Assembly: GCA_028753945.1 (NCBI GenBank)
Contig: JAPNXP010000004.1
Coordinates: 2,666,001-2,730,000 of the forward strand
Direction of reading: 5' to 3'
Length of the DNA: 64,000 nucleotides
Origin: Hexactinellida sp. DTS-2022
Taxonomy: Eukaryota; Porifera; Hexactinellida
Shown: positions 1 through 64,000 of the stretch, in pieces
Layout of the letters: each line of letters begins with the position of its first letter
How positions within the stretch are numbered: position 1 is the stretch's first letter
Position numbers and translations under genes: made by a program
Notes under the pieces: generated by a model
Seen by the model: the letters and a program-made list of their open reading frames with translations, nothing else
Databases searched by the model: none
What the model was told of the DNA's origin: nothing

Positions 1-1930
1 TATGACACGCCTCCAGACCTTCTTCTGAGAATGATTTCATCCCTCTACCATCATTGTACTCTTCAATCAATTGAGCAGCATGAGCTAGTACCTTATGCAA
101 GGTAGGAGTGATACTAACCCAAGGAAATGTTACGATTATTGATTCGTAAGTATCTCTACACAATGTTGTAAATTTTTCGATATCGATTCGCTCGTCACAG
201 TTAAATACACGCAGTATAACAGCTAAATTTGTGTATATAATGTTGAGTGGAATGTGATATTCACAAGGAATTAACGTTGTGATCCAGTAAAAAAAATCCT
301 TCTTATTATCGTCCATTCGTTGAAAGCAACTCCGAGCCACATTTCCTGTCGAAGTTGTACCTCCTTGAGTAGAAGGACAGTCTATTTTAATGTGTATATT
401 TTCCCAGAGGAAGCTACGGACAAACACCATTGATTGACGAACTTTGGCTTTGGATGGTGCCCATTTTTTCTCTCCAGCTTGTAAATGGTATACCAGTTGC
501 ATAAACCATCCAAATATTCTCAAGTATCCATGGAGAGGGGAAACTGAGAGAATATTTTCATCTGATATGGGTTTATGTGTAATTCCAAATCTGTCTTTGC
601 TCGAAAGAGAAAGAAATTCTTCTTCATCGGTGTCTTCAAATATCTCAAATGCAGAATCAATTGAACGGTTAATAGGGAAACCCTGCTTAATAAGATCAAT
701 ATCCTTCAATTGATCTCGAGTTGATGTGCATAAGTGGCAAGATGCTCCACCTGCTCCGTCTAAGATAGATGCTATTTTAGTATCAAATAAGCACCTTGTG
801 AGCTCGATATTAACATTTCCAGCTGTTAATTGGATTCCATCTACCTTTAAACTTTTAGTAGCAGGATTAATTATAGAATCCATTAAATACTTATCGCTAT
901 CTTCGCTTTCACCTAATGCCAATATGGCAACTGGTCTCATAGAAAAAGGGGAATTTGGAGAAGGGTTCGTCCATAAAGTGTTCCCTAAAGAATCTTTTAG
1001 CCAGAGTATTTTAAATGCGAACAAGAGAAAACATTTAGTTGTGAGGTCTGGATGATTTTGCATTTGGTTGAAACCGTGTGTGATCCTGAGCCATCTAAAC
1101 CATCAGTTAGCTTTGCGGTAAGAGGATAATTAGCATTTTCAGATATTTCCCCCTCAACTATCTGGCGAATTGTTTGCGCTACGATCAATTTGTAAGGAAG
1201 GTAGATACCAACTGGAGTGCCAAGGTCTTTGTGAAAATATTTCATTTCATTTACTAAACAGTTGTCCTGACGAAATGTGGCAACTCTGTTGTAAGATGCG
1301 ATTAAAATATTATCTTGCTGTAAAAAACGTCTCAATTCCCGATACTTGAGTTTCCCAATTGAAAGAAAATCCAATAAGAACAAGGAATTTCTATCAGACA
1401 GGGATGTATTGTTCAGTTCTCCATACGTTCCCTTCTCAACAATTTCTTTGCAAACTCCAATGGTAGTATAATCCTTTTCTTCATTGGAAATTAGCATGAG
1501 ACATAAAGATGCCACTGTCTTTGGTGTAACTTCCTCAAGTTCAGCTATGGACTTTATGTGTGTCAATAGTGACACGAGTCGGTGTCTAAGTTGTTGAAGG
1601 TGTAACTTTAGAAGTGGCGTTCGGATTTCTTTATTGGAATCAAGTTCAAACATGAGTTTTGGCGTCGGCTCAGTTGAGAAATCGGATGACTTACGCTTCT
1701 TCAAGCTCGATGTCTGAGTAAATGGAATATTAATGAAGTGCATTAGTTCCCAACTCCCTATATCACCATTCTGCACAAATTTTCTTCTAGTGTCCTTGAG
1801 ATGCATTAACTTAGAACGTATGCTAGGTAATTCTGTCTCGGTAATTGGGACTCGTAGAGTATTTGTTCTGACGCTTCACGAGTATTGTTGTTGCAGGATT
1901 CGAGAATGTTATATGCTTGAATATTGTTCA
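1..1930 (-). pseudogene. RAG1-like (RAG1/Transib superfamily) transposase, copy 1, window-truncated
   Basis: DDE recombinase of the RAG1/Transib type, which cuts and pastes its own transposon in the nucleus. Read on the minus strand the protein runs from about 1,900 down to base 1. Seen: an N-terminal part (997-1806) ending in AKLTDGLDGSGSH (about 1,075-1,115), then NPSPNSPFSMRPVAILALG (about 905-960), LFDTKIASILDG (about 755-790), the zinc-type CHLCTSTR (about 718-739), HKVLAHAAQLIE (62-97) and SEEGLEACH (2-25). These follow, in order, RAG1's DGMGD, YDEKL (catalytic D708), CTLCDATR (C727/C730), HKTLAH (H937/H942) and SEGNESGNK (catalytic E962). So both zinc pairs and all three acidic positions are present; which D of TDGLDG is the first catalytic Asp is ambiguous. 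A frameshift at about 1,076-1,080 makes GSH continue as GFNQMQN in another frame; a further break near 1,870 separates NNNTREASEQ. The C-terminal end lies left of the window. Confidence 0.85.
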
Positions 1931-2591
1931 TGTTTTCGTTATAACTAATAGATTTAGAACTACCCAAAATAAATCAACACAGTTTAATTATAATTTAAAA
2001 GCAACAACATTAATTTACTGAAATAATAGCTTGCAGAATTGATGTAATTTTAGTCCGAAAGACAACTTAGAATTTGTGTAAAAAAATCTGCACGGATTTG
2101 TCAATTAGCAATAAGATATAACATTAAGAGAATTAGCTCAAGAATTAAGTAGAATAATTGTCTGGGTTGTACAAATTGGGCCATAGAAGATCGAACTCTA
2201 AGAGTAGGTGATTATGTTATTATAACTTTATTAGAATTAGTTTTATAAAAAGCAGTGAGATTCTGAAAGCATTAGAAAAAGAGTTGTGATAAATAACATG
2301 ATGGAAACTAGACAAAATTTGACTGTATATAGTTTACGTACCCAACTTGAAAGCTAAATACATATTTTAGATGAGTTGATGGAACTTTATAGGTTTTCTA
2401 AAATCGAAATTATGCATAGAAACCATACATGATAATTGGAACTCAAACACAGTTATTTTAATTGACAGAAGGAATTTGGCTAAAGGAATTATATTTCAAT
2501 GAAAGTTAGATATCCAGAATTCAATAGGAAAAGTTAGGAGCAAATCGACGGACTCCAAAATTTTAGCTAATACGACTGATTTGCCCACTGT
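1931..2591 (-). mobile_element. 5' flank and outer terminus of RAG1-like element copy 1
   Basis: Noncoding AT-rich DNA between the start of the RAG1-like frame and the putative element end. The last 40 bases (about 2,553-2,591) match the corresponding place beside copy 2 (about 29,487-29,524), and similarity stops there in both copies. Read inward the end begins CACAGTGGGCAAATCAG. Its first seven bases equal the V(D)J recombination-signal heptamer and resemble known Transib/ProtoRAG ends. The next five bases outward are TAACG, the expected place of a 5-bp target duplication, but the other end is outside the window. Confidence 0.6.
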
Positions 2592-2596
2592 GTAAC

Positions 2597-3140
2597 GTTG
2601 GGTTCAATTATAATTTTCAACTACAGTTACAATTACAATTTTAAGGATTTGTGTTTTCCAATACAATTACAATTACAATTATACTTATTTGTGTTTTCAG
2701 TTACAATTACAATTACTATGTCAAAAAAGTAAATTAATTACTATTTTAATTGAACCCAATCCTATGAGTAGGTCGATGGCATCATTGCTGACTACTGAAT
2801 GCTCAATATTACGTATTTACCCTTATGATTACAAAGAGAAGCCATTTATTAATGTAAAATTAACCCCGTATTAGAAGTCTAGCAAAAATGTCAAGCCAGG
2901 TCATACTGGTGTCTGATAATTTATATTAATAAATAATTATCACTAGAAAACGTGTAATCGACAATTTTTAAGAACTAATTATTACAATCAAAATTTCCAA
3001 AATGTATTGATGCTTTTTAATTACAATTACAATTACATTATAGGGATTTGTGTTTTTCAATTACAATTACAATTACAATTATTTCAAAAACATAATTAAT
3101 TGTAATTGAATTAATTACAATTATAATTGAACCCAACCCT
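2597..3140. repeat. MITE-like block built of AATTAC words
   Basis: The block opens with GTTGGGTTCAATTATAA near 2,608 and closes with AATTGAACCCAACCC near 3,135, an inverted pair. A second closing copy sits near 2,745-2,763, so two overlapping or nested elements are likely. The interior is CAATTACAATTA iterations separated by GGATTTGTGTTTT. The ends resemble the CAGGGTTGGGTTC terminus of the element at 59,329. No clean target duplication was found. About 2,765-2,990 is non-iterated filler. Confidence 0.5.
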
Positions 3141-3141
3141 G

Positions 3142-3186
3142 GTTAGGAGTGTTCAATTCTAGACCTGTATAATACTCTGCGTGGAA
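3142..3186. repeat. Short dispersed repeat shared with 17,946-17,992
   Basis: TTAGGAGTGTTCAATT followed a few bases later by CCTGTATAATA occurs here and again at about 17,950-17,990 in the same orientation. It is too short to assign. The surrounding 3,190-3,570 holds no gene I can recognise. Confidence 0.4.
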
Positions 3187-3579
3187 TAGCATTTAATTTG
3201 CAATTTTAATTAATTTATCAACTATTAACGTGACAATCTTTAATGTATTTTCATAATAATTATCATAATTTACTACAATATTCATTGATGGGCTCTAAAT
3301 CTAGTTTATTAATTGATTCCTTTATAGTTAAGACTGCAGTATACTACTTGATTTGTTAATTAACCCATTTATCTGCACTAATGCTGATAAATGCTAAACG
3401 TACATGCGACGAAATGTCCGCCATTATTTTCAAATAGCTCTATTATCCTACAACTATTGTTTTCAACTAAATCCATGCTTTCAATATGTTGCAATTTCGC
3501 CTGCGTGGACTAATCCATTGCATTGACTTCATTAGACAGCAACTTAACTTTTTCGACTGTTCTTGGAGTTTGTCATCCA

Positions 3580-4180
3580 CTAGCATGAACTCACCCTGAT
3601 AAGCGGACACTTAATTCTGAAAAATATACTGCATCTAAGTTGATCTAACCATAAACTATTATTACAGTTTATGAATGACCAAATGTGGCTATCAGTCCTC
3701 CCTGTATGGGGAGGAGGAGAAGCTTTCTTTGACATCAGATCGTAAAGTTCGCAGTCATCGAAACCAGATGCCAATAAACCTAGCAATTTGTTATTCATCA
3801 CGTCTCGCTGTAAACTAGGCAAACTGAATCGAACTCATTCAAACTCATCCCACTGAGCTCTACAGTGTCAAGATAAGAGCTAGCAGATTTTAACTGAGTA
3901 CTGATATGCTCTACTGCTAATTGCGATATATTATTGGGATTGGGATACATCATCATTTGTTCACGAGATGCTGAAAGTTTCCTCTATTCAATCTCATTTG
4001 GAGCTGAGAGAATCGCACTTAATAGCCTTGTTCTAAAAAAAAGAGTAATTGACAATTTTCCCCAGACAGATTTGGGCTTTCGTTTATCTCCTTTGTTCAA
4101 AGCATCTCTTACGGTATGGGAGCTATCATAGCCGAGTTTTTGGAGAACTACGACGAATTGCTCTATTGAAGTCATTACTA
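3580..4180 (-). pseudogene. Decayed ORF resembling the MULE-associated protein at 52.5-53.5 kb
   Basis: A minus-strand frame (3,984-4,175) contains KSVWGKLSITLFFRTR, close to NSVWGKLSRHIFGRNR in the protein encoded at 52,517-53,480 inside the large MULE-like element. Both start with a short hydrophobic helical stretch before this motif. The downstream frame (3,580-3,822) shows no further recognisable motif. I infer a relic of the same mobile-element protein family. Function unknown; the similarity is short and may be convergent. Confidence 0.3.
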
Positions 4181-4256
4181 GATGAGATGATAATAATGAT
4201 TAATAATTAATGCATATCTATACTATTAGAACACAATTAATCTTTATATATATATA

Positions 4257-4580
4257 CAGTACACCCTCGCTAATCCGAACAGAGGTGTTCAGATTCAAGA
4301 ATCTTCTGTTCCGATTAGTGAATTCGTTCGGATTAGTGAAGTAATGCTTTTCTCATCTATAATTGAGAATCTCGATAATCTGAAACACTCTTGTACAAAC
4401 CTTGTAATCCGCACTAGACATCTAGTGTACTCCTTATAATACTTGCCTGAGACATATTTTTTACACTTCCATTGCAATTTACGATTTTTTCTCACATTTA
4501 TTGGAAGAATATTTTGGTATCTCCTGTTCGGATTAGCGAGTGTACGGATTAGCGGGGTTCGGATTAGCGAGGGTGTACTG
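4257..4580. mobile_element. pogo/Tigger-type MITE
   Basis: A 324-bp element starting CAGTACACCCTCGCTAATCC and ending in its inverted copy, flanked by TA on both sides, as expected for pogo/Tc1-mariner insertions. Several imperfect copies of TTCGGATTAGCGAG lie inside both ends. It has no transposase; frames inside it (for example 4,295-4,495) are not genes. Confidence 0.8.
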
Positions 4581-4584
4581 TATA

Positions 4585-5830
4585 TCTATATTATTAAATC
4601 TCGATTGTTGTGTGTGTGTTTGTGTGTTTGTGTGTTTGTTTGTCCGGATTGTATTAAAGTGACGGGGGTTAGAAACCGCATTAATATATGAGATCTAAAT
4701 TAACTTTCAAATGTTATAATTGGTAACAAATACTATAATAGGTGAACAAGTATGCTGAAAACGAATTTCGCATTTATAAATTTCTAATATGAATATTTGT
4801 TGTTGTTGTTTACACAAAAAGGTAAACAAATTAGTGAAAATTCAAATCAAACCAGAAGTTAGCTTTCAACGGGTATTATAGGTAAACAAGTATGCTGATT
4901 TCGAATTTCGCGTTTATAAATTTATAATATGACTATTTGTTGTTGTTGTTTACACAAAAAGGTAAACAAATTAGTGAAAATTCAAAATCAAACCAGAAGT
5001 TAGCTTTCAACGGGTATTATTGGTAAACAAGTATGCTGATTTCGAATTTCACGTTTATAAATTTATAATATGACTATTTGTTGTTGTTGTTTACACAAAA
5101 AGGTAAACAAATTAGTGAAAATTCAAAATCAAACCAGAAGTTAGCTTTCAACGGGTTTTATAGGTAAACAAGTATGCTGATTTCGAATTTCACGTTTATA
5201 AATTTATAATATGACTATTTGTTGTTGTTGTTTACACAAAAAGGTAAACAAATTAGTGAAAATTCAAATCAAACCAGAAGTTAGCTTTCAACGGATATTA
5301 TAGGTAAACAAGTATGCTGATTTCGAATTTCGCGTTTATAAATTTCTAATATGAATATTTGTTGTTGTTGTTTACACAAAAAGGTAAACAAATTAGTGAA
5401 AATTCAAATCAAACCAGAAGTTAGCTTTCAACGGGTACTATAGGTAAACATGTATGCTGATTTCGAATTTCGCGTTTATAAATTTCTAATATGAATATTT
5501 GTTGTTGTTGTTTACACAAAAAGGTAAACAAATTAGTGAAAATTCAAATCAAACCAAAAGTTAGCTTTCAACGGGTATTATTGGTAAATAAGTATGCTGA
5601 ACACGAATTTCGCATTTATAAAATTATAATATGAGTATTTGTTGTTGTTGTTGTTGTTGTTGTTTACACAAATAGGTAAACACATTAATGAAAATTCAAA
5701 ATCATGACGTCCCTTGCAACCATTTCCCATGGTAGAAAGTGTGAGGAGTATGGCCGCACAGCGGTCGTTAACTTGAGGTGCGTAGCACCGATCTGTCGCA
5801 ATGCGACCGAGACCGAAGGGCTCGTATATA
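4585..5830 (+). mobile_element. Helentron/Helitron-like nonautonomous element carrying a satellite
   Basis: The left part has TATATTATTAAATCTCGA followed by a (TG/TTTG)n stretch and TTTGTCCGGATTG, a layout typical of Helentron-type 5' regions. A tandem array follows. The right part (about 5,735-5,830) holds short GC-rich hairpins such as GGTGCGTAGCACC and a GACCGAAGGGCTCG tail, repeated near 7,355-7,376. No Rep/helicase gene is present. Family assignment is from layout only. Confidence 0.45.
4735..5700. repeat. 140-bp satellite array, seven units
   Basis: GTATGCTGA recurs at about 4,750, 4,890, 5,031, 5,172, 5,312, 5,452 and 5,592, giving a period of 140-141 bp. Each unit holds GGTAAACAAGTATGCTGA, a (TTG)n run and GAAAATTCAAATCAAACC. 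Units differ by a few substitutions; the last has an expanded (TTG)n. Confidence 0.92.
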
Positions 5831-6362
5831 TTAAAAGCGGAATTGTTGTTTGTTTGTTTGTTTGTGTGTTTGTCCAGAATTGATTGGAAAGACTACGAGT
5901 CCCAGAAACCTGAAAATTTGTATCTTAGGGTAATTTTCAACGATCTATTGGTTTTTGAAACTAAATAACGGGATTATGATTATCACAGTTGCGAAAAACA
6001 GATATTTTGTACTAACTTACCAATTTTGCTCAGATCTATAGAAAATTCCAAGCATTAGACCTACACTAAATTTCTACACCTGATTGCATTTCAAGAATTC
6101 CCATTTTTCTTCTGATTGTGACACAGTTAATTAATTAGTCCCTACACTAATCAACCATAAATAGTGTATCGTACCTTCACAGGTATAGCAAACAAAGTGC
6201 AAGTGTGTGTGTACATTGTGTTTGTGTATGTGTTTGTCCAGAATTAATAAGAAATACCACAAGTCCTAGAAAGCTAAAAATTGGCATGCAGGGGCAATTT
6301 TACACCATTACAACGATCTATTGGTTTTCTAAGCGAAATAACGGGATTATGACGTCATAAAC
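5822..6362. repeat. Two degenerate Helentron-like 5' ends in direct orientation
   Basis: TTTGTCCAGAATT... at 5,868-5,990 and 6,232-6,355 are direct copies about 120 bp long, both containing CGATCTATTGGTTTT and AATAACGGGATTATGA. Each is preceded by a T/G-rich run. The 6,000-6,230 stretch between them has no gene. Confidence 0.55.
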
Positions 6363-6369
6363 GCACATA

Positions 6370-6633
6370 CCGTATATAATCTAATAGTAGCCCCTATTCG
6401 AATAATTGCCTACCTCCAATAATAGCCCCCAAATTAGCAAATGCTAATTTATTACCGGCACCCTGAGTAAATTTCTTAATCTAATATTGATGGCAATACG
6501 ATTGTCAACTGACTTCACTAAATAAATTGTATTAATATGTGATATTCTCGAAAAGTCACAAACATTATTGGTCAGAACATGGCCTAAAAATCAATAATCG
6601 CCTAGGCTAGTGCTACTAATCGAATAAATACTG
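6370..6633. mobile_element. TA-flanked MITE, CCGTATTTA family, older copy
   Basis: Diverged TIRs of the form CCGTATWTAWTC...AATAGTAGCC, with TA on each side. The same family occurs at 56,321-56,579. It is a 264-bp noncoding element. The following 6,640-7,240 holds nothing I recognise. Confidence 0.65.
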
Positions 6634-7249
6634 TATTTTGGAATAACTATTTCAGTTCTTTTCCGATTCGCCCACAATTTTAGATTGCAAGACAACATGA
6701 AATGAGAGACACGTATACGGATTTATGGGATTGTGAAGTCACGCAAGAACTAATTTGGATTCAGCTCTTACAATTTTGATTCGATCGTCAAACAATTTTG
6801 TCACATTATACAAGAGAATGTATTGCATGGCTCTAGAAATATTTAGAATTTTCGCATTTTATCTGAGCCAGGCAATATTATAAATGTAACTTCCAATTGC
6901 TTGCGTCATTGCACATATTGAAGTTTGATGATTTAATCTTCACCTACGTTTTTTCCGAAATTGCATACTTGATTAATCCAGTTTTGCTTCTATCAAGTTT
7001 ATTTCTATTCGTGATGTATTTAGCTTAAGGCAATCACATAAGCATGCATACATATTACTATCAAAGTAATTCAACTACTTACAAACAATTTACTATGCTG
7101 TTAAATAAAATCATGGTTTACTAATATAACATGAATGAATGAATTAATTAGTTGACATACTTTGATCCCAAATAGCAGCATACTGAATTGTGTACGTGTA
7201 ATTTGCAAGTCACAGGTTTAACTTAATTAATATGAGTGATATTTGAGGA

Positions 7250-7400
7250 GAGTAAGGCGCGAAGCGGCCGTTAGTAAATTGTATTGCGTAGTGTCTAACA
7301 CAAACGAACTAAAGTCGCCAAGCGACTTTTGTAAAAGAGTGATCCGTCGCGAAGCGACCTAGACCGAAGGGCTCGTACAATTAAAACACAATTATTCTTT
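7250..7400. repeat. Helentron-like tail with GC-rich hairpins
   Basis: Contains GGCGCGAAGCGGCC, the hairpin AAGTCGCCAAGCGACTTT and CGTCGCGAAGCGACCTAGA, then GACCGAAGGGCTCGTA, the same closing words as at 5,803-5,825. It is followed by an A/T- and TG-rich segment like the other element starts. Confidence 0.45.
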
Positions 7401-7479
7401 GTGTATATATGTGTATATCTTTGTAGGTGTGTATATAATTGATTGGAGAAACTTCAATACCGACAGGGCTTATTTTCTA

Positions 7480-7805
7480 AGTTGTTTAATACGTCTTTTA
7501 TTGGCTACGTATTACGTATAATACGTATAATGTAATACGTATTATACGAATACCTTACATATAATATCGAGCTCATGGAATTTGCTTTGAACAACTTTTG
7601 GTTTAATCGTTATTCTTTTATTGTAGTATAGTTTGTATAGTACAAATATGATTATTTGCTAGATGTTGTTTTTACAACAAGAATTAGAAATATTCTATTG
7701 AATTTACTTCAAAAACATTCCTGGTTGATCATAGATTTAACGTATAATACGTACTCGTGGATAGCGTATTACGTATAATACGTACGCATTACGCGTATAA
7801 ACAGG
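7480..7805. repeat. Region framed by TACGTATAATACG palindromes
   Basis: ACGTATTACGTATAATACG occurs near 7,505-7,550 and again near 7,740-7,795. These self-complementary words frame about 190 bp of unrelated AT-rich sequence. It resembles the ACGTATA element at 39,360, but no precise ends or target duplication were seen. 7,810-8,060 has no recognisable gene. Confidence 0.45.
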
Positions 7806-8069
7806 GTATTTTTGGGTCTGGCTCGGACAAGTTCGACTCTTGAACAAAATTCACACCTACAATGGAATTATAATTTCATTGTCACATTTGTGAAAATGTA
7901 AAAATCCACCTAATTGCTTATAACTCACGCTCCCATGAGAGATAGAAACGTTAAAATTTTCTACATCACGAAGATTAATAGTACCAATATTTCCCCTCCC
8001 CAAAATCACAAATATGCTTAATAGTTGTCAAATTCTACGTCATCTTTGACTATACAAATTCCCCTTTGC

Positions 8070-8424
8070 GAGACACGAACTGCCGAATGTAACACACAAC
8101 AATTGCTAAACGGTTGTTGTATGGAGTTCGACACGTCGCAAACGACCGAGCAATCGTAGTGTAATAGATGTTAGAAGTGTATAAACCCAGGCACGGATCC
8201 AGCGTGGGGGTGCGGACCCCCCCAACTCTTCATGAGATTGGACTCAGAGACTATCACATTTCACAGATGGCTAAATTAGAGTGATAGTTACGATATGGTT
8301 TAAATTTGCACCCCCCACTAATTCTAGCCTGGATCCGTCCATGTATAAACCATACACCAACCGCTTATCGGTTGGTGTGTGTTGTGTTCTGTCACGAAAC
8401 AATTTAGCTAGCGAAGCGCGCTAG
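8070..8424 (+). mobile_element. Helitron-like 3' segment with terminal hairpin and CTAG end
   Basis: Ends with CTAGCG-AAGCG-CGCTAG (6-bp stem) immediately before T, matching the Helitron rule of a hairpin followed by CTRR. TGTTAGAAGTGTATAAAC upstream also occurs, in inverse orientation, in the related tail at 29,708-29,815. A hAT MITE interrupts it at 8,187. Confidence 0.55.
8187..8342. mobile_element. 156-bp hAT-type MITE inside the Helitron-like tail
   Basis: Inverted ends share ACGGATCCAG. Exact 8-bp duplications GTATAAAC flank it at 8,179-8,186 and 8,343-8,350. The interior has a GGGGGTGC / GCACCCCCC inverted pair. No coding content. Confidence 0.85.
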
Positions 8425-8434
8425 TACACTACTA

Positions 8435-8933
8435 CAGTGGAACCTCTATAAGTGGGGGAGCTGGGACGGGGAAAATTTCAATTGCCCCCCATTCCCCGGT
8501 TATAAAATTCAATTGGAAAAACATTATATATGCTATATTATACAAAATATTCATATAACACACACATTAATGCACGTTCTAGTTCTTATTTGTATATTAT
8601 GACAATTTAGTTAACTGCTGATCTACACTAGGTGATTTCTTCTAAAAACATCAGAGTAGATCAATCGAAAATATTTTTTCTGTAGAACTTTTGAGTCGAT
8701 TTATTGGAAATATTGTATTATTTTATAAGAATCATGTTAGGATTTGTCCATTCCCCCATTTATGGAGGTTGTTTTGTATGGAGATAAAAACTCCTTGAAA
8801 TTTATGGTCCCCCATTCCCCACTTCCCCGCTTATAGAGTTTCATTTGTATGGATATATACGAATATGGTAAAAAAATTCCCCACTTATGGAGGTTCCCCA
8901 TTTATAGAGACCCCACTTATAGAGGTTGCACTG
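8435..8933. mobile_element. pogo/Tigger-type MITE
   Basis: Starts CAGTGGAACCTCTATAAG and ends with the near-exact complement (CTTATAGAGGTTGCACTG), with TA on both sides. Several internal copies of CCCCACTTATGGAGGTT suggest reiterated subterminal sites. It begins ten bases after the Helitron-like end. Confidence 0.85.
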
Positions 8934-8954
8934 TATATTGTAATATTATATAAT

Positions 8955-9060
8955 TATAGTATTAGGACTGCGAATTTCCTTCCGCAGGACTTGGGCATCC
9001 AAACCTTGAGGGCTACGTTATTGTAAATTCAATTTTGAGATCTGATCCTTGAAAATGTAG
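8955..9060. repeat. About 100-bp repeat shared with 36,408-36,530
   Basis: CTTGGGCATCCAAACCTTG followed by ACGTTATTGTAAATT and GATCTGATC occurs in the same orientation in both places. In the other copy the start is a clearer CGGCGG...CCGCCG inverted pair. Family not recognised. Confidence 0.6.
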
Positions 9061-9072
9061 TGGTTACTACAG

Positions 9073-10645
9073 TGGTTCACAACTTTTTTGTGCTGGCGGC
9101 ACCCTTTTGCAACGTATTCGTTTCAGCGGCATCCCAAATCTGAGATTGAGGCAGACCGGCTAATGCTAGTATATATTAGAATTATAAGAACTACACATAC
9201 TATGATAATATAGGACTAATCGATTGCATCCTACAGTTAATCAATTCATGGAAACTTGTGCTTGATGAGAGTGACAAATACTTTGAATATTAGGACGGAC
9301 ACTAGACAAGCAAACGCGCATTTCTTCTTCTACTAATTGCAGTCTCTCCCTTTTGATACATTTTATATTTGTGAGTGTGGAGAAACCAAGTTCACATAAG
9401 TATGATGTGAAAACTGTAGTAGTATTATAAGAGCTTTTTTTCGCTATGTGAGGTATATTCTTCTCGAATAAATATCCAGAATGTTACCAGTTGTACTTCC
9501 TTATACTTTAATTTGAGAGTTCCGTCATTACGAATATCAACCAACTCTTCTTCCTCTTTGATATTTAGTTGATCTTTTAATTCATACTGAATAAAATGGT
9601 TTCTTATCCAGTCATAGTCTTCAATAGCTAAATTGGGAAAGTCATGTTGAATTTTTGATTCCAGTATGTTAAGGTGCTCACTAACAAGAGGAATAATCTC
9701 TTTATTATTTGTTGCTCCAGTATTCGGGAACATGCATATATTTCTTTCAGCCAATCTAATTCTCCAAAGGGATATTTTATCTTCCAGAACGCGAATTTTA
9801 TCCGTAGATGTCAGGATATTATCATTCCTCCCTTGCAAGCTAGAATTTACCTTATTTAATAATTCAAAAATATCTGCTAGATAAGATAAGTTTGCACACC
9901 AAAATGCATCTGCCAACAATTCACAAAATTCATCCTTACCTTCAAGTGATTAGAAATTAAGCATTTCTTCTTTCAATTCATACACACGAGGCAAGACCCT
10001 TCCTCTTGATAGCCATCTGATTTCTGTATGGAGGATTGAGTTAACATATTGAGACCCAATTTCTTCATAAAGCTTTGTAAATAAACGAGATTTGAGCACT
10101 CTGCTCTTGTTAAAATTAACCATTTTTACAGCCTCATCAAGTGAACCTTTTAGTTGAAGTCCCAGTGTTTTTGCAACCAATGCTTCACGGTGCAAAAAGC
10201 AATGTGTTGAGATAATTGTCTTTGTTTGCTATTTTTGCTAATGTTACAAATCCTTTTATTGACCCAACCATTGATGGAGCACCTTCTGTACAAATTCCTA
10301 CTCAGCATTCTCATGATAAGCCAACAGAAGAGAAATAATGATTCAACGTCTGAAATATATATTGACCTGTTGTTGATCCTTCAAGCTCTTAACAACATAG
10401 AAACTGATCTACAATTTTGTCGTCACATAGATAACGAATGAAAGCTAGCAATTGAGCTTTCCCTCCAATATCTGCTGATTCATCAACTTGGAGTGCGTAC
10501 TTATTATTGCTTTTGATAGATTCACAAACAGTTCTTTCGATGTCCACAGATATGTGATGAATGCGTCTGCTAATGGTATTATCAGAGAGAGGAATTTAGT
10601 TAATTCTTGCTCAGCTTGGGCACTACTCATTGTCTTTTGTGTTCT
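9073..10645 (-). pseudogene. hAT (Charlie/ZBED5-FAM200-like) transposase relic
   Basis: Minus-strand protein fragments match hAT transposases of the lineage domesticated as ZBED5, FAM200 and SCAND3. In order: ALVAKTLGLQLKGSLDEAVK and ILHTEIRWLSRGRVLPRVYE (9,950-10,195); then, after one stop, AFWCANLSYLADIFELLN and SLQGRNDNILTSTDKIRVLE (9,425-9,919); then in shifted frames YLCELGFSTLTNIK and VEEEMRVCLSSVRPNIQ, the C-terminal dimerisation region (about 9,240-9,420). A CAGTGGTTCACAACTTTTT terminus sits at 9,073, as expected for the 3' end of a Charlie-like element. The N-terminal BED finger and first catalytic region are missing: recognisable sequence stops near 10,640, next to a Helitron-like end. 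Several stops and frameshifts; not functional. Confidence 0.85.
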
Positions 10646-10680
10646 GCTGCGAAGCGACCTAGCAAGCGAAGCGCGCTAGT
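10640..10680 (+). mobile_element. Helitron-like 3' end fragment
   Basis: TGCGAAGCGACCTAGCAAGC followed by GAAGCGCGCTAGT repeats the hairpin end at 8,405-8,425. It abuts the truncated 5' side of the hAT relic, so the Helitron-like element may have inserted into or carried that fragment. 10,681-10,774 has no assignable content. Confidence 0.5.
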
Positions 10681-10774
10681 AATAGATATTTACAAATTCC
10701 CAGTAGTAATTCTTTCAACCAATGAGTAATTTGAGTTTCAATCAAAATAAATATAATAACATTATGTGTAGATA

Positions 10775-12600
10775 TTAAAATCGCTTTTTATGTAGTATGC
10801 TAGGGAATATGGCATCACACAGTGATTTGTTAACAATACGAGAAATATAGGTAAGAAGAGAGGATGAGAGAAATTTTAAGAGCGAAGTAGGTAAGGAGTC
10901 AAGGCCACAAGTCTTTGTCGACGAGTCTTCAATTGCCTCAACTAGATAGTCGGCATCAATCAATATGAATGTACTAATTGTTGAGTGACAAGTTTGAGAA
11001 AGAGAGACAGTTTAGTTCTGTGGGCTAGCTTTCTGGAGAGTTTCACGGATACAAATAATCTTTAATTCGAGAATTCAGAGAATTTAGTTACAAGGTCAGC
11101 AAGTCTAACATATTTTGGTAGAGCAAACTTTTTCGGAGAGTCAACAGGTTGTCAACCAACTGAAAAAACTGTCTTGTATCGCATTGTTGGAACTTGTCAC
11201 GATAGAATTCACGTTTAGCTAGATCCAGTGATGTTTTGTATTCTCGTCTTTTATCGTCAAACAGCTGAATATCAATGTTATGGAGTCTTCTTACTTCTCT
11301 CTAACTTGTGTAGGTATCGTTTAGTTTCTCTCAGATTATCGGTGTAACATGGTGCATGCGGACGGGATCCTACAGTTCTATTAATAATCGATGCATATGG
11401 TCATCCAGGATAGTACTTAAATGAGAATTGAATTTATTTACCAGTTCCTCTACCGAATCGATGTCAGAGCCAAAATCTAGCCGTTCGACCTCAGCAAGAA
11501 AACTATTGAGATCGATGTCTTTAATTTTCCTGAAGGAGATGTGAAACTTTGTGAACTTAGGTCGTGGAAAGTCAATATTGCAGACAATACAGAAATGGTC
11601 CCAAGGCACATCACAAATAGTATTCAATAATTTAATGATACTCAGTTCAGAACATCTGGTGATAACAACATCTAGGGTATGGTTAGATTTATGTGTTGGC
11701 CCTCGATTATGCGGTTCTAAACCGAATGTAGACAATATAGTCCTGAATTGATTGGCATGTGCGTCTGTGGGAACGTCCAAACGGAAATTGAAGTCCCCAG
11801 CAATTATCAGTTTATTAGGACTGCAGATCAAGAAATCCAGTAAGTCACTAAATTCCTCCAGGAATAAGGGAACAGTATGTTTTTTCTTGGTGGTAGGTGG
11901 AAGACGGTAGATATGTAGTTATCAATCTTATTGTCTCATCGAAAATCTTAATCGTCAAATCAAGGTGCTCAAATGATGAATACTGTCCTCCGTGTTCGTT
12001 TGTGTCAACTTCAAATCCTTTCCTTAGTAGTACAGCAATTCCACCACCGCGAGAGGTTCGTGGGAGGTTAACGTATTGATAGTCCTTTAGTGTATCTAGT
12101 AGTATTGATAAGTGATGAGCGCCGTTTTTATTCAACCAGGTTTCAGTTATAGTGAGGATATCGAGTTTGTTCATAAATATTAATTCACATATTGAAGCAG
12201 ACTTGTTGTATACCGAAGTTGAGGTTGTCCTAGCGATTTTAAGATTTCAGTTGGATGTGGGTAAGATTGTGGTGGTTTCGCCTGAGTACTGCTCTAGGAG
12301 GATGACTAGATTTCAGTGACGTGTGTAACTGGTGGATGTGCACAACGTGTGTCGTACTAGTTTCTTCAAGAGAAACGTGAGGTGGAATGAATCTAGCGCG
12401 TTCACCGGATTTCATACCACGCCCTGAACGCTTGCCTCTGGTTAATCGTCTTACACGAACATATGTTCGGCATTCATGTTTCAACAAATAGGGTGAAGTG
12501 GAGTGTAAGTCGGGGGGAAGCAAAAGGTAGGAGAATAAATCGTTGAAAATTAAGAACAAATAATATTCGTAGAATTTTCACCAACTCGTAAACAGAGCAG
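10775..12600 (-). pseudogene. CR1/L2-type LINE fragment (AP endonuclease plus start of RT)
   Basis: Non-LTR retrotransposon polyprotein on the minus strand. The AP endonuclease shows KLDILTITETWL (about 12,140-12,175), SRGGGIAVLLRKGF (about 12,020-12,060), KLIIAGDFNFRLD (about 11,780-11,820), THKSNHTLDVVITR (about 11,660-11,700) and PWDHFCIV, the expected endonuclease blocks. After frameshifts, TCGLDSLPTSLLK and IVNKSLCDAIFPS (10,775-10,963) are the first part of the reverse transcriptase. A basic segment at 12,239-12,559 (RRLTRGKRSGRG) may be the ORF1-side linker. LINEs usually lose 5' sequence, yet here the 3' part with the RT active site and tail is missing, so a later deletion or rearrangement is implied. 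Broken in several frames. Confidence 0.8.
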
Positions 12601-14325
12601 CCATGAAGGCGCTTACAATAGCGTAAACAGTAGAACAAAAAACGAAACAAGATAATAATCGTAGCTTTGGTGATGAAAACCAGAACAGTTTAAGACAAAA
12701 ACGAAATATGGAATACCTTTTAAACAGTCAAATATTTTGGAGTAGTGACTGTGCTCTACACCTCTGTAGTTTTAGTTTTTGAAAAGTTGTAAAGTTTAAG
12801 TAAATATCGAATAATTTTATCAAATCACGTTATACAGGCTCGGTATGTGTATAATTATATTCAGGTAGATGAGTGGAGTCGAAAGAGGGGTCACTCGATT
12901 GGGTTAGGACACAATTGGAGCACCGAATTCAACACATTCCTGGTACATTCCAGCGTTGCTATGGAAAAATTCTTCCAAATATGGCCATGTGATATATCAA
13001 ATTATCGGAAATACTTGGAAACCGAATTCAATAATAAAAAGACGATATAACTTAATTGAACAAGTTTTTATGGGAAACAAGTCCGGCGAACACTATCGGA
13101 CGTGTTAACTTTGACGAGCAGTCATGGCCGATATAAACACTCTTTCAATTGCCTCAATATCCTCAAATGTTCGCACTACATCAAAGTACATGTGTACAAA
13201 TTTAGGTGCTTTTATCAAAAAAATGAACAATTGTATGATTGTGCCGCTGCACTAAGTAGGGTCCTTCCATAATTTCATACTATAAGTGCACACTACTAAA
13301 TTTACCTTTGTCGGACTTCCGTCCGGCTGCCCGGCCGTCCGCGATCGCCTGACTAGACCATTGGCAATGGAGATTTCAAATTAGGCCAGCAGATAGATAA
13401 TTTCCTGGAGATGTGCGGCTCGAAGCCCGATTTCTCAATTTCGTATTAGTTCGTCAGTCTCAGTACAATCTACATTTGTGTTCTGGTCAGTGACTCTTGT
13501 ATAATTCAAATAACCAGATGAAAATATAGGAACTGTATTCTCCTAAGGATGTTCTTTCTATTTACCCATTAATATGCATAGGTCGCTAACCAATTCTAGG
13601 TATTATTAACGGTTTTTTACATAAATCAGCCATCTTCTCCATATTGTATTTACACTATACTGATACTTTAAGGATTTTCTACATAATACAGCCTATACTA
13701 TACTGCTAGATAATTACTGTTATTAGGTCAATTGTTAGTGAAGTGGTGTCCCATTCTGTGGTGCGCCCAATTTTGTGACCTTAATAACAGTATACTTTGT
13801 TTGCCGAGTGTTTCAAAGCCTAAACTGCTTTTTTGTGACTTGGCTGGATATATTAATGAAAGGCTTGTCTACTTGTTTCCTTCGCTTATTTGAGTGTCTA
13901 TGTTGACATTTCACCCTAAATCATAACTCCATTTGTTTTTTCCTGAAAAATATCAATTTCGCGTTATTTTATCCCGTCAAAACCATAAAAATACATTTTT
14001 TAATCCTTATGATATACACAAGTCCGTATCCTCTCCACAGAACAGAGTTTTGTTAACTAAGAGCCCAAATTTTCAGGACAGGTGTATCATGAGTTACAGA
14101 TGTTTAACTGGGGTCACGACTTTTTATTACATTTTTGGACACATTTTTGAACCTATTTAATTCCTCAACATTAACAATAAATAATGCCCAAATATTAAAT
14201 TATGTGCATTCGATAAAGAATATAATTCTACATTCACAATGCACGAATTTTCAAATTGTGTTTTGGTTGTGCCAAATTTGGGGTGCCAATCTCCTGTATT
14301 TCCTCACATTTATGATTCAGTAAAC
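12601..14325. other. Anonymous AT-rich sequence
   Basis: No gene or element recognised. Short frames at 12,847-13,050 and 13,933-14,160 have no motif I know. A small GC-rich palindromic patch (GTCCGGCTGCCCGGCCG) lies at about 13,321. Confidence 0.6.
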
Positions 14326-14440
14326 TGTTAAATATTATTCTATTGTTTCAACTTGTAATAATTATATTGATTTAGCATTAAAAATATTATTCTATTGTTT
14401 TCAACTTGCGATAAATATATTGATTTAACTTATAAATTCG
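14326..14440. repeat. Tandem duplication, unit about 57 bp
   Basis: AATATTATTCTATTGTTT, then CAACTTG and ATATTGATTTA, appears at about 14,330-14,385 and directly again at about 14,385-14,440 with few differences. Confidence 0.8.
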
Positions 14441-14721
14441 AGCTGCTTCTCATTTAATTGTAATTAATATACAATGGATTAGAACAAATGATAAAAAATA
14501 AGGAATTTGTTGAGTTAACTCAACCTTCCGTGGATAACATTGCTAAAATAATTAACTATTAATATAATATATTATCAATATATAATTAATGAATAGCATT
14601 TAACTCAAAATGTTTTAAGATAGAAATATACTTCAAATTCATCAATGTTTCCTTTGTCCCGTAACACCTTGATATATAAATAGGCCTAAACACCTTGAGG
14701 CGATCATGACATGTAGAAAAA

Positions 14722-14836
14722 ATCCAAAATTGCAGCCTGTGCCGAAAGTATTTCCCTTTGAAGCCACTACTAGTATCCAACCATCAAATGTAGTGCCTCC
14801 AAATGAAATGCGTCGGCACAGGCTACAATTTCGGAT
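14722..14836. repeat. Inverted repeat, 20-bp arms
   Basis: AAATTGCAGCCTGTGCCGA and its near complement TCGGCACAGGCTACAATTT are separated by about 70 bp. This may be the ends of a very small MITE or a cruciform-capable site. No target duplication was identified. 14,840-15,430 contains no recognised gene. Confidence 0.55.
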
Positions 14837-15434
14837 TGTTTACACCGGAAACCATCACAAAAATATTATATTAGCATCATGAACAAACGAATTGCTCTTG
14901 AATTTTATGTGAAAATCTTTGTGAGAGCAGCTTCCAGTGACTTAATGGATTACTATCATTTGGGATCTGACCAATATCAAACAATTCGCTCTCATTTTTA
15001 TAAATTAAATCCTAGAGGGATCTGCACTGTCGGAAAATTAGTGGAAATATACTTTTCTGACATACCGAGATGTCAATAATATTGCCATAACTTAATTATG
15101 CATGCTCTAAATCCTACCTTATTTAATATTCAAATAAAAAGGTTTCTAAATGCGTGAGATGACGCGACTTAGGTCACCTAATTTGATATACCTAATGACT
15201 TTAAGCCATATAGATTGGACTTTAAAATTAATTCTACCATGTTCAAGACATATGATCAATAATCATGGGTGAACAATAATTATTGCTTTATTAACAACCC
15301 TAAATATTACTTTTAACTGAATTATCATTAAACGTCTAAAACTACGTTTAATAGACTACATACATCATTTTGATAATGTCATTTTGTTTGCGCCAATATG
15401 TGAATAATACTTAGTTAGTTTTCTTTTACATATA

Positions 15435-15908
15435 CACTGCCTGGCCATAAGTATATGCACACCTGGAAATTCTGCATTGAAATAGTATTAAATTGGTTGA
15501 TTCATATAAAATCTTGTACCAAATGTATGTATATTGTCTATTCGAGATCTTCTTTTATATTCTGATTGTACATATTCGAATTCAAATCTTTGAAACAATT
15601 CACTCAAATATTGACTTTCCTTTTGGAAATTTGTCTACATATGCCACATTGTGCCATCTGTCATAATGTACAACCACTAAATATGATGGTGCTTATTGAA
15701 TGAAGGTGGGACATGTTCGATAAATCAAAATAAGCAATAGTAGTTGTGTTTAAAGCAAATAAAATGGGAACTTGGATGTTTAAAATCAGGATATTAACGA
15801 AGATATACATTAGCTAATATACTTTTGCATGCATTTTGCTATGAATCAGCCCATTTAATACTATTTCAATGGAGTTATCTCAGTTCAACTACTTATGGCC
15901 AGGCAGTG
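15435..15908. mobile_element. Tc1/mariner-type MITE
   Basis: Perfect 19-bp TIRs CACTGCCTGGCCATAAGTA, flanked by TA on both sides. An inner inverted pair (AATAGTATTAAAT / ATTTAATACTATT) extends the arms. The ends match the widespread CACTGCCTGGCCA terminus of Tc1-like elements. 474 bp, noncoding. Confidence 0.9.
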
Positions 15909-17290
15909 TACATCCCTCAAAATTCCCACTGTGTTTGGAAGTTTATATCCATTGTACATTTCTGCTGGAAATATAACAAAAAACTAATATAATTGTGATG
16001 GAAATTAACGCTCTGAATATTTTAAGGTCGTGGAAATTAACGGTCAAGGACATTACCCCCAAGGAAATTGCGGCGATTTAAGAAAATCGTATTAATTTCT
16101 TGGATCGGTAGTTCCTATAATATTGTTTCCTAAATCATCATATTAAACTTTAGCATTAGAATTCTCAATAAAGAGCTGCGCGTATCTTCATTAGATATGA
16201 TAACCCATATGCAAATATTACATGCCGTTTTCTCGATCACACTTTCTATTTATTTACTTATACGACCAATTTTCATCCGCTGTGCTTTGAAGGATGATGT
16301 ATACATATGTCTTTATGCTGATTGACTGCCTTCTATTAGATATGACATTCTTAACTTAACAATGCCTACGTTGGACGTAGTTTATTCGCTAATAGAGCAA
16401 TTTATAATTGTCACCGACCATGCACTTATATAAAATTTCATGATTGCTATCTAATTGGAACCTCTCTTTCTCAGTGAGAAAGGGAGAGAACCTGAGGGAA
16501 TGAGAAAGAGAACCTCTCTTTATCAGAGAGTTTTCTCTGGGAAACAATCATCTATAGTCAATTTTCAATTAATGCTAAATATTCATAACAGGATTTTAGT
16601 TCCAGATTCAAATATTTTACTGTACTTTGGAATTTATATTAGCTAGAGAGTCAAACTTTGTTTTGAATAATAGCTAACATTAAGGGGTATTTGGGGTTAA
16701 ACTCACTATCGAAAGTCCTTTTTTTGATTTGGATTTTTTGTTTTTAACATATTTTTATTATATATTGCAGAAGGACCATATGTTTCATAGTACTTAATTG
16801 GAAAGGAATATTTTTACAATTATTTTCAGACTTATGAACTTTTTTATAGGGGGTAGTTATTTTTATAGGTTACTGCTCTTCCGGAGCTAGGAATACTGTA
16901 TTACCGAATTTGCATGATATTGCGGATATAGAGTTTCTACCTTTAGGAATTAACGCACAACGTTATACTTTAACGATTTTATGCACTAACTCATCGGAAA
17001 TATTATTTCCCATAAAACAATTTCAAGGGTCAAATATTCATCACTGAGTCCAATGCTTGTAATTTCAAACAGCTTAGCAATTGAGATCAAACAATCAATT
17101 TAGACTACCATAAATACCTGACTCCAGAACACATATCGTTTTGATTTATGTGCAAATAAATTTGTCAACTTTATTGATGGAGCAAATTTTATCTCCTAAA
17201 CTAGTGGCAGTAGAGCTTTGCTCTAAACGTATAACCACATCAATACTTCATATGTTAATCATGGAATTCCTTTTCGGCCTTTGTCTAAAT
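15909..17290. other. Anonymous AT-rich sequence
   Basis: No gene recognised. A local palindrome made of GAACCTCTCTTTCTCAG and its complement lies at about 16,457-16,540. Short frames at 16,455-16,646 and 17,141-17,365 are not supported as genes. Confidence 0.55.
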
Positions 17291-17442
17291 CAGGCGAATC
17301 AAACTGGTGGTCCGCGGGCCATTTATGGCCCTCCGGTTGCTCAGATGTGGCCCACAATCCATTAAAATATCTGGAATATGGCCCGGGTAAGGGCTGGAGT
17401 TATGAAATTGGCCCACTATTTGAATCGAGTTTGACACACCTG
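17291..17442. mobile_element. 152-bp hAT (Charlie-like) MITE
   Basis: Ends CAGGCGAATCAAACTGG and CGAGTTTGACACACCTG are a diverged inverted pair like the CAGGGGTGTCAAACTC terminus of Charlie elements. Exact 8-bp duplications GTCTAAAT lie at 17,283-17,290 and 17,443-17,450. 17,451-18,059 has no gene. Confidence 0.88.
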
Positions 17443-18059
17443 GTCTAAATGGTCACTATTCAACGATAAAAACAAATTCGAGCCAGCTATTACAGTCAGG
17501 ATTTTCCAAATAATCTTTATTTCAATTTGGACACCACTTTGAGCGACAATGTCACAGAAAAAGAGTGAAAGTGGCGGTCACGATTCTAAATTTTTATTAA
17601 TTAAAATCTTCTGACATCCCTATTTACACAACTACTAGGGAACATTGAAAAGGCACAGTAGAACTATTATAATAAGAGATTATGAGTATCCACTGCACGT
17701 GGCATGCAGAGCTAAAGATTTTGAACTGTATATTCTACATAAGAGATTTTAAAGGTGACAGGCGATAGTTACTAAGTCTCAATTAGTCCAGGGTTTTATC
17801 CAGGAGCCCGCCCGCCATACGCCTAGAGGCGTATAAATTGGGATATGTTTGCGTTTAGGAGCGCGAAAACTGCCGAAAGTTTCCATAGAGTAATACAAAA
17901 CTGACCTTTTAGGCGTACAAAATTCATACTCTAGTGACCTTAGGTCAGTTAGGAGTGTTCAATTTGACTCCTGTATAATACCCTGAATTAGTCAATACAT
18001 CTTTTCAATAGCTAGTAATTATGGGCTTGCTACAAGCAAATAGTATTGAGCTGTAAATA

Positions 18060-18335
18060 CACTCGAACCTCCCTTTTCCGGACCCTGTTATCCGGAGGCT
18101 GCTTATTGGGAATATCTAGTACATGTGCAATACTAAACTTCTAATTCATAATTTCTAGATTCATTTAAATTTCAAAAACAGATATTTTAGCGGGTTTTTG
18201 TATAATTTAAGATATGTATCTGCTATGTAATTTGTTATTTAATTCCATTATTGGTTAAATATATACATATTTAACTTCATTTTGCACAATAATGATGCCC
18301 GTATCTTAGAGCTCCTGATCTCGGAGGTGTGAGTG
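18060..18335. mobile_element. pogo-type MITE
   Basis: Starts CACTCGAACCTCC and ends GGAGGTGTGAGTG, flanked by TA. The TIRs are diverged beyond the first 13 bases. 276 bp, noncoding. Confidence 0.65.
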
Positions 18336-18763
18336 TACGCCAAAAATATAGTTATGTATATTCGTGATCATGGCAAAAATCTACTAAACTTTTTTATTTT
18401 TGTCTAGACAGCACCATTCATTCTAAACTTGTATCACTTGGTGCCATGTGCAATGTGACCACTAATTACGTTTAATTATTTTTAGGATTTTTAGGGTTCT
18501 GTGAATCTGGATTAAAGATTTATGCCTACAGATATGTTTGGATCTATTTTGATTTTACTATAACTTTATTCAACTTCCTAGTATAGTGCTTGTTAGATTA
18601 ATTCGATCTTCAGAGTAAGTTTTGTACCCATTTTAACGAAAAAATCTTAATTTATTTTCGGACACATGGGTTGTTCTTTAATTCTCCAGTTTATATGGTC
18701 CGGGTTGAAATCCGGGTACCAATTAATAATTTTCGAATTATGTATTATGTATAAACCATTTAG

Positions 18764-18931
18764 GAACATTCAACAAGATTACGCTGTACAGGAAGCTCTA
18801 TCGATTTTTGGTGCAGATTTTGACTACAACGAGATCGAGCAGACTATCGAATTTGCTACTATCAATTCTATGATTGGGGACGATGACTTAGAATCATCAT
18901 TCGACGATGATGATGTTTCTACATCACAGAG
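18764..18931 (+). CDS. Exon-like block resembling SPT6 N-terminal region
   Basis: The open frame reads AVQEALSIFGADFDYNEIEQ and then an acidic tail (DDDLESSFDDDD). This closely resembles the conserved block before the core of the transcription elongation factor SPT6 (LQEAQEIFGVDFDYDEFEK in the human protein, from memory). An AG precedes the block at 18,762-18,763 and a GT follows at 18,932-18,933, so it could be a 168-bp internal exon. SPT6 is a nuclear histone chaperone travelling with RNA polymerase II. No neighbouring SPT6 exons were recognised in the window; flanking DNA is MITEs and the integrase transposon, so it may be an isolated exon between large introns or a pseudogene fragment. 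The start upstream of 18,764 is not supported. Confidence 0.45.
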
Positions 18932-18949
18932 GTATTAAAAATGTTATTA

Positions 18950-19101
18950 CAGTAGTACCTCGTTACGAATACCATTGACCGTCGAAATACGTTCGCCTTC
19001 CTGAATTCGTGTTAACCAATTATTATTTGTATTCAAATTGCTTTGAATGGACATAAACCCAAATTCCTAGTAATCGTGTTCATATTATTGAAGTTCTACT
19101 G
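18950..19101. mobile_element. pogo-type MITE next to the SPT6-like block
   Basis: Begins CAGTAGTACCTCGTTACG and ends GAAGTTCTACTG, flanked by TA. It lies 18 bp after the candidate splice donor. 152 bp, noncoding. Confidence 0.7.
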
Positions 19102-19875
19102 TATTTGGTTATGTTTATTCTGACAAATTTGAAACTTATTTTTAATTTATTTTATCTTTTTAAAACTACTCCGATTCTACCCATTTTACCATAAATGTGT
19201 AGTGTTCAACGTTTGATACTACCTGTGCATTTTTTTCTTTTATTTTCTTTTATTTTTTCAGTTAATGGACGTGCTTGGTGTGCTAGCCTGCACACCAGTG
19301 TAAACACGACACACCAATATACTGCTATGCACGCGCGCATCCACACTGGTGTATAGGCGTGCTTTGCGTGCTCAATGACTTTCTTTTGCTTCTATATTTT
19401 ATATTTGTTCAGAGTGTTTTCAATATGATATCGCGAATAATGTAGTTGACTACCTATAAGCTAAGAAAATATAGTTGTTTCGTCTACAGTTAAACTCAAC
19501 AGGTCATTTTTTCAGGTGTAATAGGTTGACTCTGTCAGCCGTTCAAAGTTTGGAAATTCTTTTGGGTTAAAACTAAAAATTGAATAAAATAATTATTTAT
19601 TGAAAAGTAATTCTACAGATATAGTATTATGTAAATATACTTGCTGATTTGATATACTTCCTGCGTACATATATTTCAGAGCGGTAGATCACATATAATT
19701 TATTTTGTACTTTTTTTCTCTGTAATAAATTTCTTTGCAAAACTTGCAATTATTGTATCAGTATACTACTTTGCATTATATCAGCAATGAACTTGTGTCA
19801 TCTCAGGGTATCCAAAGTTCACTTGAGTAGGGATATTTTTAATGCCGATCTTGGTGTAAATTTTGTACCAATATC

Positions 19876-19966
19876 TTTTGGAGTTACACCACGATTTGGG
19901 TCGGCCGCGGCCTCTGCAATGTTGAGTTATACCACGATTATGGGTCGGCCGCGTCCGCTGCAGTGT
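19876..19966. repeat. Internal tandem duplication, 43-44 bp, GC-rich
   Basis: GAGTTACACCACGATT followed by GGGTCGGCCGCG and CTGCAATGTT is repeated at once with few changes. It lies upstream of the integrase frame, in otherwise AT-rich DNA, and might be a regulatory or transposase-binding site. Confidence 0.75.
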
Positions 19967-21013
19967 TGATTTAAACCAAGGTCGCGCTAATATACACCAA
20001 GGTCTCAACCTTAAGATAAACCTGCACTTGAGCAATGAATATCATATGATATTATTAATAGATGGAGACCATTATTTTTTGAAAACATACAAAACAAGTC
20101 CATCAGAAAGTAACATATATTCAAGTGAACTTCATAAAAACCACAATATTTTATATTTTAATCACTGTCACAAGCAACGTTAGTTTTCTATAATACCTAT
20201 GGCTAGAGGATTGTTATAATTCATGAATTATTTCACATTTATTCTCATTATATCGGCTGATATCGAACAATATCCCGGACCAACCCGCAGAGAAGAGTTC
20301 ACTAGTCTTCTTGATGAGAAGCAGAGTGATTCAAGAAAATATTTATTGTCATTTCAAGATATTTTTCACAAAATTTCAGTACTTCCATCTGCAAAACACA
20401 CGGAAAAAATGAAGGTCAGTGATGGCAACGAATTCATGACAAATATAATCTTGTTCTATATCAAGGAACAGCAACGTTAAACCTTCGTCAGACCAACGGA
20501 AATAGTGCCAAAAGAGTTCTGGCAAAGGATGAGATAATTGATGTCCTAGAAGAATTACATGTAAATACTCACGAACATTCTGGTAGAACAAAATTGTACA
20601 AAATGGTTTCTCAACAGTCAATATTACTTTGGAATCACTGAACAAGTGTGTAGAATCTATGTGAGATCGTGCCATACATGCCATCTAAAATATACTTAAA
20701 AAATCGATAAAATCTGTGGTGACAAAACCAATTGTGTCAAGTAATTACCTGAGTATGGGTCAAGTTGATCTAATCGACTTCAGTGAATTGAATCTAGTTG
20801 AAAACATGTCACCATACGGAGTCACGAAGACTCACGCTCTATAAACACCACCTCTTAGTTACATAGATCATTTTACAAATAAAATAAATTTGGCTCCTTT
20901 CGTTAGAAAAACAGCAGAAAATGTTTGTGATGTATTAGTTCACTTTTTTTTCGAACAAGGCCCTCATATTTTAAATTTGGATAATGGAGCGGAATTCTCA
21001 ATTCGTCTATTAT

Positions 21014-21835
21014 TAGAGGTGCACCTGATCCTGGATACGGCCGGATTTCCCCATTTATAGTGGATCTGGGATCCAGCCGGATCCGAGATGAGGTTACCGG
21101 ATCCACCGAATCCGAATCTATATGCGTATCAACTATTTAATTGATTCTATTAATCAATAAGTAACCTCTAATTACTTACAAAAACTATTCAATAGTGACA
21201 TACTCTACGCCAATTCAAATTTATTTTAATTTTATGAAGTAATAGGAGACATAAACTATTTAAATATCTTTGATTGACAGATTGAGGAAAATATGGATAA
21301 GAAACTTCGAACTCAAGTTTGATCTGGATTGTTTAAAAAATGTATTATTTTTAATACACAATTACCTACAGTGGAACTCGCTTAGTACTACTCGGCTTAA
21401 GACGTACTCTCGGATAATACGCACCATTCTCTAATATCGATTTTTCCCCTAACAAATCCATTATAAATAATTCGTTTAATACCTAATCAGATAAGAAGTT
21501 CCTCGGATAAGACCTGCCGATTTTATTCTCTAGTAAAATATATCTATTATCTTTCGCTTGGTACGTACTTAAAAACTGTCAGCTGGACTCAGTTAATATT
21601 TTGATTAAGTGTGTCATGACAACTAAAATACTTTGATTTTATCGTAAGATATGTTAGAGTCTTGTATTCCCTACATCGTGTTCATATTATCTAACAAGTC
21701 CGTATTAGACTGATGGAATATGCAAAAGCGGACCCGGATCCGGTAAAATCCGGTCCCGGCCGGATCTGTATATCCAGGATCCTGTGAGATCCGGATCCGG
21801 CCGGAACCAAAAAAAGTGGATCCGGTGCATCTCTA
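21014..21835. mobile_element. hAT MITE of the TAGAGGTGCACCGGATCC family, copy A
   Basis: TIRs begin TAGAGRTGCACC, with subterminal GGATCCGG/CCGGATCC clusters. Exact 8-bp duplications TCTATTAT lie at 21,006-21,013 and 21,836-21,843. It splits the integrase frame just after NLDNGAEFS. 822 bp, noncoding; the central part includes a pogo-like CAGTGGAACTCGCTTAG motif common to both copies. Confidence 0.92.
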
Positions 21836-22195
21836 TCTATTATTTCAACTTTGGAGATACTTGGCCCTCTAACAAATTTGTACATGGCAAACCGAGGCAC
21901 CTGAATGTCAGGGTGCAGTTATACGTGTAAATAGAGAAGTTAAAAGGGATTATTTTATATGATGCAAGATAATAATGATAAATGCTGGGTAAAATATCTT
22001 AAATGGATAAAATTCAATTACAACATGAGTTATTATGCGACCATTCGAATGACACCGTTTGAAGCCGTTTATGGAAAAGTTTCCTCATTCGGACTTGCCA
22101 CTTTTAATGTTCCTAAAGAATATTGGGACGTATTTAATGATGAAGATGACATGCTAGATTTTTAGAAAACCTCTGTTGTTGAGCCTAGAGATGCA

Positions 22196-22981
22196 CCGGA
22201 TCCACTTTTTTTGGTTCCGGCCGGATCCGGATCTCGCCGGATCCTGGATCTACAGATCCGGCCGGAACCGGATTTTACCGGATCCGGGTCCGCTTTTGCA
22301 TATTCCATCAGTCTATACGGACTTGTAGATGATATTAACACGATGTAGGAAATACAAGACTCTAACATATCTTACGATAAGATTAAAGTATTTTAGTTGT
22401 CACGACACACTTGATCAAAATATTAACTGAGTCCAGCTGACAGTTTTTAAGTACGTACCAAGCGAAAGATAATAGATATATTTACTAGAGAATTAAATCG
22501 GCAGATCTTATCCGAGGAACTTCTTATCCGATTAGGTATTAACCGAATTATTTATAATGGATTTGATAGGGGAAAAATCAATATTAGAGAATAGTGCGTA
22601 TTATCCGAGAGTACGTCTTAAGCCGAGTACCCCTGTAGGTAATTGTGTATTAAAAATAATACATTTTTTAAACAATCCAGATCAAACTTGAGTTCGAAGT
22701 TTCTTATCCATATTTTCCTCAATCTGTCAATCAAAGATATTTAAATAGTTTATGTCTCCTATTACCTCATAAAATTAAATAAATTTGAATTGGCGTAGAG
22801 TATGTTTCTATTGAATAGTTTTGTAAGTAATTAGAGGTTACTTATTGATTAATAGAATCAATTAAATAGTTGATACGCATATAGATTCGGATCCGCTGGA
22901 TCCGGTAACCTCATCTCGGATCCGGCCGGATCCCGGTTCCACCACAAATGGGGAAATCCGGCCGGATCCGGTGCACCTCTA
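22196..22981. mobile_element. hAT MITE, same family, copy B, inverted relative to copy A
   Basis: 786 bp, flanked by exact duplications GTTGAGCC (22,188-22,195 and 22,982-22,989). It is nearly the reverse complement of the element at 21,014-21,835, with few differences, so both are fairly recent. It inserted downstream of DDMLDF in the integrase gene. Confidence 0.92.
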
Positions 22982-24436
22982 GTTGAGCCTCTATTAAAAT
23001 CTGATCAAGAATCATCTCACTCCCAAAATAAAATCCTATCATTGAACGTTTTATTGAATCAACTTCTCTTTATTATTTTAAGTTTCCACCTATACATGAC
23101 GAGTATGAAATCTCACTTTCATTTTCTGTTCCACCAGGCACAATTATAATGGTAAAGAGTATTATGACCAAAAATCAACTTCCACCTTCATTGTATCCCT
23201 CGTATCTCGAAGATCATTTTACAGATTCAGAAAGTGCCTTATCCAATACAGAATTGTCAAGGTACTCATCTAATTTATTCACATCATTTAATGCATCCAA
23301 ATCTACGAACCTACTGTGTGCAGTATGTGAAAATGAAACAAGTGGTGCACACTCTTGTCCGGGTTGTGAACGTATTTTCACATACCATGTGGAATTTCAC
23401 AAGGAGAAGAAGGCTTCGGATATTCAGTGTGGTGTCAAAGTTGTACACTAAAAGAAAAAGTTTAAATACTCAGAATTTAAGAAAAGGTATACAGCGTATC
23501 CAAGAAATATCTCACGATCGAATGCTTAGTGCTAATAATAATAAATTCAAACCTACAACAATTGGCGATACTGTACTTGTAGCCATATCTCAGCCTGATA
23601 AGTTGAGCTCGATTAGACCACGTAATCTTATAGGTCAAATAACTGAAGAACATGACTCAATGTATTCTGTAGCTACATCTCATGGTACGATTTCCAATGG
23701 CTACACAAGAAATCAATTTTATATTTGCACATTCAAGTTCAGTACATTGGAATTTTACCTTCTTCCACTATCACTCTGTCTGAAGCATTGTAAAGTGCTT
23801 CACTTGGACTAGTCAGTGGATCTGCATGTCGATGTAAGCGCTGTAAAACATTCAGATGCCCCTGCAAGAAATTTGGGAGAAGTTTTAACTCTATTTGCCA
23901 CAAGGGACATACTTACTTTAACAAATTTGCATAATTCATTATTTCTAGTTCACATACACTCGTAACTAATTTCCTTGGTAATATTTAATTTTCTTAAATC
24001 TCTTATCATGCATGCACTTCTAAAAAATACTTTATTATTAATTTATCATTTGGTTAGTGGTGTCGTGGCTTGGGGAGCCATTGGGGAATTTAAGGAGGGG
24101 GTTCCCAACCAATATTATTGACATTTTGGCCGGGAGGACTCGCAATCCGTTGGTTATTTATGTACAAACTGGGTGTCCATTGACTTGTCAATTAATATCT
24201 AGATATGTAATAATTACAATGACTAGAATATTAATGTAATGCTGATCTAGAATACATATAGCGTTTTTCACACTCATGAAATTGGGTTTACATTGGTAGG
24301 TATATAATATAAACCTTAAAGAAAGTATTTAACTAGCACGCCTATACACCAGTGTATATGCGTGCACAACAGTATATTGATGTACACTTGTTTACACTGG
24401 TGTGTACGCGTGCACACCATGCACGTCCATAAACTG

Positions 24437-25235
24437 CAACATTATTATCGTATTCATAGTAATCTTCTCATAAACAAGTAAATTATTGCCAATCATTCTA
24501 TCATAATACTTTTATGCTATACCTCTTGTACTATATCGGACTCTTTCAACATTTCCTCTTATACCATATTTGAATAAATTATTAAACCTATATTTGATGA
24601 GATTATTATATAAAATTTAGAATGAATGAAGCCATATTATCATTTTTGGAAATAATTCAAGTTATATATTTCAAAGCTGATACACATATTATGCAATATA
24701 TAAAATTACATCTGTGCCGACAGCTTTGGAGACAATTTTCTTTTGGTAGTCTATTAATACTCGCTTCAATAGAAAAATGCTATCTGCAGAGCTTAATTAA
24801 AAGAAATTTAGTCCCTTGGGGCCTGTCTTATTGAAAAAATATTTAATTTATGTATATCGGGAAGTATACCCACCCTGATACAAATGAGTTCCGGCGTCCC
24901 TGCATTGGGCGGATTGTAATTTAGACCTTTCACTATTTTTTCAATTTAAAACATAGAGTAGCCCTCTTTAACACGTCCATGGATAAAGAGAAAAATCTCT
25001 CAAGTGGTTTAAGTTTAATTTAAGCAAATATTTTCTATTTACTCTTCACTTCTTTCCTAGATGAATTGAAGGATTTACCTGACTGTGTCTGTATCTTAAA
25101 ACTAGTTTGGATATCATTGAATACCTTGTGATTTTGTGGAAAAAATTTCGCTTTCTTGATACCTCAGTGTTTACAATACTTAATATTTCCAAATGGTATA
25201 AATAATTAACTTGAATGATAGTATCATAAAATAGT
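24437..25235. other. Anonymous AT-rich sequence
   Basis: No gene or element recognised. The frame at 24,622-24,834 has no known motif. Confidence 0.6.
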
Positions 25236-25239
25236 ATTT

Positions 25240-25304
25240 TTCACTTTGCAAAAAAGTGAAATCTTGTAGTATATATACAAGATTTCACTTTTTTGCAAAG
25301 TGAA
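25240..25304. repeat. Perfect 29-bp hairpin with nested palindrome
   Basis: TTCACTTTGCAAAAAAGTG plus AAATCTTGTA is followed after seven bases by its exact complement. Each arm carries its own partial inverted pair TTCACTTT...AAGTGAA. It would form a strong stem in RNA or a cruciform in DNA. Confidence 0.9.
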
Positions 25305-25370
25305 ATCTTGTTGAATTAGTGTATATTCACAAATAATTTCTATAGGCAAAACAAGTACATATGTAGTATA

Positions 25371-25450
25371 CAGTAATCCTCCTATAGTGAACACTTCTAC
25401 AAATGGAATCCAAATATGTACGCTGTTTCTCAGTCCCAATTTATTCCCAT
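25371..25450. mobile_element. pogo-like terminus, left candidate
   Basis: TA followed by CAGTAATCCTCCTATAGTG and AACAC resembles pogo/Tigger ends. A matching inverted end, CAGTAAAACCTTCAG plus AAAGTGAACAC, closes at 29,628, followed by TA. Whether these were one element is uncertain. Confidence 0.45.
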
Positions 25451-26035
25451 TGCTTTACACAGTCTATACCTCTGGAAAGCTAAATGTGATCACCTAATCT
25501 GAATTCAGTTAACAAATTCTATAGAAATGACATCTTAAAAGTGAACATAGGATTTTTGGTGGATTTTTAGCCATGTTGGGTTATTTGATTTGCTTGGGAT
25601 GGAATTTTTAGAGGCCTTTTGGCAGCTACCTTTTCAATCTTGTGAATACACAATTAAATCATGATGTAGCTTCGTTAGACAATGTATGATAAGTTACTAC
25701 TTGAGGTATAATTCAATGTGGATAAAAACTGGTACATCAGCGGTCATAGGTATTTAGGTGCATGATAGAGGTACTAAATGCATTATTTGTCTATGGATTG
25801 TAACCTATAACAAATTGATTGACCACAATTTTTTGGTATGGTTTCTATTTTAAGGTTATGATGACTTAGCATAACTTTAAATTTTAAAACCCAAAATATT
25901 TTATTACTATCAGCGATCTTTTTGGATCATTTATACTAGTAGCATGTGTCCACATAAAGATTACAGATAAGCGAGTTACATTTAATTTTCCGCTTTCTAA
26001 CATAACACTATTATGCTTTATGAAATGAACTACAG
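25451..26035. other. Noncoding sequence 3' of RAG1-like copy 2
   Basis: No open frame on either strand resembles RAG2 or a kelch-repeat protein. A CACAGTC heptamer-like word at 25,458 does not continue into the terminus sequence seen at the other side, so the 3' end of the element is not placed. Confidence 0.4.
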
Positions 26036-26334
26036 TTGAATGATCACACAAAACAAGACTTTCAAATAGTTGTTCGTTTTAGAAATATATTCCACTTATT
26101 TTTAGCAGCTTTGCTAAATAAGCTTTCTTTGAGAGAACAAGAAGAAATCAGACTGGGAAATGAGACGGAGGAATACTTCTTTGAGGTTCGCTTCGAAAGA
26201 TATCTTTCTGGCCAATTGTTCACGGTAGCCTTTGTGACAAGCCTCAAAGCCTTCTTCAAAAGGATTTGAAACATCTGCCTCCATTGAACTGTTCAATCAG
26301 TTGGGCACTATGAGCTAACATAGTGTAAAGTAGG

Positions 26335-26624
26335 CACGGTACGTGGTATACCGATGGTATAATTAGGTATAACCAATTATACCAAATTAGTGTCTAGTTT
26401 CGGTATATCACCTTATGCTTAATAATTATTAAATTTTATCTAGATTACACCTAGATTATACCAATATTATACCACAATATACCACGTATATTTCGAGTAT
26501 TTAAGGTAGTATAGATGTAGGTATATTAAATGTGTAATGGAAGTTTAGAATATTATACCGAACAATTTCTAATTGGGTATAATTAATTATGCCTAATTAT
26601 ACCATCGGTATACCACATACTGTG
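26335..26624. mobile_element. 290-bp hAT-type MITE in RAG1-like copy 2
   Basis: TIRs read CACGGTACGTGGTATACC and, at the other end, CACAGTATGTGGTATACC, extending about 38 bp with three mismatches. Exact 8-bp duplications AAAGTAGG lie at 26,327-26,334 and 26,625-26,632. Copy 1 supplies the uninterrupted sequence (CAAGGTAGGAGTGATAC). The interior is rich in GGTATAATTAGGTATAA words. Confidence 0.92.
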
Positions 26625-27370
26625 AAAGTAGGAGTAATACTCGCCCAAGGAATGTTTCAACAATTAGCTGATATGTATCTTTACATAATGTGGATAGTTT
26701 ATCGCTGTCGATAAGCTCATCAAGTTTAATATTTGCAATATTACTGCTAAATTTGTGTATATTACAGGGGATTAAAGTGATAATCCGGTAAAAAATCCTT
26801 TTACTATAATAAAATCGTTGAAAACAGCTACGAGCTACATTGCCTGTTGAAGTCGTAACTCCTTGATTAGAAGAACAATCAATCTGGATACTTAATTTCT
26901 CCGACAGGAAACTACGTACAAATTCCATAGACTGACGAATCTTTGGTGAAGTTGGTCTCCATTTTTTCTCTCCAGGTGTATGACCCAAATCCATCTAAAC
27001 CCTCAACCAGTTTCGCCTTCAGAGGTTAATTGGCCGTATCAATTGCTTCAATTTCAACAATTTTCCGAATGGTTTGGGCAACAACACTCGGTATGGAATG
27101 CACTAGATTCCAATAGGTGTTCTATGGAAATATTGCATTTCATTGACTAGACATGATTCCTCACGAAATTTGGTGACTTTGTTATACGACGATATGTAAC
27201 GTTGTCTTCTTTTAAAATCGTCTCAACTCTCTGTACTTTACTTTCCCGATGGAAGGAAAATCTAAGAGAAATGATGAGTTCCTTTCCCATAACAAGGAAT
27301 TATGTTCCAGATAAGTCCCCTTTTCGACAATTTCCTTGCACACATTAATGGTAGCACACCCCTTTTGTGG

Positions 27371-28120
27371 AACTTAGATAGGATCGACTGGAATAAGATC
27401 GACCCATTTCCACGTCTAGAATAACATCGACCGGAATAAGATCGACCCATTGCCACTACTGGAATAAGATCGACCAATTGCCACGACTGGAATAAGATCG
27501 ACCTATTGTCACGACTGGAATAAGATCAACCCATTGTCACGACTGGAATAAGATCGACCCATTTTCACGACTGGAATAAGATATTATTATTTCGATCTTA
27601 CTGCAGCACTCTGATACATTAGGTATAGCTTCATCTAAGAGATCAGTGAATGTACTACTTTAGATCAATATCAGATTAACAATAGGTCGTTCTTATTCTA
27701 GACGTGAAAATGATCCATAATACACATCAAAAGAGCCTGGGTTTTATCATGAGCCATAATACACACCAAATGAGCCTGGGTTTATCATGAGCCATAATAC
27801 ATATCAAAAGAGCCTATCTTATTCTATACGTGAAAATGAGTCAGCTTATTCCAGTCGTGGCAATGTGTCGATCTTATTCCGTTCGATCTTATTCCAGTCG
27901 TGGCAATGGGTCGATCTTATTCTAGACGTGAAAATGGGTCGATCTTATTCCGGTCGATCTTATTCCAGTCGTGGAAATGGGACGATCTTATTCCAGTCGT
28001 GGCAATGGGTCGATCTTATTCCGGTCGATCTTATTCTAGACGTGAAATGGGTCAATCTTATTCCGTTCGATCCTATTCCATTAGATAAATTCAGAGGTTG
28101 ATCCTATCCAGTCAACCCAT
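27371..28120. mobile_element. Foldback-type element made of 28-bp iterons
   Basis: The left arm (27,380-27,590) is a run of GGAATAAGATCGACCCAT plus TGCCACGACT units, about 28 bp each. The right arm (27,830-28,115) holds the same units inverted. The middle has three direct copies of ATCATGAGCCATAATACA. CCTTTTGTGG on the left and CCTTTTCTTCGTGG on the right look like a duplicated target; copy 1 has one such site. No protein is encoded; the apparent ORFs are periodic translations of the iterons. Confidence 0.8.
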
Positions 28121-28505
28121 CCTTTTCTTCGTGGCAATTAACTGAAGGCACAAGGATACAATACCTTTTGCGAAACTTCCTCAAGCTCAGCTAGCGATTT
28201 ATTCTGTGTCAATACAGAGTCGAGGCGGCGTATGATTTGTTCAAACTGTAACTTAAGAAGTGGTGTTCGGATTTCTAGATTTTCATCAATTTCGAAAACA
28301 ACTCGTGCATAGATTCCCTTAAGAAATCTGAAGACTTTCGTTTTTCCAAGACCACGGACTTAGGGTGAGGATTATCAGTATTGTGCATTCTTTCCCATGT
28401 TGTTAATACCCCACTCTTCACAAAATCTCGTCTGTTGTTCTTGAATTGTATTAATTTCGAACGGATGAATGTTAATTCTGTTTCATGGCAGGCATGGGGC
28501 CAAGC

Positions 28506-28952
28506 CAGTGGCGGCGCCAGGGGGGCCAGGGGGGGCACGTGCCCCCCCACGGGAAAATGGTGCCCCCCCGCCAGGGGAGGCACACTTTTCAGATATTTTT
28601 AGCGAAATGTGAACAATATTGAACATGAATAACAACATTCAATCAGAGTCTTCAAACATGAAGGCCCAATCAATGTTAAGTGTTAAATGCAACAGTGTTA
28701 TTACATTTGTAGTGTTCTGATTGATGAATCTACATGAGATGGCCAAAGCTGGTGGTCCTGCTGCTAAGCGTGCTCGCGTCCAGGGCCACCCGGCGGAGGG
28801 AGCAGCCAAGGTGGACTGGGCAAATATGTGGATTCTTGAGTCTCGACGCAACTATGAATTCCTGCGTTTTTTAATAAAAAGGTGTGCCCCCCCTGGCTTC
28901 AGGTTTGCCAATCTGGTGCCCCCCCAGCGGCGGCGCCCTTACGCCGCCACTG
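28506..28952. mobile_element. Inner GC-rich hAT-type element nested in the outer MITE
   Basis: 447 bp, TIRs CAGTGGCGGCG..., exact 8-bp duplications GGCCAAGC at 28,498-28,505 and 28,953-28,960. It is far more GC-rich than its surroundings. Between the poly-C-flanked ends lies an open stretch (28,739-28,890) that could encode a short basic peptide. Confidence 0.92.
28721..28890 (+). other. Possible captured coding fragment inside the inner hAT element
   Basis: The plus frame reads EMAKAGGPAAKRARVQGHPA, then VDWANMWILESRRNYEFLRF. The codons are GC-rich, unlike the window, and PAAKRARV looks like a nuclear localisation signal. It may be the start of the parent transposase or a captured host exon. 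I do not recognise the family, and no longer frame exists. Confidence 0.3.
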
Positions 28953-29524
28953 GGCCAAGCCCCGGCCTTTGGACTTAAGCCCATTTTGAGAGGGATTAAA
29001 TCAGGACTTAATTACTCCTTTAATAAAATGGCTTAAGTCCGGACTTGGACTTAGGCCATTTATAGATGATCTTCAAGCCCTTTTCAAACCCCTTTCCAAG
29101 CCCTTTTCAAGGCACTTATTCAATGAAATACGATATGGATTCCTAAATATTAGTGAAAAATACTTATTTCCGGACTTAAGCAACCAAGCCCTTTAAAAAA
29201 GGGCTTGAGCTAAAGCCCTTCTGATAAGGGATGGGCTTGACCCTATGTCTGTTTCAGGGGTTTGAAATTAACGTACTATCTGTTCGGATGCTTCACGTGT
29301 ATTATTGTTACACTCTTCTAGAATATCAAATACTTCTATATTATTTATCTTGGAAACAAGAGTTAGTGATCCTTATTCAAAATAAATATCTCGACTTGCA
29401 GATGGAATTTGATAAAATATATTACATTCGATTGTCTTTGAGTATCGTAGCAACACATATTTATGAAATTGAGCAAATATACATACCTCAAATTTTGAGC
29501 TATGACTGCTAATTTGCCCACTGT

Positions 29525-29628
29525 TGAATCTGGACAGGACACTATGATAAATCGTGAAAAGTGAATACCTCTCAAAAGTGAACATTTTGGCTTCTCCCCA
29601 GGGTGTTCACTTTCTGAAGGTTTTACTG
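29525..29628. mobile_element. pogo-like terminus, right candidate
   Basis: Read inward from 29,628: CAGTAAAACCTTCAG, AAAGTGAACACC and then a second TGTTCACTTTTGAGAGGT, the normal pogo/Tigger end layout, with TA outside. It lies directly next to the outer terminus of RAG1-like copy 2. Confidence 0.6.
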
Positions 29629-29707
29629 TAGCAGAAAACTTAATTGTAGTACGATGTCAAAAATATTTTTGAATAATAATAACTATTTAATTGAATCGTA
29701 TTATTAT

Positions 29708-29815
29708 ACTAGCGAGCTTCACTTGTTAAGTCGCTTCTCGGGATCCCAACCACAACACCAAATGCTTTGCGGGTAACGTGTGGTTTATACTTCTAACATT
29801 TATTATATGGCTAGA
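29708..29815 (-). mobile_element. Helitron-like 3' end, inverse orientation
   Basis: Read on the minus strand it ends GTGAAGCTCGCTAGT, with TGTTAGAAGTATAAACCA further in, matching the tail at 8,160-8,425. No helicase gene nearby. Confidence 0.5.
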
Positions 29816-31179
29816 AATAGGCATAGAATGGTCAAATTTGAGATTTTGAAATTTTATCATTACATCATCATTTGATATTATATTGATGTGACCAACATTT
29901 CCGCATCATTAATGTACATGTTCTATTATAGTTTAGGATTTTTATCTCGTAGAGTGTAAACCTCAACTTGTTGTTGGGGGCCAAAATTTCCCCCTAAGCA
30001 TAATTCAGATTTCGAAATTGTCCAGTTTCTTCAATTAACTCGGACATACAATATGTAGATTTATTTATGCGTATATTTATATCTTATTTACATAATCGTC
30101 CAAGCTATTACCTTTAATATTCTATTGTGTATTCATTGTTTCAAATTTGTTCCCGCCTGGACAAGCGTTACAGATCATTAAACGCCAAAGGCGGTAATTT
30201 TGTATTCTGGTCCACTATATTATGTTACATTCTGCTGACAAAAATCCTTAGTTACTGAAGATGTATTTAATATACGTATTTACTTGTTTATTTATATGTG
30301 AATTATGTTATCTATGATCGAATTATTGTGACAGCTATCATACTAGAGATATATGTATATTTTTATAATATCATTCCCTCTTTATGTATTATAGTTTATA
30401 CGCGGGGTTTTATTCACGTATTCTACGTCTTCTTTTCGTTGGAAAACGAAACCCATCAGGAAGAAGCGAGAATTATCCGCGGAGTTATTCAAGCATTGAT
30501 CCAACGTTTTAATTAGCACCATTACAAATTTGCCCTCGTTGTTCAAATCTATCATCACCTTATCTATACTTAGTTGAAGTTAGTCATATTAAGGAATAGT
30601 GATTTAAGATTTCTATAAATTTAATATTGCAAATACTTTCTTGGAATTTTTTATCAATTTTATTATGATTATGGACTATTTTTTATAAGGCCATTTATTT
30701 GTTCACGTAATTCAGACTCGGATGCTCTTTCAATATCTACAAATTTTTGAGCAAAATCCCTCTTCTACATTTGGCCCTGTGGTTATGTGAAATTATTTTT
30801 CCTTCACGTTATGCTGCGATTTGATGCAGATAACTTCAAATTGTGACTACTTATTATAAGGCCATGGCACAGTATATGAACAGGCCGGATTTAACAAGAA
30901 TAAAATCAACTCAAACAGTTTATTTGTTTCGTATATCATATCACTGTAGCTTCTTTATGAAGCGTAAAAATTAGAACAGATATAGGTATGTACAGTTGCA
31001 TGTTATGTACGTTGCACTATGGTCTTGGAAAGGACTATTAAAAACAGATAATTGTTATATAACTATTTAAACTCAATATTAATTTAATTTCCTTTAATTT
31101 CCTAAAATTTCGCTTCTTGACAACAATACTGAATTACGTTTTTCACTTTGTTAGCAATAATACAGTTGCTGGTGACTAT
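29816..31179. other. Anonymous AT-rich sequence
   Basis: No recognised gene. The frame at 30,298-30,516 ends in a hydrophilic ENETHQEEARIIRGVIQAL segment that could be an exon, but no splice or family evidence supports it. Confidence 0.5.
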
Positions 31180-32506
31180 TATTAGTTTAGAGAATATCCC
31201 AACTAAATGACTGTAATTTTGATAACTTCTGCTTTCTTCATTACTATATAGTTCAATTATTGTAAGGGACAGTGGACTTGTGTTTCCGTGAAGGACATGT
31301 TAAAACAGTTTCTAGAGAGACTCATTTTGTTCTATTATTAAAAAGCATCTCCAAACCATAACAATGGAATCCTCAACTATATCAGATGGCCATTTAAGGA
31401 ATCCGCGGTCTATTACATTGATTATTTCAAATTTCGGGTTTTCAAAAAGCATATCTTTTTGCAAGAAATTTTAAACATACTTGACATTTTGAAGTCAATT
31501 TCATATAGGAATGAACAGCATAACCTGCGATGAACACAAGGGATTGTAAAATTTCGCAAATCAAAACAATTACAGACTGGTCATCCATTTCGACTATGTA
31601 TTCTTCAAAATCAAAGGAGAAATTTATGTCGTGTCCGGGTAGTGGTCTGTCCGGAAAATTCGCGAGAAAATCTCAATGTACTTTAATCACCTATGTCTGT
31701 CTGTACTTTGGGAAAACTATTTTAATACATGTGACAATTTCAACCTTCTTTCAGACTAGAATTTGACAGTAACTGATGTGATATTGAGCGCCAGACATCA
31801 TGCGACAGAGCCCAAATTGTGTTCAAAAGGATCATTCTGTAATCGAGAGTTTAATTAACACTATTAGAAACTGTCTATTCTCAGTGAAAAAAATAGCGAT
31901 TTTAGGAAATGCCATACAAGAATGTTTAAAAGAAGTGAATGTTTGTGCTCAATTTCCGTTTTCTCTGATCTTGCTGACCAAATATTTAGGAAATTCCGCT
32001 GTGGTTGATTTTATGGTGGAACGAGAATTCCAAAATTTAGTAAGAGCACATACTAAAGACTCATCAAAATTTTTTTATGTAAAATATACATTTTGTCTCT
32101 CAGAATTTGATGGGTAACACGATTTAGCATTTTGTCGAGGGGAGCTTGACTACAGATTGTTGTTCAGTTATATGTAAACATGCGGATGTCCATCAAAAGA
32201 GGTGTATTTAAACACTGAAATTTTCGACACAAATGTTCGCTGATAATCCTTAACATTGAGCCAATTGTTCCGAATGGTATTTAGAATATGTACAAAATCG
32301 AATTTAAAATGCAAATGCCGATATGGATCACACCGGTGTATACCTTTTCGTGTTAATGTTTTTGATCTGGTGAGGATAATTGGAAAAGACTAACATTCAA
32401 AGGATAGTTATCAGTGCAGATGACATGAACGGACAATCCACAATTTTCTATATCGCCAATTAGTTGTGTATTATAGGCTTTAGTTCAATTGCTCTAGTGC
32501 AGGAAC
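31180..32506 (-). pseudogene. P-element/THAP9-like transposase, C-terminal half
   Basis: Minus-strand continuation of the gene at 40,785-41,830. Recognisable P-superfamily blocks in order: IENCGLSVHVICTDNYPLNV (about 32,400-32,460), FDFVHILNTIRNNWLN (about 32,260-32,310), FTSFKHSCMAFPKIAIFFTEN (about 31,870-31,935), FGLCRMMSGAQYHISYCQIL (about 31,765-31,825), LQSLVFIAGYAVHSYM with CQVC (about 31,465-31,550) and VIDRGFLKWPSDIV (about 31,370-31,415). P transposases are GTP-dependent DDE enzymes of cut-and-paste transposons; THAP9 is the vertebrate homologue. Stops and frameshifts throughout. The plus-strand frames over the same DNA are shadows. Confidence 0.85.
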
Positions 32507-33830
32507 ACGATTGTGAAATTGGCTTAGTATTCGACCAAGGTCACTTCAGTCACATATTTGACTCACTTTTATCTATCAGATTTGAATAAATTTATTATCA
32601 TTCGATGAGAAGATACGGAGGTTTACTGTAATATGATTTATTTATTTTTAATTAATTTTCAGGTAGTTATTTTATCATACAATGCAGAGTTGGTATTACA
32701 TAAAAATCACTATCTCAAATTGTTCTACAATTCTGAAAATTTGTAATCGTGCATTGGAGAAATGGAGGTTTATGAAATTAAAATTTTATTTAAAATTTCA
32801 CAAAGATTTTGAGTTATAAACATTCAAACTTTAAGTTGGAGAAAAAGAGTGGAAGTATAATTTTGAAAAGTCCATTGAGTAGGGTTAGTTCAAAGTGTCA
32901 ATTCCTATCCAATATCAAACAGAATCGAATTTATTTTGGTATCATTCGTTAGAGGAGACACGGAGGTTTACCTCAAAGCCATTAGATTCTCGAATATTCC
33001 TTATATAACAGACAAATAAGTCTTCAAAAAATGGTGTAAATATCTGTTTTTATTGTTTTCTCTTTTCAAACTTTGAGCTCAATTTTCCGAGATAAAACAA
33101 TCAGAATCGATTCAAACTTTACAGGTACTTACTCTGATATATTATTATTCAATCCCCCATAGAAAAACAGGGGTCGCTATTAATTTCTTTCAGAACTTAT
33201 AATTTCTCCAATAGGTTTCAAATTCGATTTTTTTTGGTTATTTAAACTTATTTTTGCTAAGCCTACGTTCATTATATTTAGTGTAGATCAGATATATTAC
33301 TATCTACGTAATGTAACACAATTTATTCGCTTCCTCTTAGTTCCCATTATAGTATTGAGTTTCCTGTAACTTTCTACTAATAATAGCAAATTGTTATTGC
33401 AACTATATTCACACTATACAAGTCAAATAAATGATTGTAATGCAAACAGAATCTTGTAAACAATGAATATTCTGGCTGTTACAAAAACTTGTAGGTGATA
33501 ACTATATACAAATGCAAGTAGAGAATGGCATCCATAAGATAATGTGTGCTTGTATCAATTCCGACTGCTCTTGGATTGATCTAACTTATCCAGTTCCTTC
33601 TCTCCAGAAATATACGTATTTGTCTTCTTTTAAGAACTAGAGGGTAAAACTTTACACAAATATGTATAAATCTCCACATATTTATTTAAGAATATAACTT
33701 ACCACTATAAATGTTGGCCATTATATATGGAGAGAGAGTGGCTTTATGATTGTTAGTTATTTGCCTGCAGACATTCGTTATAACTGGAGTTAACTGTATA
33801 TACCAAGGAGTCATTCCTAAACCTGGATAG

Positions 33831-34414
33831 CAGGGAATGAAGGATTCACGAACGGACCGAATTGACGCAATTCAGTTCATCTTAAATTGACACACGTTCA
33901 GTTTGTTCAAGTTCACCTCCTAACTTCAGCTCCACCAGCGTTCGTTCAGTTCGTTCACGGGCTAACCCGCGTTCGTTCAATCCGTTCAATTAAGTTCGTT
34001 CAGTTCGTTCAATCGGTTCAATTCGTTCAGTTCAGTTCGTTCAGTTCGTTCAGTGTACAGTTAGTAAATCGAACTATTCCGTTTATGATAGACTGTTCGA
34101 TCCTCCAAGCTGTTATTGAAGTTCAGGTTAAGAAGCTAGAATCTAAGCTAAGAGACATGAGTCCACTAAGGATGTCCGGACTTAGCACTTTTGCAGTCAC
34201 CTATTATATTTAATGGATCCATATTTATAATTTATCTTCATACATACAGTTTAGTTCGTTCAGTTCAGTTCGTTCAATTCAGTTCGTTCAGTTCGTTCAA
34301 TTGCCGTTCGGAAACCGTTGGCGTTCGTTCACCGTGAATCCCTTAAAAGCCCTGCATTCAGTTAGTTCAGTTCAGGTTCAAAAAGTTCGTTCGTGAACCT
34401 TTCATTCCCTACCA
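33831..34414. mobile_element. MITE with GTTCAGTTCGTTCA core
   Basis: Ends AGGGAATGAAGGATTCACG and the complement of AGGGAATGAAAGGTTCACG, flanked by CTGGATAG (33,823-33,830) and GTGGATAG (34,415-34,422). Both arms are runs of GTTCRTTCAGTTC; a unique 130-bp middle separates them. The long frame over it is a repeat translation, not a gene. Confidence 0.7.
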
Positions 34415-34564
34415 GTGGATAGTATTCTGCCTATAACAATTAATTAGTTATTAATAAAGGAAATTTTCTTTAATTATCTAATTATACTATGGTTATTAAT
34501 TAATCAATATCTACGCTGTAATCAATGAATTAATTGATTACCTCGTAGATATTAATTTAAATCC

Positions 34565-35080
34565 ACTAGTAATTTAGCTTCATAATGTACTCCATTATGA
34601 TTTATATAGATAGAGCCTGCATTATTTCCTGGGTGAGATTCCAAAGTATCAACTAGTTTAACCCCTCTACCTGAGAATCCCATCCACTTGTTACCCATGT
34701 CTGAACTACAACCCAAATAAACGTATGTAGTAATAAGGCCGTAGCAAATAACTCCACATCAGTATCCCACGTAGAATTCCTCTTCATATTTATTTCACTA
34801 CATAGTCCGCCACATCACGATGATGAATTACACTCTTCGGTAATTTATTGGCAATAAACTTATTGCATGCTTCCTTCAGCTTACCAACCATTCTCTACAA
34901 CTTTAAACCGTACTAAATTAAAACTATCAATTTTTCCTGTCCACCAGTATGTTAATGATGCAAATAAACAATTTCAATCTCCAGGAATTCGCAAACACTT
35001 CTAAAGAACATAATCTTTTGAATTAAACTTAGCTGGTATATTATCTCTTATGGAATTTGTAGAATCCGACAACTGTAAAT
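34565..35080 (-). pseudogene. OTU-type cysteine protease domain fragment, MULE-like element A
   Basis: Minus-strand pieces read HHRDVADYV, STWDTDVELFATALLLHT, YLGCSSDMGNKW and SIYINHNGVHYEAKLLV. These are the second half of an OTU deubiquitinase-like domain, including the conserved His of HYE. The first half with the catalytic Cys is not adjacent, because a second MULE-like element is inserted at 35,088. The same domain is present, with its GDGNCLF Cys box, in element B. OTU genes carried by DNA transposons are known. Frameshifted. Confidence 0.7.
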
Positions 35081-35338
35081 ATATATCACGAGTGTTATCT
35101 TAGCGGCGGATTCATCGGCGGATTTCGCAGACCTCACGTTTATGCTAATAACTCAAAAAGTTTACGCTGTACGTGAAAATCTTTAACATCAGCGGAAAGA
35201 TGAAAGTTGTGACAACCCATATATAATCCCAAAATGTCAAAATTCCTTAAGATGACTCAGCAATTTTCGCTCAAATTTAGACCTCGGTTTTTCCATAATA
35301 ACTCAAAAAGTATTCATCAAATCAAATTTTCCTTTTAA

Positions 35339-35454
35339 CCCTCGGCTGGCTTGGGGTAAAAGGTATAAATAGAAAAACCCCACTTTCACTTTCACTTTCA
35401 ATTGAAATTCAATTAACTTTCAGTTTCAATTTTACATTCCTAGCCATACGAGGG
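35339..35454. mobile_element. 116-bp piggyBac-like MITE at TTAA
   Basis: Ends CCCTCGGCTGGC and GCCATACGAGGG, inverted, with TTAA on both sides. The right arm of the same host element (about 37,010-37,020) carries the unoccupied site CCTTTTAATCAC. The core has CACTTT iterations. Confidence 0.88.
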
Positions 35455-36172
35455 TTAATCACATGTCTATCTCACCTATGACAACCTGTCATGCAAATTT
35501 CAAAACAAAATATTCATTTTTGAAAAAGATATGTGAACATAAATTTCATTAAAATCGGCTTACAATGATGATTTACAATATCCATAATGTTGGATATGTT
35601 GTCATCTAGTAATACTATTTATAAGAATGTATTTGATTTGCGTCACAGTGTTCACAGGAATTAAAGTTTTTGGTACCTCTGAAGAAAAATTAATGACTGC
35701 ATTCCTAACTATATCAGGATTAGTGATTACTTTCTGTAAACAACCTTACACAATACAAACAACTTCATATACAAATATATTTGGAATGCAATATTCATTA
35801 AGAGAATAGAATCAGACATATAAACAATATTATGGTTACTACAATAATGTTAGGTATTTTAAGCATCTCCAGGGGTTTTCCATTTCCATAATCTGCGTAA
35901 CTTCTATCTGAATGATCTTACTTGTGGCCATGTTCCTTCTCTCCAAATATACTTATTTGCCTTTAAAGAGGGTGAATCTCATATAAATGTAAAGCAACAT
36001 ATTATCTCAGAATGTGACTTACCAACGAGTGCATGTTATTAAAATGGTGAAAAATATTAGTAATGCTTTATATAGAAAGATCGAGATAACCCAAGTTATT
36101 CTAAAAAAATTAAGAGAACTACTTAGAAGAACATTGAAATATAGAGAGAACTAGTTTATTGGTAGTTTATTC

Positions 36173-36345
36173 CGGATAAGAAGAACAGTTCCACAAAATC
36201 AGGTCCCAACAATGGCGATTGAATGGCTATTATTCCGGTTAACGTTAGTACGAACACGGTTAATTAACACTGTTAATTAATACGAATTTCCGGATAAGAA
36301 GAACAGTTCCACAAAATCAGGTCCCAACAATGGCAATTGAATCTG
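36173..36345. repeat. Direct repeat, 54-bp units 118 bp apart
   Basis: CCGGATAAGAAGAACAGTTC through CCCAACAATGGC and ATTGAAT occurs at about 36,173-36,226 and 36,291-36,344. The surrounding words (GGTTAATACGAACTTCGG) resemble pogo-type ends. Confidence 0.8.
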
Positions 36346-36407
36346 GTTAATACGAACTTCGGGTAAAGCGAACAAATCGTCCGTTGGTATCGACTGATAT
36401 AGTAATT

Positions 36408-36535
36408 ATATTAGTATTCGAGGCCGGCGGTATTTCCTTCCGCCGGGCTTGGGCATCCAAACCTTGAAGGCCACGTTATTGTAAATTAAATTTAGATCTG
36501 ATCGTTCAAAATGTAGTGGTAAAAATATCGGTCCG
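36408..36535. repeat. Second copy of the 8,955-9,060 repeat
   Basis: GAGGCCGGCGGTATTTCC, CTTGGGCATCCAAACCTTG and ACGTTATTGTAAATT match the earlier copy. A minus-strand frame through it ends MPKPGGRKYRRP, but no gene is supported. Confidence 0.6.
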
Positions 36536-37259
36536 GCCATGGCCTGCCCTGGTATTATTAAAATAAATAAAAAAGTAGCTAAAAGGCAAATAAAATAAAA
36601 ACTCACTTGAATTGGAAGAATCGACTTGGAGAAATAAAGAAGAGAGCAGAAAATGAAATGAGAAGAAAATGGAGATGAGAAATATGCTGTAAAGTCAAAA
36701 AGATCTTTGAAAAAAAAGTGAAAAGTGTGTTTGAAAAAAATGAAAAAAATTCGAAGAAAATCAAGTAGAAGAAAGGCAGTGTACCATTTATAGTGAGGAA
36801 TCATTAAATTATAAACAAAGGATATAATAAATTCTGATCAATAGTTATTAGACAACATATTCTACATTGTGGATATTGGATAGGTATGCAAATCATCATT
36901 GTAAGCCGATTTTTGTGAAATTTATGTTAATAATATTTTTCAAAAATGAATATTTTGTTTTGAAATTTGCATGACTGGTTGTCATAGGTGAGATAGACAA
37001 GTGATTAAAAGGAAAATTTGATTTGATGAATAATTATTATGGAAAAACCGAGGTCTAAATTTGAGCGAAAATTGCTTAGTCATCTTAAGGAATTTTGACA
37101 TTTTGGGATTATATATGGGTTGTCACAACTTTCATCTTTCCGCTGATGTTAAAAATTTTCACGTACAGCGTAAACTTTTTGAGTTATTAGCATAAACGTG
37201 AGGTCTGCGAATCCGCCGATGAATCCGCCGCTAAGATAACACTCGTATATAAATCTTCA

Positions 37260-37735
37260 CATAACTTCTTCTGTCCTCGATATGTAATCTGTTGGAATGC
37301 CGGTAACTTATATTCTGGTAGCCATTTCTACTAAGTCTAATTCACTAATTATTTCAACTTCACTTGCACGCAAAATAGTATCACAAACTGTAGGAACATC
37401 GACTGGATTTTCTTCACAAATAGTAGCTACCTCCTTGTTTGTTGAAATTTACTTAAATTTTCTACATTAAAACTTCACTAGACTGGAAATTTGTAAATAT
37501 TGTTCTAACTTTATTAACAGTTGGTTTGTATAACTAAATTTACTCTTCTTACATCTAGAGTCTAGACCACTCCTCTTCATTCTCCACGTGTAATATCTTC
37601 TAAACTTTAAACACTTTATGAGCCAGTGGGGTAAAATCAAATTTATACGCCGCGATCCTATCGTCTATATTATTACAAACAGTTCTGGTGATATCAGCAG
37701 CTAGTATCCCGGTCTCTGAATTAAATATGCTGTGT
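37260..37735 (-). pseudogene. MULE-like transposase C-terminus, element A
   Basis: The minus frame continues from 40,205-40,163 (IAENWFRFVK), across the inserted THAP element, into HSIFNSETGILAADITRTVC, NNIDDRIAAYKFDFTPLAHK and VFKV. This matches the element B transposase (ENWFKIVKHSIFTSQVN and HIEDRLASFKFAFQPRAH). Stops follow. Upstream transposase domains are absent, so element A depends on another source or is dead. Confidence 0.75.
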
Positions 37736-39079
37736 CATAGCCTACTATATAAAGGCCATTTCACTGCTTTCTACCAGGGATAAGATAAAGGCGGGTTTAT
37801 TTTTCTAACTGTCACCAATTACCAGATTAATACTAGACTCATTATATCAACTACACATATCAAAGTAGTATATATGGGTCATAGTTGTCTCCCAACATAA
37901 ATTCAAGCTCAATATTATTATTACATGCAAACTAGATAGTATAATTATGAAAACTAAGCAAATATTTAGAGGAATCTCTCATGATTTTCTTTGGGGCAGG
38001 TAGTAGGAACAATAATACAATATGGTTATTTGCCTTGTTGCTGTTAAGTAACAATTGGCTACTGTTGTTAAAATTTAAAGTAATAAGTTGATTTTCCTTC
38101 TGTACTAAGCAATCTACACACTCATCAACGAAGTCTTCGCACTTTTCACTATCAAGTTTTAGGAGAGGGAGTTGCTTGAATCCGATTGAAAACATAATTG
38201 TAAACACTTTCCAAGGTGTAAATACCACATTTAGCACGTAATTGGAAGGGCCATTTTAAGCAGCCACGATCAAAAAGGCCAATCAAAGGGCAAAAGTTAA
38301 AATTCGGGTCTTCAATTTCCATTCAATTCCGTATATTTTCAGTGAGTACTGAACAACGATCGGGATACAAATATGAGATTTTAGACAATTTCCTTAATAA
38401 GAGAGGCAGCATATCCTTCGATAAAAGTTAGAGGTTTGTCTTGTGTATGAATTCAGGAAAAAAATTCAAAAGAGTGGCCACAGACATTGTGTGAAATCAC
38501 AATTCTCCGGATGGCTGCGATATAAAGATCATCTTCATGGGTTTCGAAGCTGCTGATCAATTCCATAAACGAATCTCTATCTTCATGGACATAATCTTTC
38601 CTATTATACAACTTGAGAATATTAGACTGTTTAAGTGCCCTCTCATTTTCCAGGACTTGACGAACCAATACATTGTAGTTTTTTACATAGATCTGTAATC
38701 TCGTTCCTTAAAGAATCTCGTTCCTTGAGACGAACTCCCTTCCAAGAGTGTTGATTAATCAATCAATGTCCATATCTATCAGTTTTCAAACATCCAGCTG
38801 ATTGAGAGATTCGCAAGGGTTCCACGATTATAACACTTTAACTTGAAGAAACTTGTCAATAGTAATAATGTTTTGGACTGAAATGACAATATTTGATGTC
38901 TTATTGACAATATAAATGTGGTATCAAGGTGCCAAAATAATCCTTGGAGATCTTAATGTCAGATGATTTAGAGATAGTGAATTTTCTCTGTTCTTCTTCG
39001 TACAAGTCAACACTGTTTCATTGCCTATATACAATAACATACATGTTAAAATACAAAACTTTTACATTTAGCACAACTT

Positions 39080-39312
39080 GACATACTTGGATCTGTAAAT
39101 CATGCTCCTTTTGTCTCTATCAAGTCGCTGATACTTGATATTGTGATTAAGACGATCAGGGCCACCAGGAAGGTATTTAGGTACTGCGCCTTTCTTCAAT
39201 TTAGCTTTTATTGGTCGTATCTTCGTTTGGCCATCAATGTCAAGATAAGTTTGTGTGTCAATGATATCATCAGGATCAAAGTGTTTAGCACAAACGGAAT
39301 GTTTTTGAGTGT
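39080..39312 (-). CDS. THAP zinc finger, second half
   Basis: Reads HSVCAKHFDPDDIID, then LKKGAVPKYFPG, the C-x2-H and AVP(x)F signature that closes a THAP domain. An acceptor-like CTAG precedes it. Joining to the first half needs a one-base frame adjustment, so either the splice differs or the copy is damaged. The intervening intron holds the MITE at 39,360. Confidence 0.7.
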
Positions 39313-39359
39313 GTGAAGATCTAGCATATAATTACATAATTACGTATGATTAATTAAAG

Positions 39360-39544
39360 CATAGTTGCATTATACGTAACGTATAACGTATATATGGTAC
39401 CATTATACGATAGGTGAACGTATAATTCCATCATACGTAACGTATAATCATTATACAACGTATAACGTATAACGATTTTAACGTATATATGGTCCATTAT
39501 ACGCTCCCCGAACGTATAACGTATAATCGTATAATGCATCTATG
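39360..39544. mobile_element. MITE with ACGTATA core, in the THAP intron
   Basis: TIRs CATAGTTGCATTATACG and complement of CATAGATGCATTATACG; exact 8-bp duplications AATTAAAG at 39,352-39,359 and 39,545-39,552. The core is AACGTATAACGTATA iterations in both orientations. 185 bp. Confidence 0.92.
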
Positions 39545-39810
39545 AATTAAAGAGCATCCTTATATGTAGGCGATCTATAAAAGCACATACAAATAAGCCA
39601 AAAAATTGTCGACCGTCTATAAATTCTGTATACCAAAAGCCCTGCCTTCTATGGGTATTACTAATGTATATGTAAGAAAACCTGGTCTAGAAATAGACGG
39701 TCTACATATAAGTTATTTATTAATTAAAGTATGTAAGTGACGTTAAGCTTAAAAAGGAAAACTGGTAAGTAATTAATTAAGCATGTCCAACTAGTAAGCA
39801 TACTCACCAT

Positions 39811-39937
39811 CTCTATGCAGAAAACGTTTCCACTTATGGACGATGTCTTGCGGCCCAGAAGGAATGTGAAATACTGCAACACCACTATGGTCACTATAGT
39901 ATCCACATCTGGGAGCAGAACAAGAGTTGGGCATAAG
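39811..39937 (-). CDS. THAP zinc finger, first half
   Basis: Reads MPNSCSAPRCGYYSDHSGVA, VFHIPSGPQDIVHKWKRFLH and then a GTGAGT splice-donor-like site. The C-x4-C pair, PxC order and W match the start of a C2CH THAP DNA-binding domain, used by P-type transposases to bind their ends. The start Met fits the domain start. Confidence 0.75.
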
Positions 39938-40784
39938 TCCAGGATATAAATAAACAAGGAGCTAGCATTATAAAGGCAAAGTATGATTGAATTAAAGAAA
40001 ATTTGTAATTAGAATAGCTTTCTAAACCAGATAAGCATTTGTAGTTAGTTTTAATAAAATATATATATTTACATTATGTGTATATAAGAAAATCGCCTTT
40101 ATCTTATCCCTGGTCCAGGCGCATTTGGCTCAGTGAAATGGCCTTATGTTTAGTAGGCTATGGCTGTGTTTAACGAATCTGAACCAATTCTCAGCAATCG
40201 CGATCACTGTCTGTTCGAAAAGAGAAAACAATAAAAACAGATATTTACACCATTTTTTGAAGACTTATTTGTCTGTTATATAAGGAATATTCGAGAATCT
40301 AATGGCATTGAGGTAAACCTCCGTGTCTCCTCTAACGAATGATACCAAAATAAATTCGATTCTGTTTGATATTGGATAGGAATTGACACTTTGAACTAAC
40401 CCTACTCAATGGACTTTTCAAAATTATACTTCCACTCTTTTTCTCCAACTTAAAGTTTGAATGTTTATAACTCAAAATCTTTGTGAAATTTTAAATAAAA
40501 TTTTAATTTCATAAACCTCCATTTCTCCAATGCACGATTACAAATTTTCAGAATTGTAGAACAATTTGAGATAGTGATTTTTATGTAATACCAACTCTGC
40601 ATTGTATGATAAAATAACTACCTGAAAATTAATTTAAAAAAATAAATCATATTACATTAAACCTCCGTATCTTCTCATCGAATGATAATAAATTTATTCA
40701 AATCTGATAGATAAAAGTGAGTCAAATATGTGACTGAAGTGACCTTGGTCGAATACTAAGCCAACTTCACACTCGTGCTAGAAC

Positions 40785-41830
40785 AAAGTAAAGACGTTCA
40801 ATTTCTGACCATTTTCTCTGCAAACTGGATACCATTAGTCGCAAAAACAGTTTTGGTGGGTTCGTTTGAATTTATCGTAGAACCAATGATTTTCCCCCCT
40901 TTGTATGAGATATCTGATTTGATATGAATTTCATCCATGTGGATGATAAAATTGCGTTGAAGATTTGTGAAATTTGAAGTTTCTTTTTGAGATAACTTGA
41001 AAATCCACTCCATTCCATAATCCAATATTGGCACACAGTTTTATTACATTCCTTTGATTCGGTAGACAAAGTCTCTCGAGCGATTGGAGACAACTATAAC
41101 AAGTTGGAGAGATGAGGTGTACCTTTAAAACATAACTTGTGTGATGATATTATATCGCCGACGATTCTTGTAACAAAGGGAATTTTCCACTTTGCCAGTG
41201 GTTAAATTGCAGTCTCTGTTGAATCTTGTTAAGATTGTATGTGTATTTCACTAAACTCTCTGAATCTTGGTCTGAATAATCACATTCAGCTATAGCCAAT
41301 TTTATTTGAGCTGCTGCTTCATGAAAATATGTATACAGCTCATTTGTTCTGGTGTTGTTATTTGGAAACTCGTTATTTCGTTCAGGAGGAGTTCGATTTG
41401 TCTGGTGTCGCTGATGGTATTGACTCTAACAGATTCAGCAACGCTACCACGTTTAGCCTTAACATAAAGTGAAGAATCAATTGTCATTGAAGAATTTAGT
41501 TCCCATTGTTCATTGGAGTATGTTGGCTTAATAAAATGTACATAATTCGAGTTAGAATTTCGCTGTATCCATTCCTCGGGAAGAGGAATTAATTTGATTT
41601 TTTCTTTAAGTTGCTCAAATGAATCGATTTTATAAGTTAATTTATCTGTAACATGTTGCTCTAGACTGTCTGATCTCCTTTTCAAATAATTAAGCCTCCA
41701 TCTCATCGCGAGAATAACGAACTGGTTTTGTTTGAATTGAAGTAAGGTAAGATTGACAGTTAGGATAAATGCAAGCTACCGCATCGTCAGATAATTTGCA
41801 TCTTTTTCGAGGCATACTACTATTGGTACC
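40785..41830 (-). pseudogene. P-element/THAP9-like transposase, N-terminal half
   Basis: Minus strand. It starts MPRKRCKLSDD with CIYPNC (about 41,770-41,815), then EQLKEKIKLIPLPEEWIQR and WELNSSMTIDSSLYVKA (41,302-41,706). In shifted frames follow ISPTCYSCLQ and RLCLPNQRNV, then HMDEIHIKSDISYKGGKIIG (40,798-41,034). This last block is the P-superfamily core with its first catalytic Asp (MDEIHIK). The frame breaks off at the MULE-like element A boundary and resumes at 32,506. Multiple frameshifts; no P-type TIRs located. Confidence 0.8.
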
Positions 41831-42419
41831 GTCAGACTGCAAGACGTTGCATTTATAATGATATCTTCTTCACGAAAATGCTTTGCTCAAACAAATACAT
41901 TCAGCTATATTTTCACGATGTATTTCTCACAGCCATGCATTTATACGCTCTTGAGGACTCGTAAGCGGTGTAAATGAGGAACATTAGGTGTACTAGGAAC
42001 ATGGGCGAATCTCTAATTGCTTGTACAACCCGGCACTGAACATTTGTTGGGCATAATATATTGATTAGCTATGAATTTTTGCCAGAGAATAATCAACTGC
42101 AAGGAAGAGTAATGGATTAGAAGATCTTCAAAAAAACATTATAGTATTTGTAGCATTCTTCGTAAATAAATTGTAGGAGCATGGTAGGGAATATGTGCGT
42201 ATAATAATTTCGATATTAACTCAACATTTAGTGAACAATATAATAATTTGACAGTAGACATCATGCGAAGACATTGATAGAAAGTATTTTTGGACATTAT
42301 CGTCACTCACAAAGGTAGCTAACATGCTTCTTTTATAAACCCAAAACAAGACATTCATCAAAAAATATATTACATAATATCCGCGTTCAATATCAGGTCG
42401 GCCTGGTGACATATCCTTA

Positions 42420-43155
42420 TTTCAAATTTCATATCTTATGCCATACCCAGGGGTTCGAATGGTTCGGAACCTGTATCCATGGTGGGGTCTCAGAGCTATA
42501 TGTAGTCGGACAGATCATACTGACCCAAGAGGGAACCACACAAGGAGATCCTTTGGCGATACTTATGTATGCTATCGGAATAATACCACTAATCCGGAGA
42601 CTAAAAGAGGCAGGCTCAAGGAAAGTGTGGTATGCAGACTACGCAACGGGAGCAGGCACACTGGAACAGGTTAAATGTGGTAGACGCAACTGAATAAGGA
42701 ATGACCAGCTTTTGGATACTTCCCAAATGCGAGAAAACATGGCTACTTGTTAAAGATAATAAAAGAGAAGATGCTGCCAAGTTATTTGCTGGTTCTGGTG
42801 TATCTATAACGAGTGATGGAAGAAGATTGCTTTGATCAGTCATTGGAACAAATAATTTTAAGCAAAATCAAATGGGGGGCACCCTCTCATCAATAATCAA
42901 CCAACTAGGATTACTAAGTCATATTGCTAAGACCCAACCTCAGACAGCAAACATTTTCTACAATCGTCTAGCATCGATGCTCGCCATCAAAAACAAATAA
43001 TCTTACAGCCGGACAGTTTGTTGGCTGGCACACACCTCTCCTTTCCACTACTCCGCTCTGCAATTTTATGCATACGGGGCAGTCGTATTGGAAGGACAAA
43101 GAACCCAATACAAGATGATCACCCTATCGACTTAGTACTTTCGGAGAGTCTCTCT
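42420..43155 (+). pseudogene. Reverse transcriptase relic
   Basis: The plus-strand frame has EGTTQGDPLAILMYAIGIIP (about 42,526-42,585), then KVWYADYATGAG, the RT box that normally reads YADD (here YADY). After frameshifts come FGYFPN, AKLFAGSGVSITSDGRR, LGLLSHIAKTQPQTANIFYN and YGAVVLEGQ. The same layout occurs in retroelement-like proteins of many invertebrates, whose clade I cannot name with confidence. No endonuclease, integrase or LTR was seen beside it. Confidence 0.75.
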
Positions 43156-43274
43156 AACCAGGACTAGCTTCTCGTATAAACATCTCCCCCTTTCCCCCCT
43201 CTTTGATTAATTATTTTATTGTACTTCATTCCTGTGAACTTTATAGATATTGGTACTGACCTTTTAACTATGTA

Positions 43275-43435
43275 CATGTCAATGGATTTATTAAACTTCT
43301 TAAAAAAAAATTCACGGATTTTGGAACGGATTTGATAATTTACCAAATCCGTTCCAAAATCCGCAAATTAAGGATTTGACGGATTCCAATTCCGTAAATC
43401 CGTAATCCATCCGGACCCTCTGGCCATGCCCTTAT
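43275..43435. repeat. ACGGATTTTGGAACGGATTTG palindromic block
   Basis: TTTTGGAACGGATTTG and its complement CAAATCCGTTCCAAAA face each other at about 43,317-43,362, followed by further CGGATT words. It looks like another short-word MITE core, but no target duplication could be fixed. Confidence 0.55.
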
Positions 43436-44020
43436 ATTACGTTGGTTACGTTCCATCATAATGCATCAAAATCCACGAGTGTGAAGTTGGCGCAGTATTC
43501 AACTGAGCACAGATCAAAATGAAAGTTGTGCCCCTTCCCATTATTGGATTTGGATAAAAATTACACATATTAAAGAGGAGATAGGGACGTTTATGATTTT
43601 GGATTTAAAAAATGTTTTTTTTTTCTATTTATATTTTACATTATGAGTGAGACTTTTTAAAAAAGAATTTTTGACAACATTTTTGGAAATTGAATTTTAA
43701 ACTCTGCATCATCTTTGTGACTATGGGACGTTTATTATGCCAAAATATTTCAAAAAAATATCAATATTCCTATGAGATATAGCTTGGAAAAGTTGAACAT
43801 GTGTTTACTTCAGATTATATACTTTTTCTTTTATTATCGAGTGAACGGCACAAGTGTTTAACTAGCTATATTCATCTATTTGGTGATAATTCAATAATGG
43901 TTTATTATAATTTTGCCTTTCCGAAATGTCTCATGATTATCATTTATACTTATACAGGATAGTTCGCGTATTTTATGCTCAACATGTATTCAAAACTCCA
44001 AATTATTATTTACTGCTATT

Positions 44021-44462
44021 CATAGGCGTAGAGTATGACGGGGCGGCCGGGGTACGCCTCGTCAGCCCGTATGCATTACGGGGCGGAGGCCTCTTCGCCC
44101 CGTCAGCTTTCTGTTAAAGATTCCGGAAAATTTATAAATATATCACAGAGTATGAAATCATGACTATTTCAATCAAGAATAAATATACTTTCCGGATATT
44201 TTATCAATAATTTACTGTACGAGTATACCAATTGTGGAATCCCGCTTAACGACCACCTCAGAATAACGATCATCCCAATAATGCTACTACTTTTTATATT
44301 ATCGTTCAACCACTTATTAACATTAGTATTAATTGATTTTGGAATTACGACCACCCCGCTATTCAAAATTTTGGCCATTGTTTATGAACGAAAAATTATT
44401 TTCAAACACAGAATCACGCCCCGTCAGCTTTTGGTAAAATAAATATTAACTCTACGCCTATG
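44021..44462. mobile_element. 442-bp hAT-type MITE in element B
   Basis: Ends CATAGGCGTAGAGT and ACTCTACGCCTATG; flanks CTGCTATT (44,013-44,020) and TTGCTATT (44,463-44,470). A GGGGCGG / CCCCGTCAGC pair lies inside. The middle carries pogo-like CGACCACC words. Confidence 0.82.
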
Positions 44463-44579
44463 TTGCTATTTCATACAAAGACAACTGATGTTTTAATACA
44501 CAAACCTCACAGACAATACCTCATACAGAATAAACATATGTTATTAACTTTGGTATGTAAGATAGTGTATTTGTTGACA

Positions 44580-45370
44580 GAAGTGGAGAGAGAGAGAGAG
44601 AGAGAGTTTATGATTATCTTGTTTGAAGATGTATACGTATCGAGAATTTGGTTGGCGTAGATTAGACCTCTACGTCATAGGCGTAGAAGTCGCGGGTTCT
44701 TGCGGGTCAAAGGATCTGAATATTTTGGGACGTGCGGGTTCGGGTCACGGGAATTTTTGCAGGTTGGTGTGGGTTAGTGTGGATTAGTTGCAAGAGAATT
44801 ACTTCAGAGGAATTTGGAGTCACTGAATCAAGAATATTACTATTTTAATTGAGCACCATCTAGGTTTTGAATTACTATAATACTCAACGTAATACCTGCG
44901 CTTGCAGATTGGTTATTGTGAGCTATATGCGGGTTGATTTGGTTATTGCACTGTGTTTTGCGGGGCAGCAACCGCATACTACCCGCGCTGAGGACTATTG
45001 TAGATTTGAAGATCTAGTGTCTTGTTTTGAGGGAAATTTATCAATCTATACCAAGTCTCATTGTTTGAGTAGATAATCATAGGATGGCTATCTGTTAATG
45101 TTGTCTATAGATGTTAATGATAACACTGGCCAACAACATTTTCTTGATTGATAAGTTGAAACTATTTCTAGGGTATATCGGGATCACTGAGTTCGAAAAT
45201 GGCATTAGTTCTGGCCAATTGTTCTACTTTTTGTGATATTGTAAATTATTTGTTTTCAAAATCCGTGAATGTGTGTTCACTGATACTATATAGTATGTAT
45301 GTGTTACCTTATAACTAGAATTGAACGTACGTAATAAGCAGATAATTTGAGATATAATATGATCTGAATA
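44580..45370. other. Noncoding part of element B
   Basis: (GA)n at 44,583-44,607. A GCGGGTTCGGGTC block near 44,690-44,760 and ACCCGCGC near 44,980 may be the arms of another MITE. No gene recognised. Confidence 0.45.
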
Positions 45371-47700
45371 CTAATTAGTCATGAACGAACGTTCTCTTAC
45401 ACGATTTCCTCTTGTGAGGTTCCTGGGCGCAATCACGCCTAAGGCTCCAGTAGTATTCTGACAACATGTGAGCGTCCCATCTTCCTTGGTACCGTTCTCC
45501 ATAGTCCTGATGTCTTGGTGGAATCGCTCGCCATATTCTTCGCTTAAATCACCAAGATTTTCTGGGAATCTCTCTAAATGGCTATAGAGGTAGTGAAGTT
45601 TTATGCTCATTCTGGTTCTGTGGAAGTTCTTGAGCATGCCTTCGACCAGATTCTGGTAGTTAGATACTTCTGTGTTGCCTAAAAATCCCTATACAACATC
45701 GACAAAGGAATACCACGCGGCAGCCACAACCGCAGTCATGTGTGAGGCGAAATCTTCATCTTTTATCAGTTTTCTGATTTGTGGCCCATCAAAAATACCT
45801 GCCTTAAGTTTTTCACTACTCAGACCAGGGTTTACTGAGCAGAGGTAGCTGAAACAGGTACCATCTTTGTCCAATGCCTTTACGAATTGTTACATCAGCC
45901 CCAAATTTATATGTAGTGGGGGTAGGATGACACGGTCACGACCAACTAGTGGCACGTTAGCGATATTATTTTCCCTTACGGCAAGCTCTCGACGAACGGG
46001 CCAGTTCTTCTTTTCCCAGTGCAAATCATCCGCTCTGCTATCCCACAAACAAACAAAGCATGGGTATTTAGTGTAACCACTTTGCTGTCCTATCAGAATG
46101 TTGACCATTTTCAAGTCTACACACGCGATCAAGTTATGTTCATCATGACACAGCTTTTGTAGGATCATCTTTACAGTTGCGGAGTGCTCTATCAAAGATT
46201 TCTGAATGCCCTATCGGAACACAGGCAAACTTGTTGCCATTATGATGCAACACACACTTTAGACTCCGTTTAGAGCTGTCGATAAATAAACGCCACTCAT
46301 CGGATTGCATTGGGACAGTCCCATTGCTGAGAGAAGTCTTGGGATGTTATGACAAAACACGAAATCGCCTTCTTCACTGAAATATAGAATAGGTTCTTCG
46401 TCTCTGCGTCGGTAATAAGTTAAACTAGCTTCACTGTGAAGAACATGGTGTTCACTGAGACGGAAAGCCAGGATCTCTGAAGCAACTTTTGACAAGCCTA
46501 AGTCTCTCACTAAGTCGCAGAGTTGTGGATTTGATTTGATTTGGATTTGATTTGGATTTGATTTGGATTTGATTTGGATGGATTTGATGCATTTTAACAG
46601 GAAAATGATTTGATTTGATTTGGATTTGATTGACTATTATTTGATTTGATTTGGATTTGATTTAATGTTTGAGTCAAATCCTTTAAAAAATTTAATTTAC
46701 GTACTATACAATTTGTAATACATATGATATTGATGATATTACACTAATAGTAGACTCGTAAATCCGAATTTTGGAAATTCGAACAGATTTTGTTAGCTAG
46801 CGTTTGTATTAACGTGAATAAATATCTGTATAATACATAGTATATATTATATTATATTATATTATATCTAACTAAGTACGCATCTCAATTAATTATCTCT
46901 GAAGTATTTGGATTTGATTTAGATGGATTTGATTTGGATTTGATTTGGATGGATTTGATTTGGATTTGATTTGGATGGATTTGATTTGGATTTGATCTGG
47001 ATGGATTTGATTTGGATTTGATTTGATTTGATTTGGATTTGAATGAAATATCAATCAAATCCACAACACTGCTAAGTCGTTGAGCTGCCCCTGTGTGAGA
47101 GGCTCCGCTTTACTTATCTGTAACGACTCAATACAGCTATTGCTGCTGTAAGTGCTGTCCGAAGATTCATCAATTGCCTCAGTAAACGCATTATCAGGAA
47201 CTAGATCAGGTAAGGACGTGAAAACAGGCACCTAAATTTCGCTACAGTGTGGAATTGGCCGTCTTGCAGAATCTATGTCATGATATTGCCACGAATTCTT
47301 TTTCTGTATTTTCCATCCAGACATGTTAATTAACCATGCAGAAGTAACAATCATCGTGATGGTTCTTGGGCTCTTCCCCAAAATTCATGGATTTGGCTTT
47401 TCCTTGGGTCCATAAGCGAAGGGTTTCTGTGCAATACTTGCACACTTTGTGAGGGCTCCATGACTTATCCTGATCGCCTAAATTCATACAAAAGTAACCC
47501 TGATAAGCTATTTTGGTAACATCTCTAACATTAAAACGATGATCATTTGCATATATTCACCACAAATATAGCAAAAGACATCAGGAACATTGAGGCAACA
47601 ACGTCTAATTCGTTTTAAATCCATGAAAGGTTCTAATATGCTGGAAATAGAGTGAACAAATTGTTGTAAATGTTGTAATAAACCTACAAATCGCATATAT
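45371..47700 (-). pseudogene. Conserved invertebrate gene of unknown function with Cys-rich N-terminus
   Basis: Minus strand. N-terminus (47,508-47,650): CCLNVPDVFCYICGEYM; then KIAYQGYFCMNLGDQDKSWS, KVCKYCTETLRLWTQGKAKS and EPKNHHDDCYF (about 47,335-47,515), a ZAD-like run of Cys pairs. After a Ser/Asp-rich linker: LTQGQLNDLVRDLGLSK, which reads through once the MITE at 46,518 is removed; FRLSEHHVLHSEASLTYYRR (46,259-46,510); LIACVDLKMVNILIGQQSGY, YPCFVCLWDSR and LPPLHINLGLM (45,890-46,195); FSYLCSVNPGLSSEKLKAGI (45,689-45,874); and MSIKLHYLYSHLERFPENLG, then GERFHQDI (45,371-45,637). I recognise this layout from many predicted invertebrate proteins, often near transposons, but no function is established. 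About three codons are lost after KSMNFG, and frames shift between blocks. Confidence 0.7.
46518..47071. mobile_element. MITE with GATTTG core, disrupting the unknown gene
   Basis: TIRs CAGAGTTGTGGATTTGATT and complement of CAGTGTTGTGGATTTGATT; exact duplications CTAAGTCG at 46,510-46,517 and 47,072-47,079. Both arms are long runs of GGATTTGATTT. The unique centre includes an (ATATT)n run near 46,846. 554 bp. Confidence 0.93.
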
Positions 47701-48640
47701 TTGTATTATTACCTCAAAGTTTAAGCTTGTGTAATATCAGGTAAACTAGAGCCAATTCAGCAAAACTAATAGTATTTTCGGATTAAGCAACCCCGATACA
47801 CCCTAAAACCGCTCCAACAATCTGAGCCAAGAGACTAAAGATTTTATTTGTTGGCCTGTGTAATGCTTCTGTGTGTCTTGTTTCCATAAATATCCCAGTC
47901 TGAGATTAATGGTTTTAAGGTGGTTCATTATACAATACTATTAATGGAAATAGTTATGAAGATATCTTTTTTGTGTTGAAGCTTGAATGGTATTTAACAT
48001 GAAGAGAAGTATAACTTGTAAATTTAGGATTGAGAAAAATTGTTGATTGGTGGAAAGGGGTTTTGATGAGATGAATAGTTTGAAGAATAATCCATCTTTT
48101 TGTAGTAGATGCACTATAAGCTGTGCAGGTGTTTAACAGAAAGAGAACTATTATATTAAGGATTAAGGAGAATTGTTGATTGATGAAATGGTTTTTGATA
48201 AGATGAATAGTTTGAAGAATAATCCATCTATTTGTAGTAATGGACTATAAGATGGGGATGCGTTTTACAGTAAGATAACTAATATTTTCTGGATTGAGAA
48301 GAATTGGCGATTATGGAAAGGGTTTTGATAAGATGAAAGCCGGCTGAAATCCTTCAGGTAGCATTAGATCAGTATTACATTCCAATTAAATAAACTTCCT
48401 TAATCTTTAATACTGAGGATACATAGCTAATTTAATTGATGCCTATCTGACGTCATGCCAAAATCAGTGGCTTTATAGAGTATATTAGTGCATAATATAA
48501 GTAGATAACAAATATAATAAATACCATGTCTAATGGATAAAACTTATATATAATTTTTGTAACTTTTTTCTTTTTGTGCTTTTTATAGATACATTTCTAT
48601 TTTTTTAATTTTTTGTGGTATTTTTATTTTGATACTATTA
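47701..48640. repeat. Noncoding, with a three-unit tandem repeat of about 130 bp
   Basis: GATAAGATGAATAGTTTGAAG and flanking sequence recur near 48,065, 48,190 and (partly) 48,325; each unit also has GGATTGAGAARAATTG. Units are diverged. The rest is AT-rich without a gene. Confidence 0.6.
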
Positions 48641-48644
48641 ATTT

Positions 48645-49308
48645 CATAAATTATCTGATGTAATATGATGATGTAATTCCAATATCGGTTCATAATGGTC
48701 CACTGTATGTTTTATATAGTATGATCCAGCATCATTAGCTGGAGGGGCATCCATTATTTGCTCCAAACTAGCACCTTTTTCCAGAATATACCATCCATTT
48801 ATTTTTCATTTCTGTAGTATTTACCCATATATCTGTGTTTATTAATAAAGCCATCGAAAATAATTCAAAGTCTCCAGTGACTCTCCACCCCAGGTTTTGT
48901 CAATATGCATTTTTGATTTACTTATATACTCCCTTGTGTTGCGATATATAAGTGGGAATTTATTCTGTATGAACTTCAAACAAATTTGGCTTAATTTTCC
49001 CATTATGTTGTCAGTTATTATCTTGCGCATTGCATTCAATAGTTGTAACTTGTGCTTCCTGTAATTATATATGAGAGAGTATAGAATAAACAATTTCCAT
49101 CCCCTGAAATATTGAATGTTAAAGATGGAACTAATTTATTTAAATGGATATCTTTCCTATTACAGCTACTAGCCAAATTAATCTTACAAGATATTGGATT
49201 TACAACAGGCAATTCTAACATATTACAAATATTAATCTGACCTAAGAGTGAGAGATGATTAAAAGGTGGTAAGATAATGTCAAGTGTACCAAGCGCAATT
49301 ATATCCAA
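48645..49308 (-). pseudogene. OTU-type cysteine protease domain, element B
   Basis: The minus frame begins around 49,270 and reads LTFNISGDGNCLFYTLSYII (about 49,050-49,125), the OTU catalytic Asp-x-x-Cys box. Then, in other frames, KMHIDKTWGGESLETLNYF (about 48,850-48,910) and DAGSYYIKHTVDHYEPI, whose HYE His is the other catalytic residue (about 48,700-48,750). OTU domains cleave ubiquitin-like conjugates. It starts six bases after the transposase frame ends, so both may come from one transcript. At least one frameshift after ITGS. Confidence 0.8.
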
Positions 49309-49313
49309 ATCAC

Positions 49314-50447
49314 TTATAATCTCAATTTCCTTTGATTTTTCGGTAGTGGTTCTTCCAACTTAACTCTCTTTGGTCTAGGAATTAAAGGATTCCTTATTCT
49401 GGAGATCTCAAAATTTGAATCCTGTAATTTCTCAAATGCTTTAGCTACTTTACTTTTGTTCGGATTAATGTAACTATTTTTCTTATTTTTCCTCCTTCGC
49501 CAAATTTCTATAGATTCTTCCTCGTTACTAACCTCTCTAACTTTTTTCTTAGCCTTAAATACTCTATGAGCCCTTGGTTGAAATGCGAATTTAAAGGAAG
49601 CCAATCTATCTTCTATATGTCCAAAAATGTGACGTACAAAATCACCAACTCTGATATTAACTTGAGATGTAAATATGGAGTGTTTTACTATTTTAAACCA
49701 ATTCTCAATTTGTGCATTGCTATCAGTTGAAACAGCATTGACTTGTACTTTGCTTAGTATAATCCCACTCCAAAGAGGAAGCAATGGCATATAATAAGTT
49801 AACAAATATTCAAGTATTTTGGGATAATAGCATACATTTTTATCATTTGCAAGTACTTTATGTCCTAGAAATTTGAAGGTGGCTTTTAAGTACAATTCTT
49901 CAAAGTATTTACCAAAAGGAGACGTTTTTCTATAAGTATCACTTTCAATATTTTCAGGGTAATCATCAATAAAATAGTATTCTGAACTATAAATTTTGAG
50001 ATCTCCCTTAACTAATTCTTCTAGTCTAATGAGCTCTTAGTAACCTGAGGCAACATTCATTCAGTGTTCAGAACAATACACAAAGATTCAAAAACAAGAT
50101 TTATTTCTTCCATATTGCTACTTTTACCATAGCACCAAATGAATGTAGCACTAAGCATTTACCTTTTTGTGTATTTTTTACTTCTTATCCAATTTGTAGC
50201 TTATTTGATGCATAATATGTGCCGAACAAAGATGCAAAACAGTTGGAATGGTTAATTTGGTGCTAGTTTTGTCGCTTACAATATCCCAACATTTACACAA
50301 ATATAGTGCTATACTCAGTTTATTAAATGCTAAACTTGCGCTTTGCATTATGGCCCAACTATAGTCCATTTCAATTTGGTCGATATTTAGACCCTTATTT
50401 AGAATTGCCTTACAAGTTAATACCCATTTATTCAAAAAATGGGTCAC
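49314..50447 (-). pseudogene. Transposase of MULE-like element B
   Basis: Minus strand. First frame (50,178-50,447): QIEMDYSWAIMQSASLAFNK, then TVLHLCSAHIMHQISYKL, resembling the acidic D/E-rich and C-x2-H blocks of MULE-type DDE transposases. After a gap with stops: LEELVKGDLKIYSSEYYFID (about 49,970-50,030). Second frame (49,314-49,895): YYMPLLPLWSGIIL, NAQIENWFKIVKHSIF, GDFVRHIFGHIEDRLASFKF, then a basic tail (RRRKNKKN, IPRPKRVK). Assignment to MULEs rests mainly on the 9-bp duplication and long TIRs of the element; the protein family itself I know only from uncharacterised relatives. Two or more frameshifts. Confidence 0.68.
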
Positions 50448-50449
50448 AG

Positions 50450-52510
50450 TGGTTTATTTGGATCATTCACCGGAATTAGGTATTTCCAGAGCAGATAGCC
50501 TGTCAAATGTATTATATACCCATGGGTTATCTATACCTGTGAATCCATTTATGGACTCAGAAAATTAGTACGGCTTCAAATTTTTAAGTTATGACGTCAT
50601 AGTATTTTTATTCCCATAGTTCTACAAATATTTACTAAATTAGTATTTTATAATAAACTAGAGCTAATTCATTTATATGCATCTCTAAATAAATGCATGG
50701 TGTAGATATATATTAAGTTGATGATGTAATTCGAGAGCCTAGGCCAGTTGAATAACCAGCTTTTTAAACATCAACGATTCGACAAGTTTTTCTTGAACAA
50801 ATTTTGGCATTTGATCACCCTTGCATTTTCCAGGGGCGTGTTGGCCATACATGGCAGGCGGGAATCCCGAAAAATTTTTCGGGCCCTTTTGGAAAATAAT
50901 CCCGCCTGGGCCCCTTGGACCCAGCATGCATCTGGCATTTTCTATTACATTACAGTAACCCGTATAGTTTCCTTGGTTGAAAGGTAATCCCACGCTTCTA
51001 AATTATTCATTTAGTTTACTATTTGATGAAATTTACTTAACTTCAAAGACCCGTATATAGACAAATAGATTTTGGTTTGCGCGCGGTGCGCGGGGCTGGA
51101 AAGTGGTTAAAATTCAAGCTATATAGTTAAACTTTATATAAAAATAGGGCTAATAAAATGACACGAGACGACACTACAAGTTTTCGCAATACCAATACAT
51201 GGAATTTAGCAGTTCGGACACTTCCAGGTAATCATAATTTGCAATGATAATTATACTAAGGATAAATAATTCTATGAAGAGTATTCAACAGTTTTAGGAT
51301 GATTTAAACTATAATTAAATACTGTGAAAGTATTAGCTGATTGTGATAGAAGCCTAATGAGATACACGAGCATGAAATGATGCATAATAGTTAACCACAA
51401 AATTTCTTCAATTTTATTTAGCCATTTAACGTAGGTTCTCGATTATGCTGAACACGATAAAAATGTTTTTGAAGAGATCAGAATAGGTAAAAATTGTCCA
51501 ACTCCCTGTCAATAAACCACTGTGCATGGGTGATCTCTGCAGTTCCATGATCACTACTGATCATTTCTGCAACAGGAAGAGGACTAGTACAGTATACAGG
51601 GTGTTATAGTGTAAGAGCATAGTAATAGATCGACTTTTACACATTGGTGGCCTTTTAAAAATGGAACCAGTTGCATCTATATTAATAACGGTGTTGTCAT
51701 TTTTGAATAATTATAATATTTAAATCTGCTTTTTTGTATATAAATGGATTATAAATGGATCTTGTGCAATATATTGGACATAACCAGGTATCAGATTATC
51801 TGGTAATACCGAACGGAAATACTGTTGAGTTTCCCAAATATCCACAGTATCATCATTGGAAAATGTCTCTCTAGATTTAACGTCTGACTTAAACCGTCTT
51901 AAAGTTTGCTGTGATATTAAATTAGTGAAATTCCAACTATTGAATGCCTACATTGTTCTCATATCTAAACTGCTGATGAAATATGTTACTTGCTGTGTTT
52001 TGAATCAATTTTGCACCCATGTTTACCTTTTTTCCGAAGCAATGTGACGTGCATGGATGGTTTTATCATCTTTGTGTTCAGATGAAAGTTCACCGTTACA
52101 TTTATAGTGCACAGCTATTAGATCATCAGCAAATGAGGCAATATCATTATTAATTGAAAAGGTAACTGAGCAGCAGTTAGAAAACTTACACACAGCCCAA
52201 CTTGAAAAAAAGGGGAGTTCAATTCCTACTATCCTTTTTCTTAAACCAAAAATGTTTAAACTTCAGTACGCAAATCGAATTTATTTGAGAGAACTTATCA
52301 GTTATTACATTAGTCCAACCTGTTTTCATATGATCTATATCATCCTTATCTAAATAACTTATAGCATTTCAATCAGCCTTATCTAGATAAAACTCGCCAA
52401 ATGTTGGAAAAAAATTGCATCATAAGTGCTGTATTCGTTTGCTCTAGAAATTGGACATTCTATATGACCACTATCACTATTTTCAATTTCACCGACTTTA
52501 TCTGCTGCCT
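50450..52510. other. Noncoding interior of element B
   Basis: A GC-rich palindromic patch at 50,829-50,945 (CAGGCGGGAATCCCGAAAAA facing AATCCCGCCTGGG, beginning CAGGGGCGTGTTGGCC) looks like a hAT-type MITE end. GCGCGCGGTGCGCG lies at about 51,079. Nothing else is recognised. Confidence 0.45.
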
Positions 52511-52516
52511 CTAAAG

Positions 52517-53480
52517 CTAAATTTTGTGCCAACCCCTATTTTCTAGTCTACTAATATAAACTATGTAAATTGATTCCAAAACCTCTATACCATTTTCTTC
52601 AGAATCAATGTTTAACTTCTCTACCCAAACAACAAAATCTGTTACCATTTTACTAGTTAATAGTACATAATTTTTGTTGAATAAGTTATTTACTAACATA
52701 TTATTTAAGTCACTAACTAGCTCTGGTGCGGATGCTAACCAACCGAGTATTAACGTACATTCTTCAATTAGATTATCAGTAAACTTGAACGAATCTTCAA
52801 ATCCTTTACATGCTTCAAATTGACTCAATTCAAAAAAACTGTAAGAACCCAGGAATAACTTTCGGCCCTTTAAACCCATAAAAATTATAGCCATCGAGCC
52901 GTAATATTGATTCATAGTTAATAAATGAGTGAAATAATGGCTGTCCTAGGTTATTGTAACCATCTAGGGGAATCTTTGAGTATTTATTTTTGAATATATC
53001 ATATAATTCTAATTCAGAGGAAACAGAAGAGCAGATAATTAGAATATTATCACAATGTAATAAATCTAACTCAAATTTTGCTAAATCAAATTGCATGGTT
53101 GATAAATTGTTAGTTAAGTTATCTCCTTGTAATCTAGCACTAATATCTCTCAGTATAGTTTCCTTTATTAAGGAAGTTCTAGATTCAATGGAAAGTAAAT
53201 CTAAGCCAATACTTACCGGGAAATTGTTTGAAACAGTTGAGTTGAGATCATACTCTTTGATCTTATTGTAAATGTTATGAGAATTATTCTTCCATTTGAG
53301 GTATAAGCTTTTCCTTAAATTGGCCCTATTCCTTCCGAAAATGTGTCTTGATAATTTTCCCCAAACCGAATTTGAGACGGAACACCTGGCTGTTAAAGCT
53401 TCCGGGCTTAAGTTTCTGGCTTTACAAAAAACGAGAAACATCGCTAAATCGATGGTTAAAGCTATTGAATACTTATAATT
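52517..53480 (-). pseudogene. Second protein of MULE-like element B, unknown function
   Basis: Two overlapping minus frames. The first (52,830-53,441) has a start-proximal block NSVWGKLSRHIFGRNRANLR and later ICSSVSSELELYDIFKNKYS, then NLGQPLFHSFINYESILRLD and GFKGPKVIPGFLQFF. The second (52,517-52,915) continues the C-terminus with KFTDNLIEECTLILGWL. The frames join by a shift near 52,850. Only one frameshift in 0.9 kb makes this among the better preserved frames of the window. It lies just inside the right TIR, so it is probably the first gene. The block near 4,040-4,175 looks related. Function unknown. Confidence 0.6.
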
Positions 53481-54601
53481 GATTAAGGATAGAATTCTCC
53501 ATATTAAAATAGATATTAAAGTTGAAAATCTAATTTACCTTGATCATCTTTATCCATTGCATCTCTGAATCGTTTCAATAGGGAATGAATATAATATTCG
53601 TTGGTTATTGGAGCAGAATAAATTTATAATAATATTTGTAAATCTTCGCAAGGTTTTATGGAAGGAATTTCAACAAGAATAGTGTATGATATTTATTTAG
53701 TATACGTTTCAGGTTTCATCCAATTGTAATTGAATGTGGCTGTTATATATAAGCTGTGACATAAACACACAATCTGGTGGTTGTAATCTAGCAATTGTAT
53801 TGTGTTAAACACTTGTGCTGTTCACTCGATAATAAAGAAAAAGTATATAATCTGAAGTAAACACATGCTCAACTTTGCCAAGCTATATCTCATAGGAATG
53901 TTGATATTTTTTGAAATATTTTGGCATAAAAAACGTCCCATAGTCACAAAAATGTATGCAGAGTTTTAAATTCAATTTCCCAAAAATGTTGTCAAAAAGA
54001 TTTTTTTAAAAATGCTCACTCATAATGTAAAATATAAATAGAAAAAAATAAAAAATATATTTTTTAAATCCAAAATCATAAACGTCCCTATCCCCTCTTT
54101 AATATGTGTTATTTTTATCCGAATCCAATAATGGGAAGGGCCTCAACTTTCATTTTGATCTGTGTTCAGTTGAATACTGCGCCAACTTCACACTCGTTCA
54201 AAATCCTTCATAACTCAAACGAAAATGTATAACTTAATTGTCATTAACCGGAACAAAAGTTTACTGAATTCAACAACGTTTGCAAATTACACTAGTCATT
54301 GGAAATTTCAGCCTCTATCATTGCTGTATTAACTGAAGGCCCTTCTCTTGTTGTCAGGGTAGATTGAGATTAGTGTTTTTAAACAACATACTTTAATTTC
54401 TAGTTTCACTGAAAGCTCAAGTTAATCGGACTTCTAGTTTTGTTGCGCCAGCCCTTGGAAATTCCTTTTGTTTTGCGTTTCCATTGAAAGTCAATTTTCA
54501 AAGCGCCCTTAATATTATTTGAAATGGCTAAGCATATAAAGTTGCAATCTAGTGAAGTGTTCACTGTGTGTTTAGTATGTTTAGATATTATTACTAGGAG
54601 A

Positions 54602-54796
54602 CAGGCTTGGGGCTGATTACGATTACAACATTTCCTGTAATCGTAATCGTAATCGTAATCACACACTAGTAATCAGCCCCAACCTAGGCTTGGGGTTGAT
54701 TACGATTACAATCGTAATCGATTGTAATTGATTACAACATTTCCTGTAATCGTAATCGTAATCGTAATCACTCACTAGTAATCAGCCCCAGGTCTG
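54602..54796. mobile_element. MITE with AATCGT core
   Basis: TIRs CAGGCTTGGGGCTGATTAC and complement of CAGACCTGGGGCTGATTAC; exact duplications CTAGGAGA at 54,594-54,601 and 54,797-54,804. Two head-to-tail units each hold (AATCGT)n. 195 bp. Confidence 0.92.
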
Positions 54797-54804
54797 CTAG
54801 GAGA

Positions 54805-55735
54805 GAACATAAATTATTACTTAAACTAACATATTTGCAACAATTAACTCCCTTTAAATAGATAATTCTGAATTTTACTCATCAACTGGGGTAGTTACAT
54901 TTAATAATTATAAATTTTCTGTTTCTGTATTGCACATGCCACTATGCTATGATGGCGGAATTTCAGACTAACTATACAAAATCGACTCATGTGAACAAAT
55001 TAAGTGGATCAAATATTAATTTTCGTAGTTATGTGCATTCTGACTATTCAAAGTGAATTACAGTCAATTCCTCCTCGATATGCCTATTAACTAGGGTAAA
55101 TAGTAGTATAGAAATAAATGGCGAAAAATGTCATACCAAAACTAGAGATCCTATTGACTTGAATCGCATTGATGCAATGAAAAAGTATTTTTTGTTTAAC
55201 ATAGAGTAGTCAATATCCTATAGCGATTAGCCTGAACCATATAATTGGCATATTTCGGGAAATGTCGTTACGTTTCGTTTGTCGTGTCGTTTAGGCCAGA
55301 GGCTGCAAGAATATTATGAGGTCAATGATTTTGTCTTTGAATTTTGTGTTGTTTTTCGCTGTATTTTAAATAACGCCTCTATTTCATTCATTCTTTAAGG
55401 GAAGCCACTTTTCATGTAGTAATTAAAAATTTTGTCTCTATACTTTGCCCCAGGTTATATAATTGTATTCCTTTATTATATTATATCTTTCGGAAGCTGA
55501 TGTTGTAGGTACTACACTAACCATATTTACTTCATATTGGTCGTAAGTTGGAGAGCGAATTTGATAACAACAAATAAAATGGATTCATAGAGGAAGGCAT
55601 CTGAAATTAATTATGTTATAAAGAGAATAATGTATAGCAGTGAATACCTTAGTTTTGGTTTATTAATTCACGAGTTAACTTAAACGAACTATAATGTATT
55701 TTCTTTGGAAATATTTTTCGTATGATGCCATGAAC
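54805..55735. other. Anonymous AT-rich sequence
   Basis: No gene or element recognised. The same holds for 54,207-54,590, left of the MITE. Confidence 0.55.
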
Positions 55736-55739
55736 AACT

Positions 55740-56286
55740 AATTAATGGCTTTTGTAAGCGCCTCAAACTCTGGTGTGATAAACTTCATCGTGGTAATTCT
55801 GAGATATTTCCGGGTCTCAGCGAAAATCTTGACGTAACTTTATCATCTTCCTTGATCAAAGAATTTGTGGGGCATATGTCGAATGTAGAGTCACATCACT
55901 ACCCGCTTCATGGGAATTCAGGACCCTGAAAAATCATTCACTGCTTAGATGTTTCACACACATTTCTAGCTCAGCTGAAGAATAATTGATAGATATACAA
56001 AATAACATTGCTGCAAAGCGATTTTGCGAGAGTGAGGGATTATAAACTTCTGGATTGAAATAGACATGCACTGGCTCCAATTCTTAACACCATTGCAATC
56101 AATAATTATATCTTACCATTTGTAACAACAACCTTAGCGGAAACAGCTTTCAGTGCAATCACTGTCATCAAAACTATGGCTCGCAAACGTCTTGTTATTC
56201 ATAACCATAAGGGAATGGTACTAACTAGCATTGTTCCTAATATAGAAGAACTTATGAGACTTTCCCATGGACAAAGAGTCATTTAA
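55740..56286 (+). pseudogene. hAT transposase C-terminal relic
   Basis: The last open stretch (about 56,098-56,286) reads LPFVTTTLAETAFSAITVIK, TMARKRLVIHNHKGMVLTSI and ends with a stop. This fits the hAT dimerisation region, where the family has TATAERSFSKLKLIK and a following ERLxxLxLLSI. The preceding 350 bp have stops and no sure motif. Close to the MITE at 56,321. Confidence 0.55.
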
Positions 56287-56320
56287 TTACAAGTTTATGC
56301 TACAATTATTTAGTTGAATA

Positions 56321-56579
56321 CCGTATTTACTCGAATAGTAGCCTAGGCGATTATTGTTTTTTACTCCATTTTCGACCAATAATTTTGGGCAATTTTCCAG
56401 AATATCACATTTTATTACAATTTATTTATGATAATCGGTTGATGATCATATTGTAAGTTATATTAGATATAAATGTTTACTCTGGGTAGCAGTAATAAAT
56501 TTTTATTTACTACTTTAGGGGGGCGATTATTGGAGGTAGGCGATTATTCGAATAGAGGCTACTATTCGAATAAATACGG
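56321..56579. mobile_element. TA-flanked MITE, CCGTATTTA family, younger copy
   Basis: TIRs CCGTATTTACTCGAATAG and complement of CCGTATTTATTCGAATAG, with TA outside. An inner inverted pair GCCTAGGCGATTATTG / GGTAGGCGATTATTCG adds to the arms. Same family as 6,370-6,633. Confidence 0.88.
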
Positions 56580-56581
56580 TA

Positions 56582-58105
56582 TGTAAATGAATCTGTCGCC
56601 ATGTTTCACTCTTCTTTTCATTACATTAAATATTTGCATTGATGATTTCAATAAATTAGAAATTCAGGATTTCAGCACGTTCTCGGAAATTATAGTATTA
56701 TGCTACAATATTTACAGCCAGCTATTTAAATTTCTACATCCACATTAACCTAGGGGTCCGCGAAAATTCCGCTGATTAAGAAGGGTCTTCGAATGAAAAA
56801 AGGATGCGGACCACATGTTTAGACCACATGATTTCTGATGAATGGAAGTGGACACAAATAGGATTTACGGTGCGAACGCTGTGGACATGATGAATGGAAA
56901 TGCTTGCAGCTTGCAATCCGGCAACACCTTGTTAATAATTATCTGATTTACCCTTCGCTACTAAAATCTCCCGAATTTGGGGTTCGAATATAAGAACTTG
57001 AAACTCAATACTCAAAATCCATTCAATCAAGCGAATTGCCAACACTGTCTTCGAAACATTTAGAATTCACCAATGGGTAAAAACTAGCCAAATGTGTTCA
57101 ACCTTCTGCGAATAGTGAGAAATAACTGGAACCTGTCGCTCGCACAGGTTCCCGGCAGATGCACCTCCAACCTCAATCTCACTAGTTAGTAGTTACTGAT
57201 ATTTGCTGCTGCCTAACACCCAATTATCAAAAATCGACAGATCTCTATCATACAGAAATGCAAACATTAGAAATTGATTAGGAAGACCTACAACGACGAT
57301 AAGCAAAAAAATTCCCCATCTCATACACTACTAGCGTACAGCACAAGGAAGCATTTGCATCACAAATGGAGATGGATCGGATGGATTTGACTAGATTTGC
57401 CAACAGGCTTGAATTTGCGAGACCTTTTAATTGTTGATAGAGTCACATAAATTCAATTTCCGGACAATATCTAGTCATTTTGGCACAAACGCAACACAAC
57501 AGCGAGGATACTGGCGGGATCGCGGTAAATGACCCAAAACTGAAGTAGGATTTTACCCAAAATATATTTTGGACTTGGAATTTGACCCCAAATGTCAGAC
57601 AAAATATTTAGGGATTCTGATTGAATTAATGTTTTGATTCTGCACCTGTATATTTAATTAAGTTTAGGAACCTGAGTGTATTTTTGTTAAAGCATTTAAT
57701 ATTTCTTCCTTTGCTTACTTTTGAGAATATGTCTACTATAAAAACACACAGGAGGGTTTACCGAGAATTTTTCTCGTGGGTGGTTGGGGGGGTTGAAAAC
57801 TTTGTTGAAACACGTTTTAAAACATGTGGGGGTTTGGGGGCGCTGTAAGCCCTCCAGTCGGAGCCATGGGCGAAGCCCCTTTTATCCAGAAACAATAGTG
57901 TTTTATAGAGTGCTATTACTATTACAGAATAGAGCTATAGTGTATTATTATTGTTATGTCTAAGTTTAGACTAAGATAGCTTTTCTAACTGCTGCAACAT
58001 CTTAATAATTTAATACTTTCCAAATTTCTTTGGTTGGGGGAATTCAACCCTGGGGGGCTGGGAATCCGAGGCGCCCACCCCCCAGTATGAAACACTGCAC
58101 ACAAG
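56582..58105. other. Mostly anonymous sequence with G-rich patches
   Basis: G-tract regions at about 57,750-57,885 (GTGGGGGTTTGGGGGCGC) and 58,030-58,090 (GGTTGGGGGAATTC) could form G-quadruplex-like runs. No gene recognised. Confidence 0.45.
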
Positions 58106-59070
58106 TTGACACAACAACAAACCAACTTTTCGAACTATCAAATGGAATTTGCTTTCGTAGAAGGGATAAAAGTGAATTCTTTTGATTATAATTATCACTC
58201 AGTCGGATATCTATATGTCAAGTATCATGAAAATATTGGTACAACTTATCTTACATGCACTCTCGCAAAATCAAAAGGATGTTGTAGCTTAGCGAAAATT
58301 TCTACAACAGAAAATTTCATCGAAATGACAAAGACTCAAATAGAATCATTCTCAATGTGAGCAGGAAACAGATAGTATTATATTAACAAATAGAATTAAG
58401 CGACCTGCTGAATTATAGACATAGATTTTAAGATAGTTGTGTCGCAATTTCCATGGAGCATCTTCTTTGACGTTCAAGAAACTCGAAAGTACCCTGACAA
58501 AGAGACGTAAATTCCAATTGGCAAAATTGTAATCGACACCTGGAGAGTTAGATGAACTGTTGATAAATTATTGTACTCCAGCTACCATCAAGTAACGGCA
58601 ATGAGACAGCTCTTATTTTCGAAAGTAATCTAAGCTTAGATATACTTAAGGAAGCAGAAACAATCCATTTCGATTCCATCTCTAAAGTTGTTCCCCTACT
58701 CTTCTACAAACTACCTAGTTTTATCAGGATTAAAAAACACGTAATCCCTGCAATTCATATTCTGATGACTGCAAAGTATGAACAACTCTATGTGGCCACA
58801 CTAACAGAAATTCATTGTTTGGTTCCAGAATTTAAGCCAACTACTGCAATGTGTTATTTGAAAAGCCTCACGGAATGCGTTTATCTCTATTAATCCCACT
58901 ACAACTGTCGTTGGATGTTGGTTCCATTATACAAAAGCTATTTATGACAGTACAGAAACTAGGGCTTTGATTCACCAAATAATGTCTAGACCATTTTTAA
59001 CAGAAGAGGATATTCTACAGACATATCTGGGGCTCGAATTGTCATTTATCAGGATTAACTGATTCGTCTT
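58106..59070 (+). pseudogene. FLYWCH-type zinc finger plus MULE transposase relic
   Basis: The open frame 58,106-58,360 has YLYVKYHENIGTTYLTCTLA, then KGCCSLAKI, the Y...T.L.C...GC.A layout of a FLYWCH finger, a module common in MULE-related genes. Further along and in shifting frames: HVIPAIHILMTAKYEQLYVA, TLTEIHCLVPEFKPTTAMC, KASRNAF and VVGCWFHYTKAIY. These fit the MULE transposase core (P.Y.LM..K....Y, then a D/E box, then GCxFHY). Many stops; not functional. No TIR was assigned. Confidence 0.65.
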
Positions 59071-59328
59071 GAAACAATTGATGGCATAACGAAAATATTT
59101 CTATTACTTCTTCGCAAAAATAGTAGTATTTTTCTTCTATTTGTTCTTTTTCTCCATCATTTTCATAATATATTGTCAATTTACTTTTACTAACATATAT
59201 TAAATTATTGCATTTTTATCATTCTTACTTCATTTTTTGGTCAAATTCCTACTTCAGTTTTGGGTCATTTTCAGACATCAGTTTGGGTTATACTACTACT
59301 CACAACTTTCTTTTGGGCTAATTCCTAC

Positions 59329-59901
59329 CAGGGTTGGGTTCAAGTACATTTGAAAGTACTTAAGTACAAGTACTACTACTTTTCAGATATTCAAGTACAA
59401 TACAAGTACAAGTACAGGTAAACTTAAAGTACTTAAGTACAAGTACAAGTACAATGAAAAAATTAGGAAAATACTTAAGTACAAGTACAAGTACTTCCCA
59501 AGCTCTTATGATAAATCTCTCGTAATAATAGTAGAAATTGCTAAATAGTCTAAATACATACGGTAGTTTATATAGTATCATTCAAATCTATTTAATTGAT
59601 TTAGCAGTAGTCCTTGACACGAACACAATTCCTAATATACTAAGTATTAAGTAACACTACTTTATTTGAGATGGGATTTGAGGAACATCAATGATGTGTG
59701 TTGGAAATATATTGAATGATAAAAAAGTCACGAGTAACAAGTACTCAAGTACAAGTGCAAGTACTTTAGAAAAATGAGGAAAGTAATTAAGTACAAGTAC
59801 AACGGAAAAATGGTGAAAGTACTTAAGTACAAGTACAAGTACTCAGAAAATGTACTTAATTACAGAAGTACTTAAGTAAATTGTACTTGAACCAAACCCT
59901 G
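59329..59901. mobile_element. MITE with AAGTAC core
   Basis: TIRs CAGGGTTGGGTTCAAGTAC and complement of CAGGGTTTGGTTCAAGTAC; exact duplications ATTCCTAC at 59,321-59,328 and 59,902-59,909. Both arms are runs of AAGTACTTAAGTACAAGTAC, which are self-complementary. 573 bp. Its ends match those of the 2.6-3.1 kb block. Confidence 0.93.
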
Positions 59902-60415
59902 ATTCCTACTCACTACTTTCTTTTGCATCAAATTCCTACTTGATAATTTTTGGTCAAATTCCAACATTTTTTGGTAAAATTCCATCATCTCATCTGTCAA
60001 GTGTCAACAACCCAAGCCATCAACGTAACCACAGATCCATTGATCCACTTCATTACTAAGCATCCGCAATAGACTGATTAGGTGGCTAAAACCTTCCCTT
60101 AAAAGCCAGTAATGAGTGCATTGTGTATTTTGATCATTGCATGCTACTTGTTTTCTTGAAATTATGGCACTGCTCGACTACATATCAAAGTCTAACTAAT
60201 TTGGTGAGAAAGTTGGACCATGGCCTACATAATATACGGCCGTGTATGTACCCGAGAAGGCCAAAAAAATAGAAGGTCAGTTTATAAATTTCATTATAAG
60301 CTAAACTATGCCTCCTATTGTTATTATTTGCATTGTTATGTAGGCCATGGCGCAACTTCCCATCTACATTAAGATCGTACTTAGAATATCTATTTAAAAA
60401 GCCCTTTATACTTGT

Positions 60416-60658
60416 CTACAATACGGACAAGTACAGATCCGTGTAGAAATCCGAGATCCGTTCCTTAGTACGGAAGTTGCATCTATACAACAAGCGAACG
60501 GCACGTTTAGACTTAGGAAATTCAAGAAGATCCAAGCGAAGCTCCTGGAATGCTACAATCTTGACAGATTCATATAATTCCTCTAAATTTCTTGCATTAT
60601 GCCCGTCAGCTGTGAGGGTTAGGATTAACCTGATGCACTTGAATATTCTTTTAATCAC
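60416..60658 (-). CDS. Unrecognised ORF, possible exon
   Basis: The minus frame of about 75 codons reads TADGHNARNLEELYESVKIV, AFQELRLDLLEFPKSKRAVR, LLYRCNFRTKERISDFYTDL with balanced, protein-like composition. A CAG precedes it near 60,631, so it could be a terminal exon. I do not recognise the family. Equally it may be a decayed transposon fragment. Confidence 0.25.
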   Translation of the reverse strand: MIKRIFKCIRLILTLTADGHNARNLEELYESVKIVAFQELRLDLLEFPKSKRAVRLLYRCNFRTKERISDFYTDLYLSVL

Positions 60659-60699
60659 ACGTAGGTTGAGGTAGTAACAAAAGTTTCTAGACCACGGAT

Positions 60700-62880
60700 A
60701 TATAATTATATACGCTGCTGTTCAGGTCAGGCAGTGTAGTTTCCGTATCGATGTCCGTATAGTGGGAGACTTTGGTGCCCGCACAATCTCACACTTTCAA
60801 CACAGCCTTGAGGCCGGCCACAGTGGGCAAACCATGGGAAATAGAGTTATTTGTCAACACCCTTGGATTACGAACTTTAATATTTTTTCAGATTCACCAT
60901 TGTTTCAAACCTAGAAATACTAATTTTCCGAAGTCATATACTATCAGGGTAACGAATTATATGTATTGGGATGACTGATCTAAATATATTTTCTATCTAT
61001 AATTCTGTTGTGATATTAAGATCGAAATCAAACTTGTACGATTTATACCCATATGATGATTCATACTATCAATATGTAATTTATATCAAGACTCAAGACT
61101 GTAACTTCTTGATGTCATTGCTATAAATACAATTTCATTGTGGAATTGAAGCTAAATTTACAATATCTTATGGAAGGATTTATGAATTTCGGACGGAAAT
61201 TTATTTGGCATTTTGGTTCAAAAACATTAGGTGCTCGGTCGTGGTCACATATTCTAATGCTTTTAAATGTTGCATAGACATATTAGCAAAATATTTATAT
61301 TAGTTTGGCATCCTCCCAAACCCGCCTCGGAAATGATTTTTTAATTTATCATTGTCCCCTCAGAAAATTCATATAATGTAAATTGAATTTCTCCACTATT
61401 TTCCAATTAATTTAGTTTTTTTTCCATTAACTGATAGTGATACTGAATAACAAAGCATTTTATGATATTTTAATGTCAATTCTTTCGATCAGCATACCAA
61501 GTTAGAAATTCATCCATGCTATGGAATTTCAGTAAATAATTTTATGAGATCCGGAAGAAATTTAGGCGCTAGCAATGTTGCATATTATACAACTATGCTA
61601 CCTAAAACTATCTAGGGTTTCCTAAGAGTAATTGCACCTGCGATAGTTACACTCAACATCCATCTACCCTTTCTATAAATTCAATGAGATATAGAATACC
61701 TGGGATAAGACTAACATTTCAATTATTTTACCCAAGTTTAAGATGTATTATCAATGATCATGGCTATTATATGACTGTTATAAAACCAAAAATATAATAA
61801 ATAATGAATTTACCATTGATCGTACAAAACTACTGTTAGGAGACTACATGTATCATTTTTTATGATGCCATTCGGTTTGCAGCTACCTATAACCTATATG
61901 TCAATAATACTTCATTAGAGCTATCTAGCATAGTTTTTCCAAAAAAACTCTATCATTTACAGTAATATTGGCGATGTTAATTGCAATTTCGGCACCACGG
62001 TGGATACCACATTTATTGTGCTTCTTGATATCATCACGACCCTTCTTGAAATTGTTCCAGCCATTAAACTTATATTTCCAAGGAGGGGCATATGCACACA
62101 CAAATTCATGTCAACAGATATTAGGCAACATTGACGAAATGTCTAATTGCCTAATTACAACTGATTTAGTGTAAAAACTTATTTTTCTGCCAAATAAAAT
62201 CCTCAAACCAATTCTTCTCAATAGAAAGAACACTTCCGGATTTTCGCATGGGAATAAAAAGTCCTTCAATATAATATCTTTTTGGAATAGGTAGTTCGAT
62301 TGGAACTATCTGTTCAGCATATAAAGTGGATGGTCCGCTAAATTAGAAGATTTCATAGGTTTTTTGGAGAGGAATAGTGCAATGCATTCCTCTTCTCGCG
62401 TTCTTATCCTACATTGTACTAGACTGGTTATATTCATCTTGTAAATTGCGAAATGAATAATCCACTTAGTTACACATTTGACATATCATTGTGAAAAACT
62501 AACGACAATTTCAATTTACAAATCCTCAGTTAGGTTTCCTCAAAACACCTGCGTTGAATAGGTTTCACAAATTTGGGATTTTCTTATTTCGATTATTATT
62601 TCGATCGGTTTAATTTCCTTCAAATAGTACTCAGGATTCGTGTTATATATATTTAACTACACATTGGAGTAAAAACTATGTACCCACCACCAAATTCTAC
62701 GCTTATTCTATGTACGATGTTATTATTATTTAACTTTCTTAATTTGCCAACTCTTAATATTATTTTATTTTATTTACTTTCCAATTCCAGTTTATTTTAA
62801 AAGCGCCATTTTGATTTCTTTATCTTAAGAAACTCTTGGCACGTTTCTCTATACCGTAGGCATGAGTCGTTGTGAATGTA
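60700..62880. other. Anonymous AT-rich sequence
   Basis: No gene or element recognised on either strand. Frames at 60,772-60,978 and 61,968-62,174 have no known motif or repeat. Confidence 0.55.
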
Positions 62881-62924
62881 GGTCAGGGTGATAGTGGTTG
62901 TGGTAGTAAATGGATTTCGCACCG

Positions 62925-63085
62925 ATGCTATTTTTGTCGATACCTACTTAGGTAATCGGTTGAGATGGAACGTATGCGAATTTCTCCACATCCGCGAAAA
63001 CGGATGTGCAAGCGGATGCCAAATTTTTAACTCCGCGGATGCGGATGCGGATGCTGAGCTCTGTCCCATCCCTACTAACCGGAGC
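62925..63085. repeat. GCGGATGCGGAT block, MITE-like
   Basis: CACATCCGCGAAAACGGATG, then GCGGATGCGGATGCGGATGC and a closing CTCTGTCCCATCCCT. The last part looks like a hAT-type end read outward. The other end was not located. 63,086-63,545 holds no gene I can support. Confidence 0.5.
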
Positions 63086-63545
63086 AAATTATCATAAACA
63101 CTTTACTAATGTAGGGAAGTTGTGACTACGTGAGGGAAGTTGTGAATAGATAATTGATGTTATATAAAGTAAATACTCAATTAAAAGATATTTTTCAACC
63201 CATAGCCTACTTTATATAACTGTAAATATGCCAGGGATGTACAAGTAGATAGTAAATTTTATTTTTAAATTTCTATAGATTGAATTACTAATATATTTAT
63301 GCTGTCTCTATGTTTTTAGCCCTGCTATCCAGTATGTAATGAGAACTATTATTCAATTTTCCCAACTTAATATTCATAGTACACACAAACACATCCGTTG
63401 CTATGTACAGCAATTAGTTTAAGGGTGTCCAGTTCGGCTATTATACAAGCGTAAATACCAGAAAGATTTTTCTGAATCAGAACAATTGATGATTTATCCT
63501 CTGGTAACAAAGAAGAAGTTTCCCATTTGATGAAGTCCTTTTCAT

Positions 63546-63758
63546 TAGAGGTGCACCGGATCCTGGATTTCCCCATTTGTGGTCGATCCGGGATCCAGCC
63601 GGATCCGAGATGAGGTTACCGGATCTTCCGGATCCGAATCTGTATGCGTATCAACTATTTAATTGATTCTATTAATCTATAAGTAACCTCTAATTACTTA
63701 CAAAAACTATTGAATAGTGACATACTCTACGTCAATTCAAATTTATTGTAATTTTATG
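63546..63758. mobile_element. hAT MITE of the TAGAGGTGCACCGGATCC family, copy C, truncated
   Basis: The first 213 bp match copy A (21,014 onward) almost base for base, up to TTGTAATTTTATG. Sequence then switches to RAG1-like copy 3. The second TIR is missing, so a deletion removed about three quarters of the MITE. Confidence 0.85.
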
Positions 63759-64000
63759 GAGTCTGAAAAGATGCCCCTCCAGCAGCACTTAGAAAACCGG
63801 AGATTTAGCGTAGAACATAGTTCTCTTCACTATCACGTTCACATAATCTTGCATATTTCTAAACCAACTATTTCCAGGATTCGAGTTTCTGCGGAATAAA
63901 TTTATCCATTAGGTAATGAACATTTTCCAGGAATTTTCTTGGTAAATAAATCTATTGGCCTTGTTCCAAAGGGTGAATTTGGGGAAGGATTGGTCCAAAT
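63759..64000 (-). pseudogene. RAG1-like transposase, copy 3, diverged, window-truncated
   Basis: The minus frame from the right edge reads IWTNPSPNSPFGTRPI, like copy 1 WTNPSPNSPFSMRPV, the segment before the second catalytic Asp. Downstream, broken by stops, LSAAGGASFQ corresponds to LDGAGGASCH of copy 1, with the zinc-type Cys changed. Between these the sequence is much more diverged than copies 1 and 2 are from each other, so it is probably a different subfamily. It joins a truncated MITE at 63,758. Confidence 0.65.

Follow-up and report, generated by a model that had tools for sequence, protein, structure and literature searches.

The window analysed here, a stretch of 64,000 nucleotides of a glass-sponge contig, begins within a Transib-superfamily element (copy 1, locus L001) that lies on the minus strand and continues outside the window, occupying G000:C13:2665328-2668592, i.e. 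window -672..2592. These limits follow from comparison with a second copy, L002, which is 98.4% identical to it over 3268 aligned bases: the two stop together at a terminal CACAGTG on both sides. A preliminary description of this DNA had proposed a RAG1-like element with its right end at 2591. The element is confirmed and its end lies one base further, at 2592; the motifs listed for it in RAG1 order are all present, on the minus strand between window positions 2 and 1104. The features of copy 1 and of its relatives in the window are the following:

1..2592, minus strand: in-window part of copy 1, a 3265-bp Transib-superfamily element, frameshifted
2586..2592, minus strand: terminal heptamer CACAGTG of the 5' (short-spacer) end of copy 1
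2567..2574, minus strand: inner box site of the 5' end of copy 1, CGTATTAG, a divergent form of GGAARTAG separated from the heptamer by 11 bp
1929..1931, minus strand: transposase start codon of copy 1 (MNNIQAY..., cf. MNN.EA. of intact copies)
1468..1623, minus strand: region equivalent to the RAG1 nonamer-binding domain, from profiles of relatives
1078..1104, minus strand: DGLDGSGSH block
1093..1095, minus strand: catalytic Asp corresponding to RAG1 D600 (second D in DGLDG), from alignment
944..967, minus strand: NPSPNSPF
908..910, minus strand: Glu at the RAG1 E662 position, from alignment
773..796, minus strand: stretch containing LFDTKI, with the catalytic Asp corresponding to RAG1 D708 at 782..784, from alignment
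728..739, minus strand: CHLC, zinc ligands C727/C730, from alignment
530..682, minus strand: part of the CxxC-LH stretch (alpha11-alpha12), of RAG1 length here and short in HzTransib relatives; its RAG1 counterpart binds RAG2
530..532, minus strand: His at the RAG1 H795 position, from alignment
80..97, minus strand: HKVLAH (within 77-103), zinc ligands H937/H942, from alignment
2..25, minus strand: stretch containing GLEACH, with the catalytic Glu corresponding to RAG1 E962 at 11..13, from alignment
25714..28484, minus strand: copy 2 (approximate limits), a decayed, interrupted relic near the L003 subfamily
50445..51524, no strand assigned: facing long (left) and short (right) ends, 1.08 kb, non-autonomous length, no target duplication seen
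60819..60844, plus strand: lone short-spacer end (CACAGTG, 11 bp, GGAAATAG), no partner found in the window
63944..64000, minus strand: copy 3, the edge of a fragment with residues of the N-terminal half only, extending to ~64829

The coding sequence of copy 1 changes frame between ~1077 and 1104 and again near 1870, so that its motifs are split over two reading frames and the copy is broken. The earlier suggestion that most residues needed for chemistry can still be inferred from it holds for the catalytic and zinc-binding positions, which are kept, but has to be qualified by these frameshifts. The flanks of copy 1 show no matching 5-bp duplications (cgtta versus ccaac); the sequence to the right of the element, taacgttgg, would allow a duplication gttgg separated from the end by four additional bases. 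On the right the element is adjoined by ACAATT-type repeats (window 2614-2716 and near 3006-3130). Further along, an element of ~345 bp (window 4246-4591) with near-perfect inverted ends of 35 bases (TACAGTACACCCTCGCTAATCCGAAC...) and TA-rich flanks resembles a short non-autonomous transposon from a different family, and window 4734-5652 is a tandem array of 6.6 copies of a 140-bp unit with 95% matches. At window 15933 (minus strand) there is an exact CACAGTGGGAATTTTGAGGGATGTA end of a long-type subfamily, which has lost its inner box and has no visible partner.

Sequence comparison places the family of copy 1 in the Transib/RAG1 superfamily, with HzTransib as the nearest solved relative, followed by amphioxus RAG1L and vertebrate RAG1. 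The second frame of copy 1 alone, compared by phmmer with solved structures, matched HzTransib (E 3e-16) and amphioxus RAG1L (E 5e-6), and the first frame gave no relevant match. With these values and the genomic matches counted below, the observation is no product of chance. For P0001, the 710-residue open frame of locus L024, the corresponding values were 8.2e-21 for HzTransib, 3.5e-7 for RAG1L and 1.2e-5 for RAG1, and a profile of 34 relatives reached E 1.9e-43, 4.4e-16 and 5.5e-16, respectively. These three groups thus rank first among solved structures, and neither the profile nor the single-sequence searches of such structures returned any other DDE superfamily. The proposed link to the RAG1/Transib lineage is therefore supported; the emphasis requires correction in that sequence similarity to Transib exceeds that to RAG1.

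The acidic residues of the active site align with those of both RAG1 and HzTransib, and the full set of active-site and zinc positions claimed at the outset is borne out. With RAG1 numbers obtained by adding a shift of 390, taken from the full-length chain 9jpu, to the aligned chain numbers, the counterparts in P0001 are D269 (D600), E331 (E662), D373 (D708), C388 (C727), C391 (C730), H457 (H795), H598 (H937), H603 (H942) and E626 (E962). In Pfam, two intact relatives scored marginally over the cut-off of the RAG1 family (PF12940; 26.1 and 27.4 versus 25 bits), and the two broken pieces of copy 1 had no match up to E 1. The sole NCBIfam match was irrelevant and under its cut-off.

In the genome (112.4 Mb in 18 contigs) at least 113 matches to the family were scored and 30 loci were fetched. 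A stop-free frame of at least 700 residues is present in 10 of these 30 (in L008 the frame continues into other sequence), and the pair L022/L024 shares 99.8% identity across 2784 bases. Both ends were identified in 15 loci, of which 11 have perfect 5-bp target duplications, the exceptions being L001 (the window copy), L007, L012 (4 of 5 bases) and L030. The family is large and, to judge from its sequences, recently active in what is apparently a glass sponge. Copies 2 and 3 of the window, put forward earlier as signs of a repeated mobile family, are genuine members of it, though decayed fragments. The element at L024 measures 3.08 kb and has an open frame of 713 codons, leaving ~0.9 kb; elements of ~3.1 kb with a 2.1-kb gene thus have no room for RAG2 or RAG2L. 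A genome search with the RAG2 family PF03089 was empty, which is uninformative since the control likewise matched nowhere.

At the protein level, a profile combining sponge sequences with RAG1L, scored against the 8000 candidates sharing most words with it, retrieved 97 proteins, all of the sponge clade, with no other Subgroup I Transib among them. The closest named proteins are all from the glass sponge Oopsacas minuta (8 of 49 and 11 of 97 matches carry names), in keeping with a glass-sponge host, and some of them bear the automatic name V(D)J recombination-activating protein 1. Among prokaryotes, two short peptide patterns yielded 19 stretches, none of which was confirmed as a relative; this is weak evidence of absence.

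Outside the catalytic residues, the sponge proteins differ from the HzTransib group in the stretch between CxxC and LH, which has 64 or 65 residues in 61 of the 68 measured sponge-clade proteins (100 given) and 29 residues in 109 of the 117 measured HzTransib relatives (120 given). Mouse RAG1 has 63 residues here and the amphioxus chain 59 (counted by hand, as the pattern missed it), and the sponge stretch would therefore be a zinc-binding (ZnB) stretch of RAG1 length, as judged by length and alignment only. This alpha11-alpha12 region is described as retained in Subgroup I and lost in Subgroup II Transibs (PMC9435367). After the core, some subfamilies carry a knuckle (e.g. CKRCGEIGHIRKEKC) that resembles the CTT* motif of RAG1L, given as Cx2Cx3GHx4C (PMC7204232). 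The pattern Cx2Cx3[GS]Hx(4-6)C, mostly with spacing x5, occurs in 22 of 100 sponge-type proteins, many of them cut short, and in nine of the 30 loci, in one of which it is out of frame; Cx2Cx3GH was found in none of 120 HzTransib relatives. Complete or almost complete C-termini that lack the knuckle are found in copy 1's group and in L008, L012 and L021. On the knuckle of P0001, the Pfam family zf-CCHC scored under its cut-off. In the pair L004/L005 the knuckle has SH instead of GH, and that of L005 lies in another frame after a frame change.

The N-terminal region was searched separately with six hand-picked sponge sequences, one from each of six subfamilies. Of 21 matches, the top 16 were RAG1 chains, with E values of 0.006-0.05, and the next match had E 0.16; because the 16 are near-identical proteins, they count as one modest piece of evidence for a nonamer-binding-like domain. 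The full profile aligns through this region as well and reaches the crystal structure of the nonamer-binding domain (3gna) at E 0.032. A nonamer-binding-like domain is thus detectable in the sponge family at the level of sequence similarity, and such a domain has been attributed to both Transib subgroups (PMC9435367). The transposase, of ~710 residues, is accordingly predicted to be a RAG1-core-like DDE enzyme with a nonamer-binding-like domain of RAG1 type.

In a quick tree, 48 sponge-clade rows fall together (SH-aLRT 99), as do 16 HzTransib relatives (99), and amphioxus RAG1L with mouse RAG1 forms a third group. RAG is represented here by only two rows, both long, and Subgroup I members from outside the clade are lacking, so the tree does not settle the deeper order. 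The traits listed above match those of Subgroup I and the family is filed there, with the caveat that the branch to which copy 1 belongs lacks the knuckle; this filing relies on the traits as described in PMC9435367.

The ends of the elements, which the preliminary description had not covered, add a pair of RSS-like signals. Both ends were found in 15 of the 30 loci, and all 30 ends read CACAGTG, under a search pattern that required CAC[AT][AG]TGG. With the two central heptamer bases left free, 303 of the 319 matches of the short class genome-wide were still CACAGTG, the reported RSS consensus heptamer (PMC8289069). A common inner box, GGAAATAG or GGAAGTAG, stands at position 19 in 5' ends and at 28 or 29 in 3' ends; in those loci that were read in the direction of the gene, the short end lies 5' of it; in the subfamily of copy 1 the inner 5' box is degenerate. 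Genome-wide, CACAGTGG followed by GGAARTAG after any gap of 0-30 gave 740 matches, and the reversed control gave 0. The spacer is 11 bp in 303 of the 740, 20-21 bp in 386 and of other length in 51. Among the first 100 matches listed, the lengths are 10 (3 matches), 11 (39), 19 (2), 20 (32), 21 (23) and 27 (1), and none lies between 12 and 18.

When the box was not fixed, an offset of +9 or +10 ranked first or second among alignments of the two ends in eight of nine subfamilies; L004, with a short spacer of 7 and a difference of 14, prefers +14. The 5' box of L002, L006 and L021 has diverged so far that a blind scan does not locate it at position 19. Averaged over the nine subfamilies, two offsets stand out: the 5'/3' score is 0.393 at offset 0, where the outer bases are in common, and 0.381 at +9, compared with a mean of 0.324 and a maximum of 0.393 in 2000 shuffles.

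Short and long ends occur together. All 26 pairs of facing ends less than 5 kb apart among the first 100 matches listed combine a short with a long end (one with spacer 27), as do all 17 additional pairs among the matches listed for contigs 2 and 3. Shuffling the labels gave means of 13.1 (of 26) and 8.5 (of 17), and the observed value was reached 0 times in 100,000 in either set. Of these 43 pairs, 32 are shorter than 2.2 kb and the other 11 measure at least 2.8 kb; most are thus of non-autonomous length, and their ends would be read in trans. From these patterns we infer a functional rule by which a short end is paired with a long one.

By analogy with the RAG and Transib literature, a transposase dimer would nick the DNA at the heptamers and form hairpins on the flanks, and insertion with a 5-bp stagger would follow. 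A dimer of nonamer-binding-like domains may hold the two GGAARTAG boxes, and if it sits askew it would take one short and one long end. The spacer difference of 9-10 bp is about one turn of the helix, which would leave the boxes on nearly the same face while unlike ends are joined. Productive pairing would then unite a short with a long end, in the manner of the 12/23 rule and without RAG2. Taken together, we regard copy 1 as a dead single-gene cut-and-paste Transib of the Subgroup I kind, from an expanded glass-sponge lineage that would use this short/long pairing mechanism, with a probability of about 0.8. The stronger claim, that a 12/23-type rule is alive in glass sponges in which a RAG2-less transposase, by means of its nonamer-binding domain, requires a CACAGTG end with spacer 11 together with one of spacer 20-21, is put forward tentatively, at somewhat under even odds.

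The main reading competes with a plainer account, in which this is an ordinary Transib: its boxes bind the transposase, the inequality of its ends is a frozen accident and the difference in spacer is without a role. The facing pairs are related by descent, and their constant pairing could be inherited from one asymmetric ancestor underlying all of them; moreover, symmetric Transibs that move are known (PMC8289069, PMC8355894). What makes this account rather unlikely is that length has stayed constant while sequence has not: 100 matches listed for the 11-bp class include 46 distinct spacers, with on average 39% shared at positions 2-11, and lengths of 12-18 are missing from the first 100 matches listed at any gap. 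The 32 of 43 facing pairs of non-autonomous length, with ends read in trans, also speak against it.

Descent from the RAGL (RAG1L-RAG2L) lineage, or a relict of it that lost RAG2, would be in line with the RAG1-length ZnB stretch, the Cx2Cx3GH knuckle of RAG1L type in some subfamilies and the RSS-like ends. We consider it improbable: the sequences are far nearer to HzTransib than to RAG1L or RAG1, the RAG branch is separate in the quick tree and a 3.1-kb element with a 2.1-kb gene offers no space for RAG2L; PF03089 was not found either, with the control likewise unmatched. That copy 1 might itself be a host gene domesticated from a transposon was considered because all its active-site residues are kept, and can be dismissed with near certainty, being ruled out by the two frame changes, the intact ends and the 98.4% identical second copy elsewhere.

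Searches of the literature by titles, counts and abstract starts found no published report of Transib in sponges, and no paper linking RAG1 with Hexactinellida; the two glass-sponge genome papers do not mention Transib, nor does their main text mention RAG1. As far as such searches show, what is new is the glass-sponge lineage and how large it is, strict 11/20-21 pairing of ends that carry the exact RSS heptamer, and the existence of knuckle-bearing and knuckle-less branches, both with asymmetric ends. Asymmetry as such is known: it is reported for Subgroup I (PMC9435367) and, as 12/23 cases, for Transibs of Drosophila and Anopheles (PMC8355894), and asymmetric ends have been proposed as ancestral (PMC9435367). 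Autonomous elements are stated to be present in "one or at most a few copies" (PMC4411706); contrary to that statement, the sponge genome shows Transibs at high copy number. Discrimination between spacers in vertebrates is said to need RAG2 (PMC8355894). If the pairing rule is true, both spacer-length discrimination and the exact consensus heptamer would have their origin in Transibs and would predate RAG2 as well as V(D)J recombination. For the origin of the 12/23 rule, the sponge offers as test material hundreds of natural ends, several subfamilies with and without the knuckle, and an enzyme without RAG2.

Among known systems, the closest in traits are the Subgroup I Transibs (Tao et al. 2022, PMC9435367), reported from ctenophores, Hydra and bacteria, among others; the words "sponge" and "porifera" are absent from the main text of that paper. 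As described there, they share with the sponge family a single gene, asymmetric ends, a zinc-binding stretch of RAG1 length, a nonamer-binding-like domain and, with some sponge subfamilies, a knuckle of CTT1 type (Cx2Cx3GHx4C in Subgroup I, mostly x5 in the sponge). The sponge family differs in its hundreds of ends, its spacers of 11/20-21 and its knuckle-less branch, that of copy 1. HzTransib (PDB 6pqn and related entries) and the remaining Subgroup II Transibs have in common with it the DDE core, the 5-bp target duplication and CAC-type ends, but HzTransib relatives mostly have 29 residues after CxxC versus 64-65 in most of the sponge family and lack the knuckle, and the ends of HzTransib are described as symmetric (PMC8289069), unlike those in the sponge.

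The RAGL transposons (ProtoRAG, AanRAGL) resemble the sponge elements in having a catalytic core of RAG1 type, ends that begin with a heptamer-like sequence, spacers of unequal length (27/31 in ProtoRAG and 4/13 in AanRAGL, as given in PMC8289069 and PMC9435367) and the CTT* knuckle, which in the sponge is confined to some subfamilies. They differ in carrying RAG2L and in heptamers and boxes unlike those of the sponge (in ProtoRAG CACTATG and GCCATCTTG). The difference between the two spacers is 9-10 bp in the sponge, 9 in AanRAGL (PMC9435367) and 11 in vertebrates, and the 27/31 spacers of ProtoRAG do not fit the idea of one helical turn. With vertebrate RAG1/RAG2 and its 12/23 signals, the sponge family shares the identical consensus heptamer CACAGTG, a nonamer-binding-like domain, and short and long spacers about one helical turn apart. 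The vertebrate nonamer ACAAAAACC, however, has no resemblance to the sponge box GGAARTAG, the spacers are 12/23 versus 11/20-21, and the vertebrate system is a recombinase locus with RAG2, whereas that of the sponge is a transposon without it.
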